From: Moritella sp. JT01
Lineage (GTDB): Bacteria > Pseudomonadota > Gammaproteobacteria > Enterobacterales > Moritellaceae
DNA length: 64,000 bases
Assembly: GCF_001574435.1 (NCBI RefSeq)
Contig: NZ_LOCN01000030.1
Location: 1-64,000, forward strand
Reading direction: 5' to 3'
Both the position numbers and the translations under genes were made by a program. Positions 1-64,000 of the stretch are shown piece after piece. The notes beneath the pieces are model-generated. The model saw nothing but the letters and a program-made list of their open reading frames with translations. It ran no database searches and was not told where the DNA came from. The first letter of the stretch is position 1, and every line of letters begins with the position of its first letter.

Positions 1-44
1 GCAATAATGACTTACATCACCGCCCTAAAGGACAGTGTTTTTCG

Positions 45-740
45 TCAAAGGTGATAAATAGTTTTGCGTCGAAGCATTGATGCTAACCCTAATAATCCAA
101 ATCCAAATAACGATATACTGGCTGGTTCATTTACATTAATAGGGGGTGGCTCTGGATATACTTGTAATAGATCTTGGATTCCAGCGTTACGATAGACATC
201 AACAACAACGTTATTTGTCCACGAATCTAAAGAGTTAAGATAACCTGCTGCAATATTTGCACCGCCAGGGGATGCTTGTACCAACTGAAAGTCACCAGTG
301 TGTAAGTCGAAGCCATATGTATTGTAGTCTTCATGCACGATTTCCCAAAGTGCAATCTGGAAGGCTGCTGCTGTGCTTGCATCAGAAACACTGGCATATT
401 TGTTTGTATAGAGGCGACCTATATATTCAGCCACTTCAGCTCCGGTTCCAAAAGGTTCTGGGTCTGTGGCAGGGTAAATAGTAAAGTCTGCTGTATCACC
501 GATATCAATTGGCTCATCGGTCTCAAGACAAAATGCTAAAAAATCTGATTGTGTCGTATTATTGGTGAAATTAAATAATCCTGCCGATGAGAATCCATAG
601 CTGTTGGGAGCAGTATATAGAACCGCCTCAGTCCAACCATTTTCCCAAGAGTTTAAGGTTGCAGAAATTGTAGTCGCACTTACTTGGTTAGCCGATAAAA
701 TTAGGCTGGAGGTTAAAATTAATTTATGTATCAATTTCAT
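45..740 (-). CDS. PEP-CTERM sorting domain protein
   Basis: Predicted secreted protein of 231 aa with a signal peptide (about residues 1-22, ending in VSA). The C-terminal tail from about residue 204 has the PEP-CTERM layout: an EPASISL motif, a hydrophobic stretch (LFGFGLLGLASML), then the basic cluster RRK. In this family the tail is recognised by an exosortase and the protein is exported to the surface or matrix. The body has no enzyme motif I recognise. The start is supported by an AGGA Shine-Dalgarno 8 nt upstream of the ATG. No exosortase or polysaccharide genes are in the window, so the sorting machinery must lie elsewhere. Confidence 0.75.
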   Translation of the reverse strand: MKLIHKLILTSSLILSANQVSATTISATLNSWENGWTEAVLYTAPNSYGFSSAGLFNFTNNTTQSDFLAFCLETDEPIDIGDTADFTIYPATDPEPFGTGAEVAEYIGRLYTNKYASVSDASTAAAFQIALWEIVHEDYNTYGFDLHTGDFQLVQASPGGANIAAGYLNSLDSWTNNVVVDVYRNAGIQDLLQVYPEPPPINVNEPASISLFGFGLLGLASMLRRKTIYHL

Positions 741-1084
741 ATTTCAATTCCTATTAAGTTATGCCATCTGTGCATATTCTATATAGGCATTTACCGTGCC
801 ATAAAAAAAAGCATTTAAATACAATGCATTAAGTTTAGGTGGTAGTTGAAACATAAAAAGTGTAAAAAAAATCGGCGCTTTAAATTAAATTTTTGAATGC
901 TTTTCCTTGTTTTGGATTTGTATAAATTAGCTATTAATATGAACGAGTTCCATCTCATGCGGCGATGGTTCTATTGTGCTGACATTGGTTGACCTAGATG
1001 AAAACGAGCTTGATATGGGAGTGGTTCCGATCACTTCGGAACAGAAGCTGCAAAGCTTTACTACGAGGAATATAACGCTATCGT
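741..1084. other. Intergenic region, 344 bp, no convincing gene
   Basis: AT-rich stretch between the PEP-CTERM gene and the next minus-strand gene. It should hold the PEP-CTERM promoter. The only open frame is a plus-strand run from a GTG at 976 to a TAA at 1138-1140 (54 aa), which overlaps the 3' end of the neighbouring minus-strand gene. It has no Shine-Dalgarno and resembles no family I know. Confidence 0.5.
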
Positions 1085-1543
1085 TTACCGATCACCTGAA
1101 CTATGCCTTTCTAAAGGTGAGATATCTATGTATATATTAACAACTCTCACCTTGTCATCGCTGTTATAAATAAACGTATCGACAAATGGGATAGGCACTT
1201 GTTTATTATCCTTTGTGGTATACGTCACAACCCCCTCTACTGCTACATTACATTCATCTATCCAGATACGATGCAGTTTGTGGCTCATTCCGTTCACTGT
1301 TGTAAAAAAATCCTTTTGTGCTTTACGAATAGCTTCTCTACCTTCAGATGCGGGCCAATTACCAAATTTGAACGTCGAATCATCCGTTATAATCGCTTGA
1401 TACGCTTCAAGATCTACGCGTGCAGTATCAATAGCTGTAAAGGTGTCATACACAGTACTTTTAATAATTTTGCACTGTTTAGCTGCTATAGCTGAAAAAC
1501 TCAAAGCCGATACTAAGCAAACAATATAGAATTTTTCTATCAT
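1085..1543 (-). CDS. Secreted SnoaL/NTF2-like protein
   Basis: A 152-aa protein with an N-terminal signal peptide (hydrophobic stretch ending near SAIAA). The rest looks like a SnoaL/DUF4440-type NTF2-like fold: an early helix (DTARVDLEAYQAI), a middle segment with SEGREAIRKAQKDFF, then beta strands (VAVEGVVTYTTKDN, VPIPFVDTFIY). An in-frame upstream ATG at 1639 exists, but the ATG at 1543 has a perfect AAGGAGG Shine-Dalgarno at good spacing and gives a proper signal peptide, so I chose it. Function is unknown; these folds bind small ligands or act as small enzymes. Confidence 0.6.
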   Translation of the reverse strand: MIEKFYIVCLVSALSFSAIAAKQCKIIKSTVYDTFTAIDTARVDLEAYQAIITDDSTFKFGNWPASEGREAIRKAQKDFFTTVNGMSHKLHRIWIDECNVAVEGVVTYTTKDNKQVPIPFVDTFIYNSDDKVRVVNIYIDISPLERHSSGDR

Positions 1544-1665
1544 TATATCCTCCTTAACCTTTACACTCTCATGTTTAATTATTTTTAAGAAGTCTAGTCC
1601 ATGCATCAGATTAGAACAAACGTAAACCCACTTATTCATTTTATATTCACAAGCTAAAATAAAAA

Positions 1666-1701
1666 AAGCCCATACTCAGCAATTACGCTAACTATGGGCT
1701 T
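1666..1701 (-). terminator. Terminator at the end of the isc operon
   Basis: A 9-bp perfect stem (1666-1674 with 1693-1701) and an 18-nt loop. On the minus strand it is followed by a T-run (the A tract at 1660-1667). It sits just after the iscX stop codon. Confidence 0.7.
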
Positions 1702-1710
1702 ATTCAATGT

Positions 1711-1908
1711 TTAATATTCATCAATCCAAGCAAGCATCACGGCTTCAAGTACTCTTTCACCACAATGATTAGGATCATCGGTAAAGTCTTCCAACCCTAA
1801 TATCATCCGACGCAAGTCTGTAAACCGGACTTGCTGTGGATCTTGCTCTGGATAATTTTCAGCTAATGTAATGGCAATCTCTGTACTATCCGACCACGCT
1901 AATGCCAT
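1711..1908 (-). CDS. iscX: Fe-S assembly protein IscX
   Basis: A small acidic protein of 65 aa, close to the usual 66. It has the family pattern: MALAWSDST at the start, a central DPxxVRFTDLRRMI segment and a C-terminal DDPNHCGERVLEAVMLAW. IscX binds IscS and is thought to modulate cluster assembly or bind iron. I use the ATG at 1908 rather than the longer frame from 1941 because it has a GGGAGG Shine-Dalgarno and matches the family start. It is the last gene of the isc operon, about 113 bp after fdx. Confidence 0.93.
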   Translation of the reverse strand: MALAWSDSTEIAITLAENYPEQDPQQVRFTDLRRMILGLEDFTDDPNHCGERVLEAVMLAWIDEY

Positions 1909-2021
1909 AAAAAACCTCCCTGAAAATATGTACAGCAACAAATAGGCTGCACCGTTACTTTCAGTTTAGTTTGCTTACGCTATTTATGCGTAGGATAAAG
2001 ACACCTTAGCTTAACAATCAA

Positions 2022-2360
2022 TTAATGACTTTCTGATACCATGTTGATTGTGTATTTAGGGATCTCGACAACTAAATCTTCATCTGCGACGATCGCTTGG
2101 CAACCTAAACGAGAGTCTGGTTCTAAACCCCATGCTTTATCTAACATGTCATCTTCAAGTTCATCACTTTCTTCTAATGAATCAAAGCCTTCACGTACAA
2201 TCACATGACAAGTAGTACATGCACATGATTTCTCACAAGCATGCTCAATGATGATTTTATTGCGAAGCGCAATATCAAGGATAGTTTCACCTTTCTCAAC
2301 CTCTACAGATAAACCTTCTGGACATAGTTCTTCATGAGGTAAAAATATAACTTTTGGCAT
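2022..2360 (-). CDS. fdx: ISC-system [2Fe-2S] ferredoxin
   Basis: Adrenodoxin-type ferredoxin, 112 aa. The cluster ligands are visible as C42, C48 and C51 (in ACEKSCACTTC) and C87 (LGCQA). It supplies electrons to the IscS/IscU assembly reaction. It starts 3 nt after the hscA stop codon, so the two are almost certainly co-transcribed and translationally coupled. Length and motifs are typical. Confidence 0.96.
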   Translation of the reverse strand: MPKVIFLPHEELCPEGLSVEVEKGETILDIALRNKIIIEHACEKSCACTTCHVIVREGFDSLEESDELEDDMLDKAWGLEPDSRLGCQAIVADEDLVVEIPKYTINMVSESH

Positions 2361-2363
2361 TTC

Positions 2364-4223
2364 TTAGACCTTATCTACCGACTGACCCTGCAACGCTTTA
2401 CGGATTGATGCATCCATACGACGAGCAGCAAAATCTTGTGTTAATTTATCGACTGTTTCAATTTCTTTTTCAATAGCATCTCTATCATCACTTTGGCGAG
2501 TTTGATAAAGCTTTTGCATTGCTGTTTCAATCGCATTTTGTTCTGCATCTGACAATAAAGCTTTACCATCTTGCTGCAAGGCAACAATCAGACTTTCCAT
2601 GACACGGTCTGCTTCTAGCTGTTGTTCAGCTAGCATACGCGCAGTCACATCTTCTTTCGCATACGTCATTGAATCTTTAAGCATGTTAGCAACTTCATCA
2701 TCACTTAAACCATACGACGGTTTAACTTGGATAGAGGCAGACACGCCCGATGATTTCTCCATCGCGGATACACTTAATAAACCGTCTGCATCAACTTGGA
2801 ACGTCACACGAATATGCGCTGCACCCGCTGCCATTGGTGGAATACCAGTAAGAGAGAAGCGCGCTAATGAACGGCAATCACTTACCAATTCACGTTCGCC
2901 TTGCAACACATGGATTGTCATTGCAGTTTGACCATCTTTAAACGTGGTAAACTCTTGGGCGCGTGCGACTGGGATAGTGGTATTACGTGGAATAACTTTT
3001 TCAACGAGGTTACCCATCGTTTCAAGGCCCAATGACAACGGTGTTACGTCTAGTAATAACAGGTCTGAATCAGGTTTGTTACCGACTAATATATCGGCCT
3101 GAATCGCAGCACCAATTGCAACAACCTTATCTGGATTTATACTTGTCAGTGGCTCTTGTGCAAAGAACTCACCTACCTTTTCACGTACTAATGGTACACG
3201 TGTGGAACCGCCAACCATAACGACTTCAAGTACATCGTCTTTACTGATATCAGCATCTTTTAACGAACGACGACATGCTAATAAAGTACGTTTAACCAAT
3301 GGCTGGATAAGACCTTCAAATGTTGCACGGCTTAATGTTCCTTGCCAATTAACAGCCTCTAGTGACAATGTAATATCAACAGTGTCACTATCTGTTAAAG
3401 CTTGTTTCGCCTGTTTTGCTTCTATTAGTAACAAACGCTGCATCGCTAGCGATTGCTTACCCACAAGACCAGCTTCAGTACAAATCCAGTCAACAACTAA
3501 ATGATCAAAGTCATCACCACCAAGCGCAGAGTCACCGCCTGTAGCGAGCACTTCGAACACGCCTTTATGTAGACGTAAAATGGATATATCAAACGTACCG
3601 CCACCCAGATCATAAACCGCAATAATGCCTTCTTGACCGGCATCTAAACCATACGCGATCGCGGCTGCAGTTGGCTCGTTTAATAATCGTAAAACATTTA
3701 ACCCTGCAATATGTGCAGCGTCTTTTGTACCTTGACGTTGTGCATCATCAAAATAGGCGGGTACAGTGATGACCACGCCATTAAGTTCACCTGCAAGTGT
3801 CTCTGTTGCACGAGCTGCTAATGCTTTTAGAATTTCTGCAGATACTTGTACTGGGTTAAGTTCACCAGCCACCGTTTTAATTAACGGTTGGCCCGATGCT
3901 GATTCAACAAGTACATTAGGAATACGTGCTGTATTAATATCAGTGAATGCTTTGCCCATCAAACGCTTTACCGAAGAAATGGTATTTTCTGGATCGGTTA
4001 TCGCTTGTTGTGCGGCGTCGTCACCAACCACAACTGAATCTATAGTATAACGAACCACTGACGGTAAAATATCCCGACCACTCTTATCAACTAACGTTTC
4101 AGCACTGCCACTACGGACACTTGCCACTAATGAATTAGTTGTGCCTAGATCGATACCAACAGCAAGTTTATGCTCATGAGGTGCTGCCGCTTGTCCCGGT
4201 TCAGCAATTTGAAGTAATGCCAT
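2364..4223 (-). CDS. hscA: Hsp70-type chaperone HscA
   Basis: A specialised DnaK-family chaperone of 619 aa (E. coli about 616). The N-terminal ATPase domain has GIDLGTTNS near residue 24 and the DLGGGTFD phosphate loop near 205. A substrate-binding domain follows from about residue 385 ([15 protein letters not shown]). HscA binds the LPPVK motif of IscU, which is present in the IscU of this operon, and drives cluster release in an ATP cycle stimulated by HscB. It lies between hscB and fdx in the standard order. Confidence 0.97.
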
Positions 4224-4253
4224 GTTTTAGGTTCTTAAATTTAAATTATTTGA

Positions 4254-4772
4254 TTAGTAATCAAGTAAACTATCTTCAAGTGTACTTAATTGTGCTTGTA
4301 GTTTGTAGACAAACTTTAATTTACGCACGACATTTGCCGCGTCGTTATAATGCTCAGCGCTGATTAATTTATTAAATTCTTGCAGGTACGCTTTAATCGA
4401 TAAGGTTAGTTCATCATCAAAGTCTGCAATTTCTTGTTCAGGATCAGCGGAATGTGGGATATCTTCGAGACGCTCGTGCTGTTCCATCTGCTGCATAAGA
4501 AACATTGGATCTTGCAATGTTTTTTGCTCACCACGAATATCTTCATGGCAAACGGCGAGCATATATTCTGCACGTTGAATTGGCGACTTAAGAATTGAAT
4601 AAGCATCATTAACTTGCGATGATTTTTGCACCGATAATAAGCGCTCTCGCTCACTGCTATTAGCAAATTTATCAGGATGTAGTGTGCGTTGTAATTCTCG
4701 ATATGTTGTTGCTAAACGGGCACTATCTAGTTCAAAATTAACGGGTAAACCAAACAGCTCAAAATGGTTCAT
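4254..4772 (-). CDS. hscB: J-domain co-chaperone HscB
   Basis: A co-chaperone of 172 aa. The N-terminal J domain carries the HPD motif at residues 32-34 (LHPDKF); the C-terminal three-helix part binds IscU. HscB delivers IscU to HscA and stimulates its ATPase. The frame extends to 4820, but that extension runs into the iscA-hscB hairpin. The ATG at 4772 has an AAAGG upstream and matches the family start (MNHFELFGLP). The gap to hscA is 30 bp. Confidence 0.95.
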   Translation of the reverse strand: MNHFELFGLPVNFELDSARLATTYRELQRTLHPDKFANSSERERLLSVQKSSQVNDAYSILKSPIQRAEYMLAVCHEDIRGEQKTLQDPMFLMQQMEQHERLEDIPHSADPEQEIADFDDELTLSIKAYLQEFNKLISAEHYNDAANVVRKLKFVYKLQAQLSTLEDSLLDY

Positions 4773-4805
4773 CTGACGACCTTTAATGAATAGATTAAAT
4801 AAACA

Positions 4806-4834
4806 AAACCCAAATAACAAGGTTATTTGGGTTT
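4806..4834 (-). terminator. Hairpin between iscA and hscB
   Basis: A perfect 13-bp stem (4806-4818 with 4822-4834) and a 3-nt loop. On the minus strand it is followed by TTTTGTTTATTT. It lies between the iscA stop and the hscB start. The shape fits a leaky intrinsic terminator, or an RNA 3'-end stabiliser, that would lower hscBA-fdx-iscX expression relative to iscRSUA. Confidence 0.6.
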
Positions 4835-4841
4835 ATCAATA

Positions 4842-5165
4842 TTACACGTTGAAGCTTTCGCCGCAGCCGCATTCGCCTTTCAGGTTGGGATTGTTAAATT
4901 CAAACCCTTCATTAAGGCCTTCTTTAACGAAATCTAACTCGATCCCGTCAAGATAAACGAGGCTTTTTTTATCCACGATAACGGTAACGCCTTTTTCAAC
5001 AAAAACTTCATCGTTCTCGTCAATAGCGTCAACAAACTCAAGGACATAAGCCAAGCCAGAGCAACCAGATGTTTTCACACCTAGGCGTAAACCGGCACCT
5101 TTACCACGTTTATCAAGGTAGCTGGCAACACGTGCTGCAGCTGAGTCTGATAAGGTAACAGCCAT
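4842..5165 (-). CDS. iscA: A-type Fe-S carrier IscA
   Basis: A-type carrier of 107 aa with the three invariant cysteines C35 (SGCSG), C99 and C101 (ECGCGES). It accepts clusters from the IscU scaffold and passes them to targets. It has a strong Shine-Dalgarno (AGGAG) and starts 8 bp after the iscU stop. Length equals the usual 107 aa. Confidence 0.97.
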
Positions 5166-5173
5166 ATTAGCTC

Positions 5174-5557
5174 CTAAGACACTCTTTTCTTTTTGTAATC
5201 ATCAATTGCGGCTTTAATTGCATCTTCAGCAAGAATTGAGCAGTGAATTTTCACTGGTGGTAATTCTAGCTCTTCAGCAATTGTCATATTAGTGATTTCA
5301 CCCGCTTGCTCAATGCTCTTGCCTTTTACCCATTCGGTAACTAAAGAACTTGATGCGATAGCAGAACCACAACCGTAAGTTTTGAATTTAGCATCTTCAA
5401 TAATGCCTTCATCATTAATTTTAAGTTGTAACTTCATTACGTCGCCACACGCTGGTGCGCCTACCATACCAGTTGCGATTGATGGATCATTTTTATCAAA
5501 TGAACCTACGTTACGTGGGTTTTCATAATGGTCGATTACTTTTTCGCTATAAGCCAT
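5174..5557 (-). CDS. iscU: Fe-S scaffold protein IscU
   Basis: Scaffold of 127 aa on which [2Fe-2S] clusters are built. The ligands C37 (PACGD), C63 (YGCGSA) and C106 (HCS) are present, and the HscA-binding motif LPPVK is at residues 99-103. Strong AAGGAG Shine-Dalgarno. It lies 54 bp after iscS and 8 bp before iscA, the standard isc order. Confidence 0.98.
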
Positions 5558-5611
5558 GATATAACTCCTTCAAACTGAATATAAATCTTCGTGAAACACA
5601 GGGGTGAACGA

Positions 5612-6826
5612 TTAGTGGTGATCCCACTCGATAGTACTTAAATCGATACCATCTTTAAACATCTCCCATAGAGGTGACATTTCACGTAGTTTACTGATGT
5701 TTTCTTCAATGATGCTGGTTGCATAATCCACTTCTTCTTCAGTCGTAAAACGGCCGAATGAGAAACGAATTGAACTGTGTGCCATTTCATCGTTTAGACC
5801 TAATGCACGTAGTACATAAGACGGTTCTAAACTTGCTGATGTACAAGCAGAGCCAGAAGAAACCGCAAGGTCTTTCAGTGCCATCATTAATGACTCACCT
5901 TCAACAAAGTTGAAGCTTACGTTTAAGTTACTTACGATACGTTGTTCAGCATGGCCATTTAGATATACTTCTTCGATACCTGCGATACCTGCCCAGAAAC
6001 GTTTACGTAATGCTTCAGCATGGTCATGATCTTTTTGCATTTCTTCTTTAGCAATGCGGAACGCTTCACCCATACCCACGATTTGGTGAGTTGGTAATGT
6101 ACCACTACGCATACCACGTTCATGACCGCCACCGTGCATTTGCGCTTCTAGGCGGATACGCGGTTTACGTTGAACGTACAATGCACCAATACCTTTAGGA
6201 CCATAAATTTTATGTGCCGATACCGATAACATATCTACTTTTAGTTCAGAGAAATCGATTGGTAATTTGCCCGCACTTTGCGCAGCATCTACATGGAATA
6301 AGACTTTCTTAGAGCGACAAAGTTCACCCAATGCAGCGATATCATTAATCGCACCGATTTCGTTATTCACGTGCATGATACTAACAATGATTGTATCTTC
6401 ACGGATTGCAGCTTCAAGGATTTCAACCGTAATTAGACCTTCAGGTGTTGGGTCTAAATAAGTTACTTCGTATCCTTCACGCTCAAGTTGGCGACAAGTA
6501 TCCAGCACAGCTTTGTGCTCAATTTTACTTGTGATGATATGCTTGCCTTTCTTCTTATAGAAATGCGCAGCACCTTTAATCGCAAGATTGTTTGATTCAG
6601 TTGCGCCCGAAGTAATCACAACTTCTCGTGGGTCTGCATTTACTAAATCTGCAATTTGATTACGAGCAATGTCTACTGCTTCTTCAGCTTGCCAGCCGAA
6701 ACGATGTGAACGAGACGCTGGGTTACCAAAAATGCCGTCCATAGTTAAGCATTGCATCATTTTTTCTGCTACACGTGGATCTACAGGCGTAGTGGCAGAA
6801 TAATCCAAATAAATAGGTTTTTTCAT
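5612..6826 (-). CDS. iscS: Cysteine desulfurase IscS
   Basis: PLP-dependent enzyme of 404 aa that converts cysteine to alanine and a protein-bound persulfide, the sulfur source for Fe-S clusters and tRNA thiolation. Visible residues are H104 (KIEHK), the PLP lysine K206 (SAHKIYG) and the mobile-loop cysteine C328 (SGSACTS). Length and numbering match E. coli IscS. The gap to iscR is 93 bp. Confidence 0.98.
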
Positions 6827-6919
6827 CTAGTCATTGCTCCATACAACACCGTTAAACGCTAACGGTATTCATACTTATAATTATAATTATAATTCTATTA
6901 TGTTTTTATTAAACAATTA

Positions 6920-7393
6920 TCAAATAATATTCACATCAATTTTTTTTAACATTTGACGGTCATGATCTTGTTCGTTGACAATCTGCTTTATCTCACTATT
7001 TGCCATCAAATCAGCAAGCGATATGTTATCAAGAAAATCACTAATCCGCTCACTTAAATCATCCCAAAGTGAATGCGTTAAACAGCGTTTTCCATCATTA
7101 CAACCACCCGAAGAATCACACCTAGTCGCTTTTACATTCTCATCAACTGCTTCAATAATCATGCCGACAGAAATCAGCCCAGGTAACATGCCTAACTTAT
7201 AGCCACCACCGGGTCCTCGAGCACTTGCTACCAGTTTCTTTCGACGTAATCGAGAGAATAACTGTTCCAAATACGACAGGGAAATACTTTGTCGTTCAGA
7301 TATTTCAGCCAGTGGTACAGGTTTCATTTCTGCGTGCAATGCAAGATCAATCATAGCTGTAACGGCGTAACGTCCTTTCGATGTCAATCGCAT
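6920..7393 (-). CDS. iscR: Fe-S sensing regulator IscR
   Basis: Rrf2-family repressor/activator of 157 aa. It has an N-terminal winged helix ([14 protein letters not shown]) and the [2Fe-2S] ligands C92, C98, C104 and H107 (CDSSGGC, KRCLTH). Cluster-loaded IscR represses its own operon through type-1 sites; one is present at 7431-7455, 38 bp upstream. It is the first gene of the isc core. Confidence 0.97.
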
Positions 7394-7430
7394 AGCAACC
7401 TCTAAAACTGTTATTTAAGACTATGGTTAC

Positions 7431-7455
7431 ATACCCGACTGAAATGGTCAAGTAT
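7431..7455 (-). promoter_or_regulatory. Type-1 IscR binding site / iscR promoter
   Basis: On the minus strand these 25 bases match the E. coli type-1 IscR consensus (ATASYYGACTRWWWYAGTCRRSTAT) at 24 of 25 positions by eye; the single mismatch is C for T after GAC. The embedded TTGACC can serve as the -35 element, with a possible -10 around 7422-7428. This predicts classical holo-IscR autorepression. Confidence 0.85.
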
Positions 7456-7480
7456 ATACCTGAGTAATTTACTCAGGTAT
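7456..7480. repeat. Perfect palindrome abutting the IscR box
   Basis: An 11-bp perfect inverted repeat (7456-7466 with 7470-7480, loop ATT) that starts at the base after the IscR box and lies before the trmJ stop. No T-run follows on the minus strand, so a simple intrinsic terminator for trmJ is doubtful. A second operator is the alternative. Confidence 0.6.
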
Positions 7481-7514
7481 TGCATCTTAGCCATTAACAA
7501 CTTGATATCTAATG

Positions 7515-8231
7515 TTATTTCTTCAGGTTACGCTGAATAGAAACGAGTGCACCACGCAAGATGTTTAGCTCAACAGCTTCTGGACGAGCACGCGTGAAGA
7601 GTCGACGTAAACGATTCATTACGATTCCAGGATGGGCTTTATTAATAAAACCAGTATCCCATAATGTCTCTTCAAGATGAGTATGGAACATTTCCAGTTC
7701 TGCTTGCTTTGGATATGGGTTTTCTTGTTCTGGATAGGTGTTGGTAGCAAGATATGCCATACGTGTTTCGTACGTTAAGATCTGTACTGCCATGGCTAAA
7801 TTTAATGAGCTGTATTCAGGGTTTGCAGAAACACATACATGATAAGTACATTTTTGTAGTTCATCATTGGTCAAGCCAATACGCTCACGACCAAACACTA
7901 ATGCAACAGGGTAATTCGGCACTTCTTCAATCAGCTTTAAACCCGCTTCACGCGAATCAAGCATTGGCCACTGCAATGTACGTGAACGTGCACTTGTGCC
8001 AATCACAAGGCCACACTCAGCAACAGCGTCTTCTAAGGTATCGACGATGATTGCATTTTCTAATACATCTGCAGCTCCAGCAGCTAATGCTACTGATTTT
8101 TCATCAATTTCACATAAAGGTGCAACTAATACCAATTGCGTGAAGCCCATTGTTTTCATTGCACGAGCTGCCGAACCAATATTACCAGGATGAGATGTAC
8201 CGACTAATACAACTTTTACGTTTGCTAACAT
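7515..8231 (-). CDS. trmJ: tRNA Cm32/Um32 methyltransferase TrmJ
   Basis: SPOUT-class 2'-O-methyltransferase of 238 aa acting on position 32 of the tRNA anticodon loop. The N-terminal segment [20 protein letters not shown] and the knot segments ([35 protein letters not shown]) are typical. I use the ATG at 8231, which aligns with E. coli TrmJ, rather than 8258. It is upstream of iscR as in E. coli. Confidence 0.93.
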
Positions 8232-8527
8232 AATTAATGAATACCTACAAAGATGCATAATAGAAAAAAGGCCATTTAAACTACGAGTTTAAAACAGTGG
8301 TTAGACTATTACTGGAGTTGTTAATTTACTGGTCGCGGATTCTATCATAGTAAACAAGGTATATCTTGTCCCAATACCAATACCTCCCCTGCTTATTCTC
8401 ATCTATTTTTACTTTTACTTTGACTTACATCTCTTTTTTACATACCCCCTATTGAATATGACATTCCGTCACGTAATAATAAAACACAATGATTTCATAT
8501 AACTAAAGTTAATCTAAGGATGGAAAA
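8232..8527. promoter_or_regulatory. trmJ / lipase divergent intergenic region
   Basis: Divergent promoter region of 296 bp. For the lipase, a weak candidate is TTGAAT at 8452-8457 with TAATAA at 8474-8479 (16-bp spacer). An AAGGA Shine-Dalgarno precedes the lipase ATG. I see no clear operator or riboswitch. Confidence 0.4.
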
Positions 8528-9487
8528 ATGAAACGATTAATGATGATCGCAATAATGCTATCGACAACATTTCTCAATTATGCAAATGCTACAAATTATA
8601 CAGAAACCAAATATCCAATTGTACTCGTACATGGTTTTTTAGGCTTTGATGACATTCAAGGTTATGACTATTTTTACAAAATAGCGCAAAAGCTAAGACA
8701 AGATGGTGCCACAGTTTTTACCGCACAAATATCTTCAACCAATACAACCGAAATTAGAGGCGAGCAGCTTTTACAACAAGTTAAACAATTTTTGGCTCTG
8801 AGTGGAGCAAGTAAAGTGAATCTTATCGGACACAGTCATGGCGGTCCAACGTCTCGCTATGTTGCGTCAGTTGCGCCAGAACTCGTGGCTTCAGTTACAA
8901 GTATTGGTGGTGTGAACAAGGGGTCCAAAGTCGCTGATTTATTCTATAGCGTTGCGCCTGATGGCACTTTGATTAATACTGCTGGTGCAACTATTATCGG
9001 CTACATATCAAAAATAGCGCAATTCTTATCCGGTGGTTCATCACTTCCTGTTGACCCAGTAGGCGCTTTAAAAGCATTAACGACATATAAATCGCTTGCG
9101 TTTAATAAAAAATATCCAGAAGGTGTGCCTACCACAGCATGTGGTGAAGGTGACCCTGTAGTCATAAGTACAGTGAATAATGTACAGCACAAAGTGTACT
9201 ATTATTCTTGGACTGGAAACAGATTAGTAACGAGTCCTAAAGATGCCCTAATTGATGTACCGCTAAAGGCTGTAAGTTTACTCGCTTTTGGTTCGTCATG
9301 GCTCGGTGGTGAAGACAATGATGGCATGGTCGGCGTTTGTAGCACTCACTTAGGTAAAGTGATTGGTACTTATCGAATGAACCATGTTGATGAAATCAAT
9401 CAGGTGCTTGGCCATACAGCATTATTCCTCTCTGTTCCAAGTCTGTACCGTCAACATGCAAACCGCTTAAAACTACAAGGTTTATAG
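8528..9487 (+). CDS. Secreted triacylglycerol lipase (family I.1/I.2)
   Basis: A 319-aa lipase with a signal peptide (about 1-21). It has the oxyanion segment VLVHGFLGF near residues 32-40, the nucleophile S103 in GHSHGG, an Asp around 263-265 in EDNDGMVG and H286 in NHVDE. Two cysteines (TACGEGD and GVCSTHLG) match the disulfide of Pseudomonas-type lipases. Such lipases fold in the periplasm with a dedicated foldase, encoded 1 nt downstream, and then leave by type II secretion. It hydrolyses long-chain acylglycerols. Confidence 0.92.
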   Translation: MKRLMMIAIMLSTTFLNYANATNYTETKYPIVLVHGFLGFDDIQGYDYFYKIAQKLRQDGATVFTAQISSTNTTEIRGEQLLQQVKQFLALSGASKVNLIGHSHGGPTSRYVASVAPELVASVTSIGGVNKGSKVADLFYSVAPDGTLINTAGATIIGYISKIAQFLSGGSSLPVDPVGALKALTTYKSLAFNKKYPEGVPTTACGEGDPVVISTVNNVQHKVYYYSWTGNRLVTSPKDALIDVPLKAVSLLAFGSSWLGGEDNDGMVGVCSTHLGKVIGTYRMNHVDEINQVLGHTALFLSVPSLYRQHANRLKLQGL

Positions 9488-9488
9488 A

Positions 9489-10457
9489 ATGAAAAAGGCT
9501 ACACTAGTAATCACAGTTATCGCAGCGGCTGCTAGTGTAGCCTATCTAACATTGAATGATAAACCGATAAATAAACAGGCTGTAAAGGCTATTAAGTTAG
9601 CCACTCATTCAGCAGTAATAGTACAAAATAATAAGATCACAGAAGTAGCAATCAAGCATAAAAAAACGATGCCATTAGCCGTCCGCGTCGATAGCTCACC
9701 GATTCAAGCGTCATCTCAGCAAGACACAGAGATTGACCAAACATCATTACGAGATATGTTTGACTATTTTCTATCTGGTTTTGATGAAACAGAAATGGAT
9801 ATTGAACAATTAAAAGCGAACGTCAAAAGATTCATAACAAACAACCCAGAGCGATATAGCACAGCAGATTATGATTTATTCGAACGTTTTCTGTTATATA
9901 AACAATCTTTACTTTCGATAGATGTAAACCAAGACCCTAATATTGATGATTTAGAACGTCTTGATAGTGAATTACGGGATAAACAATTAGCCCTATTTAG
10001 CACAGCAGAACAAAAGTTACTTTTTAATAACGAGAATTTACATCGGCAAGTCACCATCAAAAAACTCTATTTAAAATCTATTGCGGTATCTCAAGAAGAC
10101 TATCGCTACCAGCTTAAAGAAGAGTTGTCCAACTTCCCAGAAGAAATTAGTCGAGTTTATCAAGATGATCTTGTGACATCAGAACTAAATCAAATAGCAA
10201 ACTATGACGACGAACAACAGCGATATATAGCTTATGAAGCGATAGGGCCAGAGGTTGCAGTTAGAATGACAGAACTTGAACATCAAGAAACAGCGCTAGA
10301 TAACAAGATAAAGTCATACTTAACTCAGAGAAGGCAAATTATGAACGATGATAGTCATTTAAATAAAGAAGCCCGCATAGATGACTTAAGATATGCACTC
10401 TTTAATACAGCTGAACAAAAACGCATAAGATCCCTAGAATATATCGACGATCTATAA
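9489..10457 (+). CDS. Lipase-specific foldase (Lif)
   Basis: Membrane-anchored steric chaperone of 322 aa for the preceding lipase. It has a single N-terminal transmembrane segment (about residues 4-21), a variable linker, and the conserved foldase motif RDMFDYFLSGFDE at residues 88-100 (family RxxFDY(F/C)LS). A long helical, charged extension follows, as in the known lipase-foldase complex. The ATG is 1 nt after the lipase stop, so the pair forms one operon. Confidence 0.92.
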   Translation: MKKATLVITVIAAAASVAYLTLNDKPINKQAVKAIKLATHSAVIVQNNKITEVAIKHKKTMPLAVRVDSSPIQASSQQDTEIDQTSLRDMFDYFLSGFDETEMDIEQLKANVKRFITNNPERYSTADYDLFERFLLYKQSLLSIDVNQDPNIDDLERLDSELRDKQLALFSTAEQKLLFNNENLHRQVTIKKLYLKSIAVSQEDYRYQLKEELSNFPEEISRVYQDDLVTSELNQIANYDDEQQRYIAYEAIGPEVAVRMTELEHQETALDNKIKSYLTQRRQIMNDDSHLNKEARIDDLRYALFNTAEQKRIRSLEYIDDL

Positions 10458-10527
10458 TGTGTTTATTACCACCAGTCGATACGAAAACCGAGTAAAGTAG
10501 CATTAATGAAATAAGACAAAATAACTT

Positions 10528-10556
10528 TTGAACATTTTAACAAAGTTGGGTATAAT
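10528..10556 (+). promoter_or_regulatory. Sigma-70 promoter of suhB
   Basis: TTGAAC (10528-10533), a 17-bp spacer and a consensus TATAAT (10551-10556), 45 bp before the suhB ATG. A GC-rich discriminator (CCGCGCCC) follows the -10, a feature of growth-rate or stringently controlled promoters. Confidence 0.75.
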
Positions 10557-10600
10557 CCGCGCCCTAATTCCCGTTCTTTCAAAAATTTGGTGGTAATAGT

Positions 10601-11404
10601 ATGCATCCGATGCTAACAATCGCGATCCGTGCTGCGCGTGACGCAGGCAATGTAATCGTAAAAGCTTATGGCGATCCTGGTAAAACTAAGGTTGAGCAAA
10701 AAGGCACAAATGATTTTGTGACTAACGTAGAAAAAGAAGCTGAAGCAGCTATTATCGCTACAATTAAAAAAGCTTACCCTGAGCATACGATCATCGCAAA
10801 AGAAAGCGGTGCGACTACTGGTGCAGATACAGACTACCAGTGGATCATTGACCCACTAAACGGTCATATTAACTTTATCAAAGGTATTCCACACTTCGCA
10901 GTATCTGTTGCTTTACACGTTAAAGGTAAAGCTGAAGTTGCTGTTATCTTTGATGCTATCGGTGATGAAATTTTCTCTGCTTGTCGTGGTAAAGGCGCTC
11001 AATTAAACGGTTTCCGTTTACGTGCTGGTTCTGCTAAAGATTTATCTGGTACTGTTTTAGCGACAGGCTTCCCACACAGCATGAAGCATCAGCAAGATAC
11101 TTACATGAACATCTTCGGCGCATTATTCACTGAATGTGCTGATATCCGTGCATCTGGTTGTCCTGCACTTAACCTTGCTTACCTAGCAGCTGGTCGTATC
11201 GACGGTTTATGGAGCATGGGTCAAAAGCCTTGGGAAACTGCAGCGGGTAACTTAATCGCTACTGAATCAGGCGCTATCGTCACTGATTTCGCTGGCGGCC
11301 ATGACTTCTTCAAGTCTGGTAACTCAGTTGCTGCATCACCACGTGTACTTAAAGATATGCTTGCTAAGATCCGTCCTAATCTGACTGAATCTTTAGCTAA
11401 ATAA
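10601..11404 (+). CDS. suhB: SuhB, IMPase family, degenerate active site
   Basis: Inositol monophosphatase-family protein of 267 aa, aligned end to end with E. coli SuhB. The metal-binding motifs are altered: VTNVD reads VTNVE (E44), EES reads KES (K67), DPLDGT reads DPLNGH (N87, H89) and WD reads WE (E212). Only D84 of the core set remains. Phosphatase activity is therefore doubtful. E. coli SuhB also acts in rRNA transcription antitermination with NusA, a role reported to be separable from catalysis, and that role could persist here. It has its own strong promoter and terminator. Confidence 0.93.
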   Translation: MHPMLTIAIRAARDAGNVIVKAYGDPGKTKVEQKGTNDFVTNVEKEAEAAIIATIKKAYPEHTIIAKESGATTGADTDYQWIIDPLNGHINFIKGIPHFAVSVALHVKGKAEVAVIFDAIGDEIFSACRGKGAQLNGFRLRAGSAKDLSGTVLATGFPHSMKHQQDTYMNIFGALFTECADIRASGCPALNLAYLAAGRIDGLWSMGQKPWETAAGNLIATESGAIVTDFAGGHDFFKSGNSVAASPRVLKDMLAKIRPNLTESLAK

Positions 11405-11450
11405 TATTGGCGGTAACGCGCTACATTATTAAGTAAAAATCAAGAAAAAA

Positions 11451-11486
11451 AGGCCCAGTACTTGCTATAAGTACTGGGCCTTTTTT
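11451..11486 (+). terminator. Terminator of suhB
   Basis: A perfect 13-bp stem (11451-11463 with 11469-11481), a 5-nt loop and a T-run. The A-run before it would also allow function on the other strand. Confidence 0.9.
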
Positions 11487-11617
11487 AATTTTAAATCACG
11501 ACACTACATAATGACACTTAGTGATAAAATTAGGCATTAGTTTAAAATAAACTCGTTTATGATTAATCACTTTGTTCATTTTTTTGCACAAGCAACCTGA
11601 ATTTCAAGGATGAAACA

Positions 11618-12628
11618 GTGATAATGATAAAATTTAAACGACCTAAAATATTACCGCTAGCAGTGGCCTTAACCGTTACCGCAAGCCTTAGCTTAACCGG
11701 CTGTACCAGTATGCAGCAGGCAGTCGCCGCGAGTCCAAGTGTGAGTAGCGTTTGGGGGGTTGGCGAAATGCCGATAGAAGATCTCAATGCTTTGTACGCC
11801 AACGAGCAGTCACAATGGATGGATGTTAATGGAATGCGCATTCATTACCGTGACGAAGGCAATCCTAATGGTCAACCGATTGTATTAATACACGGTATTT
11901 TATCATCACTGCATACTTGGAAGGAATGGAATAAAGGCTTAGCAGATAAGTACCGGATCATCAGCCTTGATATGCCAGGCTTTGGTTTAACTGGTGGTCC
12001 AGAAAATCCAGACGACTTCTCTGAAGCGCTATTACACTCATCTTTTGAGCAATTTATTGCCCAATTGAAACTCGATGACTTTATTCTGGTAGGCAATTCC
12101 CTCGGCGGTTATGTTTCTGCTTATTATGCAGCGAACTATCCTGATAAAATAAAAAAACTTATCCTTATTGATCCTGCTGGCGCGCCACAGGATCTGCCGT
12201 TTATTTTAAGCTTTGCCAGTATGCCCGGTATCAATGCACTGGTAGCCAATGTGTTTCCTCCTTTCATTATCGCAATGGGAGTTAAGGACGTATACGGTGA
12301 TCAAGATCTAATCACCAAAGAAAATATGGACCGTTATATTCATCTCTCTTTGCGTCCAGGAGCTAAACAAGCCTACGCCAATACGATTGCCATGTTAAAT
12401 GAAAAGAATAATAAACAATCTCCGTTAGACTTTGAATCGATTACGGCACCGACTCTATTAATGTGGGGTCACAAAGACATTTGGGTACCACAAAAACTCA
12501 GCGAGCAATGGTTAGCAAACATCCCAGGATCAAGCTTAATTACTTATCCAAACGCTGGTCATGTACCTATGGAAGAGATCCCACAACAAACACTTAATGA
12601 TGCATTAGCTTTCATTAATTCAAAATAA
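11618..12628 (+). CDS. Alpha/beta hydrolase lipoprotein
   Basis: A 336-aa hydrolase with a lipoprotein signal: lipobox LTGC with C29. The fold motifs are the HG oxyanion segment IHGILSS (about 91-97), the nucleophile S161 in GNSLGG, D287 in WGHKD and H315 in NAGHVP. Substrate unknown; probably an esterase or lipase-like enzyme anchored to the cell envelope. The start is a GTG at 11618 with AAGGA 7 nt upstream; an ATG two codons later is an alternative. It lies near other lipolytic genes (lipase, patatin, fadH). Confidence 0.8.
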   Translation: MIMIKFKRPKILPLAVALTVTASLSLTGCTSMQQAVAASPSVSSVWGVGEMPIEDLNALYANEQSQWMDVNGMRIHYRDEGNPNGQPIVLIHGILSSLHTWKEWNKGLADKYRIISLDMPGFGLTGGPENPDDFSEALLHSSFEQFIAQLKLDDFILVGNSLGGYVSAYYAANYPDKIKKLILIDPAGAPQDLPFILSFASMPGINALVANVFPPFIIAMGVKDVYGDQDLITKENMDRYIHLSLRPGAKQAYANTIAMLNEKNNKQSPLDFESITAPTLLMWGHKDIWVPQKLSEQWLANIPGSSLITYPNAGHVPMEEIPQQTLNDALAFINSK

Positions 12629-12804
12629 TTCGGTTATTCAATAATACGTGGTTATTAACGCTTTTTTCATGGGTTATTAACCGCGTAGCTCCTCATTATT
12701 AGTCTCGCTATTCTAGTTTTTGTCACCGTATCATCATCCCTGCTTAATTTAGCTGTCACAGTACTGTTCAATACTTATCAACGATAAAATATTTATCAAA
12801 TAAC

Positions 12805-12831
12805 ACAAATACTACAAATACTACAAATATT
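12805..12831 (+). repeat. Three copies of a 9-bp tandem repeat
   Basis: ACAAATACT occurs twice, followed by ACAAATATT, just upstream of the patatin gene. No function evident. Confidence 0.5.
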
Positions 12832-12880
12832 GGTATTTACTCTAGGCTTGTTAAAGCAAGCGCAATATATCGAGGTTGCT

Positions 12881-13717
12881 ATGATAAAAACAGCACTTGT
12901 TGTAGAAGGTGGCGGTATGCGTAGCGTATTTACCGCAGGAGTGTTAGATACCTTTTTAGATCAAGGCTATGACCCCTTTGATCTGTTTATTGGTAGTTCA
13001 GCAGGGACGCTAAACCTCTCCGCGTTTATCGCAGGACAAAAAAAATATTCAGTTAGACTCATTAATCATCTTGCTAAATCAACGACTTTTGTCAATTGGA
13101 CTCGCTTTTTAAAAGGCGGAAATGCCATGGAACTTAGAGAATTACATGATTTATTAGCATTCCATGATCCAATAGACCTAAACAAAGCGAAACAACGGCT
13201 AAACTCACGTCCATTTGTCATCACCAGTTGTGATAGATCAAAAGGTGAAGCAAGTTATCAAATAGCGGACCCCAGCCAATGGTTCCAACAAATCATCGCG
13301 TCATGCGCGCTACCTATCGTTTTTCGTCCCGGAGTAAAACTTGGAGATGACATCCACATTGATGGTGGCTTAGTTGATCCTATACCGGTAAAAAAGGCGG
13401 TCGACTTAGGTGCCAATAATATTATTGTGATAAGGACCAGAACTCGACGTTGGGTAGAAAAACTATCCGTTTTAGAACGCCTACTTACGTTCTGGGTTAG
13501 ACACGATACAGTACTCACCAAATTGCTTGATAATTACAGCAAAGAATACAACAGTACTTGCGAATTTATGCGTAATCCACCAGCAGGTATCAATATTATC
13601 GAAATAGCGCCTGATGAAGAACTGCAAACGCCCACGTTAACACGTCAAGTTAGCACACTAGAGGGCGATTATAGCGCAGGTATTAAAGCCGCGACGTTAT
13701 TCTTACAACATCATTAA
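12881..13717 (+). CDS. Patatin-like phospholipase
   Basis: A 278-aa patatin-fold acyl hydrolase with the oxyanion loop EGGGMR (residues 9-14), nucleophile elbow GSSAG (38-42, S40) and the catalytic DGG in HIDGGLVDP. No signal peptide, so it is likely cytoplasmic, as in the YjjU-type branch; phospholipid or lysolipid hydrolysis is probable. I use the ATG at 12881, with GAGG upstream, rather than a TTG at 12830, because the patatin core starts right after it. Confidence 0.85.
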   Translation: MIKTALVVEGGGMRSVFTAGVLDTFLDQGYDPFDLFIGSSAGTLNLSAFIAGQKKYSVRLINHLAKSTTFVNWTRFLKGGNAMELRELHDLLAFHDPIDLNKAKQRLNSRPFVITSCDRSKGEASYQIADPSQWFQQIIASCALPIVFRPGVKLGDDIHIDGGLVDPIPVKKAVDLGANNIIVIRTRTRRWVEKLSVLERLLTFWVRHDTVLTKLLDNYSKEYNSTCEFMRNPPAGINIIEIAPDEELQTPTLTRQVSTLEGDYSAGIKAATLFLQHH

Positions 13718-13730
13718 GCACCAATAAAAA

Positions 13731-13764
13731 TGGGCTGAACACGTTATATCACGTATTCAGCCCA
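13731..13764 (-). terminator. Hairpin between convergent genes
   Basis: Interrupted stem: 9 bp plus 4 bp with one mismatch (13731-13744 with 13751-13764). On the minus strand it is followed by TTTTT, so it fits a terminator for the small gene at 13776-14042. Confidence 0.65.
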
Positions 13765-13775
13765 ACATTGCATTA

Positions 13776-14042
13776 TTATTCGCTGGTAAGTAAAGGGTGG
13801 TCAGCTGGTAATTTTCGAGATATCCAAATGGCTAATTTATGTTTAATATTGAGAGTGGTTTCTTGATCTTTAGCCAAAGGCTGCATCAGTTTATCAAACA
13901 CTAAGGCTTTATAGATATATTGCGCTTTAACGTCTTCTGGATCTGTCGTTGTAAATGTACTACCGCGTTGCTGTAGGTACTGAGTACCTAATGCGATCGC
14001 AGCTTTAAATAATTTTTTTTCATTTTTCAGTTTGGCCATCAT
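13776..14042 (-). CDS. Small protein, DUF5062-like
   Basis: An 88-aa basic, helical protein. The pattern LKNEKKLFKAAIALG near the start and IKHKLAIWISRKLPADHPLL at the end resembles the DUF5062 family of marine gammaproteobacteria as I remember it. No function is known. Two tandem ATGs (14042 and 14039) follow an AGAGGA Shine-Dalgarno; the second has the better spacing. Confidence 0.65.
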   Translation of the reverse strand: MMAKLKNEKKLFKAAIALGTQYLQQRGSTFTTTDPEDVKAQYIYKALVFDKLMQPLAKDQETTLNIKHKLAIWISRKLPADHPLLTSE

Positions 14043-14133
14043 TTCCTCTTCACATCACAGACAGCTAATCTCGCTGAGTACACACTGTTATAGCACGATT
14101 AAGAAAAAATAAATGTGAAATTTAAATTATAAA

Positions 14134-14490
14134 TCAGGTTTTAATTGACTGATATTTTTCAGAATCAATGACATGATGTGCTTCCATCGCGTAAATATCA
14201 TTATATTCATGTTCAATTAACAAACCAAAGTTAGCAGAAAGCAAACCGATATCCTGCAATGATAGATCTTCGAGGGACCAGACGGGTGTTGCATAATCAC
14301 AAATATAATAACCTTGTAATTGCGCACTCGGGTTTTCAACGATCATGAGGCGATCAATGGCATAACACTCATCAATACCTGCAACAGACAAGCAAACATT
14401 ATCAGCCATGAGTAAGACACTGAATGTCACCTTAGAATCTGGCAGTTCTAATAAATAACAGAGTTTTTTAGGCATTGTTACACTCATCAT
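14134..14490 (-). CDS. Hypothetical protein
   Basis: A 118-aa soluble protein I do not recognise. It is acidic and largely beta-like in the first half (KVTFSVLLMADNVCLSVAG) and ends in a hydrophilic tail. The frame opens at a TTG at 14523, but the tandem ATGs at 14490 and 14487 are better starts; neither has a strong Shine-Dalgarno. It stands alone between the DUF5062-like gene and fadH. Confidence 0.55.
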   Translation of the reverse strand: MMSVTMPKKLCYLLELPDSKVTFSVLLMADNVCLSVAGIDECYAIDRLMIVENPSAQLQGYYICDYATPVWSLEDLSLQDIGLLSANFGLLIEHEYNDIYAMEAHHVIDSEKYQSIKT

Positions 14491-14614
14491 AAAAGTTAAA
14501 TTCCATTTTAAAGAGTAGAACAAATTTTAACTATGGCACTCATATTTAGTTAATTCGTTCTATTTTTATCATTTATCATATATAACAGCCATTTTATCCT
14601 GCAACAATAAAACG

Positions 14615-14637
14615 CTCAACGGATAATACCCGCTGAG
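14615..14637 (-). terminator. Terminator of fadH
   Basis: On the minus strand an 8-bp stem with one G-T wobble (14630-14637 with 14615-14622), a 7-nt loop, then GCGTTTTATT. It lies about 35 bp after the fadH stop. Confidence 0.6.
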
Positions 14638-14669
14638 TTTTTTATTAATATAAACCTTATTTCTTCACT

Positions 14670-16715
<2,046 letters not shown>

Positions 16716-16883
16716 TCACCCCATTGCTTTGGCTATTTGGTTCAGAGTTTATTATTTTTATTTTATTAAAAATTTATTCGTTCTTATTTTGTTAAAAGTA
16801 GCGTTAAAGCACGACGGATACAATGCTCATGATATACAATTAATTATCTTTAGTTAGCAAAGATGAATTCTTGACTAGCATGT

Positions 16884-17963
16884 GTGATGACGGATATAGA
16901 TTCAATGACGGAAGCAATAAATTCAAAAGTAAGCTTAGGGGATATTTCGGTTAATTTTTTGCAACAAATGAGTTTAACCAGTAATAAGCTCAGTTGCGAT
17001 ATCAATCCTATTTTAGCCAAATACAATGTCTCCATCGCACAACTCAGTGCCCATCATGGTCGCTTATCTATTCCAAAATATATGCGTATAGGTTTTGAGT
17101 TAATGCAACAAACGGGGCGCGAAGACCTAGGTTTACTGATGGGCGAAAATGTCTGCTTTCAACATTACGGTATGCTGGGGTTTGCCTGTATGTCTGCCAT
17201 TAATATTAGCACCATGGCACAAGTACTCGCCCAATATGAAAGTTTGTTAAGTCAAAATGTACGGGGTCATTCAACGTTTATCACAACGCCAGAGCCGACA
17301 CTCACCTTTTATTCGATTGCCCCTTATAACCCCTATAATTATTTTGTGGTGGATTCTGTTTTGGCAAGCTGGTTCACCTTACTAACCTCTCGAACCATTC
17401 ACTTAACCCAGCCTGTTAATATTATAAAAGCAGTGCATATTGAATACCCAGAACCAAAGAACAGCGAACGCTATCACGCATTTTTCCAATGCCCAGTTAT
17501 TTTTGATTCCACATTTAATGGCTTAGTATTGAATAGTCAGCATATCAAAACACCATTACCCGATGCTTGTATGAGCAGTTATCTGCAAGCCCAGCAGTTA
17601 TGCCAAAATGAGCTACAACAACTGCAACAAAATCAGGATTGGCAAACGAAGGTTATCGAAAAAGTCAGTCATAACTTGGTGGGTAACATGCCCGACATTA
17701 ATCAAGTAGCGGCACTGCTAGGGACATCAGCCTGGACGTTAAGACGCCGCTTATACAAAGAAAATACTAACTATCAAGGTATCATGGATAAAACAAGAAA
17801 AGGTCTGGCATTGAGTTATGTCCGTGATACCCAACTTACCTTCAGTGAAATATCATATTTATTGGGCTTTGCCACACCGGCTGCATTTTATAAAGCCTTT
17901 CGACGTTGGACAGAGAGTACACCAAAGAATTACCGACAAGCGTTTATAAACAAGCGCGAATAA
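16884..17963 (+). CDS. AraC-family transcriptional regulator
   Basis: A 359-aa regulator. Residues from about 40 to 220 match the ligand-binding domain found in OruR/ArgR-type AraC proteins (PF12625-like: RIGFELMQQTGREDLGLLMGE). The C-terminal double helix-turn-helix covers about 270-355 (VAALLGTSAWTLRRRL and FSEISYLLGFATPAAFYKAFRRW). It is divergent from fadH across 171 bp, so a role in fatty-acid control is plausible but inferred. Start uncertain: GTG 16884, ATG 16887 or ATG 16905, none with a clear Shine-Dalgarno. The 3' end overlaps the next gene by 20 bp. Confidence 0.85.
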   Translation: MMTDIDSMTEAINSKVSLGDISVNFLQQMSLTSNKLSCDINPILAKYNVSIAQLSAHHGRLSIPKYMRIGFELMQQTGREDLGLLMGENVCFQHYGMLGFACMSAINISTMAQVLAQYESLLSQNVRGHSTFITTPEPTLTFYSIAPYNPYNYFVVDSVLASWFTLLTSRTIHLTQPVNIIKAVHIEYPEPKNSERYHAFFQCPVIFDSTFNGLVLNSQHIKTPLPDACMSSYLQAQQLCQNELQQLQQNQDWQTKVIEKVSHNLVGNMPDINQVAALLGTSAWTLRRRLYKENTNYQGIMDKTRKGLALSYVRDTQLTFSEISYLLGFATPAAFYKAFRRWTESTPKNYRQAFINKRE

Positions 17964-18405
17964 ATGCCTTAAATTCTAATCTTAGTTGCTCCGCTTCTAG
18001 TTCGCGTTGCTGCAGGCGTAGCAGCTCGATCACACATTCAACGGTACTTAACCCGCCGTCAACTTGATTAGCGCGTAAAATAAACTCAGATGCTTGTGGC
18101 GCGGTTAAGGTGACCTTAGGTAAATCTTTTAAATAGTCACTGCGACTATACATTTTCCGGGCTTCTTGCCAGGTGCTATCCAGCAATACCAAACTATCAA
18201 AATCACTTATTTCATGTTCGCCTTCTGCGTCTGGTGCCAAAATTGCCACCCGGCCGGACTTGATCGCCGTTAACAATTTATTATCGGGTTCTTTACGACG
18301 CCAAGGCACAACACTTGTTTCATCGGGGAGAAACTGTTTAACTAATTTGCCGGTATTACTGCGGCGCGAGAACTCTCTCTCGTGGGTAACAAGGTATATA
18401 TGCAT
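17944..18405 (-). CDS. DTW-domain protein (tRNA acp3U synthase-like)
   Basis: A 153-aa protein with the DTW signature: SNTGKL near residue 16, LLDSTWQEARKMY near 75-87 and a late STVE. DTW enzymes such as E. coli TapT use SAM to put an aminocarboxypropyl group on tRNA uridine. Compared with TapT (about 230 aa), this protein lacks the N-terminal cysteine-rich, probably zinc-binding, segment. It may therefore belong to a shorter subfamily with another substrate. It overlaps the AraC gene tail to tail. Confidence 0.75.
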   Translation of the reverse strand: MHIYLVTHEREFSRRSNTGKLVKQFLPDETSVVPWRRKEPDNKLLTAIKSGRVAILAPDAEGEHEISDFDSLVLLDSTWQEARKMYSRSDYLKDLPKVTLTAPQASEFILRANQVDGGLSTVECVIELLRLQQRELEAEQLRLEFKAFIRACL

Positions 18406-18709
18406 GAATTTCTAACTTCAATCGATGAAACAGGATAAATACTAAATAAGAGGTAAAGTAACCGCTATCATTATACTCTACAGTAGGTATCAACTAAGCT
18501 GTAAATATGACGAGGATCTACTATGTTCGCATTTAGTAAACACATTATCAGTAAATTACGCTATATCTTATCACTGTTTTTTAGTCCTAACGAACCCGCT
18601 AAATCCAATATGATTTTTATGACAATATAATCATCAGCTAAGATACACATTATTATCATCGATAAGGTGTACCTTCTATTTTCATCTTATCTATTCATAA
18701 AGGGAATAC
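18406..18709. other. Intergenic region with one possible small ORF
   Basis: A 304-bp AT-rich region between the DTW gene and msrC. It should carry both promoters. The only structure I can point to is the 35-aa ORF at 18523-18630, listed separately. Confidence 0.5.
18523..18630 (+). CDS. Possible 35-aa small protein
   Basis: An ATG with a GAGGA Shine-Dalgarno 7 nt upstream opens a 35-codon frame ending in TAA. The product is basic at the N-terminus with a hydrophobic middle (YILSLFFS), so it could be a small membrane-associated protein. I recognise no family. Only the good ribosome site and the absence of another gene here support it. Confidence 0.35.
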   Translation: MFAFSKHIISKLRYILSLFFSPNEPAKSNMIFMTI

Positions 18710-19171
18710 ATGTCTAAAACCCAACTTTATCAGCGTCTAGCCCAGCAAGCAGACGCTTTAATGGCTGAAGAAACAAACTTAATTGCCAACTTAGCTAACC
18801 TAAGTGCTTTATTATTCATGGAGCTGGAAGATATTAATTGGGCGGGTTTTTATCTTTACGAAAATGACGAGTTAGTATTAGGTCCTTTCCAAGGTCTACC
18901 TGCTTGTATTCGTATTCCGGTTGGCCGAGGTGTTTGCGGTACAGCTGCAAGTACATTACAGACACAACTAGTAACGGATGTGCATGACTTCCCAGGCCAT
19001 ATTTCCTGTGATGCCGCCAGCAACTCAGAAATAGTGGTACCGATTGTTGTTAACGATAAGTTGATCGGAGTGCTGGATATAGACAGTCCAAGCATTGGTC
19101 GTTTTGATAATGATGACTTAATGGGGGCAGAACTACTTGTTAGCCAACTCGTTAAGCGTTTAACAGCCTAA
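18710..19171 (+). CDS. msrC: Free methionine-(R)-sulfoxide reductase
   Basis: GAF-domain enzyme (fRMsr) of 153 aa that reduces free methionine-R-sulfoxide using a cysteine relay and thioredoxin. It has WAGFYLY near residue 44, GPFQGLPACIRI, GRGVCGTAA and HDFPGHISCDAASNSEIVVP; the three cysteines fit the catalytic and resolving positions. Length is typical. Confidence 0.9.
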   Translation: MSKTQLYQRLAQQADALMAEETNLIANLANLSALLFMELEDINWAGFYLYENDELVLGPFQGLPACIRIPVGRGVCGTAASTLQTQLVTDVHDFPGHISCDAASNSEIVVPIVVNDKLIGVLDIDSPSIGRFDNDDLMGAELLVSQLVKRLTA

Positions 19172-19210
19172 AACGACGATGATTCACCGTCGATATTAAT
19201 GAGTAAATAA

Positions 19211-19795
19211 TTATAACGATAAGGCCTGTAATTCATAGGCACAGGTCTTTGTTATGATCGCAATACGACGGCCTAAGTATTTCGCGGTATCCAGATCACT
19301 GCGGTGTACTTCCCCTTCAGGATTATGACCAACAACACCTAACTGACATCCTAGACGATTTAGCCCCACGCTATTATAACCACCCGCAATATCGAGCCCA
19401 ATCCATAACATGCCATGCTGACTGGCTAATGTCGCCATATATTGAACTGTGTTTGCCTGATCGCCGTTAAGGCAACTACCGACGGTAAAACCACCAGCAA
19501 ATTTATTACGCCATTGCTGGCTATCCCAGCGCTCACTTGTCGCATCGGCAAACGCTTTAAACTGACCTGCAACACCGCCCATATAAGTTGGTGAACCAAA
19601 TATAATGGCATCGGCATTATCCAGTAAACACATCAACTCATCATTATCAAAGCGGCCTTCAAACATGTCCCAAGTTTGTACCGGGCATTCAATGACTTTA
19701 ACATCTTCAACGGTGTTAATACCTGAGATCACTTCTCGAGCCAGCGCCTGAGTTGAACCTGACGCCGAAAAATACACGACTGCAACGATGGTCAA
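19211..19795 (-). CDS. Flavodoxin-family protein
   Basis: A 194-aa flavodoxin-fold protein of the WrbA/NAD(P)H oxidoreductase sort. The FMN phosphate loop is SASGSTQAL (about 10-18), then FGSPTYMGGVAGQFKAF near 66-82. The start is a TTG at 19795 with a good GAGAGG Shine-Dalgarno, which gives the expected first strand (TIVAVVYFS). Substrate unknown; quinone or nitro-compound reduction is common in relatives. Confidence 0.8.
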   Translation of the reverse strand: MTIVAVVYFSASGSTQALAREVISGINTVEDVKVIECPVQTWDMFEGRFDNDELMCLLDNADAIIFGSPTYMGGVAGQFKAFADATSERWDSQQWRNKFAGGFTVGSCLNGDQANTVQYMATLASQHGMLWIGLDIAGGYNSVGLNRLGCQLGVVGHNPEGEVHRSDLDTAKYLGRRIAIITKTCAYELQALSL

Positions 19796-20003
19796 ACAAA
19801 ACCTCTCACGCTATCCATAATCATGAACCTATATCCCTATTTACATCTAACACTACTAATAGTGTAGTGCTGCACTGAATATCTGCTGCATAAATACAGA
19901 CATTCAGTTAATCACAAATAGTATCAGTCTTTGCGCTAAGGTATACAATTAAACACCGCAAATATGATTTAAATATTCCTGTTACTGATTTTCAAGCATA
20001 AAA
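19796..20003. other. Intergenic region, nothing clear
   Basis: About 200 bp upstream of the flavodoxin gene, AT-rich. Only a short ACACTA/TAGTGT dyad near 19850-19865 stands out. No gene seen. Confidence 0.4.
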
Positions 20004-20027
20004 AAAGGCCTGTAAAAACAGACCTTT
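20004..20027 (-). terminator. Terminator of der
   Basis: A 10-bp stem with one G-U wobble and a 4-nt loop; on the minus strand a run of T follows. It is just after the der stop and ends the housekeeping block. Confidence 0.8.
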
Positions 20028-20049
20028 CTATCAATAACAACTTACGCTA

Positions 20050-21522
20050 TTATTTTTTACTCTTATAGTGCGACATCATGCGGCGACGTTTTTTCTGTTG
20101 CGATAATGATAAGCTATTTTTCTTATCTGCAAACGGATTATCACTGTCACGGAATTCAACCTTAATCGGTGTACCCATGATTTTTAATGAACGACGGAAG
20201 TAGTTGATCAAATAACGGCGATATGAATTCGCTAATTTTGTTACTTGATTACCATGCACAACAATCAATGGTGGATTATAGCCACCCGCGTGCGCATAAC
20301 GTAGCTTAACACGACGACCAGCATGCATTGGCGGCTGATGATCATCCACAGCCATACGTACAATACGCGTTAACATAGACGTTGATACACGTTTAGTTGA
20401 TGAATCAAATGCTTCTGTAATCGATTCAAATAAGTGACCGACACCAGTACCGTGTAATGCAGAGATAAAGTGAATACGTGCAAAGTCAATAAAGCCTAAA
20501 CGACGATCCAGTTCAGATTTAATACGATCTTTCACGTCAGTATCTAAACCATCCCACTTATTCACCGCAATCACAATTGAGCGACCAGAGTTAATTGCAA
20601 AGCCTAACAAAGTTAGATCTTGTGCTGTTACACCAGTACGTGCATCAAATACCATTAATACAACGTTCGCATCATCAATTGCTTGTAATGCTTTAACAAT
20701 CGAGAACTTCTCAACCGCTTCATTAATATTTTTACGACGACGTACACCAGCAGTATCGATAAGCATGTAGTTACGACCGTCACGCTCCATCGGAATATAG
20801 ATACTGTCACGGGTGGTTCCCGGCATATCGTAAACAACAACACGCTCTTCACCTAAAATACGGTTAACCAACGTTGATTTACCAACGTTAGGACAACCAA
20901 TCATGGCTAGTTTGATTGGTAAACGCGCATAATCTTCTGCAGTTTGCTCATCTTCCTCTTCCTCTGGTAATAACTCACCATTTACAAAAGGGTCTGCGTC
21001 AGAGAATTCTTCCTCATCTTCAGCATCAGCAACGTGAACGTGTGCTAATGCTTCTTCAATAAGAATATTAGTACCACGACCTTGCGATGCAGCAATTTGG
21101 TAGATATCACCAAGTGCAAGCGCATAGAATTCAGCAACAGCAACATCGCCATCAAGGCCATCGACTTTGTTGGCAACAAGAAATACTTTTTTCTCTTGCT
21201 TACGTAAATGTTCGGCAATTGCTTGATCAGCTACCATTAGGCCTGCTCGAGCATCTACCATAAATAATACGGCATCAGCTTCTTCGATCGCAAGTAACGA
21301 CTGATCAGCCATTTTTGCATCAATCCCTTCTTCATCGCCATTAATACCGCCGGTATCAACAACAATGAACTCACGACCAGCTAAGTTAGCTTGTCCATAT
21401 TTACGGTCACGAGTTAACCCTGGGAAATCGGCAACAAGTGCGTCCCGGGTACGAGTTAAGCGGTTGAACAATGTTGATTTACCAACATTAGGGCGTCCAA
21501 CCAATGCAATTACAGGGGTCAT
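20050..21522 (-). CDS. der: Ribosome assembly GTPase Der (EngA)
   Basis: A 490-aa protein with two tandem G domains: [18 protein letters not shown] and NKVD in the first; [15 protein letters not shown] and NKWD in the second. An acidic linker separates them (EEEEDEQ, about 185-205) and a C-terminal KH-like domain ends in a basic tail ([16 protein letters not shown]). It is needed for 50S subunit maturation. I use the ATG at 21522 with GAGG upstream. Confidence 0.97.
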
Positions 21523-21584
21523 ATATAACCTCAGCCTCAATACGGCTCTAGTAAAATGAAAGTCACTTATTTAAAAGGACAAAA

Positions 21585-21600
21585 TGCGCCTCTCGGCGCA
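21585..21600 (-). terminator. Short GC-rich hairpin between bamB and der
   Basis: Stem TGCGCC/GGCGCA with a 4-nt loop; on the minus strand ATTTTG follows. Probably a weak terminator, so der may be only partly co-transcribed with bamB. Confidence 0.45.
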
Positions 21601-21633
21601 ATAAATTATGTTGATGGTATTCTATCTAGGGAT

Positions 21634-22824
21634 TTAAATTGGTTTCTTTACAGCAACCAATTCACCACTGCGGCTTTGAACATAGAGGTATTTTTCTGAG
21701 TTCAATGCTTTAGAAAATAGTCCATCACTATCAATTAATTGTTGTGCAACCAACTTACCGGTTTTACGATCTAACCAATGCAAATAGCCTTCTTTATCAC
21801 CGACAACAATATTGTTACCCGAGACAACGGGTGCAGTTACACCACGTAGTGCTAAGCGATTCTGTGACCATAAAGTAAGGCCATTACGACGGTCAATTGC
21901 ATGAATACGACCTTCCGTATCAGTTAAAAACAGCTCGAAGCCCGCCACAGTAAGATCTTTTACCGACGCGTAAGCACGTTTCCAAAGCACCTTACCAGAA
22001 CGTAATTCAATCGCCATTAACTCGCCATTAAAAGCAGATGTATAAACATCAGTACCACGCGCTACTGCTTGGCCATTCACATCAACGAGACGGTCAATGT
22101 CATTCGCGCCTTTTGGCTTGGCAACATTCACTTCCCAGATCAATCGACCATTAGCAAGAAATACTGCCGCTAGTTTACCATCACTGCGACCATAAATCGC
22201 TGCTCCATTAGTGGTGATTGGCGAATTATTACCACGTAAAGTCAAAGCAGGTAATTCTGAGCTTTGGATCCAACGCTGTTCACCCGTCTGAACGTCAAAA
22301 CCAACCAAGCTACCACTGCCAGTTTGGATAATAACAAGGCCTTCATCAACCACAGGACTCGCGATCACTTCACCATCGGTTTCAACTTGCCAGATCACGT
22401 CACCGGTTTTGTCGTTTAACGCAAATAATACTGCATTTTCACTACCAACAAATACCATGCCATAACCAGCAGCTATACCACCCGACAGTAACGCATTATC
22501 ACTGTCATCAAAACGGTTAAATACCGCTTGTTCAGATAAGTCTTGAGTCCAAATTTCATCACCTGAAATCGGGTCCAACGCTTTCACTAAACCGTCACGA
22601 CTTGCGGCAAAAAGCTGACCATTTACAAGTAAGGTTCGTGTCTGAGAGTAATACTCGCCAACACCCGAGCCGATGCTCTTACGCCATTCAATTTCTGGCG
22701 TAAATTCAGCTTGAATGACAGGCAGTGGTGAATACACTTCCTCATCATCACTAAATAAAGAACAACCTTGTAAAAAAACCGAAAGTACCGCAGCTGTGGT
22801 AAGTGTTCTCAGCTTATTGGTCAT
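21634..22824 (-). CDS. bamB: Outer membrane assembly lipoprotein BamB
   Basis: Beta-propeller lipoprotein of 396 aa in the BAM complex. It has a signal peptide with lipobox LQGC (C21) and repeated PQQ-like blades (GDEIWTQDLS, GDVIWQVETD, GKVLWKRAYA, GLTLWSQNRL). It overlaps yfgM by 11 bp and has an AGGAGA Shine-Dalgarno inside yfgM. Confidence 0.95.
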   Translation of the reverse strand: MTNKLRTLTTAAVLSVFLQGCSLFSDDEEVYSPLPVIQAEFTPEIEWRKSIGSGVGEYYSQTRTLLVNGQLFAASRDGLVKALDPISGDEIWTQDLSEQAVFNRFDDSDNALLSGGIAAGYGMVFVGSENAVLFALNDKTGDVIWQVETDGEVIASPVVDEGLVIIQTGSGSLVGFDVQTGEQRWIQSSELPALTLRGNNSPITTNGAAIYGRSDGKLAAVFLANGRLIWEVNVAKPKGANDIDRLVDVNGQAVARGTDVYTSAFNGELMAIELRSGKVLWKRAYASVKDLTVAGFELFLTDTEGRIHAIDRRNGLTLWSQNRLALRGVTAPVVSGNNIVVGDKEGYLHWLDRKTGKLVAQQLIDSDGLFSKALNSEKYLYVQSRSGELVAVKKPI

Positions 22825-23485
22825 TCAGCTCTCCTGCGATAGCAGCATCAAGATCATCTGCAACGTCTGCAATAGCAAGGTCATCAAGTTTTAATTGTAA
22901 CAACTGAGTATTCGCACCGACACCCGCTAAGGCTGCTTCATAAGCACTACGAGCCGCGTTTAAATCGCCTTGTTGTACGTAGATATCACCTTTTACTTCT
23001 GCTTTTTTACTCGCAAATGTATCAAGAGTCACTTTATCCAGTGTCGCCAGTGCAATATCAAAATTTTGTAGCTGCGCTTGCACTCGTGCTAGACGAATAT
23101 TAGCAATCGGTAAGATACTTGCTTGATTACTGTTTGTCGCTACCCAGCTAAGTTGCTTTTCAGCTTCCGTAAAGTCTTGTTTTTTCACTGCTTCAGCGGC
23201 AAGTTGCAATGCAGTTAATGTGGCGTAAGCATTACCGCTGTTCGCATCAATAAACGTCTGAGTTGTCGCCTTTGCTGCAAGTCCATTTTCAGATAATTCA
23301 GTCACAACAGTATCATAAGCAGCCGAGCGTTCTTCTTGTACTGTTAACTGGCTATCGTTGTAATAACGAAAACCAACTAAGCCAGCTAAGCCTAGCACAG
23401 TCCCAAAAATGACCGCATTACCATGGGACTTCCACCATGATTTCAGCGCTTCAACTTGTTGTTCTTCAGTAGCGTAACCTTCCAC
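22814..23485 (-). CDS. yfgM: YfgM, SecYEG-associated TPR protein
   Basis: A 223-aa inner-membrane protein with the family start EGYATEEQQVEALKSWWK, one transmembrane helix (about 24-42) and periplasmic TPR-like helices. In E. coli YfgM is an ancillary subunit of the Sec translocon with PpiD. The start is a GTG at 23485 with an AGGG upstream. Confidence 0.93.
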   Translation of the reverse strand: MEGYATEEQQVEALKSWWKSHGNAVIFGTVLGLAGLVGFRYYNDSQLTVQEERSAAYDTVVTELSENGLAAKATTQTFIDANSGNAYATLTALQLAAEAVKKQDFTEAEKQLSWVATNSNQASILPIANIRLARVQAQLQNFDIALATLDKVTLDTFASKKAEVKGDIYVQQGDLNAARSAYEAALAGVGANTQLLQLKLDDLAIADVADDLDAAIAGELNDQ

Positions 23486-23533
23486 GTCTCACCCTTAATT
23501 TTTTAAACACCAATAAACAGTATTAATTAGTTG

Positions 23534-24814
23534 TTACTTGTTTAGTAGCGTTGTTAATTGGTTTACTAATTCAGTTACTGCGATAGTTTGCTGCTCTGTT
23601 TTACCAGTCAGATCTTTCACAGTCACTTGTTTATTTTCGATTTCGTCGCTGCCCAGAATAAGTGCTACTTTAGCGCCATTTTGATCAGCTCGTTTAAGTT
23701 GTTTCTTAAAGTTACCGCCGCCGTTATGCATCATAAATTTCACATTCGGCATTTGATCGCGTAACTGTTCTGCTAATAACATACCATGAATATCTGCACC
23801 GTCGCCTAATGCTGCGATATAAACATCAACAACGCCAGCAATATCAGCGGTTAATTCTAATGCTTCTAATAATAATACGAGGCGTTCGATACCCAATGCA
23901 AAACCAACTGCAGGAGTTGCTTTACCACCGAGTTGTTCAACTAAACCATCATAACGACCACCACCACAAACTGTACCTTGTGCGCCTAGGCTTTCTGTCA
24001 CCCATTCAAATACAGTGTAGTTATAATAATCAAGGCCGCGCACTAAACGATTATTGATTTGATATTTAACACCCGCACTGTCTAATATCTTACATAGACC
24101 ACTAAAGTGCGCTTTAGTTTCTTCACCGTAATAATCAGCTAAGCTTGGAGCATCGTTAAGCAATGCTTGTACGTTGGGATTTTTGCTATCCAGTACACGT
24201 AATGGATTAGTGTACATACGACGTTGGCTTTCTTCATCAAGCTGATCTTTAAAACCTTCTAAGAAGCTAATTAATGCGTCTTTATGCGCACTACGCTCTT
24301 CAGACGAACCCAGCGAATTAAGCTGTAATGTCACATGTTGCTCAATACCAAGTAGTCTCCACAGACGCGCCGTTAATAAAATAACTTCTGCATCAGTATC
24401 CGCACCTTTAAGACCAAAAATTTCAACACCGAATTGGTGGAATTGACGGTAACGACCTTTTTGAGGACGCTCGTGACGGAACATAGGACCTATGTACCAC
24501 ATACGACGCTCTTGGTTATACAACAAACCATTTTGAATACCAGCACGCACTGTTGACGCTGTGCCTTCAGGGCGTAATGTTAGGCTGTCACCGTTACGGT
24601 CATCAAACGTGTACATTTCTTTTTCAACAACGTCTGTTACTTCGCCGATCGCACGCTTAAATAGATTCGTAGATTCAACGATTGGCATACGAATTTCAGA
24701 GTAGCCATAGGCTGCAACAGTATCACGTAATACTGATTCTACTTTTTGCCATACCGGCGTTTGTTCTGGTAAGCAATCATTCATGCCACGAATTGCTTGG
24801 ATAGGTTTAGCCAC
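23534..24814 (-). CDS. hisS: Histidyl-tRNA synthetase
   Basis: Class II synthetase of 426 aa. Motif 2 is around [19 protein letters not shown]; histidine-specific segments include [15 protein letters not shown] and [14 protein letters not shown], and motif 3 is [15 protein letters not shown] prefer the GTG at 24814, which gives [13 protein letters not shown] as in E. coli, over the GTG at 24820. Confidence 0.96.
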
Positions 24815-24887
24815 GGTCACTCTCGAAAATTAAAAAAGACATATAACCCCAGATTATAAGGAGTTTCTACGTCGAGGTAAAATATTC

Positions 24888-24928
24888 AAAGGTGTTAGTC
24901 GGATATTTATCCTCATTTCAACACCTTT
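24888..24928 (-). terminator. Hairpin between ispG and hisS
   Basis: A 9-bp perfect stem (24888-24896 with 24920-24928) with an inner GGAT/ATCC pairing in the loop. The T-run is poor, so it may process or attenuate rather than end transcription. Confidence 0.4.
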
Positions 24929-24937
24929 ACGGTAAAA

Positions 24938-26056
24938 TTACGCTTTAGCGTCAGTTACGATGATATTTTTAGGGTCCATCATCGCTGCTTTTGCACGAAT
25001 TTTAGCCTCTAGCTGATCAATCATATCATTATTATCAAAACGTTCTTTCTGACGTTTGCCATCAAGATAGTAACCGCTCTTATTACTGCCGCCCGTAACG
25101 CCAATTTGTGCAGCTTCTGCTTCACCCGGTCCATTAACCACACAACCGATGATAGACACGTCCATTGGGATAATAATGTCTTCTAAACGCTCTTCTAATG
25201 CATTCACGGTACTGATCACATCAAACTCTTGACGAGAACAGGTCGGGCAAGCAATAAAGTTAATACCACGGCTACGGATACGTAATGATTTTAGAATATC
25301 AAAGCCAACGCGAATTTCTTCAACTGGATCGGCCGCCAAGGAAATACGTAACGTATCACCGATACCCTCTGCCAGTAACATACCAAGACCAACCGATGAT
25401 TTAACCGCACCACTTCTGAAACCACCCGCTTCAGTAATACCTAAATGCAGAGGTTGTTCGATCAGTTTCGCTAACTGACGGTAAGATTCAACCGCCAGAA
25501 ATACATCCGATGCTTTAACACTGACTTTAAACTGATCGAAGTTCAAACGCTGCAGAATATCAACGTGGCGCATTGCCGATTCAACTAATGCGGCTGGTGT
25601 TGGTTCGCCGTATTTTTCTTGAATTTCACGTTCTAATGAGCCACCGTTAACACCAATACGAATTGGAATATTCATATCTTTGGCACAATCAACCACAGAA
25701 CGGATACGACTTTCGTTACCGATATTACCAGGGTTAATACGTAAGCAATCAACGCCGTACTCAGCGACTTTAAGCGCGATACGGTAGTCAAAGTGAATAT
25801 CCGCCACAAGTGGCACATCAACTTGTTGTTTAATTTGTTTGAATGCTTCTGCTGCATCCATTGTTGGCACGGAAACACGAACAATGTCAGCACCAACGGC
25901 GACTAATGCTTTAATCTGAGCAACGGTTGCAGCCACATCCGTCGTCAAGGTATTTGTCATTGACTGTACTGCAATCGGTGCATTGCCACCAACAGGTACC
26001 TTACCAACCATGATCTGTTTCGATTGGCGGCGAATAATTGGACTTTCCTGATGCAT
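24938..26056 (-). CDS. ispG: HMBPP synthase IspG
   Basis: 4Fe-4S enzyme of 372 aa in the MEP isoprenoid pathway, making HMBPP from the cyclic diphosphate MEcPP. It has an N-terminal TIM barrel and the cluster ligands in [12 protein letters not shown] and [11 protein letters not shown]. Length equals the E. coli protein. The nearby isc operon supplies such clusters. It lies 16 bp after rodZ. Confidence 0.97.
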
Positions 26057-26072
26057 ATTTATAACTCGTTAA

Positions 26073-26999
26073 TTAAGCTTCAAAAGGTAATTTAAATTTA
26101 GCAAGTCGACCTTGTTTAAAGGTTGATAAATCAACTGGCTCACCAGCATAACTCATTGTTACTTGCTCTGGCGCGCCTAGTTTAATTGATAATGGTGCTA
26201 ACCCTTGTAGTTGGATTGTCTGACCGGCTTTTCTCACACCTGTCGAAAGCGTTTTACCGTTACTGTCTTTAATTTGAACCCAGCAATCACCCATAAACGT
26301 AAGAAGTAACGACTGAGGTGCAATCACTTTATTATCAAGAATATTAGTGACAGATGATGTAGTCGCGGCAGGTTGCTCAGCGACTACAGCTAGTGCTAAT
26401 TTTTCGACCTCGTCGACAGTTGGCTCAGTAACGTCTAGTGCTGGTGCAACAAGTGAAGGCGCTTCGTCCTCAATAACGGTTACAGCACCAACGACTTCAG
26501 GTGATTCAACTGATTCGAGGGTTTGTATTGCTACAGGATCAGGGACTACAATATCGGCCTCATCAGTGCCTAATCCCCAAATTAAGAATACGACAAGCAT
26601 AAAACCGACGATGCCGTAACTGACAAGCATTAGGCGGTTATCATATGCTTCTAGTTTCGTTCGGCGCGAGAAGCTTTGTAGCTCGGCTTGTTGTTCACAT
26701 TCTGCATTATGGCAATTATAAGCGCGAAGCACATCATCTTCGGGAATGTTTAAATAGCGGGCATAACAGCGAATATAACCACGTATGAAGGTTTGTGAAA
26801 TATCTTTATCAAGCACATTTTTTTCAATGTTGTTAATAACAGATAATTTTAAGTTAATATTATCACTGACTTGCTGCACGCTAATACCTAATGCAATACG
26901 TGCATCTCGTAATATCTGACCAGCAGTTATCACGTCGATATTATCTTGCAATTCAGCGGATTCATCTGCATTTTTTAAAGTTTCTAAATCAATAGTCAT
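26073..26999 (-). CDS. rodZ: Cytoskeletal protein RodZ
   Basis: A 308-aa bitopic protein linking MreB to the cell-wall elongation machinery. It has an N-terminal Xre-type helix-turn-helix (about 27-90, RDARIALGISVQQVSDNI), a basic juxtamembrane segment, a transmembrane helix (about 127-146), an acidic T/V-rich linker and a C-terminal DUF4115 domain (LLLTFMGDCWVQIKDSNG). Its start overlaps the end of pilW by 11 bp. Confidence 0.94.
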   Translation of the reverse strand: MTIDLETLKNADESAELQDNIDVITAGQILRDARIALGISVQQVSDNINLKLSVINNIEKNVLDKDISQTFIRGYIRCYARYLNIPEDDVLRAYNCHNAECEQQAELQSFSRRTKLEAYDNRLMLVSYGIVGFMLVVFLIWGLGTDEADIVVPDPVAIQTLESVESPEVVGAVTVIEDEAPSLVAPALDVTEPTVDEVEKLALAVVAEQPAATTSSVTNILDNKVIAPQSLLLTFMGDCWVQIKDSNGKTLSTGVRKAGQTIQLQGLAPLSIKLGAPEQVTMSYAGEPVDLSTFKQGRLAKFKLPFEA

Positions 27000-27759
27000 T
27001 TGTAATATATTTTTGTGTTTGGGTCGCTAACGGAAATTGGGCTAATAATTGGCGACTGTATACTTCAGTAGCAGCCAAATCATTCTGTTTTTCTGCAATA
27101 TTAAAGCCCAACCAAAGACTGCGTGCGGTTACCTTCGTTACTGACTCATATTTTGTTAATTGCTGCTTGGCCATCGCATAATCGGCCAGCATATAGTGTA
27201 ATTCAGTAACTGATAACCGTACGTCTAAATTTTGCGGTGCATGTGCAAGAGATGACTGAAAGTAGGTTAATGCCTGCGATTCATCGCCATTTTCAAGTGC
27301 ACATTGCCCCGCATTTTCATAACTATTCGCAATTTTATTATAACGTGGAGACGCGATTGCAGTTAAAAATTCGCTTTCTGCTTCATCAAAACGCGCTATT
27401 CCACATAGGAACACACCAAAATTATTATGAATATTACCATTATCAGGTGCAAGGTCGAGGGCATATAAATAGGCTTCTTCGGCTTGTTTATGCTCTTTTA
27501 CCTTCTGATAGTAATACGCATAAGCTAAATAAATATCCGCATTGTCTGGCTCATAATGAACGGCTTTATCAAGATTAATTTTCGCCTGTTGATAGTTTTC
27601 AATTTCAATATACTTTAAGCCTAAGGCTAGACGGCTTCGGGCCGCTGCAGTCTTATCAACCGAATTATCACTCAAACCAGCACTGGTTTCAATGTAACTT
27701 TGTGTGCTACATCCAGCCAGTGCGACTATCATCAATCCTACTACTGCGAAACGTTTCAT
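26989..27759 (-). CDS. pilW: Type IV pilus TPR lipoprotein PilW/PilF
   Basis: A 256-aa outer-membrane lipoprotein (lipobox LAGC, C17) with tandem TPR repeats (about 35-240). PilW/PilF guides secretin multimerisation for type IV pili. I use the ATG at 27759, which gives a clean lipoprotein signal, rather than 27771. It is between rlmN and rodZ, the usual place. Confidence 0.9.
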   Translation of the reverse strand: MKRFAVVGLMIVALAGCSTQSYIETSAGLSDNSVDKTAAARSRLALGLKYIEIENYQQAKINLDKAVHYEPDNADIYLAYAYYYQKVKEHKQAEEAYLYALDLAPDNGNIHNNFGVFLCGIARFDEAESEFLTAIASPRYNKIANSYENAGQCALENGDESQALTYFQSSLAHAPQNLDVRLSVTELHYMLADYAMAKQQLTKYESVTKVTARSLWLGFNIAEKQNDLAATEVYSRQLLAQFPLATQTQKYITNDY

Positions 27760-27784
27760 GCCTAAATCCATCTAGTCAAAAATA

Positions 27785-28900
27785 TCAGTCACTCATCTTG
27801 ACTGAAATCGCTTCACCTTGCATCCGTTTTTTTAATGTTCTTTTCGTTCTGTCGATTACATCACCTGCCAATTGCCCACAAGCAGCATCAATATCATCAC
27901 CGCGGGTTTTACGAATTGTCACCGTATTTTCGTATTCCATCAGCACTTTATTAAAGCGATCGATACGACTATTACTTGGTTTACCATAGTCACTGCCTGG
28001 GAACGGATTAAATGGGATCAAGTTAATTTTACACGGCGTATCTTTTAATAAGTGCGCTAATTCATGAGCTTGATCAGTTGAATCATTCACGTGATCAAGT
28101 AATACATACTCAATCGTTACTTTTTTACGATTGGCATTTGATTTACCAATATAGTTTTTAACGGATGCGAGTAATGTTTCAATATTGTACTTTTTATTGA
28201 TAGGAACAAGCTCGTCACGTAATGCATCATTTGACGCGTGTAATGAAATGGCTAATGCAACATCAATTGAATCAGCTAATTTATCTAAAGCAGGTACAAC
28301 TCCAGACGTAGATACGGTTACACGACGTTTTGATAAACCAAAGCCATAATCGTCTAGCATCAAGTTTAATGCAGGTACCAAGTTTGTCATGTTAAGCAGT
28401 GGTTCACCCATACCCATCATTACGACATTGGTGATTGCACGTTTCTTATTATTAAAGCCGATAACTTGTGTAGCACGCCATACTTGACCAATGATTTCTG
28501 ATACACGCAGGTTACGGTTAAAGCCTTGTTGTGCTGTCGAGCAGAATGTACATTCTAATGCACAACCAACTTGTGACGATACACAAAGTGTTGCACGATC
28601 ACCGTCGGGAATATAAACCGTTTCATATTCTTGACCATCGACTTTTAATGCCCATTTAATTGTACCATCTTCACTACGCTGTTCTTTACTGATTTCAGGC
28701 GCTGAAATAATAGTTTCACGTAATAATTTTTCACGTAACTTTTTATTCAAATTGGTCATTTCATTAATGTCATCACAGCCTTCATGATAGATCCATTTCA
28801 TCACTTGATCGGCACGGAATGGTTTTTCGCCAATGTCCGCAAAATATTGGCGCATAGCTTTACGATCTAAGTCTAATAGATTAATTTTTTTATTACTCAT
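27785..28900 (-). CDS. rlmN: 23S rRNA/tRNA m2A methyltransferase RlmN
   Basis: Radical-SAM enzyme of 371 aa that methylates C2 of A2503 in 23S rRNA and A37 in some tRNAs. The SAM cluster motif CALECTFC is near residue 120 and the resolving cysteine is in [12 protein letters not shown] near the end. I use the ATG at 28900 with AGAGG upstream. Confidence 0.96.
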
Positions 28901-29268
28901 GAAGTGAGCCTCTGTCATTTATTTTATTCGGTTTGAAACAATTTAAGACTCAATTTTAAACAATATTTTAAGAATAGTTGGATAAAAAAGATGATGCTAA
29001 AATTGAGGTTTCAGGGCGCGGGATTGTACAAAGTTTAACGCCTAGACGCTAGCGCATTAGCCGAATTAAACAAAATAATTTATTAGCCGTTATTTTCAAT
29101 AACCAAGATTAAGGTGAGATAACAATAATTAAGACTGAATATCCGCGATGAAAAGGAAATAAATATAATATGAAAGGAAGTTGTTCAGGTGGATAAAATC
29201 ATAAAACCGGGCAGCAAATTAATCACGCATCACTACGCAACGACTTTACAGCCCGTTACACTAATTAA
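28901..29268. other. Intergenic region rlmN-ndk, 368 bp
   Basis: AT-rich, no convincing gene. On the minus strand a possible -10 (TACAAT, 29023-29028) is followed by a GC-rich CCCGCGCCC segment that resembles the suhB discriminator; I see no good -35. It probably holds the promoter of the rlmN-pilW-rodZ-ispG run. Confidence 0.4.
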
Positions 29269-29694
29269 TTAGCGTGGGCATACTTCGTTTTCAGTAAAGA
29301 AGTAAGCAATTTCACGGGCAGCTGATTCTTCACTATCAGAACCATGTACCGCATTAAAACGCATGCTCTCAGCATAGTCACAACGTAACGTGCCCGCAGC
29401 TGCATTTTCTGGGTTCGTAGTACCCATTAACTCACGGTAAAAAGTGATCGAATTTTCACCTTCTAATACCTGTACCATGATAGGACCAGACGTCATAAAG
29501 TCCATTAAAGGTTCGAAGAATACTTTGCCTTTGTGTTCTGCATAAAAACCTTCCGCTTGCTCACGGGTAAGGTGAAGCATTTTTGCTGCAACAACGCTTA
29601 AGCCACAAGCTTCAATACGAGAGTAAATAGCACCAATTAAATTTTTTCTTACTGCATCAGGCTTAACAATAGAAAAAGTGCGTTGAATTGCCAT
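29269..29694 (-). CDS. ndk: Nucleoside diphosphate kinase
   Basis: A 141-aa kinase that balances NTP and dNTP pools by a phosphohistidine mechanism. The start [14 protein letters not shown] and the active-site segment FNAVHGSDS, with the catalytic histidine near 117, are standard. An AAGG Shine-Dalgarno precedes the ATG. It is a separate unit upstream of rlmN. Confidence 0.97.
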
Positions 29695-29757
29695 AATTTT
29701 TAACCTTAATTTGAGAAGTTTACTATCTTAGTTTGACTATCTAAGTTGAACAGTTCA

Positions 29758-29796
29758 TTAATAAGATAACCTTTAAAATAAAGGTTATCTTATTAA
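29758..29796. terminator. Long hairpin between TIGR03503-like gene and ndk
   Basis: A perfect 17-bp AT-rich stem (29758-29774 with 29780-29796) and a 5-nt loop, about 126 bp after the end of the TIGR03503-like gene and 64 bp before ndk. There is no T-run on either side, so termination is uncertain. Confidence 0.45.
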
Positions 29797-29921
29797 CATT
29801 GACTTTAATTGCATTACAATTTTTAAACAAGTGTTAATCGCGAAAGAACAATGAATTACTGCGTAATACGAACCTTATCTTCCGTAAATCTGATACATCA
29901 TCTAATTGATTACATATCAAA

Positions 29922-31244
29922 CTATTTATCAAGTGAATTAAGATCCAAGTCTGTCATCGTATTTAGTCCATCATTTCTATTCCTTGATTCTGCAGGGTTA
30001 ATATCAGCACCAGTTTGATTAGAAATTACCTTTTCAAATTTACGTTTTTGCCAAAACTTAATACTAAATAATACTGCGACAGCTAGAATGAGTAAGGTTA
30101 GCAAACTACCTACCACCCACAATAATAAATTCCATTCACTTTCTGATACTTCTAAACCATCAGTAATCACTTCGGTAGCATTAGCCTGAGATGCAATTGC
30201 TATCGGAATTAACGCACTATCAATAATGATAGGTTTAGGGATAACAAATGCTTCCGATGGCATATTGATCGTTATTTCTCGTCCCGCTTTCGTTGTTGCA
30301 AACAAAACCAATTCAATATCATAACCACCGATATCAGTCGGTCGTTCAAACGTATAAATCTGCTCACTTATATTGGCTTCGCCATAAATAATAAAATCAT
30401 CACTTGGCCCGCCATTAACCGAGGCTAAGCGGCCTTTGATCACAATACTTTCGGGCTGTAACTCTTCAATATCAAAGACAAGTTTTAATTGTGGATCATT
30501 ATCGACTAACAAAGGCAACATTTTAGTTTTTATTGGCCGAGGAAAAATAACCACATCTTGATTAAAACTGCGGGTAAAAGCATGATTTTTTACCGAGACT
30601 TCAAACTTATACTTACCGGTGGCGAGATCCAGTTGTAAAAAAGTAGTGAAAATACCATCTTCAGGTACTTCATCGTAAAACACCCCTTTATCATTAAACT
30701 TTGCCAGTTCTTGAGAGGTAAAATTGAAATTTTCGTCTTCTGTTCGGTGATAACCATAAGCAGTCATAATCAATTCAGTATCACGTAAATACGTTGCATT
30801 AAGGCGTTTTTTCAAATGACGTAGTTCACCACTCACTTTTAAACGTTCACCACTATAAAGCTGAATAGGTAAACGAGTAACTTGCAATTGCACATCTGAC
30901 AATAATTGAATACGGTTATTACCTTGGATTTTCCCGAGTGCTTGCCAAGGTCCAGGCATTGGATTTTCAATGGTTATAATGTCATTTTCTTCGCCTTCAA
31001 TCCAATGAACACGATCAGACTGATCCCAAATATAAACCTTACTACCGTCGGGACGAACCAAAATAACCGCTTTAGAGAAACGTTCACGCGCAATAATAAA
31101 CGTTATTTTTTTAATACCATAATCAACACGAAAGCGGTTATCCAATAACGCGATATCACTTGTCTGATAAACACTTTTAGCTGAAGTAAAGGTACTGATA
31201 CTAACTGCACCAATAAATGCCAATAACAACCAAATATTACGCAT
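29922..31244 (-). CDS. TIGR03503-like envelope protein
   Basis: A 440-aa protein with a signal peptide (about 1-22, ending FTSA), a long beta-rich periplasmic part and a C-terminal transmembrane helix (about 370-392) before a short cytoplasmic tail. It resembles the conserved family TIGR03503 of marine gammaproteobacteria, function unknown. The ATG at 31244 (AAGGA, 5 nt) is preferred to the frame from 31307. It is 13 bp after dnaQ, so they are one operon. Confidence 0.75.
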   Translation of the reverse strand: MRNIWLLLAFIGAVSISTFTSAKSVYQTSDIALLDNRFRVDYGIKKITFIIARERFSKAVILVRPDGSKVYIWDQSDRVHWIEGEENDIITIENPMPGPWQALGKIQGNNRIQLLSDVQLQVTRLPIQLYSGERLKVSGELRHLKKRLNATYLRDTELIMTAYGYHRTEDENFNFTSQELAKFNDKGVFYDEVPEDGIFTTFLQLDLATGKYKFEVSVKNHAFTRSFNQDVVIFPRPIKTKMLPLLVDNDPQLKLVFDIEELQPESIVIKGRLASVNGGPSDDFIIYGEANISEQIYTFERPTDIGGYDIELVLFATTKAGREITINMPSEAFVIPKPIIIDSALIPIAIASQANATEVITDGLEVSESEWNLLLWVVGSLLTLLILAVAVLFSIKFWQKRKFEKVISNQTGADINPAESRNRNDGLNTMTDLDLNSLDK

Positions 31245-31257
31245 GTTTGTCCTTATC

Positions 31258-31998
31258 CTAGTGTACTGTCCACAGTGCATCACCAACGATACCAAGTCGT
31301 TCATCATGCGCTTTCAATTCATCATCCGTTGCTTGCACCACTTTCAATGGCGTTCGGGTTGCAGCAAGTCGACGAATACCATTGCCACCTTGTGAATTAG
31401 CACCATCTTGCGATAAATTCAATTTAGTTTGGCCACCTGTCATAAACAGATAGACGTCCGCCAAAATCTCCGCATCCAGTAATGCCCCATGCAGGGTACG
31501 GTGCGAGTTATCAATACCATAACGGGTACACAACACATCTAAGTTGTTTCGTTTACCCGGAAAAAGTTTCTTCGCGATAGCTAATGTATCGGTAATCTTA
31601 CAAATTTCTTTAGTTTCAGGCAGACCTTTATTTAGCAATCTAAATTCATGGTCCAGAAAGTTAATATCAAACGACGCGTTGTGAGCGACCAATTCTGCGC
31701 CATCGATAAAGGCAATAAACTCGTCTGCGATGGTAGAAAAAGCGGGCTTGTCTTGTAAGAATTCATCGGTAATGCCGTGTACCGCTATCGCTTCAGGATC
31801 AACAAGACGGTCAGGTTTGATATAGACATGGTAAGTACGGCCAGTAGGACGGCGATTGATCAACTCAATACAACCAATTTCAATCACGCGGTGGCCAATG
31901 TGTACACCACCCGCGCCCATATTCATACCGGTAGTTTCTGTATCAAAAACGATTACACGACCAGCACCCTGTATTAACTCTGCATTGTCCAACGACAT
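31258..31998 (-). CDS. dnaQ: DNA polymerase III epsilon subunit
   Basis: Proofreading 3'-5' exonuclease of 246 aa, DEDDh type: VFDTETTG (Exo I), HNASFDINFLDHE (Exo II) and HGALLDAEILADVY (Exo III). A C-terminal linker binds the alpha subunit. The ATG at 31998 follows an AGGTGG; upstream GTG codons overlap that site. In E. coli rnhA is the divergent neighbour; it is absent here. Confidence 0.95.
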   Translation of the reverse strand: MSLDNAELIQGAGRVIVFDTETTGMNMGAGGVHIGHRVIEIGCIELINRRPTGRTYHVYIKPDRLVDPEAIAVHGITDEFLQDKPAFSTIADEFIAFIDGAELVAHNASFDINFLDHEFRLLNKGLPETKEICKITDTLAIAKKLFPGKRNNLDVLCTRYGIDNSHRTLHGALLDAEILADVYLFMTGGQTKLNLSQDGANSQGGNGIRRLAATRTPLKVVQATDDELKAHDERLGIVGDALWTVH

Positions 31999-32088
31999 AA
32001 ATTTCACCACCTAAATTAAACTGTCGCTATTCTAATATGAATTAGCGTTCGATTCACCTGATAACAGTCGTAAAATCGTCAAGAAAGG

Positions 32089-32838
32089 TTAAGAGGGTTT
32101 ATGTGGTAATTTTTGTGTCGCCCCTGTCGGCATAAAACGGCGACTAGTTCGACTCACTTGCCACCAATTTTTGACCGGTGATATCGGTGCTCGACGTTTA
32201 CGCGCGACAATAAAGTAAACTGATAAAAATGAAGGGAAATGCATTTGACCGATACTCTCAGACCACCAGGTTAATGGTTTTCTACCTAAAAAAGACGTAA
32301 AGCCAAAGCGGTCATCTTGAATAATTTCAAAACCGAGTAATTCAAGCCAATCTTTAATACGCGCAGGGGTAAACATTCGACCCGACCAAGGAGGGTGGTT
32401 ACGCTTCACTCCAAGTAGTTTAACTAAACCACATAATGATAGCGGATTATAGCCACTTAAGATCAGGTAGCCATCACCCGTTAAGACTCGCTCAACCTCT
32501 CGTAATACTTGATGCGGATCGGCAGAAAAATCCAATGATTGAGTTAAAATACAAGCATCAATACAATTTTCTTGAAAGGGTAAATGTGCAGGATCAATAA
32601 ATACCCCGCCCATACCTTGTTCTGACGTCGCTGTGACTTGGTGTTGTATACTGCTACCAAAACAATTAAGCTCAGCACTTAGCGAACCTAATTTTAGTAA
32701 ATGATAACCAAATATTTTCGGGCACCAGACATCAAGACGTGCTTGAATTTGACTCGCAAGCCACCCTCCCATTGGCAGATCATTCCAAGAATGGGGAATT
32801 GTTATCTCATGCTTATGATGTGCAGGTTTTATTAACAC
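32089..32838 (-). CDS. yafS: YafS-like SAM methyltransferase
   Basis: A 249-aa class I methyltransferase-like protein. The SAM-binding part is modest: LPFQENCIDACILTQSLDFSADP matches motif II/III and ILSGYNPLSL follows, while the usual glycine-rich motif I is weak. It is related to E. coli YafS, which also sits beside gloB. Substrate unknown. A basic C-terminal tail is present. Start is a GTG. It diverges from gloB across 65 bp. Confidence 0.8.
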   Translation of the reverse strand: MLIKPAHHKHEITIPHSWNDLPMGGWLASQIQARLDVWCPKIFGYHLLKLGSLSAELNCFGSSIQHQVTATSEQGMGGVFIDPAHLPFQENCIDACILTQSLDFSADPHQVLREVERVLTGDGYLILSGYNPLSLCGLVKLLGVKRNHPPWSGRMFTPARIKDWLELLGFEIIQDDRFGFTSFLGRKPLTWWSESIGQMHFPSFLSVYFIVARKRRAPISPVKNWWQVSRTSRRFMPTGATQKLPHKPS

Positions 32839-32903
32839 GGCTATATCCGCTAAAATTTTGTTTTATATATAATTAAAGATAATCCCATAAAGAGAACGAT
32901 GCA

Positions 32904-33680
32904 ATGCTTGAAGTCATTTCTATACCCACATTTAACGACAATTATGTTTGGTTAATCAAAAACACTGAAAATAATCACTGTTGTATCGTCGATCCAGGCC
33001 AATCCGAAGCGGTATTACAAGTTATCCATCAACAGAACTTAATTCTCGATGCCATTTTAATTACTCACCATCATTATGATCATATTGATGGTATTAATGA
33101 CATTCTGGCCGCATCAATCCAACCCGTTCATATCTATTCATCTATTGCTATCGATGTAGCGGCACCCGTCACCTTGGTCGCCGAAAATAGCCAGTTAAGC
33201 TTATTAGATAATAGTTTAGCTTTAACCGTTATGACGACACCAGGACACAAACGCGAACATGTGGTTTACTATAACCAGACGATGCTGTTCTCTGGTGATA
33301 CGTTATTCTCTGGTGGTTGCGGTCGACTTCTGGATGGTAGCGCGACAGAATTGTTTTCATCACTACAACGTATTAAAGCCTTAGATGAACACATTTTGGT
33401 GTATCCAGCTCACGAATATACCCAAGCTAATTTAATGTTTTGCTATGCCGTCGAACCACAAAATAAAGCACTAAAAAAACATATCGAATATACGGCTAAA
33501 TTACGTCAGCAAGGACTACCAACCGTACCCAACAGCCTTAAAAGTGAAAAACAGATCAATGTTTTCTTACGTACCAACGAAGCAACAGTAAGTATGGCGA
33601 TGGAGCATAAACTACTTGATATACTCACCAGCGAGCAAGCCGTATTCGCTGCATTAAGAGTCTGGAAAGATCATTTTTAA
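32904..33680 (+). CDS. gloB: Hydroxyacylglutathione hydrolase (glyoxalase II)
   Basis: Metallo-beta-lactamase-fold enzyme of 258 aa that hydrolyses S-lactoylglutathione. Metal ligands are in THHHYDHIDG (about 53-62), with later histidines in TPGHKREHVVY and YPAHEYTQANL. Typical length. It is divergent from yafS and upstream of mltD, as in E. coli. Confidence 0.95.
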   Translation: MLEVISIPTFNDNYVWLIKNTENNHCCIVDPGQSEAVLQVIHQQNLILDAILITHHHYDHIDGINDILAASIQPVHIYSSIAIDVAAPVTLVAENSQLSLLDNSLALTVMTTPGHKREHVVYYNQTMLFSGDTLFSGGCGRLLDGSATELFSSLQRIKALDEHILVYPAHEYTQANLMFCYAVEPQNKALKKHIEYTAKLRQQGLPTVPNSLKSEKQINVFLRTNEATVSMAMEHKLLDILTSEQAVFAALRVWKDHF

Positions 33681-33774
33681 CCAGAAAATAAGCATACATA
33701 TCCCAAATGATACACTTGCTTTGTATTCCCTTGGGGATTAGCATATCAGGGTTGTTCACTAATATAAGACGAAT

Positions 33775-35379
33775 ATGAAATTTAAATTATCCATTCCGGT
33801 ATTGATATTACTGACCGGGTGTCAAATGACGCCTAAAGATCGTAGTAACGATGAGCAAACTACTATAACGCCTGTCGTTGCCCAATCTCAAGAAGCCAGC
33901 AATAAAGAGAGCGGTTTAGATAGTATTACAGAAAAAAATATTGCTAAACTCATTATTGCCGAAGACGTTACTGTCGAGCCAATTGATAATGTTTGGGTCC
34001 GTATTTCTGAGCAAATGACCATTCCGATTCCCGATAATGCACGTATTGCAAAACACCGTAATTGGTACTTAAAGCATCCACAGCACTTAAAAACAGTATC
34101 ACAGCGCGCAGAACCGTTTCTATATCTTATTGTTGAAGAACTCGAGCGTCGTAACTTACCGCTAGAACTGGCGCTATTACCTGTCGTCGAAAGTGCATTT
34201 GACCCCTTTGCGTACTCACACGGCAGTGCATCGGGTATGTGGCAATTTGTTCCAGGTACAGCGAAACGTTTCGGCCTCGAACAAAACTGGTGGTACGATG
34301 GCCGTCGTGATGTACTGGCATCGACCAGCGCCGCATTAACTTATATGGAATACCTAAACCGTCGATTCAAAGGCGACTGGCTGCATGCCCTTGCCTCTTA
34401 CAATTCCGGTGAAGGTCGCGTAGGACGTTCCATTAAGCGTAACCAAAAAGCCGGTTTACCGACTGATTTCTGGTCTCTGTCTCTGCCAAAAGAAACAGAG
34501 GCATACGTCCCTAAATTATTAGCGCTTGCTGATATTTTAAAAAACCCAGAAAAATACAATGTCACGCTACCTGTGATTGATAACGAGCCTGCTATTCAGC
34601 AAGTTGACGTTAACAGCCAAATAGACTTAGCACTTGCCGCTGACTTAGCGGGTATGGACGTCGCTCAGCTACAACGTCTCAATCCAGGTTTCAATCAATG
34701 GGCAACAGCGCCAGATGGACCACATACGTTATTAATTCCTAATGAGAATGTAGAAAAATTCAAAACTGCATTAGCAAAAACGGATACCAAAGGTCGTCTA
34801 AACTGGGTTCGCTATAAAGTGAAGTCAGGCGATAGCCTAAGCGAGGTTGCGCAAAACTATAATACCTCAAGCAAGATCATTGCCTCGGTTAATAATCTAG
34901 ACAGCAGCATGATCAAAATCGGCCAAGCGTTACTTATCCCAATGGCAGCGAAAGAACTCGATTATTATAAATTTAGCGAATCATCACGCATCACGCGTCG
35001 CCAAGAAAAACCAGCAGGCCGTTTTAAAATTGTACATAAAGTGCAATCAGGTGATAATTTATGGGATATTTCACGGGCCTATAAAGTTAACTACAAAAGT
35101 TTGGCAAAATGGAATAATATCGCGCCTAAAGATGCACTGAAGATCAATCAAAAGCTCGTGGTTTGGCAAGGTAAAAAACAAGGCAGCGCTAATGGCAAAG
35201 GTATTATGCGTAATATTACCTATAAAGTCCGTCAAGGCGACTCGCTTGCACGTATTGCTAATAAGTTTAATGTCAGAATTAAAGACCTTGTTCGATGGAA
35301 TGGACTGGCTCATCAGAAGTATATCCAACCAGGGCAAGCACTCCGCCTCTATATTGATGTAACAAAAGTAAATACCTAG
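33775..35379 (+). CDS. mltD: Membrane-bound lytic transglycosylase D
   Basis: A 534-aa peptidoglycan lytic transglycosylase and lipoprotein (lipobox LTGC, C15). The SLT domain (about 120-260) has the catalytic Glu in LPVVESAFDP and the GMWQF and ASYNSGEGRV motifs. Three LysM repeats follow at about 345-388, 422-462 and 484-528 (YKVKSGDSL, HKVQSGDNLW, YKVRQGDSL) and bind peptidoglycan. Confidence 0.96.
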   Translation: MKFKLSIPVLILLTGCQMTPKDRSNDEQTTITPVVAQSQEASNKESGLDSITEKNIAKLIIAEDVTVEPIDNVWVRISEQMTIPIPDNARIAKHRNWYLKHPQHLKTVSQRAEPFLYLIVEELERRNLPLELALLPVVESAFDPFAYSHGSASGMWQFVPGTAKRFGLEQNWWYDGRRDVLASTSAALTYMEYLNRRFKGDWLHALASYNSGEGRVGRSIKRNQKAGLPTDFWSLSLPKETEAYVPKLLALADILKNPEKYNVTLPVIDNEPAIQQVDVNSQIDLALAADLAGMDVAQLQRLNPGFNQWATAPDGPHTLLIPNENVEKFKTALAKTDTKGRLNWVRYKVKSGDSLSEVAQNYNTSSKIIASVNNLDSSMIKIGQALLIPMAAKELDYYKFSESSRITRRQEKPAGRFKIVHKVQSGDNLWDISRAYKVNYKSLAKWNNIAPKDALKINQKLVVWQGKKQGSANGKGIMRNITYKVRQGDSLARIANKFNVRIKDLVRWNGLAHQKYIQPGQALRLYIDVTKVNT

Positions 35380-35437
35380 TTAACTCATCAATAACAGCTC
35401 ATCACACTATGTATAACTTAAAAATAATACACGCATA

Positions 35438-35484
35438 AAAAATGGCTTACGCTAAGATTTAACTCTTAACCGTAAGCCATTTTT
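35438..35484. terminator. Bidirectional terminator
   Basis: A perfect 14-bp stem (35438-35451 with 35471-35484) with A and T runs at its ends and a 19-nt loop. It ends mltD on the plus strand and the chalcone-isomerase-like gene on the minus strand. Confidence 0.8.
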
Positions 35485-35525
35485 ATTACGCTTAATTTCA
35501 TGTTTAACACTCGTTAAAACATGAA

Positions 35526-36077
35526 TTATAAACCAAGCATATCGTCTTTCAGATCATCATCAGCAGGTTTATCACCTAGCCAGATAGACAACACGGCTTG
35601 ACGAAAAACGTCGTTATTAATCGTCGATAATTTTTCATTATTTTTATACGTTACTAAACCTTTTCCTGGCGTACTCACTAAAGTAAATTGATCACCTTTA
35701 ACAATTTCTTCGCTAAACACACCAATAAATTCTGCAATTTCAGCTGAGATTGGCGCTGTATTACCTTCAGTTGCACCATCAAAACCGTCATTAATCGCCG
35801 ATACCATTTTCTCTGACGTAATCAACCCAGAAATAATATTCAGACGAATTGCACTTACATCTTGGCTTTTTACTACATCCTTATTCACTTTTTGTGTAAA
35901 TAGCGAACCTACGTACAGATCAATAAAGAATTTACTACGAACACCCGCACCTTGATAATTAAGTGATGAACCTTCGAGAGATACATTATCTGGAACTGAA
36001 ACGCCTGACACTTCCTGTGCAGCATTTACAGAAAAACTTAATAGCATTGCAGACGCTAGAGTTGCTAATTTATTCAT
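35526..36077 (-). CDS. Chalcone isomerase-like secreted protein
   Basis: A 183-aa protein with a signal peptide (about 1-19, ending VNA). The body (GVSVPDNVSLEGSSLNYQGAGVRSKFFIDLYVGSL) matches the chalcone-isomerase-like family of bacterial periplasmic proteins. These usually lack isomerase activity; their role is unknown, lipid binding being a common suggestion. Single-gene unit. Confidence 0.8.
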   Translation of the reverse strand: MNKLATLASAMLLSFSVNAAQEVSGVSVPDNVSLEGSSLNYQGAGVRSKFFIDLYVGSLFTQKVNKDVVKSQDVSAIRLNIISGLITSEKMVSAINDGFDGATEGNTAPISAEIAEFIGVFSEEIVKGDQFTLVSTPGKGLVTYKNNEKLSTINNDVFRQAVLSIWLGDKPADDDLKDDMLGL

Positions 36078-36204
36078 GACTTAATCCTATGTGGGTCAGT
36101 ATTAAAACTCTAATTTAACCATAAAGAGACTAGAGCTAAAACTCTAAGTCTTTATATTACACCAATTTAATACCATTTAATTACGACTCAATTAATACCT
36201 AATA

Positions 36205-36239
36205 AAAAAGCCACTCATTACTATAATGAGTGGCTTTTT
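36205..36239 (-). terminator. Terminator of the AgcS gene
   Basis: A perfect 16-bp stem (36205-36220 with 36224-36239) with a 3-nt loop, ending in a T-run on both strands. It is about 35 bp after the symporter stop. Confidence 0.88.
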
Positions 36240-36274
36240 CTAATTTTACAATGCTAATGTAACGTAACTAAATG

Positions 36275-37690
36275 CTATTTTTTAAATTTAGAATTCCAAA
36301 TTTCACTGTTAATTTTTTTATCAATTTCAGGGTATTCAGAACTATCAAATGTAGGCGTCTTACCTTCAGCGAGTTGTTTATTGTAATCTTTCGCAACGAT
36401 GATGACATACTTAGACAACATTAAGATGGCGATAATATTGACCAGCGCCATCAAGCCCATTGATGCATCAGCCATGTTCCAGATCAGATCTGATTTCGCA
36501 ACAGCACCAAACATCACCATACCTAAAACAGCAGCACGGAAGATCCATATCATTACTTTTGAATCACGGTTCAAAAATAAGATACTTGTTTCAGCGTATG
36601 AATAGTTCGCAACAATTGACGTAAATGCGAAGAATAAGATCGCAATAGCAACAAAGGTACTACCCCAATCGCCGACATGCGATGACAATGCATGCTGAGT
36701 TAATTCGATACCACCAATGCCCGATGTATCACCAAGGTCAGAAAGTAAAATGATAGACGCAGTCGCAGTACAGATAACGATAGTATCAATAAATACACCT
36801 AGCATCTGAACATAACCTTGTGATGCAGGGTGATTCGGGAATGGTGCAGCACTGGCAGCCGCATTCGGCGCACTACCCATACCCGCTTCATTCGAGAATA
36901 AACCACGTTTAATACCTTGCATCATAGCAACACCTAATGCGCCACCAGCAGCTTCTTCTAAGCCGAATGCAGATTTAATGATGAGTTCGAAAATAGCAGG
37001 TATTTCTGAAATGTTCATTGCAACAACAACAAACGCAATCAGGATATAAGCCAGCGCCATGAATGGTACAACGATTTCAGCAAATGCGCCGATCACACGT
37101 AGACCACCAAAAATGATAAAGCTTGTAAATACAACTAATACGATACCAACGATAGTTTTATCAAAACCAAACGCATTGTGCATTGAATTGGCAATCGCAT
37201 CAGACTGAACAGCATTAAATACCAAACCAAATGCAACGATTAGGCAGACAGAGAATACAACGCCCATCCAACGACGGCCTAGACCTTTTTCCATGTAGTA
37301 AGCGGGACCACCACGGAAGTTGCCGTCAGCATCTTTGGTTTTAAATAATTGCGCTAATGAACTTTCTGCAAAACTAGTCGCCATACCAATAACAGCAATT
37401 AACCACATCCAGAATACTGCACCAGGGCCACCTGCAGTAATTGCTACAGCAACACCAGCAAGGTTACCAGTACCAACACGCGCAGCTAGACTTGTACATA
37501 GCGCTTGAAATGATGATACACCTTCAGTGCTGCTTTTACGGCTACCAGCAAGAACAGAGAACATGTGAGTAAAATGGCGGAACTGAATAAAACCTAATTT
37601 AAAGGTAAAATACAGACCCGTACCGATAAGTAAATAAATCAGTACAGAGCCCCACAGCAGCCCATTGATAAAGTCGATAACTTCCGTCAT
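36275..37690 (-). CDS. Sodium:alanine/glycine symporter (AgcS family)
   Basis: Membrane transporter of 471 aa with about 10-11 hydrophobic helices. Family motifs are present: AARVGTGNLAGVAVAITAGG near 70-90, GGPAYYMEKGLG near 128, and a GLFSNEAGMGSAPNAAA segment near 265. It takes up alanine or glycine with sodium. In Vibrio relatives a glycine riboswitch can precede this gene; I do not see its conserved core here. Confidence 0.93.
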   Translation of the reverse strand: MTEVIDFINGLLWGSVLIYLLIGTGLYFTFKLGFIQFRHFTHMFSVLAGSRKSSTEGVSSFQALCTSLAARVGTGNLAGVAVAITAGGPGAVFWMWLIAVIGMATSFAESSLAQLFKTKDADGNFRGGPAYYMEKGLGRRWMGVVFSVCLIVAFGLVFNAVQSDAIANSMHNAFGFDKTIVGIVLVVFTSFIIFGGLRVIGAFAEIVVPFMALAYILIAFVVVAMNISEIPAIFELIIKSAFGLEEAAGGALGVAMMQGIKRGLFSNEAGMGSAPNAAASAAPFPNHPASQGYVQMLGVFIDTIVICTATASIILLSDLGDTSGIGGIELTQHALSSHVGDWGSTFVAIAILFFAFTSIVANYSYAETSILFLNRDSKVMIWIFRAAVLGMVMFGAVAKSDLIWNMADASMGLMALVNIIAILMLSKYVIIVAKDYNKQLAEGKTPTFDSSEYPEIDKKINSEIWNSKFKK

Positions 37691-38010
37691 ATTTTCTTTT
37701 CCACAATATTATTAAAGTCCATAGATAGCAGTAAATGTAACACCACCAGCTAAACGTGGCGCGGAATATAACATAAAAAACCAGTAAATTGTTAATAAAC
37801 AGGCGTTAAAATTACCGAAGCCGCAATTCCAACCCTAACTAGATACATATATGTAAAATATTCATATCATTTTTTACATAAACTATTTTATACCTTTTTC
37901 ATTTTAGGCCTTTTTACGTGATCTGGCACTCAAATACAGAGTTAAATATGACTAAGGGCCTGAAAAAAATGTTATAGAGAAAGGGTAACTATCATTACAA
38001 AGGTGATCCC
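37691..38010. other. Intergenic region with a 9-13-9 dyad
   Basis: A 320-bp AT-rich divergent region between the AgcS gene and the DUF3545-like gene. It contains TATGTAAAA (37850-37858) and its exact inverse TTTTACATA (37872-37880), separated by 13 bp; this could be an operator. No riboswitch or gene seen. Confidence 0.5.
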
Positions 38011-38178
38011 ATGGAAGGAATAAATCAAGTGTCGATAGAAAATACAAAAAAAGAAACAAAATCGTCTTCAAAACGAAAATGGCGTGAGATTGAGGCGATA
38101 AAAGACAAGCTAAGTTTAGAAAAAGAAATGGATGGTTATAAGGATCCTTTAAGTTATTACTCTGATCTTATTGCTTAA
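38011..38178 (+). CDS. Small DUF3545-like protein
   Basis: A 55-aa basic protein starting at an ATG with AAAGGTGA upstream. The central segment SKRKWREIEAIKDKLSLEKE is the hallmark of the DUF3545 family of marine gammaproteobacteria as I remember it. Function unknown. It has its own terminator right after the stop, so it is probably a genuine monocistronic gene. Confidence 0.75.
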   Translation: MEGINQVSIENTKKETKSSSKRKWREIEAIKDKLSLEKEMDGYKDPLSYYSDLIA

Positions 38179-38180
38179 AT

Positions 38181-38208
38181 AAAAACCGCATTTAATGCGG
38201 TTTTTTTT
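38181..38208 (+). terminator. Terminator of the DUF3545-like gene
   Basis: An 11-bp stem (38181-38191 with 38195-38205), a 3-nt loop and a run of eight T. Confidence 0.9.
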
Positions 38209-38272
38209 AATCTGGATCCCCTATAGCATTGGCTCACCACTATTAACAATAGCCTATCTATATAATTTAATA

Positions 38273-38695
38273 TTACCTCTGAACTTCGGTCAATCGACGA
38301 TTAACAGGGTATCGTTCAAAATCTTCCCAATAATGAATACCACCAATCATTTCTTTTACTACAAACCCTAGAGCTGAAATTTTTAAACCAGCTCTAGATG
38401 CACCATTACAACCAGGCCCCCAACAATAGACTACAAATAAGGTATCTTCATCATACTTCGCGAATGACTCATTATTTATGTCGCTGTGAGGCATGCTTAC
38501 TGCGGTTATTGCATGGCTTTTATTAAACGCTTCTGTAGAACGTACATCTAATAATATATAGTTTTTATTATCAGCTTTAATGTCCGCGTAAACATCTGAA
38601 CAATCAGTTTCGCAAGCAAGTTTGGTCGCAAAAAAATCATGAGCTTTTTGAGCTTGCGCGGCTTGATAAGACAACGTATTTGTATTGCTAAGCAT
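38273..38695 (-). CDS. Rhodanese-like protein
   Basis: A single-domain rhodanese of 140 aa. It has ILLDVRSTEAF near residue 47, a long active-site loop with cysteines (VVYCWGPGCNGASRAG, about 88-103) and GGIHYWEDF near the end. It may carry sulfur as a persulfide; the CWGPGCN loop is longer than in classical rhodaneses. It is divergent from the LysR regulator at 38902, a likely control partner. Confidence 0.85.
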   Translation of the reverse strand: MLSNTNTLSYQAAQAQKAHDFFATKLACETDCSDVYADIKADNKNYILLDVRSTEAFNKSHAITAVSMPHSDINNESFAKYDEDTLFVVYCWGPGCNGASRAGLKISALGFVVKEMIGGIHYWEDFERYPVNRRLTEVQR

Positions 38696-38835
38696 AAAGT
38701 GCTCCTTATATAATATAATTACTCTGGACTGAATCGAACGCTAGTCTTCAATCAATCTAATTTAACGCGATTTAATACAATCTAAAATTCATGATTACTG
38801 AAGCCTACGTTCAACAAAAATGAATAGTAAAATAA

Positions 38836-38871
38836 TTTAGCGAGTATAAAATCTACTTTATACTCGCTAAA
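38836..38871. repeat. Perfect 15-6-15 inverted repeat
   Basis: Arms 38836-38850 and 38857-38871 are exact reverse complements, with a 6-bp spacer (ATCTAC). The repeat ends 30 bp before the TTG start of the LysR gene and has no T-run. It may be the LysR operator or a leader hairpin in its mRNA. Confidence 0.8.
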
Positions 38872-38901
38872 CCTTGTTGGACTTATTAAAGGGAATTGAC
38901 C

Positions 38902-39771
38902 TTGGAATTTTATCATTTACGCTCTTTTGTCGCGGTAGCTGAAATAGGCAATTTGACTCAAGCAGCAAAGCGTCTATATACGACGCCACCAGCTATAAGT
39001 GCTCACATTAAATCGCTTGAGGAAGAACTAGCCACCCCTTTATTTATTCGCTCTAATAAAGGCATGTCTTTAACAGATAAAGGTCAATTATTATTAAAAA
39101 AAGCATATCTAACACTAGATTGCGCTTTAGACTTAGTGAATTTAGCGGCTAATAATCAACATGAGATAATTGGGACATTTCACTTAGGTATTAACTTAAC
39201 AGCCAAGCAGATGAGACTTTCTGAGTTAGTAAAAAACCTACAAGAAAACTGCCCGGGTATCAGCTTGGATATTCATCAGCAATCAACCGGCATAACTATT
39301 AATGACATTAGAGAGCATCGACTAGATGGTGGTTATATTTTTGGTGCTATTCCCGATGACTTTATTGGCGTAGCAGTTATGAAGAAAAAGATAACTACAA
39401 TCGCACCATTTTCGTTTGATTGTAGTAAAATAGTGACTCAAGCGGACCTTTGTATTCACCAATGGATAATGATGGGAGACTATTGTCCTTTTGATGATTT
39501 TCTAAAAGATAAACTTGGAAATAATATCCCCTCTACTATAAAAACGAGTGATGAAACGTCTCGATTAGAATTAGTAAAGAGTGGTCTAGGACTGAGTTTT
39601 CTAGAAATAGAAGAAGCTCTGATGGCAGAAACAAACAAACAAGTTCGAATAATATCTGTATTAGATTTTCCAGCGACACTCTATTTTGTTGTTGCTAAAA
39701 ATAGAGCTCGAGAGCCAGTCATAAGTGCATTAATGCAAGAAGTTAAAATCTTGTGGGATTTGGAATTATAA
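38902..39771 (+). CDS. LysR-family transcriptional regulator
   Basis: A 289-aa regulator: N-terminal winged helix (about 1-60, FVAVAEIGNLTQAAKRLYTTPPAISAHI by segments) and a substrate-binding domain to the end. The start is a TTG: the AAAGGGA at 38888-38894 is well spaced for TTG 38902 and too close for TTG 38896. It is divergent from the rhodanese gene, so control of a sulfur or stress response is plausible but inferred. Confidence 0.9.
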   Translation: MEFYHLRSFVAVAEIGNLTQAAKRLYTTPPAISAHIKSLEEELATPLFIRSNKGMSLTDKGQLLLKKAYLTLDCALDLVNLAANNQHEIIGTFHLGINLTAKQMRLSELVKNLQENCPGISLDIHQQSTGITINDIREHRLDGGYIFGAIPDDFIGVAVMKKKITTIAPFSFDCSKIVTQADLCIHQWIMMGDYCPFDDFLKDKLGNNIPSTIKTSDETSRLELVKSGLGLSFLEIEEALMAETNKQVRIISVLDFPATLYFVVAKNRAREPVISALMQEVKILWDLEL

Positions 39772-39774
39772 AAA

Positions 39775-39800
39775 TGGCTATTCAAATTAATAAATAGCCA
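39775..39800 (-). terminator. Terminator of the hemerythrin gene
   Basis: An 8-bp stem (39775-39782 with 39793-39800); on the minus strand TTTTTAT follows. It lies between two convergent genes. Confidence 0.6.
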
Positions 39801-39846
39801 CAGTTCGACTTAATGGTCTGCATTTCATGCGAAGTGAGTTAGCTAT

Positions 39847-40428
39847 TTATACCAAACAAAGATCTTCTTCTGCTTCACAAGTAAATCCAGCCTGAACGAT
39901 CAGCTGTTTTAATTGGTTATACGTATCATTAAACTCAGCAATAGTCTGAACTTCCTGTAAAGAACCATTTTTCCACAAATGTTCAATATGACACCAATCA
40001 TCAGGTGTAAATTTCTCAGCCATGAGTGGCATCACGACATTCGTTTCATATTGAATATGTGCACGCTGCTTGTTAACAAACTCTTTTAATTGGGCCGCAA
40101 GTTCATCAAACGGCATGACAGAATCAAGCTGGATCATATTTAATGAACTTGATAATTCGCGGCTAAGAAAGTTTAAGCTTTGATGTTCACTGGCTAATCG
40201 ATTCGGCATAGCTGCATCCTCAACATAATGCTCAAGATAGTACGAGTAAATAAGATCTTCTTTTGGGTGATGGTATCGCTCAATATAATTACGTAAATAA
40301 TTAACGATATCACCCATCAGTGTAAAATTAACACCTTCCTGCTCAGACTCGAGTTCTGCTAACTGCTCAGTTAATACATTTAACAGTTGCTCGACTTGTT
40401 TATGATCTTTAATAATGAGAGATAACAT
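39847..40428 (-). CDS. Hemerythrin-domain protein
   Basis: A 193-aa protein of the HHE cation-binding type. It has the helical-bundle histidines in IIKDHKQVEQLL, YIERYHHPKEDLIY, LASEHQSLNF and AHIQYETNVVMPL, which fit a diiron site. The family senses or binds O2 or NO or protects Fe-S enzymes. I use the ATG at 40428, with GGAG upstream, over 40461. Single gene. Confidence 0.85.
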   Translation of the reverse strand: MLSLIIKDHKQVEQLLNVLTEQLAELESEQEGVNFTLMGDIVNYLRNYIERYHHPKEDLIYSYYLEHYVEDAAMPNRLASEHQSLNFLSRELSSSLNMIQLDSVMPFDELAAQLKEFVNKQRAHIQYETNVVMPLMAEKFTPDDWCHIEHLWKNGSLQEVQTIAEFNDTYNQLKQLIVQAGFTCEAEEDLCLV

Positions 40429-40516
40429 ACAAACTCCAATATGAAAATTACCTCCCTTCAAGATATACCTATATAGTATTAGTTTCTTTGATCGAGTTCA
40501 CTGTTTACCCATTTAG

Positions 40517-41197
40517 TTATAGCAAGCTATCAATGTCACTGACTTGCCAATTGATCGGTTGTTGATGGCATGCCTGCAAACGAGTATTAATAGAAGAGAA
40601 ATGCTGACAACCAAAGAAACCACGACTTGCAGACAATGGCGATGGGTGCACACCTTCTAAAACATGATGTCGGCTGCGATCAATATGACGACCTTTCTTC
40701 TTGGCGTGATTACCCCATAATACAAAAATGATCTCTTTATCTTGTTGATTCAACAATTCGACCACATGATCAGTAAACGTCTCCCAACCTGATTTTGCAT
40801 GTGAATGTGCTTTCGCTTGCTCTACGGTTAGCACTGTATTTAACATTAAAATACCTTGTTGTGCCCACTCAACGAGATAACCATGATCAGGTGTATTAAA
40901 GTCGTCGAGATCAGTCGTTAATTCTTTATACATATTACGTAATGATGGTGGGATCTTAATGCCCGGTAATACCGAAAAACATAATCCATGTGCTTGTTCA
41001 GGACCGTGGTAAGGGTCCTGCCCCAATATAACCACTTTTACATCACTTAAAGGGGTTAATGAAAAAGCTTGAAATACATCGGTTTCTTTAGGATAGATGG
41101 TTTTCCCTGCAGCTCTTTCAGTCGAGATAAAATTTTGTAACTCTAAATAATATGCTTGCTGCTGTTCGTGCAACAAAAATTCTGACCACGTATTCAT
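40517..41197 (-). CDS. ung: Uracil-DNA glycosylase
   Basis: Family 1 UDG of 226 aa that removes uracil from DNA. It has [18 protein letters not shown] (catalytic Asp near 62), the uracil-contacting LLNTVLTV, and [17 protein letters not shown], the leucine-loop region. Typical length. Divergent from nfo, so two base-excision repair genes share this intergenic region. Confidence 0.96.
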
Positions 41198-41318
41198 TAA
41201 TAGATCCCAAAGATTAGCATTGCCAAAAACTTAATTTTATCGTAAAAAGCCTCCTTTAAAACTGTTTTGTCATTAAATTGATTAAAAACGATGAATCCCG
41301 AAAATAATGGAGCAAAAA

Positions 41319-42170
41319 ATGACTAAATTTATTGGTGCGCACGTATCTGCAGCTGGCGGGGTGTGGAATGCCCCTAAAAATGCCCACGATTTAGGTGCAA
41401 CTGCATTTGCTCTATTTACCAAGAATCAACGTCGTTGGGATGCAAAACCACTGAATCCCGATGATATTCGTAAATTTAAAGCCAATTGCAAACGCTACAA
41501 TTTTACCTCGGCACAAATTTTACCGCACGATTCTTACTTGATTAACCTTGGCCACCCAGAAGCAGAGGCATTAGAAAAATCGCGTAATGCCTTTTATGAT
41601 GAAATGCACCGTTGCGAACAGCTAGGTTTAACCTTACTTAACTTTCATCCAGGTAGTCACTTACAAAAAATATCGGAATCGGAAAGCTTAAAACGCGTAG
41701 CAGAATCAATTAACCTCGCCCTTGAAAAATCAACGTCTGTCAAAGCTGTCATTGAAAATACCGCAGGCCAAGGAACAAACTTAGGTTACCGTTTTGAGCA
41801 CCTTGCCGAGATCATCGAACAAGTTGAAGATAAGAGTCGTGTGGGTGTTTGTATTGATACCTGCCACACCTTTGTCGCAGGATATGACTTACGTACCTTT
41901 GACGCTTGTGAAAAAACGTTTAGTGATTTTGAAAGCATTGTCGGCTTTAAATACCTCGCTGGTATGCACATTAATGACAGCAAAGTAGCGCTAGGCACGA
42001 AAGTTGATCGCCATCACAGCTTAGGCCAAGGTTTTATTGGCGAAGATGCCTTTAAATTTATTATGCAGGATGAACGCTTTAATGGTATACCTATGGTATT
42101 GGAAACAATAGATGATACTATTTGGGCTAATGAAATTGCTTGGTTACAGCAGTTAGCCGCAAATAAATAA
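41319..42170 (+). CDS. nfo: Endonuclease IV
   Basis: AP endonuclease of 283 aa with a TIM barrel and three zinc ions. Metal-binding segments: [37 protein letters not shown] and HINDSK. It cleaves 5' of abasic sites, the step after Ung. I use the ATG at 41319 with GGAG 7 nt upstream; the frame also has an ATG at 41307 without one. Confidence 0.95.
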
Positions 42171-42283
42171 GGTATAGTAATACAAATTATATCAATGATT
42201 GTAAAAACCTAAACACGCGGAATCGAGTTTAGGTATTGAAAGGATTATCAACGAGGACTGTTGATACAAAATAGGGATGTAAT

Positions 42284-43027
42284 TTGAAATACTCAATAGA
42301 GCTTGTACCCCGTACATGGGAAATTTTAAACACTGAAGTCGAAGAAGTAAGCCAATTTAGTCAAATAAATACACTAAATATTCCAGACTTACTTCGCTTT
42401 GATATTCGTAGCTGGGATGCCTGCGATCGTCTACAAGATAAATTTGATGAAGTGATCCCTCACCTTCGAGCTATCGATTTTGATTTGAGAAGTGGCTTCC
42501 CATTAACCGATTTTTTCCGTCATAGTAAGATCAATTCTGTACTTGTCGTCGAAGGCGATCCACCACAGGATATTTCACATCGTACCTACCGTAATACATC
42601 ATGTGAACTCATTCGAATTATCAAAAAAGAACTGCCATATATGAAAGTGTACGCTGCAATCGATCAATATCGAACCAGTATGCGTAAAGAGCTCGATTAT
42701 ATCCACGATAAAATTGATGCTGGTGTTGACGGTTTCTTCACACAACCATTTTTTGATTTGAAATTTCTCGATGTATACATGGATATGCTACAGGGTACGG
42801 AAGTGTTTTGGGGGATGAGTCCAATTCACAGCGAAACAAGTAAGTCCTACTGGGAAAATAAAAATGATGTGGTCTTTCCAAGCGACTTCGAAGCAACGAA
42901 AGAATGGAATATTAACTTTGGTCGAGCCATGATCAAAAAGGTGCAAGCCAAAAATGATAATGTCTATTTTATGCCGATTAGAGCAAATGCCAGCGAATAT
43001 CTAGGCAACTTACTCGCCGAAGATTAA
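42284..43027 (+). CDS. Short methylenetetrahydrofolate reductase-like protein
   Basis: A 247-aa protein with the MTHFR fold: SIELVPR at the start (MetF has SFEFFPPR), VVEGDPPQ near 90 matching the FAD-binding Asp loop, and DAGVDGFFTQPFFDLKF near 145-161. MetF is about 296 aa, so this is a shortened paralog or distant relative; its substrate is not certain. The start is a TTG with AGGGA upstream. Single gene with its own terminator. Confidence 0.7.
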   Translation: MKYSIELVPRTWEILNTEVEEVSQFSQINTLNIPDLLRFDIRSWDACDRLQDKFDEVIPHLRAIDFDLRSGFPLTDFFRHSKINSVLVVEGDPPQDISHRTYRNTSCELIRIIKKELPYMKVYAAIDQYRTSMRKELDYIHDKIDAGVDGFFTQPFFDLKFLDVYMDMLQGTEVFWGMSPIHSETSKSYWENKNDVVFPSDFEATKEWNINFGRAMIKKVQAKNDNVYFMPIRANASEYLGNLLAED

Positions 43028-43058
43028 CGATATTACCGTTTAGCAGTAAACGCATACA

Positions 43059-43095
43059 TAAACCACTTACAACAAAAGCGAAGTGGTTTACTTTT
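43059..43095 (+). terminator. Terminator of the MTHFR-like gene
   Basis: A 10-bp stem (43059-43068 with 43081-43090), a 12-nt loop, then CTTTTT. It overlaps the stop codon of the convergent phasin gene. Confidence 0.7.
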
Positions 43096-43540
43096 TATCT
43101 CCGAGTTCCGCCAGTAACACATCCAACTTATCGTTTAATTGGTTAATTTTATCACTTTCAATACCGGTTAATTTTGCATAAGTCCGTTGGATTAGCTTTT
43201 CTAAGCCATGTAGCGAAATATGCTCCGCAGTGGTATGTAACTTAAATGCGTTATCAACCTTCTCACCCTGGCGTAGTAGCTCTTCAAAAAACATTGAAGA
43301 TTTTTCACCCGCTATATTAAGCCCATCAATGCTATTACTGTATGCCCCTAACCCAGCTAACCAAATCTGTCGAGCAAAATTCATTTTTGTCGCTAACGTA
43401 ATTTCAACAGCATCACAATCAACCTCTTTTTGAGATTCAATATCTGGATTATTGATATCATTAATAGCCACAAAGTTATCAATCAATACATTATTGTTAA
43501 CAACATCATTATTTACAGTACCGTTTTTATTCTGGCGCAT
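43088..43540 (-). CDS. Phasin-family protein
   Basis: A 150-aa protein of the PhaI/PhaF phasin type. The signature ARQIWLAGLGAYSNSIDG is near 56-73, followed by amphipathic helices (FFEELLRQGEKVDN) and a coiled-coil end. Phasins coat polyhydroxyalkanoate granules; no PHA synthase is in the window. The N-terminal 45 residues are Asn-rich and variable. Confidence 0.8.
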   Translation of the reverse strand: MRQNKNGTVNNDVVNNNVLIDNFVAINDINNPDIESQKEVDCDAVEITLATKMNFARQIWLAGLGAYSNSIDGLNIAGEKSSMFFEELLRQGEKVDNAFKLHTTAEHISLHGLEKLIQRTYAKLTGIESDKINQLNDKLDVLLAELGDKK

Positions 43541-43698
43541 TGTTAAATCTTACTATTGATACTAGGAACTATTAAGCATAGGTGTAATCGTCATAAATGA
43601 GAGCACAACTTGTACCGCTGTGATCTTAATTGCAAAATAAAAGACGATTATCAATTGAAACGCATTACGTAAAACTGGATTAAATACGAGTTAAGAGC

Positions 43699-44364
43699 CT
43701 AATTTATAGATAAAAACTGTGTTATATGCTGTGATATGTCATTTATTTGTTGTGGTGTAACTGTATGCTCTGCAGGGTAACGGCTATAGCAAGGCTCATA
43801 ACCTAAGGCTTCTAAATATTTTACGGCGTCTAATCCAAGAGACTCAGCAACAACAGGATCAGCACTACCATGATAAACATGAATCGGTAATGTAAGATTA
43901 TTCTTGTGTACCTCAATCGTTTTATACGTCGCAAAGTAACTCGACATCACCATTAATCCAGCCAATGGCTGCGAAAATGTGAGGGCACTTTGATATGCAA
44001 CAGCACCACCTTGAGAAAAACCAGCAACAATAATACGCGCGCTATCAATACCTCGATCAATCTCTCGTTGGATCAAATTTTGTACCTGCTCCACACTTAA
44101 CATGAGACCTGACATATCAATTTTTCGCTCAAGTGTCATTTCTAAGATGTCATACCATGCTGGCATTTTGTAACCATTATTAATGGTTACCTTAATTTCA
44201 GGTGCATGCGGAAAAACATAACGCACTTGATGTTCAACAGGTAATGCGAACATAGGGACTATAGGGGCAAAGTCATGACCGTTAGCGCCAAGTCCATGTA
44301 ACCAAATAACACTCGCATTTGCTGGTAGCTTAGGTTCGATTTCAACACAAGGTAAATATGTCAT
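43699..44364 (-). CDS. Carboxylesterase/phospholipase-type hydrolase
   Basis: A 221-aa alpha/beta hydrolase of the PF02230 group: WLHGLGANGHDF (oxyanion, about 18-29), nucleophile GFSQGGAVA near 115-123, Asp in HGSADPVV and His in PAEHTV. Cytoplasmic; relatives cleave short esters or lysophospholipids. Shine-Dalgarno AAGGA. Confidence 0.9.
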   Translation of the reverse strand: MTYLPCVEIEPKLPANASVIWLHGLGANGHDFAPIVPMFALPVEHQVRYVFPHAPEIKVTINNGYKMPAWYDILEMTLERKIDMSGLMLSVEQVQNLIQREIDRGIDSARIIVAGFSQGGAVAYQSALTFSQPLAGLMVMSSYFATYKTIEVHKNNLTLPIHVYHGSADPVVAESLGLDAVKYLEALGYEPCYSRYPAEHTVTPQQINDISQHITQFLSIN

Positions 44365-44499
44365 TATGTTTCCTTACAATAAGTTGTTTTTAGGGGATGG
44401 ATCATCGTATAAATTCACAACGAAACAACGATAACCATGTTAACTGACAATAAAGTGGTTATAATAGCGAAGTTATCTTTATTTATGGTGAGTTATTTA

Positions 44500-44949
44500 A
44501 TGAAAATTTGTAGTGTTGAACTAGCAGGCAATGAAGTAAATCTATGTTTCCTTTCTTTAAAAGATGGAATATTTGAACTTATTGAATGTCGTAAAAGAAA
44601 AATTACCTTAGCAAGTTCAACTGAAGCGTATCAAATGCGTCAGTTTCATAAAGAGTTTGCCCAACTAATGCAAGATTATAAAATTGAACATGTAGTGATC
44701 AAAGAACGTCTCACTAAAGGTAAATTTAGTGGTAGTTCAACAAGTTTCAAAGCAGAAGCAGCGATCCAACTGGTAGATAGCGTTGAAGTGAGCATGGTTT
44801 CACAAACGTACTACAAACAACTACTACTAGATCACCCGATCTTTGTTGATTTTTCAGAAACTGGTCTGAAAAAATTCCAACAAAATGCATTCACACTTGG
44901 TTGCCTATTCTTAAATGAAAAAGCAGCAAAGAACGCGATTGAATTATAA
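44500..44949 (+). CDS. DUF3010-family protein
   Basis: A 149-aa protein starting at the ATG at 44500. The sequence (MKICSVELAGNEVNLCFL, KERLTKGKFSGSSTSFKAEA) is typical of DUF3010, a family of unknown function in gammaproteobacteria. It has an RNase H-like look, but I cannot assign an activity. The longer frame from 44437 has no better ribosome site. Confidence 0.8.
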   Translation: MKICSVELAGNEVNLCFLSLKDGIFELIECRKRKITLASSTEAYQMRQFHKEFAQLMQDYKIEHVVIKERLTKGKFSGSSTSFKAEAAIQLVDSVEVSMVSQTYYKQLLLDHPIFVDFSETGLKKFQQNAFTLGCLFLNEKAAKNAIEL

Positions 44950-44968
44950 AGACATGTTGTAGTGTAAT

Positions 44969-45001
44969 AAGCAGACTAACTTATATTAGTCTGCTTTTTT
45001 T
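44969..45001 (+). terminator. Terminator of the DUF3010 gene
   Basis: An 11-bp stem (44969-44979 with 44986-44996), a 6-nt loop and a T-run. Confidence 0.88.
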
Positions 45002-45015
45002 ACTTTAAAATATAG

Positions 45016-45456
45016 CTAGGCAGTGAATAACGTCGGTTGTAACAATTTAATCTTATCAACAATGTCTGCAGGTACCGGCATTTTCTTATGCTTATGGTAA
45101 TCAACGAATACAATCACCCCTTCACCTTCTGCAACCACACGTTGTAAGTTATTGCTCCAAACCGCATATTTCATAATCAGTTTGTGCTCAGCAAATTCAG
45201 ACACTGTCGCGCCAATTTGAATAGTATCAGGCGATTTTAACGGTGCTTTAAAGCGACAATTCGTGGCTGCTAAAATGGGGCCGATACCATGCGCTTGCAT
45301 GTATTCCATTGCTTTAATTTGATTAAAATAACCAATCCGCGCTTGTTCAAAATAACGGAAATACACGGTATTATTAACATGCCCAAAGGCATCCATGTCA
45401 CCCCAGCGTACAATGTCATCGACAATAATGGGATACTGCTGTTTAAATTTATCCAT
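45016..45456 (-). CDS. Acyl-CoA thioesterase (hotdog fold)
   Basis: A 146-aa thioesterase of the 4-hydroxybenzoyl-CoA/YbgC type. It has RWGDMDAFGHVNNTVYFRYFE, the Asp catalytic motif of this fold. Substrate probably a short or medium acyl-CoA. Three in-frame ATGs (45477, 45465, 45456) are possible; 45456 gives the usual start, so the N-terminus is uncertain by up to seven residues. Confidence 0.85.
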   Translation of the reverse strand: MDKFKQQYPIIVDDIVRWGDMDAFGHVNNTVYFRYFEQARIGYFNQIKAMEYMQAHGIGPILAATNCRFKAPLKSPDTIQIGATVSEFAEHKLIMKYAVWSNNLQRVVAEGEGVIVFVDYHKHKKMPVPADIVDKIKLLQPTLFTA

Positions 45457-45492
45457 AAAATTCATTCCATTAATCATAACTAAAATAAAGAG

Positions 45493-46392
45493 CTAAAACA
45501 AAGGACCAAAACGCGCGACAATCGGGTTGTGATCAGATGCTGTGGTTTCATAAGATGAAGCACTTATTTGTTGTAACCCTCTAAAATAAATATCGTCGAG
45601 AGAATGACCAAATGCAGTTTCACGCACATCATTTTTATAAACCAATTGCTGTAACTCAACACTTGCCGTCACCTCAAGCAACCGATTCAAACGCTTGTTC
45701 GTCCAAGTATTGAAATCACCAGCCATGATCACAGGCCCCTGATGCTGACGAATAACAGAAATCACGCTTTCTAGTTGCTGATTAAATTCATCAACACCCA
45801 GTGTAAAGTTGATCATATGCATATTAGCAACAAGCAGAGGTTCATCACTGCCCGCCCAAGAATAATAGCTAATCAGTGACGATTTAGGAAAACGAATCCA
45901 AGGTTCGGCTAATGTTTTTTTACACACCGATATCGGTTCGATTTTACTTGCCGTTAATACACCCATCGACTGCTTATAAATACTAAAAGCTTCAACTTGT
46001 GTCCAACTTAACTCATATTGCTGCATCAATTGATGTAATAAAAAGCTTAATTTAGCTTCTTGTAAAATGATCAAATCATTTTGTTCAATTAAGGTCGTTA
46101 ACTCTGAACGCCAGTTATCACCCTGTTGCTTATAAATGTTCCAATCAACAATACTAAATTCAGCAGGTAATGAAGACTGTTCTACATCAGAGTTGCTATT
46201 AGTTAAAAAGGTAGGACATGTGCTTGCAGAGTCATTAACAAAACCAAATTGTTCGCTCTTAATTGATGTTGAGCCCGTTGCTTCCCATGAAGAGTTTAAT
46301 TTTGGAATCTCAGCGATATCAAAACAGCCCGACAAAGAGAAGACAAGGGTAAAAATAATGGCCGCACGAGAAAAATTATAATTCATGTTCAT
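45493..46392 (-). CDS. Endonuclease/exonuclease/phosphatase lipoprotein
   Basis: A 299-aa protein with a lipobox (LSGC, C23) and an EEP-fold catalytic domain: VDWNIYK near 82, LILQEAKL near 109, MAGDFNTW near 222 and ASDHNPIVA near the end. It may be a periplasmic nuclease or phosphodiesterase on the outer membrane; relatives include E. coli YafD. Target unknown. Confidence 0.85.
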   Translation of the reverse strand: MNMNYNFSRAAIIFTLVFSLSGCFDIAEIPKLNSSWEATGSTSIKSEQFGFVNDSASTCPTFLTNSNSDVEQSSLPAEFSIVDWNIYKQQGDNWRSELTTLIEQNDLIILQEAKLSFLLHQLMQQYELSWTQVEAFSIYKQSMGVLTASKIEPISVCKKTLAEPWIRFPKSSLISYYSWAGSDEPLLVANMHMINFTLGVDEFNQQLESVISVIRQHQGPVIMAGDFNTWTNKRLNRLLEVTASVELQQLVYKNDVRETAFGHSLDDIYFRGLQQISASSYETTASDHNPIVARFGPLF

Positions 46393-46633
46393 ATCACATA
46401 ATCAAAATATATCTTATTATACTGAATAAAATAGAATTAATTCAAAACTAATATCATTATTGTTTCAAAATAGTGTCATATCGCAAAAAACGGCCAAAAA
46501 AAAGCACTAAATAATACAAATAGAGATTAATTTCAAAAACTTAAACCTAATCACATTTTAATTAACTTATAATCAACTAACTCGCCGTTAATAACATGCT
46601 CACTAACGGCGGTCATACTATCCATTAACGAAC
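46393..46633. other. Intergenic region, no feature recognised
   Basis: An AT-rich stretch of 241 bp. I see no gene, clear terminator or operator. Confidence 0.4.
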
Positions 46634-47875
46634 TTACGCGAGCATCCCCATCATCGACAATACTTGGAAGATAACCACGCAAACGGAAAATATCATCACA
46701 ACAGCCATACGTGTATAACCACCAGTAACCAGAAAGTCAGTCGTTGGTAAATGCTTACGCGCCTGAAAAGCGAGTGCGACAGGTGTAAACAAAGCAAATA
46801 CAGCGGCAGCGAAGCCCGCATAACCAATGGCGTAGATAAAGCCATTTGGAAATAGCACACCGCCTATCATTGGCGGTACAAATGTGACTAAAGCCGTTTT
46901 ACTACGACCAGACAAAGTATCATCGAGTTTCAATAAATCAGTAAGAAAATCAAATAAACCTAATGCCACGCCCAAAAACGATGTTGCTACAGCAAAATTT
47001 GCAAATAACTGTAACGTAATGGCTAATGTAACACCCGACCCCGTAGACTCTAACGCAGAAACGAGTGCACCCATATTGCCACCTTCAGCAATAACAGCAG
47101 CAAAACCATCGCGACCAATCACAGTGAAACTCGCAAGTAACCAGATTAGATATATCGTCAGTGCTAATAAACTTCCGTAACGGATGGAGTTAACGACTTT
47201 CGCGCTGTCTTTTTTATAATATTTAACCAAGCTTGGGATATTAGAATGAAAACCAAAACACACCATTAATGACGGTATTGCTGCCCAACTATAAGGTAAG
47301 CGTTCTGTCATCTCGGCAAGTGGCTGCAATAAAGAAAAGTTTGCGTCACTAAGCAAGCTGAAAATGGCGATACTAAAAGTGATCACCATCCCACCTAACA
47401 TTGCAGAAGTAAAACGATCAACTGCTTTGGTACTAAAGCTCACAATCAAGCCAAGTAGGACTGCAAAAGCAAAACTAGCGACAGACTGATCAAGTTCAAT
47501 ACCTAAACCCGATTGTAAGCTGTGCCCCAACATCGAGCCACCACCCGAGATATAGGCATATACTAAGATATAACTCACAAACATCACTGACAAACCATTC
47601 AATATACGTAATGATGTCGGTAACAAGGCCTTTGTCATTGAATCAAAATTAACACCATGCTTAAATTTTTGGTTCGCTTCAAGTAAGTAAAGTGCTGAAC
47701 TATACATGCAGTACCAAGATACACACAAAAATAACACCGCCCAGCCAAACCACATATTTGATGTTAATACGGGTAGCGAAAACATACCGGCACCGATGCT
47801 GGTACCCGTAATAATAAATACGCCACCCAGCGAGGATGGTTGTTCGTCTTGACTGGCTGTCATTACTTCAGACAT
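46634..47875 (-). CDS. Aromatic amino acid permease (Mtr/TnaB/TyrP)
   Basis: A 413-aa transporter with about 11 membrane helices. The first helix has the family motif GGVFIITGTSIGAGMFSLPV and a PSLMVCFGFHSNIPSLV segment near 205. It probably takes up tryptophan or tyrosine with a proton. It starts 4 bp after trpR, with its Shine-Dalgarno in the end of trpR, so the two are coupled. The link to TrpR favours tryptophan as substrate. Confidence 0.88.
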   Translation of the reverse strand: MSEVMTASQDEQPSSLGGVFIITGTSIGAGMFSLPVLTSNMWFGWAVLFLCVSWYCMYSSALYLLEANQKFKHGVNFDSMTKALLPTSLRILNGLSVMFVSYILVYAYISGGGSMLGHSLQSGLGIELDQSVASFAFAVLLGLIVSFSTKAVDRFTSAMLGGMVITFSIAIFSLLSDANFSLLQPLAEMTERLPYSWAAIPSLMVCFGFHSNIPSLVKYYKKDSAKVVNSIRYGSLLALTIYLIWLLASFTVIGRDGFAAVIAEGGNMGALVSALESTGSGVTLAITLQLFANFAVATSFLGVALGLFDFLTDLLKLDDTLSGRSKTALVTFVPPMIGGVLFPNGFIYAIGYAGFAAAVFALFTPVALAFQARKHLPTTDFLVTGGYTRMAVVMIFSVCVVIFQVLSMMGMLA

Positions 47876-47879
47876 ATAC

Positions 47880-48143
47880 CTACTTCCTAATTAATAATGT
47901 TTGTAATAATTCTTTTTCAATATTACTCATTGATTTCAAATTATTTGAACCTCGAGTAATAGTGGCAATACTAATATTGTGTATTTTCGCTATTTCGCGC
48001 TGTGATCGCTCGCCTAGCAAAAGTTCTTTATAAACTAAAGCACGGGCATTAACGGCATTTAATTCTTCCGGTGAAAACAACAATGGAAGGACTAGTGAAA
48101 TATCGTCCTTATTTGATATATCTAAAAGTAATTCATTGATCAT
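47880..48143 (-). CDS. trpR: Trp operon repressor TrpR
   Basis: An 87-aa all-helical dimeric repressor with the TrpR helix-turn-helix: GERSQREIAKIHNISIATITRGSNNLK near 47-73 (E. coli has GEMSQREL and GIATITRGSN). With bound tryptophan it represses aromatic biosynthesis and transport. It is co-transcribed with an aromatic permease here. A 9-6-9 dyad lies 31 bp upstream. Confidence 0.93.
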   Translation of the reverse strand: MINELLLDISNKDDISLVLPLLFSPEELNAVNARALVYKELLLGERSQREIAKIHNISIATITRGSNNLKSMSNIEKELLQTLLIRK

Positions 48144-48448
48144 ACTATAAAATCATCGCACCTGAACTGTAATGGTGTAATGGTACAGCATTACACCCTA
48201 AACTATCAAGTTTAATTATTCTAGACACTTGAATAATTCGTCGAGAGACAAAAACAAGTAAACACCTTTGCAGAGTCTTCTTTACGAATATGCTACTATA
48301 TGGCTAATTCGAGTTCCAATACGTGATGACATGCAGCAGTTAGGCAATGGCATAAAAATTCGAAAAATGCATTACAGTGATACAGCTAAGAACAGTAGAA
48401 ATAAACCTACCTTAGCTACAAGTTAAACAATCATAAGAGCTATTTATA
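48144..48448. promoter_or_regulatory. trpR / Nudix divergent region with a 9-6-9 dyad
   Basis: A 305-bp divergent region. The inverted repeat GGTGTAATG / CATTACACC (48174-48182 and 48189-48197, spacer GTACAG) lies 31 bp before the trpR ATG, a likely promoter position. It lacks the CTAG core of E. coli trp operators and its half-site spacing differs from a TyrR box by 2 bp. The rest holds no gene I can see. Confidence 0.55.
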
Positions 48449-48982
48449 ATGATCAACCAAATGCCCGTCCTTCGTTCTACTATCCATCCAGATGTAACCG
48501 CACCTAAAAATACTGACCAACGAGTCGCAACACGTGGCATTATTACTCAAGGTGAAGAGATCTTATTAATCTTCACTGCGCGCTACCATGATTACAGTTT
48601 ACCGGGTGGCGGATTGCATGACGATGAAGACATCATTACCGGTTTAATTCGAGAAGTGGAAGAAGAAACAGGCGCCGAAAATATTCATAACGTTGTACCT
48701 TACGGTAGTTACGAAGAACTTCGCCCTTGGTATAAAGACGGCTTTGATAGTATCCAAATGCTATCCTATTGCTTTACTTGTAATGCCAATAAAAAATTAG
48801 GCTCGCCACGCTTAGAAGAAAATGAAATCAAAAATGGCGTTCGCGCGCTATGGATCAATATCCACGATGCAATTGCGCATAACCTTGACGTTATAGCGAG
48901 CCACCCTAGAGCGGGCCTGTCAATTGAGCGAGAGACCTACCTACTACAAAAAATAGCCAACGATATCGTTATAAAATGTTGA
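48449..48982 (+). CDS. Nudix hydrolase
   Basis: A 177-aa Nudix protein. The box runs from GGGLHDDED to REVEEETGAE (about 51-76), with the metal-binding REVEEE core complete. The first strand (RGIITQGEEILLIFTARYHDYSLPGG) is also typical. It hydrolyses a nucleoside diphosphate derivative; substrate not predictable. Single gene. Confidence 0.88.
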   Translation: MINQMPVLRSTIHPDVTAPKNTDQRVATRGIITQGEEILLIFTARYHDYSLPGGGLHDDEDIITGLIREVEEETGAENIHNVVPYGSYEELRPWYKDGFDSIQMLSYCFTCNANKKLGSPRLEENEIKNGVRALWINIHDAIAHNLDVIASHPRAGLSIERETYLLQKIANDIVIKC

Positions 48983-49055
48983 TTGTTTGATTGGTTGTGC
49001 AGTCCCCTTTATTGTATTCTTAACCTAAGGATAGAGTTCAATAAAGGTATTACCT

Positions 49056-50555
49056 ATGCAACCGGAATTTAAATCACAAATTGATATGCTACTGTACGGC
49101 CTCGATATTATGACAGGGCTATTCATTTTACTCCTCTTCGGTGGAATAATTAGTGTTATCTACATGTATATAGTAGATAAAAGACAAACCAAACAGGCTA
49201 TTCGTCATAACTACCCTGTCATCGGACGTTTTCGATACCTATTTGAAAAACAAGGTGAATTCTTCCGCCAATATTTCTTTGCACAAGATCGTGAAGAAAT
49301 GCCTTTCAACCGAGCAGAACGGTCTTGGGTTTACCGCGCGGCAAAAAACGTTGACCGAACCATCGCATTTGGCTCGACACGTAACCTAGATCAAGTCGGT
49401 ACCATCATGTTTATGAATTGTGCCTTCCCCACGTTAACCGAAGATGCGATCCCACCGCAAACACTTACAATTGGTCCCAACTGTGCGCAACCATACATAA
49501 CAAATTCGGTATTTAATATTTCGGGGATGAGCTACGGCGCAATTTCAAAACCAGCAATATTAGCCTTATCCCATGGTGCAAAAGAAGCCGGTTGCTGGTT
49601 AAATACGGGTGAAGGTGGCCTATCAGTTCATCATCTTGCCGGCGGTGCCGATCTCGTTTATCAAATAGGCACCGCAAAATATGGCGTGCGAGATGAACAT
49701 GGTCATTTAAGTGATGAAAAACTGAAATCAATTGCCGAAATAGAACAAGTTAAAATGTTTGAAATAAAACTAAGCCAAGGGGCGAAACCAGGCAAGGGAG
49801 GCATATTACCCGGTAAAAAGGTCACACCAGAAATAGCCAAAATCCGAGGTATTCCCGTCGGTGAAGACTCCATCAGTCCAAATGCTCATCCAGAAATAAA
49901 AAATGTTGGTGATATACTTGATATGGTCGCCCGTATTCGTCAAGTAACAGGTAAGCCTGTCGGATTTAAATTTGTATTGGGTCATACTCAATGGATAACG
50001 GATATATTAACAGAAATAATCAAACGCGGTCCCGAATCGGCACCCGATTTTATGACGTTAGACAGTGCTGATGGTGGCACAGGGGCTGCACCACAACCAT
50101 TAATGGATTATGTGGGTCTACCTCTAAAGGAAAGCTTACCTTTACTTGTTAATATGCTAGAAAAATACAATCTACAAGGAAAAATTAAAGTCATCGCATC
50201 AGGAAAACTCATTACCCCATCAAAAGTCGCTTGGGCATTAGCCGTCGGCGCCGATTTTATTGTTTCCGCACGTGGTAACATGTTCGCGCTAGGTTGCATT
50301 CAAGCATTGCAATGTAATAAGAATACTTGCCCAACAGGTATCACGACTCACAACCCAAAACTGCAAGAAGGATTAGACGTTCAAGACAAAGCACAGCGGG
50401 TTGCAAACTATAACAAATACATTCATTACGGTATCGGTCTAATCGCTCATTCATGCGGTGTTAATGAGCCAAGGAAATTACGTCGAGATCATGTGCGTAT
50501 TGTCACTGAAAATGGGTTATCTATCGCACTTGATAAACTCTACCCAATTGAATAA
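49056..50555 (+). CDS. Membrane-anchored FMN glutamate synthase-like protein
   Basis: A 499-aa protein with one N-terminal transmembrane helix (about 15-36) and a glutamate synthase large-subunit-like FMN domain (about 130-470). Visible segments: GMSYGAISKPAILAL, LNTGEGGLSVHH, SQGAKPGKGGILPGKKVT, SADGGTGAAPQPLMD and ARGNMFALGCIQALQCNKNTCPTGITTH. Only the FMN synthase part of GltB is present; the glutaminase domain is missing. The role of such stand-alone proteins is unclear. Confidence 0.88.
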   Translation: MQPEFKSQIDMLLYGLDIMTGLFILLLFGGIISVIYMYIVDKRQTKQAIRHNYPVIGRFRYLFEKQGEFFRQYFFAQDREEMPFNRAERSWVYRAAKNVDRTIAFGSTRNLDQVGTIMFMNCAFPTLTEDAIPPQTLTIGPNCAQPYITNSVFNISGMSYGAISKPAILALSHGAKEAGCWLNTGEGGLSVHHLAGGADLVYQIGTAKYGVRDEHGHLSDEKLKSIAEIEQVKMFEIKLSQGAKPGKGGILPGKKVTPEIAKIRGIPVGEDSISPNAHPEIKNVGDILDMVARIRQVTGKPVGFKFVLGHTQWITDILTEIIKRGPESAPDFMTLDSADGGTGAAPQPLMDYVGLPLKESLPLLVNMLEKYNLQGKIKVIASGKLITPSKVAWALAVGADFIVSARGNMFALGCIQALQCNKNTCPTGITTHNPKLQEGLDVQDKAQRVANYNKYIHYGIGLIAHSCGVNEPRKLRRDHVRIVTENGLSIALDKLYPIE

Positions 50556-50718
50556 ACGAGTCGAATACATGAGCCTAGGTTTTAATTTTTAATACTTTTT
50601 AACGAATCTAGAATCTAGGCTAAAATATCTCAAGCTCTTGATTAATATTTCTAATAGTTACGCGTATAACAGTATTCCTAACAACCGATTTTAACGATCG
50701 TCAGGAAAGGGAATCAAA

Positions 50719-51216
50719 ATGAAATTATTAGTCAAACAAGATGTGGGGGATATTCATAAAGACCACTTGAAGATTTTAGATAATGTTATTACCTTCTTAC
50801 AACATAACATCGACGGTCTTGAATTCCTTCCTTTCAATCTAGATGCAGAACAAGGTGATTACCAGCAAGCTTTTCAGCGACAAACAGGGATCATTTTCAC
50901 ACCTGCTAATTATCGTCATTACCGTTTACGTTTATTATCGGTTGTTGATGCGTTGCTTTATATCCACACATCATCTAATGATAGCGATGCTTATGAACTT
51001 TCTTATAATTTAAGCTCCATCCATCCTAAGCCCGTATTTTTTGCAGTCTGGCGAGGAGCGCCAATCAAAAGCCCACTTTTAAAAGAGTTAGATCAAGATT
51101 ATCCAGTCACTTACTGCCAGTTTAGTCATCCAAGAGAATTACTCGAAGGGTTTAAGCGTTTCCTTCAAGAACATGGTAAAGACGTCATGATAAAAGCAGA
51201 GAAAGAGTTGGTATAA
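50719..51216 (+). CDS. Hypothetical protein, Rossmann-like
   Basis: A 165-aa soluble protein I do not recognise. Its second half (VDALLYIHTSSNDSDAYELSY, then KPVFFAVWRG) has the strand-helix rhythm of nucleoside deoxyribosyltransferase- or TIR-like folds. The catalytic Glu context is only suggestive, so I do not assign a function. Strong Shine-Dalgarno (AGGAAAGGGA). It lies between the GltB-like gene and the Rrf2 gene, same strand. Confidence 0.6.
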   Translation: MKLLVKQDVGDIHKDHLKILDNVITFLQHNIDGLEFLPFNLDAEQGDYQQAFQRQTGIIFTPANYRHYRLRLLSVVDALLYIHTSSNDSDAYELSYNLSSIHPKPVFFAVWRGAPIKSPLLKELDQDYPVTYCQFSHPRELLEGFKRFLQEHGKDVMIKAEKELV

Positions 51217-51262
51217 ATTTCTAGAGTAGTTTGCGCATAATTAACTTACGATAACATTTGCA

Positions 51263-51709
51263 ATGGTGACTAAAGTGAAGATAACGACTTATACAGATTT
51301 TGGCATACGCACACTCATGTATTTATCCACCCTTCCAAAAGGACAACGCTCAAGTTCCGCGGAAGTGGCGAATGTGTATGACGCATCACGAAACCATATA
51401 GCTAAAGTAATAGCACACCTGTCATCTCTCGACTATATAGAATCATCGAGAGGTAAAAATGGCGGTATATGGTTAGCAAAACCACCATCAGAAATTAATA
51501 TTGGTCAGCTTGTCAGAGCACTCGAAAATAATTTGAAAGGCATCGATGCCAACGCAAGTGATTCTGACATTGTGCCAATTTATCAATTAAAAAAAGTACT
51601 AGAAACCGGCATTGATGCCTTCCTGCAAACATTAGATCAATATTATCTGACTGATTTACTCAATGATACATTTCAGTTCGAATCGCTATCTTATACAAAA
51701 CAAGCATGA
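51263..51709 (+). CDS. NsrR-like Rrf2 regulator without cysteines
   Basis: A 148-aa Rrf2-family protein. The N-terminal winged helix (TTYTDFGIRTLMYLS, SRNHIAKVIAHLS, SRGKNGGIWLA) and the C-terminal LKKVLETGIDAFLQTLDQYYLTDLL align with NsrR. The region where NsrR has three cluster-binding cysteines reads DANASDSDIVPIY, and the whole protein has no Cys. It therefore cannot hold an Fe-S cluster by the known ligands. Targets unknown; the SRPBCC gene downstream is a candidate. Confidence 0.85.
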   Translation: MVTKVKITTYTDFGIRTLMYLSTLPKGQRSSSAEVANVYDASRNHIAKVIAHLSSLDYIESSRGKNGGIWLAKPPSEINIGQLVRALENNLKGIDANASDSDIVPIYQLKKVLETGIDAFLQTLDQYYLTDLLNDTFQFESLSYTKQA

Positions 51710-51949
51710 TAGTTGTTACACCGCTGTATATAATCTTGTGTAACTTACAATCATCCCGACTAAAGGGATATATAGGCACATTTAGCTGACAATATTTGAA
51801 GGTAAAATAGCCATAACACATACCCCAAAGTTGATAGTTCATTCTTGACAACAATATTCATCTGGTGCAATGTAAGCGGCAGAAATTATACATCTAGCGC
51901 GTTAAGCCTAGAATATTTAACACTATTATTAAATAAAGGAACACTTGAA

Positions 51950-52432
51950 ATGGCTTTCGACGTAAAAATTCAACTAAATAAAAAATTTACAGTACCTGCA
52001 GATATAGATACCGTTTATAAGCTTTTAGCTGACGTTCCGGCTTCAACCAGCCATTTTCCAGATCTAGAACATTTGATCGAAGAAGCTGCAAATACTTACC
52101 GCTGGGAAATGAAAAAAATTGGTCTAGGGCCGATTCAACTTCAAACAATTTATGCATGCAAATATACTTGCGATGCAGTGAGTAAAACTATTGTTTGGGA
52201 ACCTCGTGAAACAGCTAATAATAGTGCACAAGTATCAGGTAAATGGCTCATAACTGAGACTAGTACTGGTTGTGATATTAACTTATTAACAGATGCAGTA
52301 ATTACAATTCCATTACCTAGTCTGGCTGGTATCGGTTTAAAGCCAGTTGTTAAAGTTGAATTTGAAACATTAACAAATACTTATATCAAAAACTTAGCTA
52401 AGACATTATCGAAGGTAGCTGCGACAGCTTAA
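51950..52432 (+). CDS. SRPBCC (START-like) protein
   Basis: A 160-aa protein of the polyketide cyclase/dehydrase lipid-transport superfamily. It has an N-terminal strand (VKIQLNKKFTVPAD), then YKLLADVPASTSHFPDLE, and a long C-terminal helix (VKVEFETLTNTYIKNLAKTL). These folds bind hydrophobic ligands; no catalytic motif is evident. The ATG at 51950 has AAGGA upstream; the frame from 51845 is too long for the family. Confidence 0.75.
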   Translation: MAFDVKIQLNKKFTVPADIDTVYKLLADVPASTSHFPDLEHLIEEAANTYRWEMKKIGLGPIQLQTIYACKYTCDAVSKTIVWEPRETANNSAQVSGKWLITETSTGCDINLLTDAVITIPLPSLAGIGLKPVVKVEFETLTNTYIKNLAKTLSKVAATA

Positions 52433-52462
52433 TTCGCGCCTCGATATAATAAATTAAAAAAT

Positions 52463-52504
52463 CACAATAAACCTGAATTGGGACGCCAATTCAGGTTTAT
52501 TGTG
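52463..52504. terminator. Long perfect hairpin after the SRPBCC gene
   Basis: A perfect 19-bp stem (52463-52481 with 52486-52504) and a 4-nt loop, about 30 bp after the stop. It is followed by TTCCCC, not a true T-run, so it may be a terminator or an mRNA 3'-end stabiliser. Confidence 0.7.
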
Positions 52505-52799
52505 TTCCCCCCTCTAGATTATGCCTCACTTGCTTTAGAATGAAAAACAAACAATCAACAGTTCATTCACACAAATGTAGCAAAAGACTGCAATATACAG
52601 CACACACTCAAAATATAAGCATTTAAATCCGCAATTAAATAAATACGCGAGATGTTTAACTTCAAAATCACGCATTCGAAGGTTTAACCAAATAAATGAC
52701 AAGCATTTTAGAGTTATCATCTAATTAAAGTCCTTATCCCGGTGTTTTTAATATGTTATTAGTATGTACATAACCATATACATAACCCAGGATGGGAAA
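52505..52799. other. Intergenic region upstream of the NSS transporter
   Basis: AT-rich region of 295 bp, no gene that I can support. It should hold the promoter of the NSS transporter. No clear operator or riboswitch. Confidence 0.4.
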
Positions 52800-54185
52800 A
52801 TGACAACAAGCACAACAATTGACAGTCGCTGGTCTAGCGAATTTAAATACGTACTTGCAGCAGCAGGTGCAGCTGTAGGTTTAGGTAACCTTTGGAAGTT
52901 CCCCTACATCATGGGCGAAAATGGTGGTGGTGCGTTCGTTCTTGTCTACCTATTTTGTATTCTACTAATCGGTATTCCTGTCATGATGGCAGAAGTAATG
53001 ATTGGTAAACGTGCTCGTACGTCACCAGCAAATGCTTCAGCTACCATTGCAAAAGAGTCTGGCGGTTCAGGCATTTGGTCTCTACTGGGTGCATCAGGTG
53101 TTATCGCAGGTTCATTAATTTTAAGTTTCTATATCGTCATTGCAGGTTGGGCAGCTGCTTATATCTTCTTTGGTATTAGTGGCGACTTCCTTGCAACCGC
53201 AGGTTCTGAAATTTCTCATAAAGATGAAATTGGGGCACTATTCACCAGTTTAATTACAGATACAACACAACTGATCTTATGGTCTTCAATTACAATTGTC
53301 GCTGCAATGTTAGTATTAATTCGAGGTGTTAATGCCGGTCTCGAGAAAGCCGTTACTTACCTAATGCCATCATTGCTTGTCTTATTGATGATTATCATGG
53401 TCTACGCCGCAGCAACAGGTAACTTTGGTGAAGCAGCACAATTCATGTTTTCGCCAGATTTCTCAAAACTCTCTATTGATGGTGTATTAACAGCGCTAGG
53501 ACACGCATTTTTCACCCTCAGTTTATCATCAGGCATCATGATGATTTACGGTACATATATGCCTGAAGGTACGTCAATCGCGAAAACATCTATCTGGATC
53601 GCGCTCATGGATACAGCGGTAGCACTTATCGCAGGTATGGCTATCTTCCCTATCGTGTTTGCTAATGGCATGGAGCCTTCTGCGGGTCCAGGTCTACTAT
53701 TCGTGTCATTACCTATCGCGTTTGGTCAAATGCCTTTGGGAACACTGTTTGGTACGCTATTCTTCATCATGGTTACATTCGCAGCATTCACATCTGTGAT
53801 CGCACTTCTTGAATCACCAGTAGCCTACTTGAACGAACGTCTTGGCTTAAGCCGTACTAAAGCAACAATTGTAGCGGGCTGTACTATTTGGGGTCTATCA
53901 CTACTAACAGTATTTTCACTCAGTGGTGCACCTTGGGCTCAAGATGTGGTTATGGGTCTAAGTTTCTTTGATGCTTTAGATAAACTGACAGCAAACATCA
54001 TGCTACCTCTTGCCGGTCTATTCACTGCGGTATTAGTCGGTTGGGTTGTGAATGAGAAAGTCACTCGTGAAGAGTTTGGTTTATCAGAAGTGGCTTATAA
54101 AATGGTTATGTTCTGTCTACGTTATTTGTCACCAGTAGCAATTGCAATCGTATTCTTGCAAGCTGTAGGTCTAATTAGCCTTTAA
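52800..54185 (+). CDS. Sodium-dependent transporter (NSS/SNF family)
   Basis: A 461-aa transporter with about 12 helices. The first helix has the NSS signature AAAGAAVGLGNLWKFPYIMGENGGGAF, with its unwound GLGN substrate and sodium site. LeuT-like bacterial members use Na+ to take up amino acids or similar small amines. I use the ATG at 52800, with AGGATGGGA upstream, over 52764. Confidence 0.93.
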   Translation: MTTSTTIDSRWSSEFKYVLAAAGAAVGLGNLWKFPYIMGENGGGAFVLVYLFCILLIGIPVMMAEVMIGKRARTSPANASATIAKESGGSGIWSLLGASGVIAGSLILSFYIVIAGWAAAYIFFGISGDFLATAGSEISHKDEIGALFTSLITDTTQLILWSSITIVAAMLVLIRGVNAGLEKAVTYLMPSLLVLLMIIMVYAAATGNFGEAAQFMFSPDFSKLSIDGVLTALGHAFFTLSLSSGIMMIYGTYMPEGTSIAKTSIWIALMDTAVALIAGMAIFPIVFANGMEPSAGPGLLFVSLPIAFGQMPLGTLFGTLFFIMVTFAAFTSVIALLESPVAYLNERLGLSRTKATIVAGCTIWGLSLLTVFSLSGAPWAQDVVMGLSFFDALDKLTANIMLPLAGLFTAVLVGWVVNEKVTREEFGLSEVAYKMVMFCLRYLSPVAIAIVFLQAVGLISL

Positions 54186-54201
54186 TAAATACTAAATAAT
54201 A

Positions 54202-54228
54202 AAAAGGCTTCAATTATTGAAGCCTTTT
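54202..54228 (+). terminator. Terminator of the NSS transporter
   Basis: A 12-bp perfect stem (54202-54213 with 54217-54228) and a 3-nt loop, with A and T runs on both sides, so it can serve both strands. Confidence 0.85.
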
Positions 54229-54272
54229 CATTTCTGTGATTTGATCGTTAATGACTAAAGATTCACTAATCG

Positions 54273-55463
54273 CTAGCCAAAGATTGCTCTAATTAACAAC
54301 ATTACTTCTGTTGCACTTTTACCTTTTTCAACTTCAATAATCATAGAGTCTCGTTTACTTTGTAAATAAGCAGGTAAATCAGATTCTGCAAGTAAACGAT
54401 CTACCGCTTCTGTGGCGCTTTCTTTAGTACGCTTTTGACGTACAACACCCGCTGTACGAGTGCGACCACCCATTGTGCTGCGAACAACAGCAGGCTTATT
54501 CTTCAATTTTAAATAATTTGATTGCGCAGCGAAATCTTTATCCACAAAAAAGAACAGATCAAATAACACGACGCGGTTATTCCATAGCTCAAGTTCTGCT
54601 GCATCTTCTGGCTGTGCTGATTTAAACCATGGTTGACGATGAATCGCTTCGATAATATCAACCCAATAACGAGAGAAGTCTGTCACCTTTAGCTTAACGA
54701 GACCAAACCCTTGGCAAAGTGCATCCACTTTTGATGCTGTTAATACCAGGAATACATCAGGTCGGCGCATCGCCAATAAACGAGTCGCAACAAACAAACC
54801 TGCTTTGCCTTTATCTAAGGTAGCAAAAGCCGCTGTATAGCGTTTTACAAACTCTTTATAATCCGCTTCGCTCACTTCGCCTTCTAACGGGATCGCAGCT
54901 AAAGCGTTATCGAGAAGAGATGGGGTATGTTGCAATAACTCGTGGAAGCCTTTTGAACCACGGGTACTACCAAATAGTTCAACATCAAAATCAAATTTTG
55001 TAGGTTCGTGCGCAGATAAGTGTTTACCAGCAAATGCAAGGCGTTCAAGATCTGACATAGCCGCTAACGTACTTATACGTAATGAGCTGATATAATTTAA
55101 TAAGCGAAGACGTTCACCTAATGCTTGGCGATCGGCTTGATCAAGTATGAAGTTTTTTAGAAAAGGCCAAGGTGTTATACGTGATGTTTTAACCTGACGG
55201 CAAGTGATCGACTTTTCTAATAACAGCAGTAGTTTTTGTAACGGTTTTTCATGTTTTGCATCAAGCAATTCCATATTAATACCGTAACGCGCGTAATTGT
55301 ATAATTCATTACACCAGCCAAGAAAATCTCCAGGTCGGTTCGTCACTTTAACAGCCATTAAATTCAAGCTTATTTCAGTAACATAATCTACGATTTGATC
55401 ATACTGTGCAGTTTCAACATCAGATAATCGCATGTCTTGCGGAGAAGTAATAAATTTTATCAT
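54273..55463 (-). CDS. Hypothetical protein, 396 aa
   Basis: A soluble, mostly helical protein I do not recognise. Blocks that may be conserved are WCNELYNYARYGINMELL near 50-67, RLLAMRRPDVFLVL near 230 and WNNRVVLFDLFFFV near 293. Residues about 315-345 form a basic linker (TMGGRTRTAGVVRQKRTK). No signal peptide, membrane helix, or known catalytic motif. Single gene; an imperfect dyad (55512-55549) lies 49 bp upstream. Confidence 0.65.
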   Translation of the reverse strand: MIKFITSPQDMRLSDVETAQYDQIVDYVTEISLNLMAVKVTNRPGDFLGWCNELYNYARYGINMELLDAKHEKPLQKLLLLLEKSITCRQVKTSRITPWPFLKNFILDQADRQALGERLRLLNYISSLRISTLAAMSDLERLAFAGKHLSAHEPTKFDFDVELFGSTRGSKGFHELLQHTPSLLDNALAAIPLEGEVSEADYKEFVKRYTAAFATLDKGKAGLFVATRLLAMRRPDVFLVLTASKVDALCQGFGLVKLKVTDFSRYWVDIIEAIHRQPWFKSAQPEDAAELELWNNRVVLFDLFFFVDKDFAAQSNYLKLKNKPAVVRSTMGGRTRTAGVVRQKRTKESATEAVDRLLAESDLPAYLQSKRDSMIIEVEKGKSATEVMLLIRAIFG

Positions 55464-55511
55464 TAAAGCGTCATTCCAGTCTAAATTCTAAATACAATTG
55501 CTGTGATTGAT

Positions 55512-55549
55512 AAGTATAGGCTTAAGGATTAATTTTTAAACCTATACTT
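55512..55549. repeat. Dyad upstream of the 396-aa unknown gene
   Basis: AAGTATAGG (55512-55520) and its exact inverse CCTATACTT (55541-55549) with a 20-bp spacer that contains TTAA pairs. It may be a leader hairpin or operator. Confidence 0.45.
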
Positions 55550-55687
55550 GGCTAAATTCAAAAATGAATAGCTTGATCAAGTTCACAAAGTTAAAAACGG
55601 CTAATTTATATTCATTCAACAATAGAATACAGAAAACTTATTGAATGATATATTATTCAGCTTCATCTTAATCACTAAGTTTATATA

Positions 55688-56317
55688 ATGTCCGCCATCG
55701 ACTTGCATCTTTTAGCGCTTTTTATCCCTACATTTTTCTTCGTTTCTATTACGCCAGGTCTGTGTATGACATTATCGATGACATTAGGCATGACGATTGG
55801 CGTAAAGCGCAGTCTTCACATGATGTGGGGAGAATTACTCGGCGTGGGTTTGGTTGCCATTTTAGCTGTTATTGGTGTGGCAACAATAATGTTGAAGTAC
55901 CCAAACGCATTTTCAGCTCTCAAATACCTTGGTGGTAGCTACCTTATTTACCTTGGTATTCAAATGTGGCGCTCAAAGGGTAAACTCGCTATTTCTGATA
56001 GCCTAGGGTCTGAAAGCACAATGAAGCCAATTCAATTAGCCAGCCAAGGTTTTGTGACAGCGATTGCAAACCCAAAAGGTTGGGTTTTTATGATCTCGCT
56101 ATTACCGCCTTTTATTAATCCGACCCAAGCATTAACACCACAGCTATCGGTGCTCGTTGCGATTATTCTTATTACCGAGTTCAGCTGTTTATTAATGTAT
56201 GCGAGCGGTGGACAAACACTACGTCTCTTTTTACAAAAAGGTAATAATGTCCGCTTACTCAATAAAATTGCAGGCTCACTGATGGTCTTTGTCGGGATCT
56301 GGTTAGCAACGGGATAA
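55688..56317 (+). CDS. LysE-family amino acid exporter
   Basis: A 209-aa protein with about six hydrophobic helices. The first loop FFVSITPGLCMTLSMTLGMTIGVKR and the segment FVTAIANPKGWVFMISLLPPF near 118-138 are family hallmarks (RhtB/LysE). It probably exports amino acids or homoserine lactones; substrate not predictable. Single gene. Confidence 0.9.
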   Translation: MSAIDLHLLALFIPTFFFVSITPGLCMTLSMTLGMTIGVKRSLHMMWGELLGVGLVAILAVIGVATIMLKYPNAFSALKYLGGSYLIYLGIQMWRSKGKLAISDSLGSESTMKPIQLASQGFVTAIANPKGWVFMISLLPPFINPTQALTPQLSVLVAIILITEFSCLLMYASGGQTLRLFLQKGNNVRLLNKIAGSLMVFVGIWLATG

Positions 56318-56446
56318 AGTTCGTGCGAATACGAAAGGCTCAGCGCCATTTACTAATATAAATACACTTTAGCTAAAAATAAGTTTCATTCAGGTATAAA
56401 TAATTGGCATAATAAATTATCTAATTATTTATACGTTGCGAAGAGA

Positions 56447-57880
56447 ATGATCAAGAACGTAGCTACGACTCTAAAATCAAAACGCATTGCAATTATCGGC
56501 GGTGGTATTGCAGGTAGCACGATCGCACTGCGTTTGGCTGGGTTAGACATTAATGTTACCTTATTTGAAGAAGGTGTTAGCTTAGTCAATGGCCCACCGG
56601 TATGTCATCTGCATGCTGGCGGCAACCTTTACCCTGACATTTCCGACGAGCAATGCCTTACGTTATTAGAACAGTCAATCGCGACAATGAAGATCTATCC
56701 GCATTGCATCAATAAGCGTCCAACCGTAATTGCAATCCCTCAGCGCGATGCGAGTAACATAGAAAAATTATTACCACGACTTGAATTACTCACTCAACGT
56801 TACAAAGCGCTAATTCAAGCTGATGCAAGTAATAAAGTACTCGGTGAACCAGACGATTATTATCAGATGTTTACCCGCTGTGACATTGAACGATTAAAGC
56901 ACGTATCACAGCCTCAGGAGATTACTCAATTCTCTGATTGGATGATCCCACTTGCTAAAACGCTTGATCTTAATTCGATTAAATTTCCATTGTTGATGGT
57001 TCAAGAATACGGTTTGAGTTTATTCCGTATTGCCGCAAGCACAGAACTTAGCCTCGATGCTTCGACATCTTGCAACTTACTCGTTAACAATAAAGTGATT
57101 AATGTCTCTTACACCGCGGATAAAACTTGGTTAATCACACATACAGAAAACGGCAGCCAAACAACAACCGAAGTTGATTATTTAATTAATGCTTGTGGCT
57201 ATAGAACTGGCATTATTGATGATATGGCAGATACCCCAAAAGAACGTATGGTTGAGTTTAAGGCTGCTTATATAACGCATTGGAAACAAAGTGAACGTTG
57301 GCCAGAAGTTGTCTTTCATGGCGAGCGCGGGACACCTGAAGGTATGGCGCAATTAACACCTTACCCTGATGGTTATTTTCAGCTACATGGTATGACTGAA
57401 GAGATCACATTATTTAAAAATGGGTTAGCTAAAAGTACGGGTAAGAGTGCCCAGCCTAAACTAGACAAAAGTTTTATCAATAAACTAGTCCAGGGTTGGG
57501 ATAAAGAAGAATCTAATAATCGAACTCAAAAAGCGATTCAGCATATAAGCCACTTTATTCCGAGCTTTAACAATGCAACTATCGCTGGAAGACCATTATT
57601 TGGTGCGCAGCAAATACCAGGTAAAGATGTATCTCTGCGCGCTTATGACGTCTCATTTGAGGGACAACAATATGCACGAGCAGAAATAGTTAAAGCATCG
57701 TCAGCACTCACTGTCGCCGATCAAATCATCCATAAATTATTTAATTACTCACATGAGCAACTAACAAAGTGCCGTAATGTTAATGCCAACTTTACCGCTT
57801 TATCTGAAGATGATATCAATAGACTCGCTTGTGAAATTGCTCACGATAGAAACTACCCGACTGCACTCGCTAAAATCTGA
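56447..57880 (+). CDS. FAD-dependent oxidoreductase
   Basis: A 477-aa flavoprotein. The dinucleotide-binding motif is IAIIGGGIAGSTIALRLAG (about 14-32), followed by the acidic FEEG that binds the ribose. YLINACGYRTGIIDD near 250 fits the second FAD contact, and TIAGRPLFGAQQIPGKD is near 380. Substrate unknown. It is convergent with the siderophore receptor gene; a functional link is possible but not shown. Confidence 0.8.
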   Translation: MIKNVATTLKSKRIAIIGGGIAGSTIALRLAGLDINVTLFEEGVSLVNGPPVCHLHAGGNLYPDISDEQCLTLLEQSIATMKIYPHCINKRPTVIAIPQRDASNIEKLLPRLELLTQRYKALIQADASNKVLGEPDDYYQMFTRCDIERLKHVSQPQEITQFSDWMIPLAKTLDLNSIKFPLLMVQEYGLSLFRIAASTELSLDASTSCNLLVNNKVINVSYTADKTWLITHTENGSQTTTEVDYLINACGYRTGIIDDMADTPKERMVEFKAAYITHWKQSERWPEVVFHGERGTPEGMAQLTPYPDGYFQLHGMTEEITLFKNGLAKSTGKSAQPKLDKSFINKLVQGWDKEESNNRTQKAIQHISHFIPSFNNATIAGRPLFGAQQIPGKDVSLRAYDVSFEGQQYARAEIVKASSALTVADQIIHKLFNYSHEQLTKCRNVNANFTALSEDDINRLACEIAHDRNYPTALAKI

Positions 57881-57924
57881 TCATGAATAAGGCCAAGGAT
57901 TTATTTAAAGGTAGTCAACGTTAT

Positions 57925-57946
57925 CCGCAGCCTATTAGGACTGCGG
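57925..57946. terminator. Bulged hairpin between convergent genes
   Basis: Stem CCGCAG/CTGCGG plus CCT/AGG with one bulged base. No T-run; a possible weak terminator for either gene. Confidence 0.4.
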
Positions 57947-57962
57947 AAACTCAGAAATTTAA

Positions 57963-60230
57963 TTACCAAGCATAGCTAAGGCTCGCAATCACATTTCGGC
58001 CATTACCATAGAAACAATTACCATAACCACAAGTTGACACATACTCTTTATCCATAAGATTTTTAGCTGCAATTTGGATTTTCATATTGTTAATGGTGTA
58101 ACTCACCGTTGCATCCATTAACGTAAAATCAGCTACCTTTGTTGTTTCAGTATCGTCAGCATAAGTTTCGCCAACATAACGGCCACCAACACCAACAGCT
58201 AAACCTTCTAGACTGTTACCAAAGAAACGATAATTAGCCCAAGCTGATGCAAGTGTATTCGCGACCTGCATCGGACGGTTACCCACCTTAAAGGCATCAT
58301 TATCTTTAACAATTTCTGAGTCCATGAACGTTGCATTAGCAACTAAACTTAGCCCCGAAGTCACATTAGCAACGGCTTCTAACTCAATACCTTTATTTTC
58401 AACTTCACCAATTTGAAGCAAATTACCAGCAGCATCCGAGGTCGCCATATTCTCTTTGTTAATTTGGAACAACGCCGCATTAAATGAACCATCGAAAGAT
58501 TGTGGTAAATATTTCAGACCAATTTCAAATTGTTTTCCGCTCTCTGGTAGAGCTGAATTTCCGTTTTTGTCCAATTTAAGAATCGGTTGGAAGTGTTCTG
58601 CATAATTAGCATATGGCGTTAGTCCATTCTCAAAGATATAAGCTATTCCTGCACTTTTTGTCCACTCTTGATTACTAACAACCTGTTTTTTGTTTGTCGA
58701 TTTATTTTCATAGGTTGATTTCGTATTATCAAAACGAACACCTAACGTGATAGCAATGGCGTCATTGATCAACATCTGCTCTTGTAAATAGCCACCCAGT
58801 TGATGCTTTTCACTTGTTGTCGTTTCACGGTCTGTATCAGTTACAGGCTGGAAGGTAGCCCCGTCTAATAAAGTAACATTGTCTGTATAACTCGGGTTGT
58901 ACGGATTGAATAGTGGATTATAAGTATCAAGATATATACCTGGATATGGGGTTGGAACTTTAATAGGCGTATTCCCGTCAGCGACGAGAACGCGACCACC
59001 AAAGCTTTGCCCTTTTATATCAAGCCAGCGATAATCAATACCAGATAACAATGTGTGCTCTAATTTACCCGTATTAAATTTATAAATTAAACGGTTATCC
59101 GCTGAAAAACTTTTCGATTTACCCTCTTCACTTGATAAACCTCGTACGATATTGGTTCTTGTTGCTTCCAGACCAAAGTCTTGAGCATAACCAAGTGCAT
59201 ACATCTGCTTTAAATCAATATCTAATTGGCTATAACGCACAGATTGAGCAAACTGAACTGACTCATTAAACTTATGGCTAAATTCATAGCCCAATGCAGC
59301 TTGAGTACGCTCAAATTTTTCATAATCCGGGTTACCAATAGCAACATCATCACCAATAAAGCCATTCTTGTTTTCAGTTAATGACCCTTCCATAGGTAAA
59401 AACTGTAAGTAAGGGTCTGAGTCATCTTTCTGATAACTAGCAAGTACAGTTAGATTAGTATTGTCACTAAAGTTAACACTCACAGATGGGGCAAGATAGA
59501 TACGTTCAGCTTCAACATTGTCAACATCAGTGCCATTTTTACGCCCTAAAGCCACTAAACGCCAAGCGATATCATCAGTGATATCACTACCAAGATCTAG
59601 GCTTAATTGCTGGCGATCATTGGTGCCATAGTCCACCGATACGAAGCCAAAACTACCACCATGTTGAGGTCGTTTACTGATCACATTAATCACACCGCCA
59701 GGAGGGTTCTGTCCGTACAATACCGATGCTGGACCACGTAATATCTCAACACGTTCTAAGCCAAACGGATCGACTTGATAGCTATAAAAACCTGCCGAAT
59801 CGACTCTCGTTCCGTCTTGATACAAACCATCATTAGCCTGATTAAAACCGCGAATAACAAACCAATCTTGCTTGTTATCTTCACCATAAAAGTTAGCCTG
59901 GATACTTGGCGTGTATTGCAAAGCATCAGCCACACTCACAGACGCTCGATCATCCATTTGCTCCCTTGTAACAACCGATACTGCTCTTGGCGTTTTACTT
60001 ATCGGCATATCCGTTTTGGTTGCTGTCATGCTATTCTCACCAACATAACCAAAATCGGGGCCAATTGGATTACTAAACTCTGCAGTAACAACAACTTCTT
60101 GTTCCGAATTTTCATTCGTACTTGCTGATACATAATTGACCATTAATCCCATCATTACAGCCGTTGCCAAAGATTTCTTAATAAATTTCTGGCTAACAAA
60201 TGCGTCCATTCGCTGATTTCCCAATAACAT
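57963..60230 (-). CDS. TonB-dependent siderophore receptor
   Basis: A 755-aa outer-membrane receptor. It has a signal peptide, a possible TonB-box segment (EQEVVVTAEF), a plug domain (SVVTREQMDDR, VLYGQNPPGGVINVISKRP) and a 22-strand barrel ending in Trp (ASLSYAW). The CGYGNCFYGNGR motif near the end is typical of hydroxamate receptors such as FhuA/FoxA. I use the ATG at 60230; a GTG at 60236 overlaps its GGAG Shine-Dalgarno. Confidence 0.93.
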   Translation of the reverse strand: MLLGNQRMDAFVSQKFIKKSLATAVMMGLMVNYVSASTNENSEQEVVVTAEFSNPIGPDFGYVGENSMTATKTDMPISKTPRAVSVVTREQMDDRASVSVADALQYTPSIQANFYGEDNKQDWFVIRGFNQANDGLYQDGTRVDSAGFYSYQVDPFGLERVEILRGPASVLYGQNPPGGVINVISKRPQHGGSFGFVSVDYGTNDRQQLSLDLGSDITDDIAWRLVALGRKNGTDVDNVEAERIYLAPSVSVNFSDNTNLTVLASYQKDDSDPYLQFLPMEGSLTENKNGFIGDDVAIGNPDYEKFERTQAALGYEFSHKFNESVQFAQSVRYSQLDIDLKQMYALGYAQDFGLEATRTNIVRGLSSEEGKSKSFSADNRLIYKFNTGKLEHTLLSGIDYRWLDIKGQSFGGRVLVADGNTPIKVPTPYPGIYLDTYNPLFNPYNPSYTDNVTLLDGATFQPVTDTDRETTTSEKHQLGGYLQEQMLINDAIAITLGVRFDNTKSTYENKSTNKKQVVSNQEWTKSAGIAYIFENGLTPYANYAEHFQPILKLDKNGNSALPESGKQFEIGLKYLPQSFDGSFNAALFQINKENMATSDAAGNLLQIGEVENKGIELEAVANVTSGLSLVANATFMDSEIVKDNDAFKVGNRPMQVANTLASAWANYRFFGNSLEGLAVGVGGRYVGETYADDTETTKVADFTLMDATVSYTINNMKIQIAAKNLMDKEYVSTCGYGNCFYGNGRNVIASLSYAW

Positions 60231-60281
60231 AAACACTCCAATACATATGATTATAATAACTATTTTAAAAATTAAATATCT

Positions 60282-61937
60282 CTAACTTACCAGTTGATCA
60301 GTAACCAACTTAGCACGACCTAACTCTCGTCCATCTAATTCAATTAATTGACCGTTATCCATTTTGATTACTCGGTCTGCAATATTGAAATAACGATCAT
60401 CATGTGTAATTGCAATAATTGTCTTACCACGCTGTTTTAATAACGGTAAGATAGTTTGATAGAAAAAATGTCTAAAATGAGGGTCTTGATCCGCAGCCCA
60501 TTCATCAAGTAATAAACAATCTCGTTGCTCAAGTACAGTCATCAATAAAGCCAAGCGTTTTCGTTGCCCCTGAGAGTAACGAACATCACTAAGCTTACCG
60601 TCCTCATAGCTAACTTTATGTTGCATTTCTAACATATTCATCCAATATTCAACTCGCTGGGATTCAACATTATTTCCTTCCCCATCAAGCAATTGGTGGA
60701 AGAGATGAAAGTCAGTAAAGACCGCTGAAAATAATGTTCTATATTCATGCCAGGACGTAATACTGACAGGCTTACCATCAATAATTACCTCACCTTTCTG
60801 CGGCCTATATAACCCTGTAAGTAGACGTGCAAATGTAGATTTACCACTACCATTACCACCAATAATAAATATCAGTTGTCCTTGTTCAATCGTGAGATTT
60901 AATGGCCCTACAGAAAAAGCAGACTCATCAGTCTCGGATTGGTAGCTATATTCAACGCCCTTAAATTGAAGCTGTTTAAAACCGCTATAGGTATTACGTG
61001 ATTCAGTGGCTAGATTGTCAGTATTAAGCTCTAATCTAGTTAATTTTTTCATCGATACATTTGCCGCGATCAATGCAGGTAAAGCGGCTACAGCAGACAT
61101 TAAAGGCGAGCGCATGAACAAGATAACTAATGCAAAGGTTGAAGCAACTTCTAAGCTTGCCCAGTTCAAACCAACGGCGAGATAATAATTTAAACCGATT
61201 AATGCAAGTATCACGGTATTGGCAAGATTACCGGCGAAGCCATTATGTATATCGGCTTTCGTGACTTGCTCGCAGTAAGCCTTAGCATGCACATCAAATT
61301 CTTCATGAAAGAAACGCTGCGCACGCTTCGGGTTGAGCGCTAGCTCTTTTCGTCCATCAATCATGGCTTGGTAATCGGCAAATAATTCATCATCATACTC
61401 ACGAACTTGTTGTACATAGTGGCTGATCTTATACACCAACCAGTAACCAATCAGCGCAGTCATGGATAACATAACTAAACTAACCAAAAATAATGATGTC
61501 GAAAGAAATCCTAAATAAATCATCGCAAAGATAGCAAGCACGGCCCCATAAACTAACTCTGGTAAGTGAACGAATGCGATCGTAATATTTCGAATATCGG
61601 TATTTAAAGACGCTAAAATGGATGAACCACCAATTTTTTCTAGTTGTTCAATATCAGTATTTAATAATTGTTGAACCAATTCATAACGTTTTTGATAGAC
61701 AAAACGATGCCCTAAAATATGCAATGATACTTGTGCCGCAGTTGAAATGAGTAATAAACAAATAAGTAACATACCGAATTGTACAAGTAACGTTACCAAC
61801 TCACCGTCAGGGTTTAACATGTTATGTTGAATAAACACAATCACACCGACACTAAGTCCTGCACTACATAGACTCAACAGCATTACCGCAGACAATACCG
61901 AACCTTGTTTTGCCCCCAGCATCATGAGTAATTTCAT
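60282..61937 (-). CDS. PvdE/SyrD-type peptide/siderophore ABC exporter
   Basis: A 551-aa half-transporter with about six N-terminal membrane helices (to about 310) fused to an ATPase. It has Walker A GGNGSGKST, signature YSQGQRKRLALL (a variant LSGGQ) and Walker B LLLDEWAADQDP, the form seen in PvdE, SyrD and YojI. These exporters move cyclic or siderophore peptides across the inner membrane. It sits between the receptor and fhuB, 45 bp from the receptor. Strong Shine-Dalgarno AAGGA. Confidence 0.9.
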   Translation of the reverse strand: MKLLMMLGAKQGSVLSAVMLLSLCSAGLSVGVIVFIQHNMLNPDGELVTLLVQFGMLLICLLLISTAAQVSLHILGHRFVYQKRYELVQQLLNTDIEQLEKIGGSSILASLNTDIRNITIAFVHLPELVYGAVLAIFAMIYLGFLSTSLFLVSLVMLSMTALIGYWLVYKISHYVQQVREYDDELFADYQAMIDGRKELALNPKRAQRFFHEEFDVHAKAYCEQVTKADIHNGFAGNLANTVILALIGLNYYLAVGLNWASLEVASTFALVILFMRSPLMSAVAALPALIAANVSMKKLTRLELNTDNLATESRNTYSGFKQLQFKGVEYSYQSETDESAFSVGPLNLTIEQGQLIFIIGGNGSGKSTFARLLTGLYRPQKGEVIIDGKPVSITSWHEYRTLFSAVFTDFHLFHQLLDGEGNNVESQRVEYWMNMLEMQHKVSYEDGKLSDVRYSQGQRKRLALLMTVLEQRDCLLLDEWAADQDPHFRHFFYQTILPLLKQRGKTIIAITHDDRYFNIADRVIKMDNGQLIELDGRELGRAKLVTDQLVS

Positions 61938-61957
61938 AAAACATCCTTGCCATAAAC

Positions 61958-61976
61958 TAAATGATAATCACCTTTA
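61958..61976 (-). promoter_or_regulatory. Possible Fur-like site upstream of the ABC exporter
   Basis: AAATGATAATCA matches the left half of the E. coli Fur consensus, 22-39 bp before the exporter ATG. The second half is poor. It overlaps a 7-bp hairpin stem (61968-61974 with 61986-61992). A suggestion only. Confidence 0.3.
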
Positions 61977-62021
61977 TTTCTATTCAAGGTGAAGCATAAT
62001 TAAAGTACTAAATGCACGCTT

Positions 62022-63998
62022 TTATAAACGTCGCAATCCCCACATAAGGTATAAACCACCTATGATAGAAGCCATCAGACCTGCAGGTATCTCTTGTGGA
62101 TAGAGTAATTGGCGGCCAAGCCAGTCCGCCAACAACATTAAGATCATACCAAACATACCAGCACTCAGAATATGCGAGCGGGCATTGTTAAAACCAAATA
62201 ATCGGGCAATATGTGGCGCCATTAAACCGACAAAACTTAATGGACCAACGACCAAGGTGGCGATGACAGTCAGCACTGCAACCAGCGTTAATAATATCAG
62301 TCGAGCACGATTAACATTGATACCTAAAGCTGCAGACGGCTCAGCACCAAGTGGTAAAACATCGAGCCATCGACTACAACTCAGCGCAGTAATAGTCAGT
62401 ACGACAGCAAAGACAACAATCATGACTAACGAATCTGCATCGACGTAATATGTTGATCCAGATAACCAAGCAAGTACTTGGTAGCTCCGAGGATCACCTC
62501 CAGCCAAAATAAAACTTTGAACCCCATCCATTAATGCAGTTATCGCCACACCCGTCAGTAATAAACGTTCAGGCTGAAAGCCACTGCGACGGTTAAGTAA
62601 AACGAGTAATCCTAAGGTCAGCATTGCACCGACTAATCCACCGAAATAAAGCCCGAGTTTAGTTGCGCCAAATCCAGAAAAAATAGCAATAATAAGGCCG
62701 AGTGCAGCACCAGAACTGACCCCCATAATTTCGGGGCTTGCCATTGGGTTACCACTTAAGCGCTGGATGACAGTCCCAGCTACTGCAAGCATGAGTCCAC
62801 CCGTAGCTGCACCGATCAGTCTTGGTATTCTCCACTCTAATAAGTCCCAATTATGCACACCCGTTAACCAAGTCCAGCCGTCAATTTGACGTCCAAATAA
62901 ACTAAAAACAAACAACAAAACAAATGATAGGAAAAGTAATCCCAGCATATGTTTCGCTGACAAATAACTTACACTGGTACCACTTCTTGATAGTAACGTT
63001 TGTGTTTGAGATTGAGATTTAAATTGTAATCGAGGTAAAAGCCATAATAATAAGGGAGCGCCTAAGATAGCTGTTGCGGCACCCGTAGGGATCAGCATAG
63101 GTAGAATCCCAGGTAATTGTTGCAATAGTAGATCCGTGACGCTTAATAATAATGCCCCGAGTATTGCAGACAATATAATACGATGAGCGAAGCTTCTCAC
63201 CCCTAACAAACGAATAAATGCAGGGGCCGCAAGGCCAATAAAACCGATAACACCAACGGTACTCACAACCCAAGCTGTTAATAAAACGGCGAGCGTTAAA
63301 GTGATGATTCTTAATCTAGCTAATGACATACCTAAACTACGTGCACTTTCATCTGATAGCTCAAGTAAACTGAGTGGTCGCACAAAACAAAATGCAATAA
63401 TAGTGGCCGCGAATAATCGGGGAGCTAAAAAAATCGCATCATCCCAACTACTTTGAACAAGTGAACCTGCCCCCCAGATCATCAAACCTTTAAGCTCTTC
63501 TTGATTCATTAGTAACAATACGGTAGCGAAAGAGCCACAATATAGATTTACCACTAAACCAGAAACGATCACGATTGATGGCGATAATGCCCTACGCCAA
63601 GCCAGCGCAAATACCACAAGCATAGTAAATAGTCCGCCCAACGTAGCAACAGCGGACGGTGACCACAATAATAATTGAGGTGCAAATAATGTTGCTAGTA
63701 ATAAAGCCAAATTCGCACCACTTGCGACTCCTAATGTTGCAGGAGAAGCTAAAGGATTGCGTAAAACCTGCTGCATGAGAACACCAGCAACGGCTAAACC
63801 TGCACCCGCTAATAATGTCGTAACAAGACGTGGCCACCAACTAAAATGCAACAGCACACTTTGCACAGAATTAGGATTGAAGTGCCACAGACTTTCAATG
63901 CTCTCACGCCAAGGGCCAATATTCATTAACTGCCAAGCAGATAGGAATATAACAAAACAGAGTAAGCTAGTTGTTAATCTAATAGGCGTTACAGTCAT
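62022..63998 (-). CDS. fhuB: Fe3+-hydroxamate permease FhuB
   Basis: A 658-aa inner-membrane permease made of two fused FecCD-type halves of about 330 aa. Each half has the [25 protein letters not shown] / [25 protein letters not shown] segment and a loop with [14 protein letters not shown] / [13 protein letters not shown]. It transports ferric hydroxamates with FhuC and FhuD, presumably encoded past the right edge. The start lies 2 bp from the window end and could be further upstream. Confidence 0.93.
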
Positions 63999-64000
63999 CT

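Follow-up and report, generated by a model that had tools for sequence, protein, structure and literature searches.

Among known systems, the protein studied here is closest to SuhB of E. coli, for which inositol monophosphatase (IMPase) activity has been demonstrated (PMC4807359) and which also binds NusA AR2 and nut RNA and admits NusB/E (PMC6614801). The main role of SuhB in vivo may be rRNA maturation rather than antitermination, and no obvious metabolic need for IMPase activity is described for E. coli (PMC4807359). The growth defect and other phenotypes of suhB mutants are reported to be independent of IMPase activity (PMC4807359, PMC6614801, PMC2834668), and a mutant with a null active site from Chen and Roberts (2000), cited in PMC2834668 as D93N in what is apparently another numbering, keeps the growth role intact. 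K251 and L254 of the E. coli protein contact NusA AR2 (PMC6614801).

The catalytic site itself has been described for human IMPase, in which E70, D90 and I92 hold Mg-I, D90, D93 and D220 hold Mg-II, and E70 holds Mg-III (PMC4954947). Human E213, which corresponds to E. coli E205, contacts inositol and is the inositol-specificity residue (PMC2080633). Metal also bears on the quaternary structure: in M. tuberculosis, Mg2+ brings about dimer formation of SuhB, and for the E. coli protein a monomeric state in EDTA has been reported (PMC2080633). The R184A substitution was suggested to stabilise the E. coli dimer, and the wild-type protein was later also shown to be dimeric (PMC6614801).

The suhB gene of the window and its neighbourhood

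The DNA analysed here, called the window, is a stretch of 64,000 nucleotides from Moritella sp. JT01. It carries an ORF of 267 aa with an ATG start at positions 10601-11404 of the forward strand, which lies among the following features:

5612-6826: iscS-like ORF, named by reading the ORF
6920-7393: iscR-like ORF, named by reading the ORF
7515..8258, reverse strand: trmJ-like ORF, named by reading the ORF
8528-9487 and 9489-10457: alpha/beta-hydrolase (lipase-like) and PF03280 lipase chaperone, between trmJ and suhB
10528..10556, forward strand: sigma-70-like promoter TTGAAC-17-TATAAT, then CCGCGCCC, from the promoter scan
10601..11404, forward strand: suhB orthologue, predicted to be a catalytically inactive protein of inositol-monophosphatase fold (267 aa; family score, alignments, predicted fold)
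11446..11486, both strands: terminator-like hairpin after suhB, from the terminator scan
11618-12628 and 12830-13717: further alpha/beta hydrolase and patatin-like phospholipase with a DUF6363 tail, downstream of suhB

The product of this ORF is identical to SuhB of E. coli MG1655 (b2533) at 154 of 267 positions and its alignment to 2qfl is free of gaps, which bears out the statement of the first-pass annotation that the protein aligns well to its end. Against the NCBIfam model PRK10757.1 ('inositol-1-monophosphatase') it scores 385.9 bits over residues 1-266, the curated cut-off being 332, and it is thus equivalent in sequence to this model and to E. coli SuhB over the full length. The best matches of its predicted fold (structure model of mean pLDDT 71.7, below 50 at residues 33-36, 89-96, 142-161 and 180-183) are the E. 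coli SuhB entries 2qfl, 6tqn and 6ib8. The order iscS-iscR-trmJ-suhB is common to the window and to E. coli, where these genes are annotated. This neighbourhood and the sequence identity mark the ORF as orthologous to E. coli suhB.

Between trmJ and suhB the window carries an inserted lipase pair, so that, with the hydrolase genes downstream, suhB is flanked by hydrolase genes on both sides. Of nine further Moritella loci, three (L010, L012, L015) have a chaperone-like ORF 5' of suhB. In the remaining six, among them L006, the closest relative of the window by sequence, no frame in the 1500 bases upstream is longer than the trmJ-like ORF. The presence of the lipase chaperone upstream of suhB is patchy across Moritella.

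Scans of the region returned seven promoter-like sites (shuffled mean 2.8) and four terminator-like sites (shuffled mean 1.0). The gene had been credited with a strong promoter bearing a GC-rich discriminator. This stood for the G+C-rich stretch, as TATA(A/C)T followed by CCGCGCCC is conserved in 11/11 Moritella, but not for the near-consensus hexamers: exact TATAAT occurs in three of the 11 and TTGAAC in four, namely the window, L010, L012 and L015, which are the loci with a chaperone or chaperone-like ORF upstream.

Active-site substitutions and their distribution

The codons that differ from E. coli at the active site and at the pair 184/191, all on the forward strand and placed by alignment, are as follows:

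10730..10732: D44E, codon GAA; three of the 11 Moritella retain D
10799..10801: E67K at a metal ligand, codon AAA; in all 11 Moritella
10859..10861: D87N at a metal ligand, codon AAC; in all 11 Moritella
10865..10867: T89H, codon CAT; seven of the 11 Moritella have H, three T and one N
11150..11152: R184A, as in the E. coli R184A variant of 2qfl
11171..11173: D191N, present with the change at 184 in all 11 Moritella
11213..11215: E205S, at the residue for inositol specificity (E213 in human IMPase)
11234..11236: D212E at a metal ligand; shared with 10 of the 111 proteins from outside the genus

All five changes listed by the first-pass annotation (D44E, E67K, D87N, T89H, D212E) were seen against E. 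coli b2533, and D84 is retained, as it had said; K34, E68, L86, G88 and W211 are likewise unchanged. D44 and T89 are presumably the water-activating pair. The first-pass annotation was right about the substitutions, but D44 is absent from the metal-ligand lists consulted (PMC2080633, PMC4954947), and E205S and R184A/D191N had been overlooked. By alignment, the human ligands correspond to E. coli E67, D84, L86, D87 and D212. Held against an active IMPase (EC 3.1.3.25), the ligand set E67, D84, D87, D212 reads K67, D84, N87, E212 in 11/11 Moritella; the D44/T89 pair has become E44 and H89 in the window protein and is intact in three of the 11; and E205 is replaced by S205 in all of them. Since the cut-off of PRK10757.1 is passed nonetheless, automatic annotation would hide the change of the active site, and this curated equivalog model would label Moritella suhB as an active enzyme. 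At the positions of 184 and 191 human IMPase has Ser and Asn, and R184A and D191N are not claimed as catalytic losses; they are probably a coupled, non-catalytic pair, which may be sited at the dimer interface.

On these residues, K67 and N87 should hinder metal loading. Weak metal binding is nevertheless possible, since D84 is kept and position 68 is acidic, and one could suppose that D84, E212 and the L86 carbonyl hold enough metal for a weakened yet working phosphatase, the more so as K34 and G88 are retained as well and E212 occurs in otherwise intact proteins elsewhere (see below). However, with E67K a positive charge stands where metal sites I and III are held, with D87N a ligand of site II that also contacts inositol is gone, and mutations at these sites of M. 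tuberculosis SuhB cut activity dramatically (PMC2080633). We therefore regard residual activity as improbable.

SuhB-like matches are present in 385 of 394 genomes of the order. For comparison we used 99 of the better-scoring listed places outside the genus and 15 further non-Moritella loci, which gave 114 rows and, after removal of the duplicates L048, L063 and L069, 111 distinct proteins, a sample skewed toward the closer families of the order. D44, D84, D87, E205, R184 and D191 are invariant in all 111; T89 is found in 110, E67 in 109 and D212 in 100 (10 E, 1 N). Beyond D212E, these proteins share with Moritella only one E67K/T89A and one change at E67 to Q. Nine of the ten D212E proteins have D44, E67, D84, D87, T89 and E205 intact and the tenth (L085) has E67Q, so that D212E is weak evidence and was not counted as a loss. 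That many homologues might carry the same substitutions, which would have spoken against loss, proved true within this sample of 111 for D212E only and for none of the other changes. The carriers belong to two families, f25 (L036, L037, L038, L042, L050, L051, L053, L139) and f16 (L083, L085). Family f25, the most similar to Moritella by sequence, is probably Aeromonadaceae, going by a 64.8% match in an Aeromonas caviae record; a protein search of plasmids gave no match above 80% identity.

The window protein changes nine of 69 near-invariant positions, and Moritella proteins change 7-11 each; 89 of the 111 outside proteins change none and the maximum among them is four. These changes concentrate at the active site, where five of ten positions (K34, D44, E67, E68, D84, D87, G88, T89, E205, W211) are altered as against four of the 59 other conserved positions (Fisher p = 0.002); a narrower list of six active-site positions gives 4/6 against 5/63 (p = 0.002). 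Sites that still vary within Moritella show the same tendency (3/10 against 2/59, p = 0.02). Both lists were compiled with the changes already known, from PMC2080633 and PMC4954947 and with D44 added for its role in activating water, so the p-values are indicative.

Full-length suhB with an open frame is present in 11/11 Moritella genomes at 93-100% identity, and the family search recovered the same 11 proteins. K67, N87, S205, A184, N191 and E212 occur in every one, as do changes at P119 and K160; the presence of K67, N87 and E212 in all 11 rules out a sequencing error or the oddity of a single strain. E44 is found in eight, H89 in seven and N89 in one, and three (L010, L012, L015) retain both D44 and T89. 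In a maximum likelihood tree of 123 distinct rows the Moritella proteins form one clade (support 100/100) on a long stem branch of 0.51 changes per site. Within it, the eight proteins lacking D44/T89 group together (97/85); support is less firm for the order in which the three with D44 and T89 branch below them (100/73, 100/75). Since three keep the pair and the other eight are one supported group, the loss was stepwise: E67K, D87N, E205S and R184A/D191N arose on the Moritella stem, and D44E and T89H/N came later. Mapping on the tree, which had been proposed for the five positions first named, thus places K67, N87 and E212 genus-wide and confines E44 and H/N89 to one group.

The same distribution bears on the idea that the active site was not lost but remodelled to serve a different substrate or chemistry. 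Enzymes that accept fructose-1,6-bisphosphate as well have Asp, His, Ser or Thr at the E205 site (PMC2080633), and E205S is a change of this type; H89 and K67 could act in catalysis, and D84 and G88 are retained. A new essential active site should not vary, though, and positions 44, 68 and 89 still do so among the 11 Moritella, while the metal ligands E67 and D87 are lost in all of them. We hold such a neofunctionalised enzyme to be unlikely.

A second case was found in the same order (genome G220, family f27, genus g36; loci L127/L152), where SuhB has E67K, T89A and D212N in an open frame and retains D44, D87, R184, D191 and E205. The three other genomes of its genus retain E67, T89 and D212, so one of four is changed. 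The loss in G220 is independent and apparently recent and again includes E67K, which was reached at least twice independently, in Moritella and in G220.

The D87N form was also sought as the pattern DPxNGxxNF, which detects the change in the exact spacing only, misses losses such as that of G220 and has at best about the sensitivity of the D form (DPxDGxxNF matches 90 of 114 class genomes). It occurs in 3/369 class genomes and 5/398 phylum genomes, overlapping sets that both include the genome studied here, and no other SuhB with D87N in this form was found among them, the frames being judged by reading. Five of the six places outside the window were judged in this way to be unrelated or short frames, and two of the places with the pattern (L156, L158) gave no tblastn match with E. 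coli SuhB. At L160 (G904, elsewhere in the phylum) the pattern reads DPINGTANF in a protein that, by reading, belongs to the IMPase family and seems to have its remaining motifs intact.

Constraint on the gene, its partners and other phosphatases

Among 55 pairs of Moritella suhB the median dN/dS (NG86) is 0.138; two genera of f25 give 0.072 (209 pairs) and 0.062 (22 pairs), using pairs with dS of 0.03-1 only. The gene is, by this measure, under purifying selection that is milder than in f25, and the roughly twofold ratio suggests that constraint is somewhat relaxed. This and the long stem could be read as signs of a decaying pseudogene without any function. Against such decay, the full-length frame is open in 11/11 genomes, dN/dS stays at the low value given above, 58 of the 69 near-invariant positions are retained in all Moritella, and promoter-like and terminator-like sites are present; a pseudogene is, in our view, hardly credible. 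The length of the stem does mean that functions other than catalysis may have changed.

The proposal that the NusA role was kept agrees with what we found. Both K251 and L254 are retained in the window protein and in 11/11 Moritella; the check covers these two decisive NusA residues. As K251 is present in 93 of the 111 outside proteins and L254 in 101, their retention shows only that the surface was not lost. The NusA encoded in the same genome has a C-terminal helix-hairpin-helix domain. The boxA sequence TGCTCTTTAACAATT has 8 and 17 exact matches in two complete Moritella genomes (reversed control 0), and it lies about 180-200 bases upstream of 16S in all ten loci searched with Rfam (8/8 of G010 and 2/17 of G008). 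Thus boxA stands before 16S in two relatives of the strain. Its own draft genome has ten exact matches, at which Rfam found no rRNA, apparently since contigs end there; with one mismatch allowed, boxA and the reversed control are about equal there (18 and 17). Within the window the boxA core has no match.

A search for a second, intact IMPase had also been proposed, and it turned up CysQ-type relatives only. PF00459 matches four proteins of the genome. Two of them (C16 and C9) pass the TIGR01331 cut-off for CysQ and fail that of PRK10931.1; a third (C39; L004 1480-2217) is a CysQ-like PF00459 protein of 246 aa that scores below all listed NCBIfam cut-offs. C39 matches only positions 2-160 of the 271-position family, and similar frames in other Moritella are open over 316-354 aa. 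No second intact SuhB was found by this search or by the pattern DPxDGxxNF, which has no match in the genome. Since M. tuberculosis CysQ hydrolyses inositol-1-phosphate in vitro (PMC2080633), the Moritella cell may, by analogy, do so through CysQ. No PF01658 match (inositol-1-phosphate synthase) was found in the genome; of the control genomes 6/14 were positive, E. coli not being one of these six.

Interpretation and comparison with known systems

From these observations, Moritella SuhB is probably a genus-wide pseudo-inositol-monophosphatase that has lost catalysis and Mg2+ coordination and is kept as a Nus factor in the transcription and maturation of rRNA. The first-pass annotation had suspected a natural separation-of-function form, and the rarity of the changes, their concentration at the active site, the open frames and the purifying selection all speak for it. 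We infer the absence of activity as well as the retention of the rRNA role.

On the genus stem, E67K, D87N and E205S would have removed metal ligands and an inositol contact, alongside the changes R184A and D191N; D44E and T89H/N, which followed in most species, would have removed the water-activating pair. The folded protein, if it behaves as in E. coli, would still bind NusA AR2 and a nut-like leader RNA and help to load NusB/E. Loss of metal would be expected to cost dimerisation, because the M. tuberculosis dimer depends on Mg2+ and the E. coli protein is monomeric in EDTA, and the A184 of Moritella suggests a compensation for this loss. One may speculate that K67 makes up for the charge lost with Mg2+, and that A184/N191 stabilise a dimer that needs no metal. 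The fuller proposal makes Moritella SuhB an rRNA transcription factor that works without metal, with K67 standing in for the catalytic Mg2+ and A184/N191 keeping together the dimer whose formation Mg2+ assists in other SuhBs; it is put forward as a tentative one that we think rather doubtful. If it were true, E67K would be a repeatable way for SuhB to give up its enzyme activity and release its rRNA function from control by metal.

Since work in E. coli had already indicated that catalysis is dispensable, Moritella would offer an evolutionary confirmation rather than a new kind of system, and its sequences are best read as those of a naturally occurring pseudoenzyme version of a protein already known to moonlight. 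A literature search, which most subscription papers lay outside, gave no work joining SuhB with pseudoenzyme, D87N or Moritella. As E. coli has no obvious need for IMPase, one may ask why its SuhB keeps the active site. The Moritella proteins, among which an intermediate stage is preserved, form a natural set for separation of function that should help to tell the enzymatic from the rRNA role.

In synteny, in its 154/267 identity, in its best fold match and in K251 and L254, the window protein is like E. coli SuhB (2qfl, 6ib7, 6ib8, 6tqn). The latter has D44, E67, D84, D87, T89, E205 and D212, whereas the window protein is without six of these seven. It resembles G220 SuhB as a natural active-site loss in an open frame with E67K common to both; unlike in Moritella, the change in G220 is seen in only one of four genomes of its genus, and D44, D87, R184, D191 and E205 are retained. 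The E. coli active-site mutant of Chen and Roberts (2000) reportedly carries D87N. If so, Moritella SuhB has the same substitution and, by prediction, a dead active site as well. The E. coli null mutant is, however, a single mutant made in the laboratory, whereas the Moritella form is natural, involves several residues and extends over the genus.
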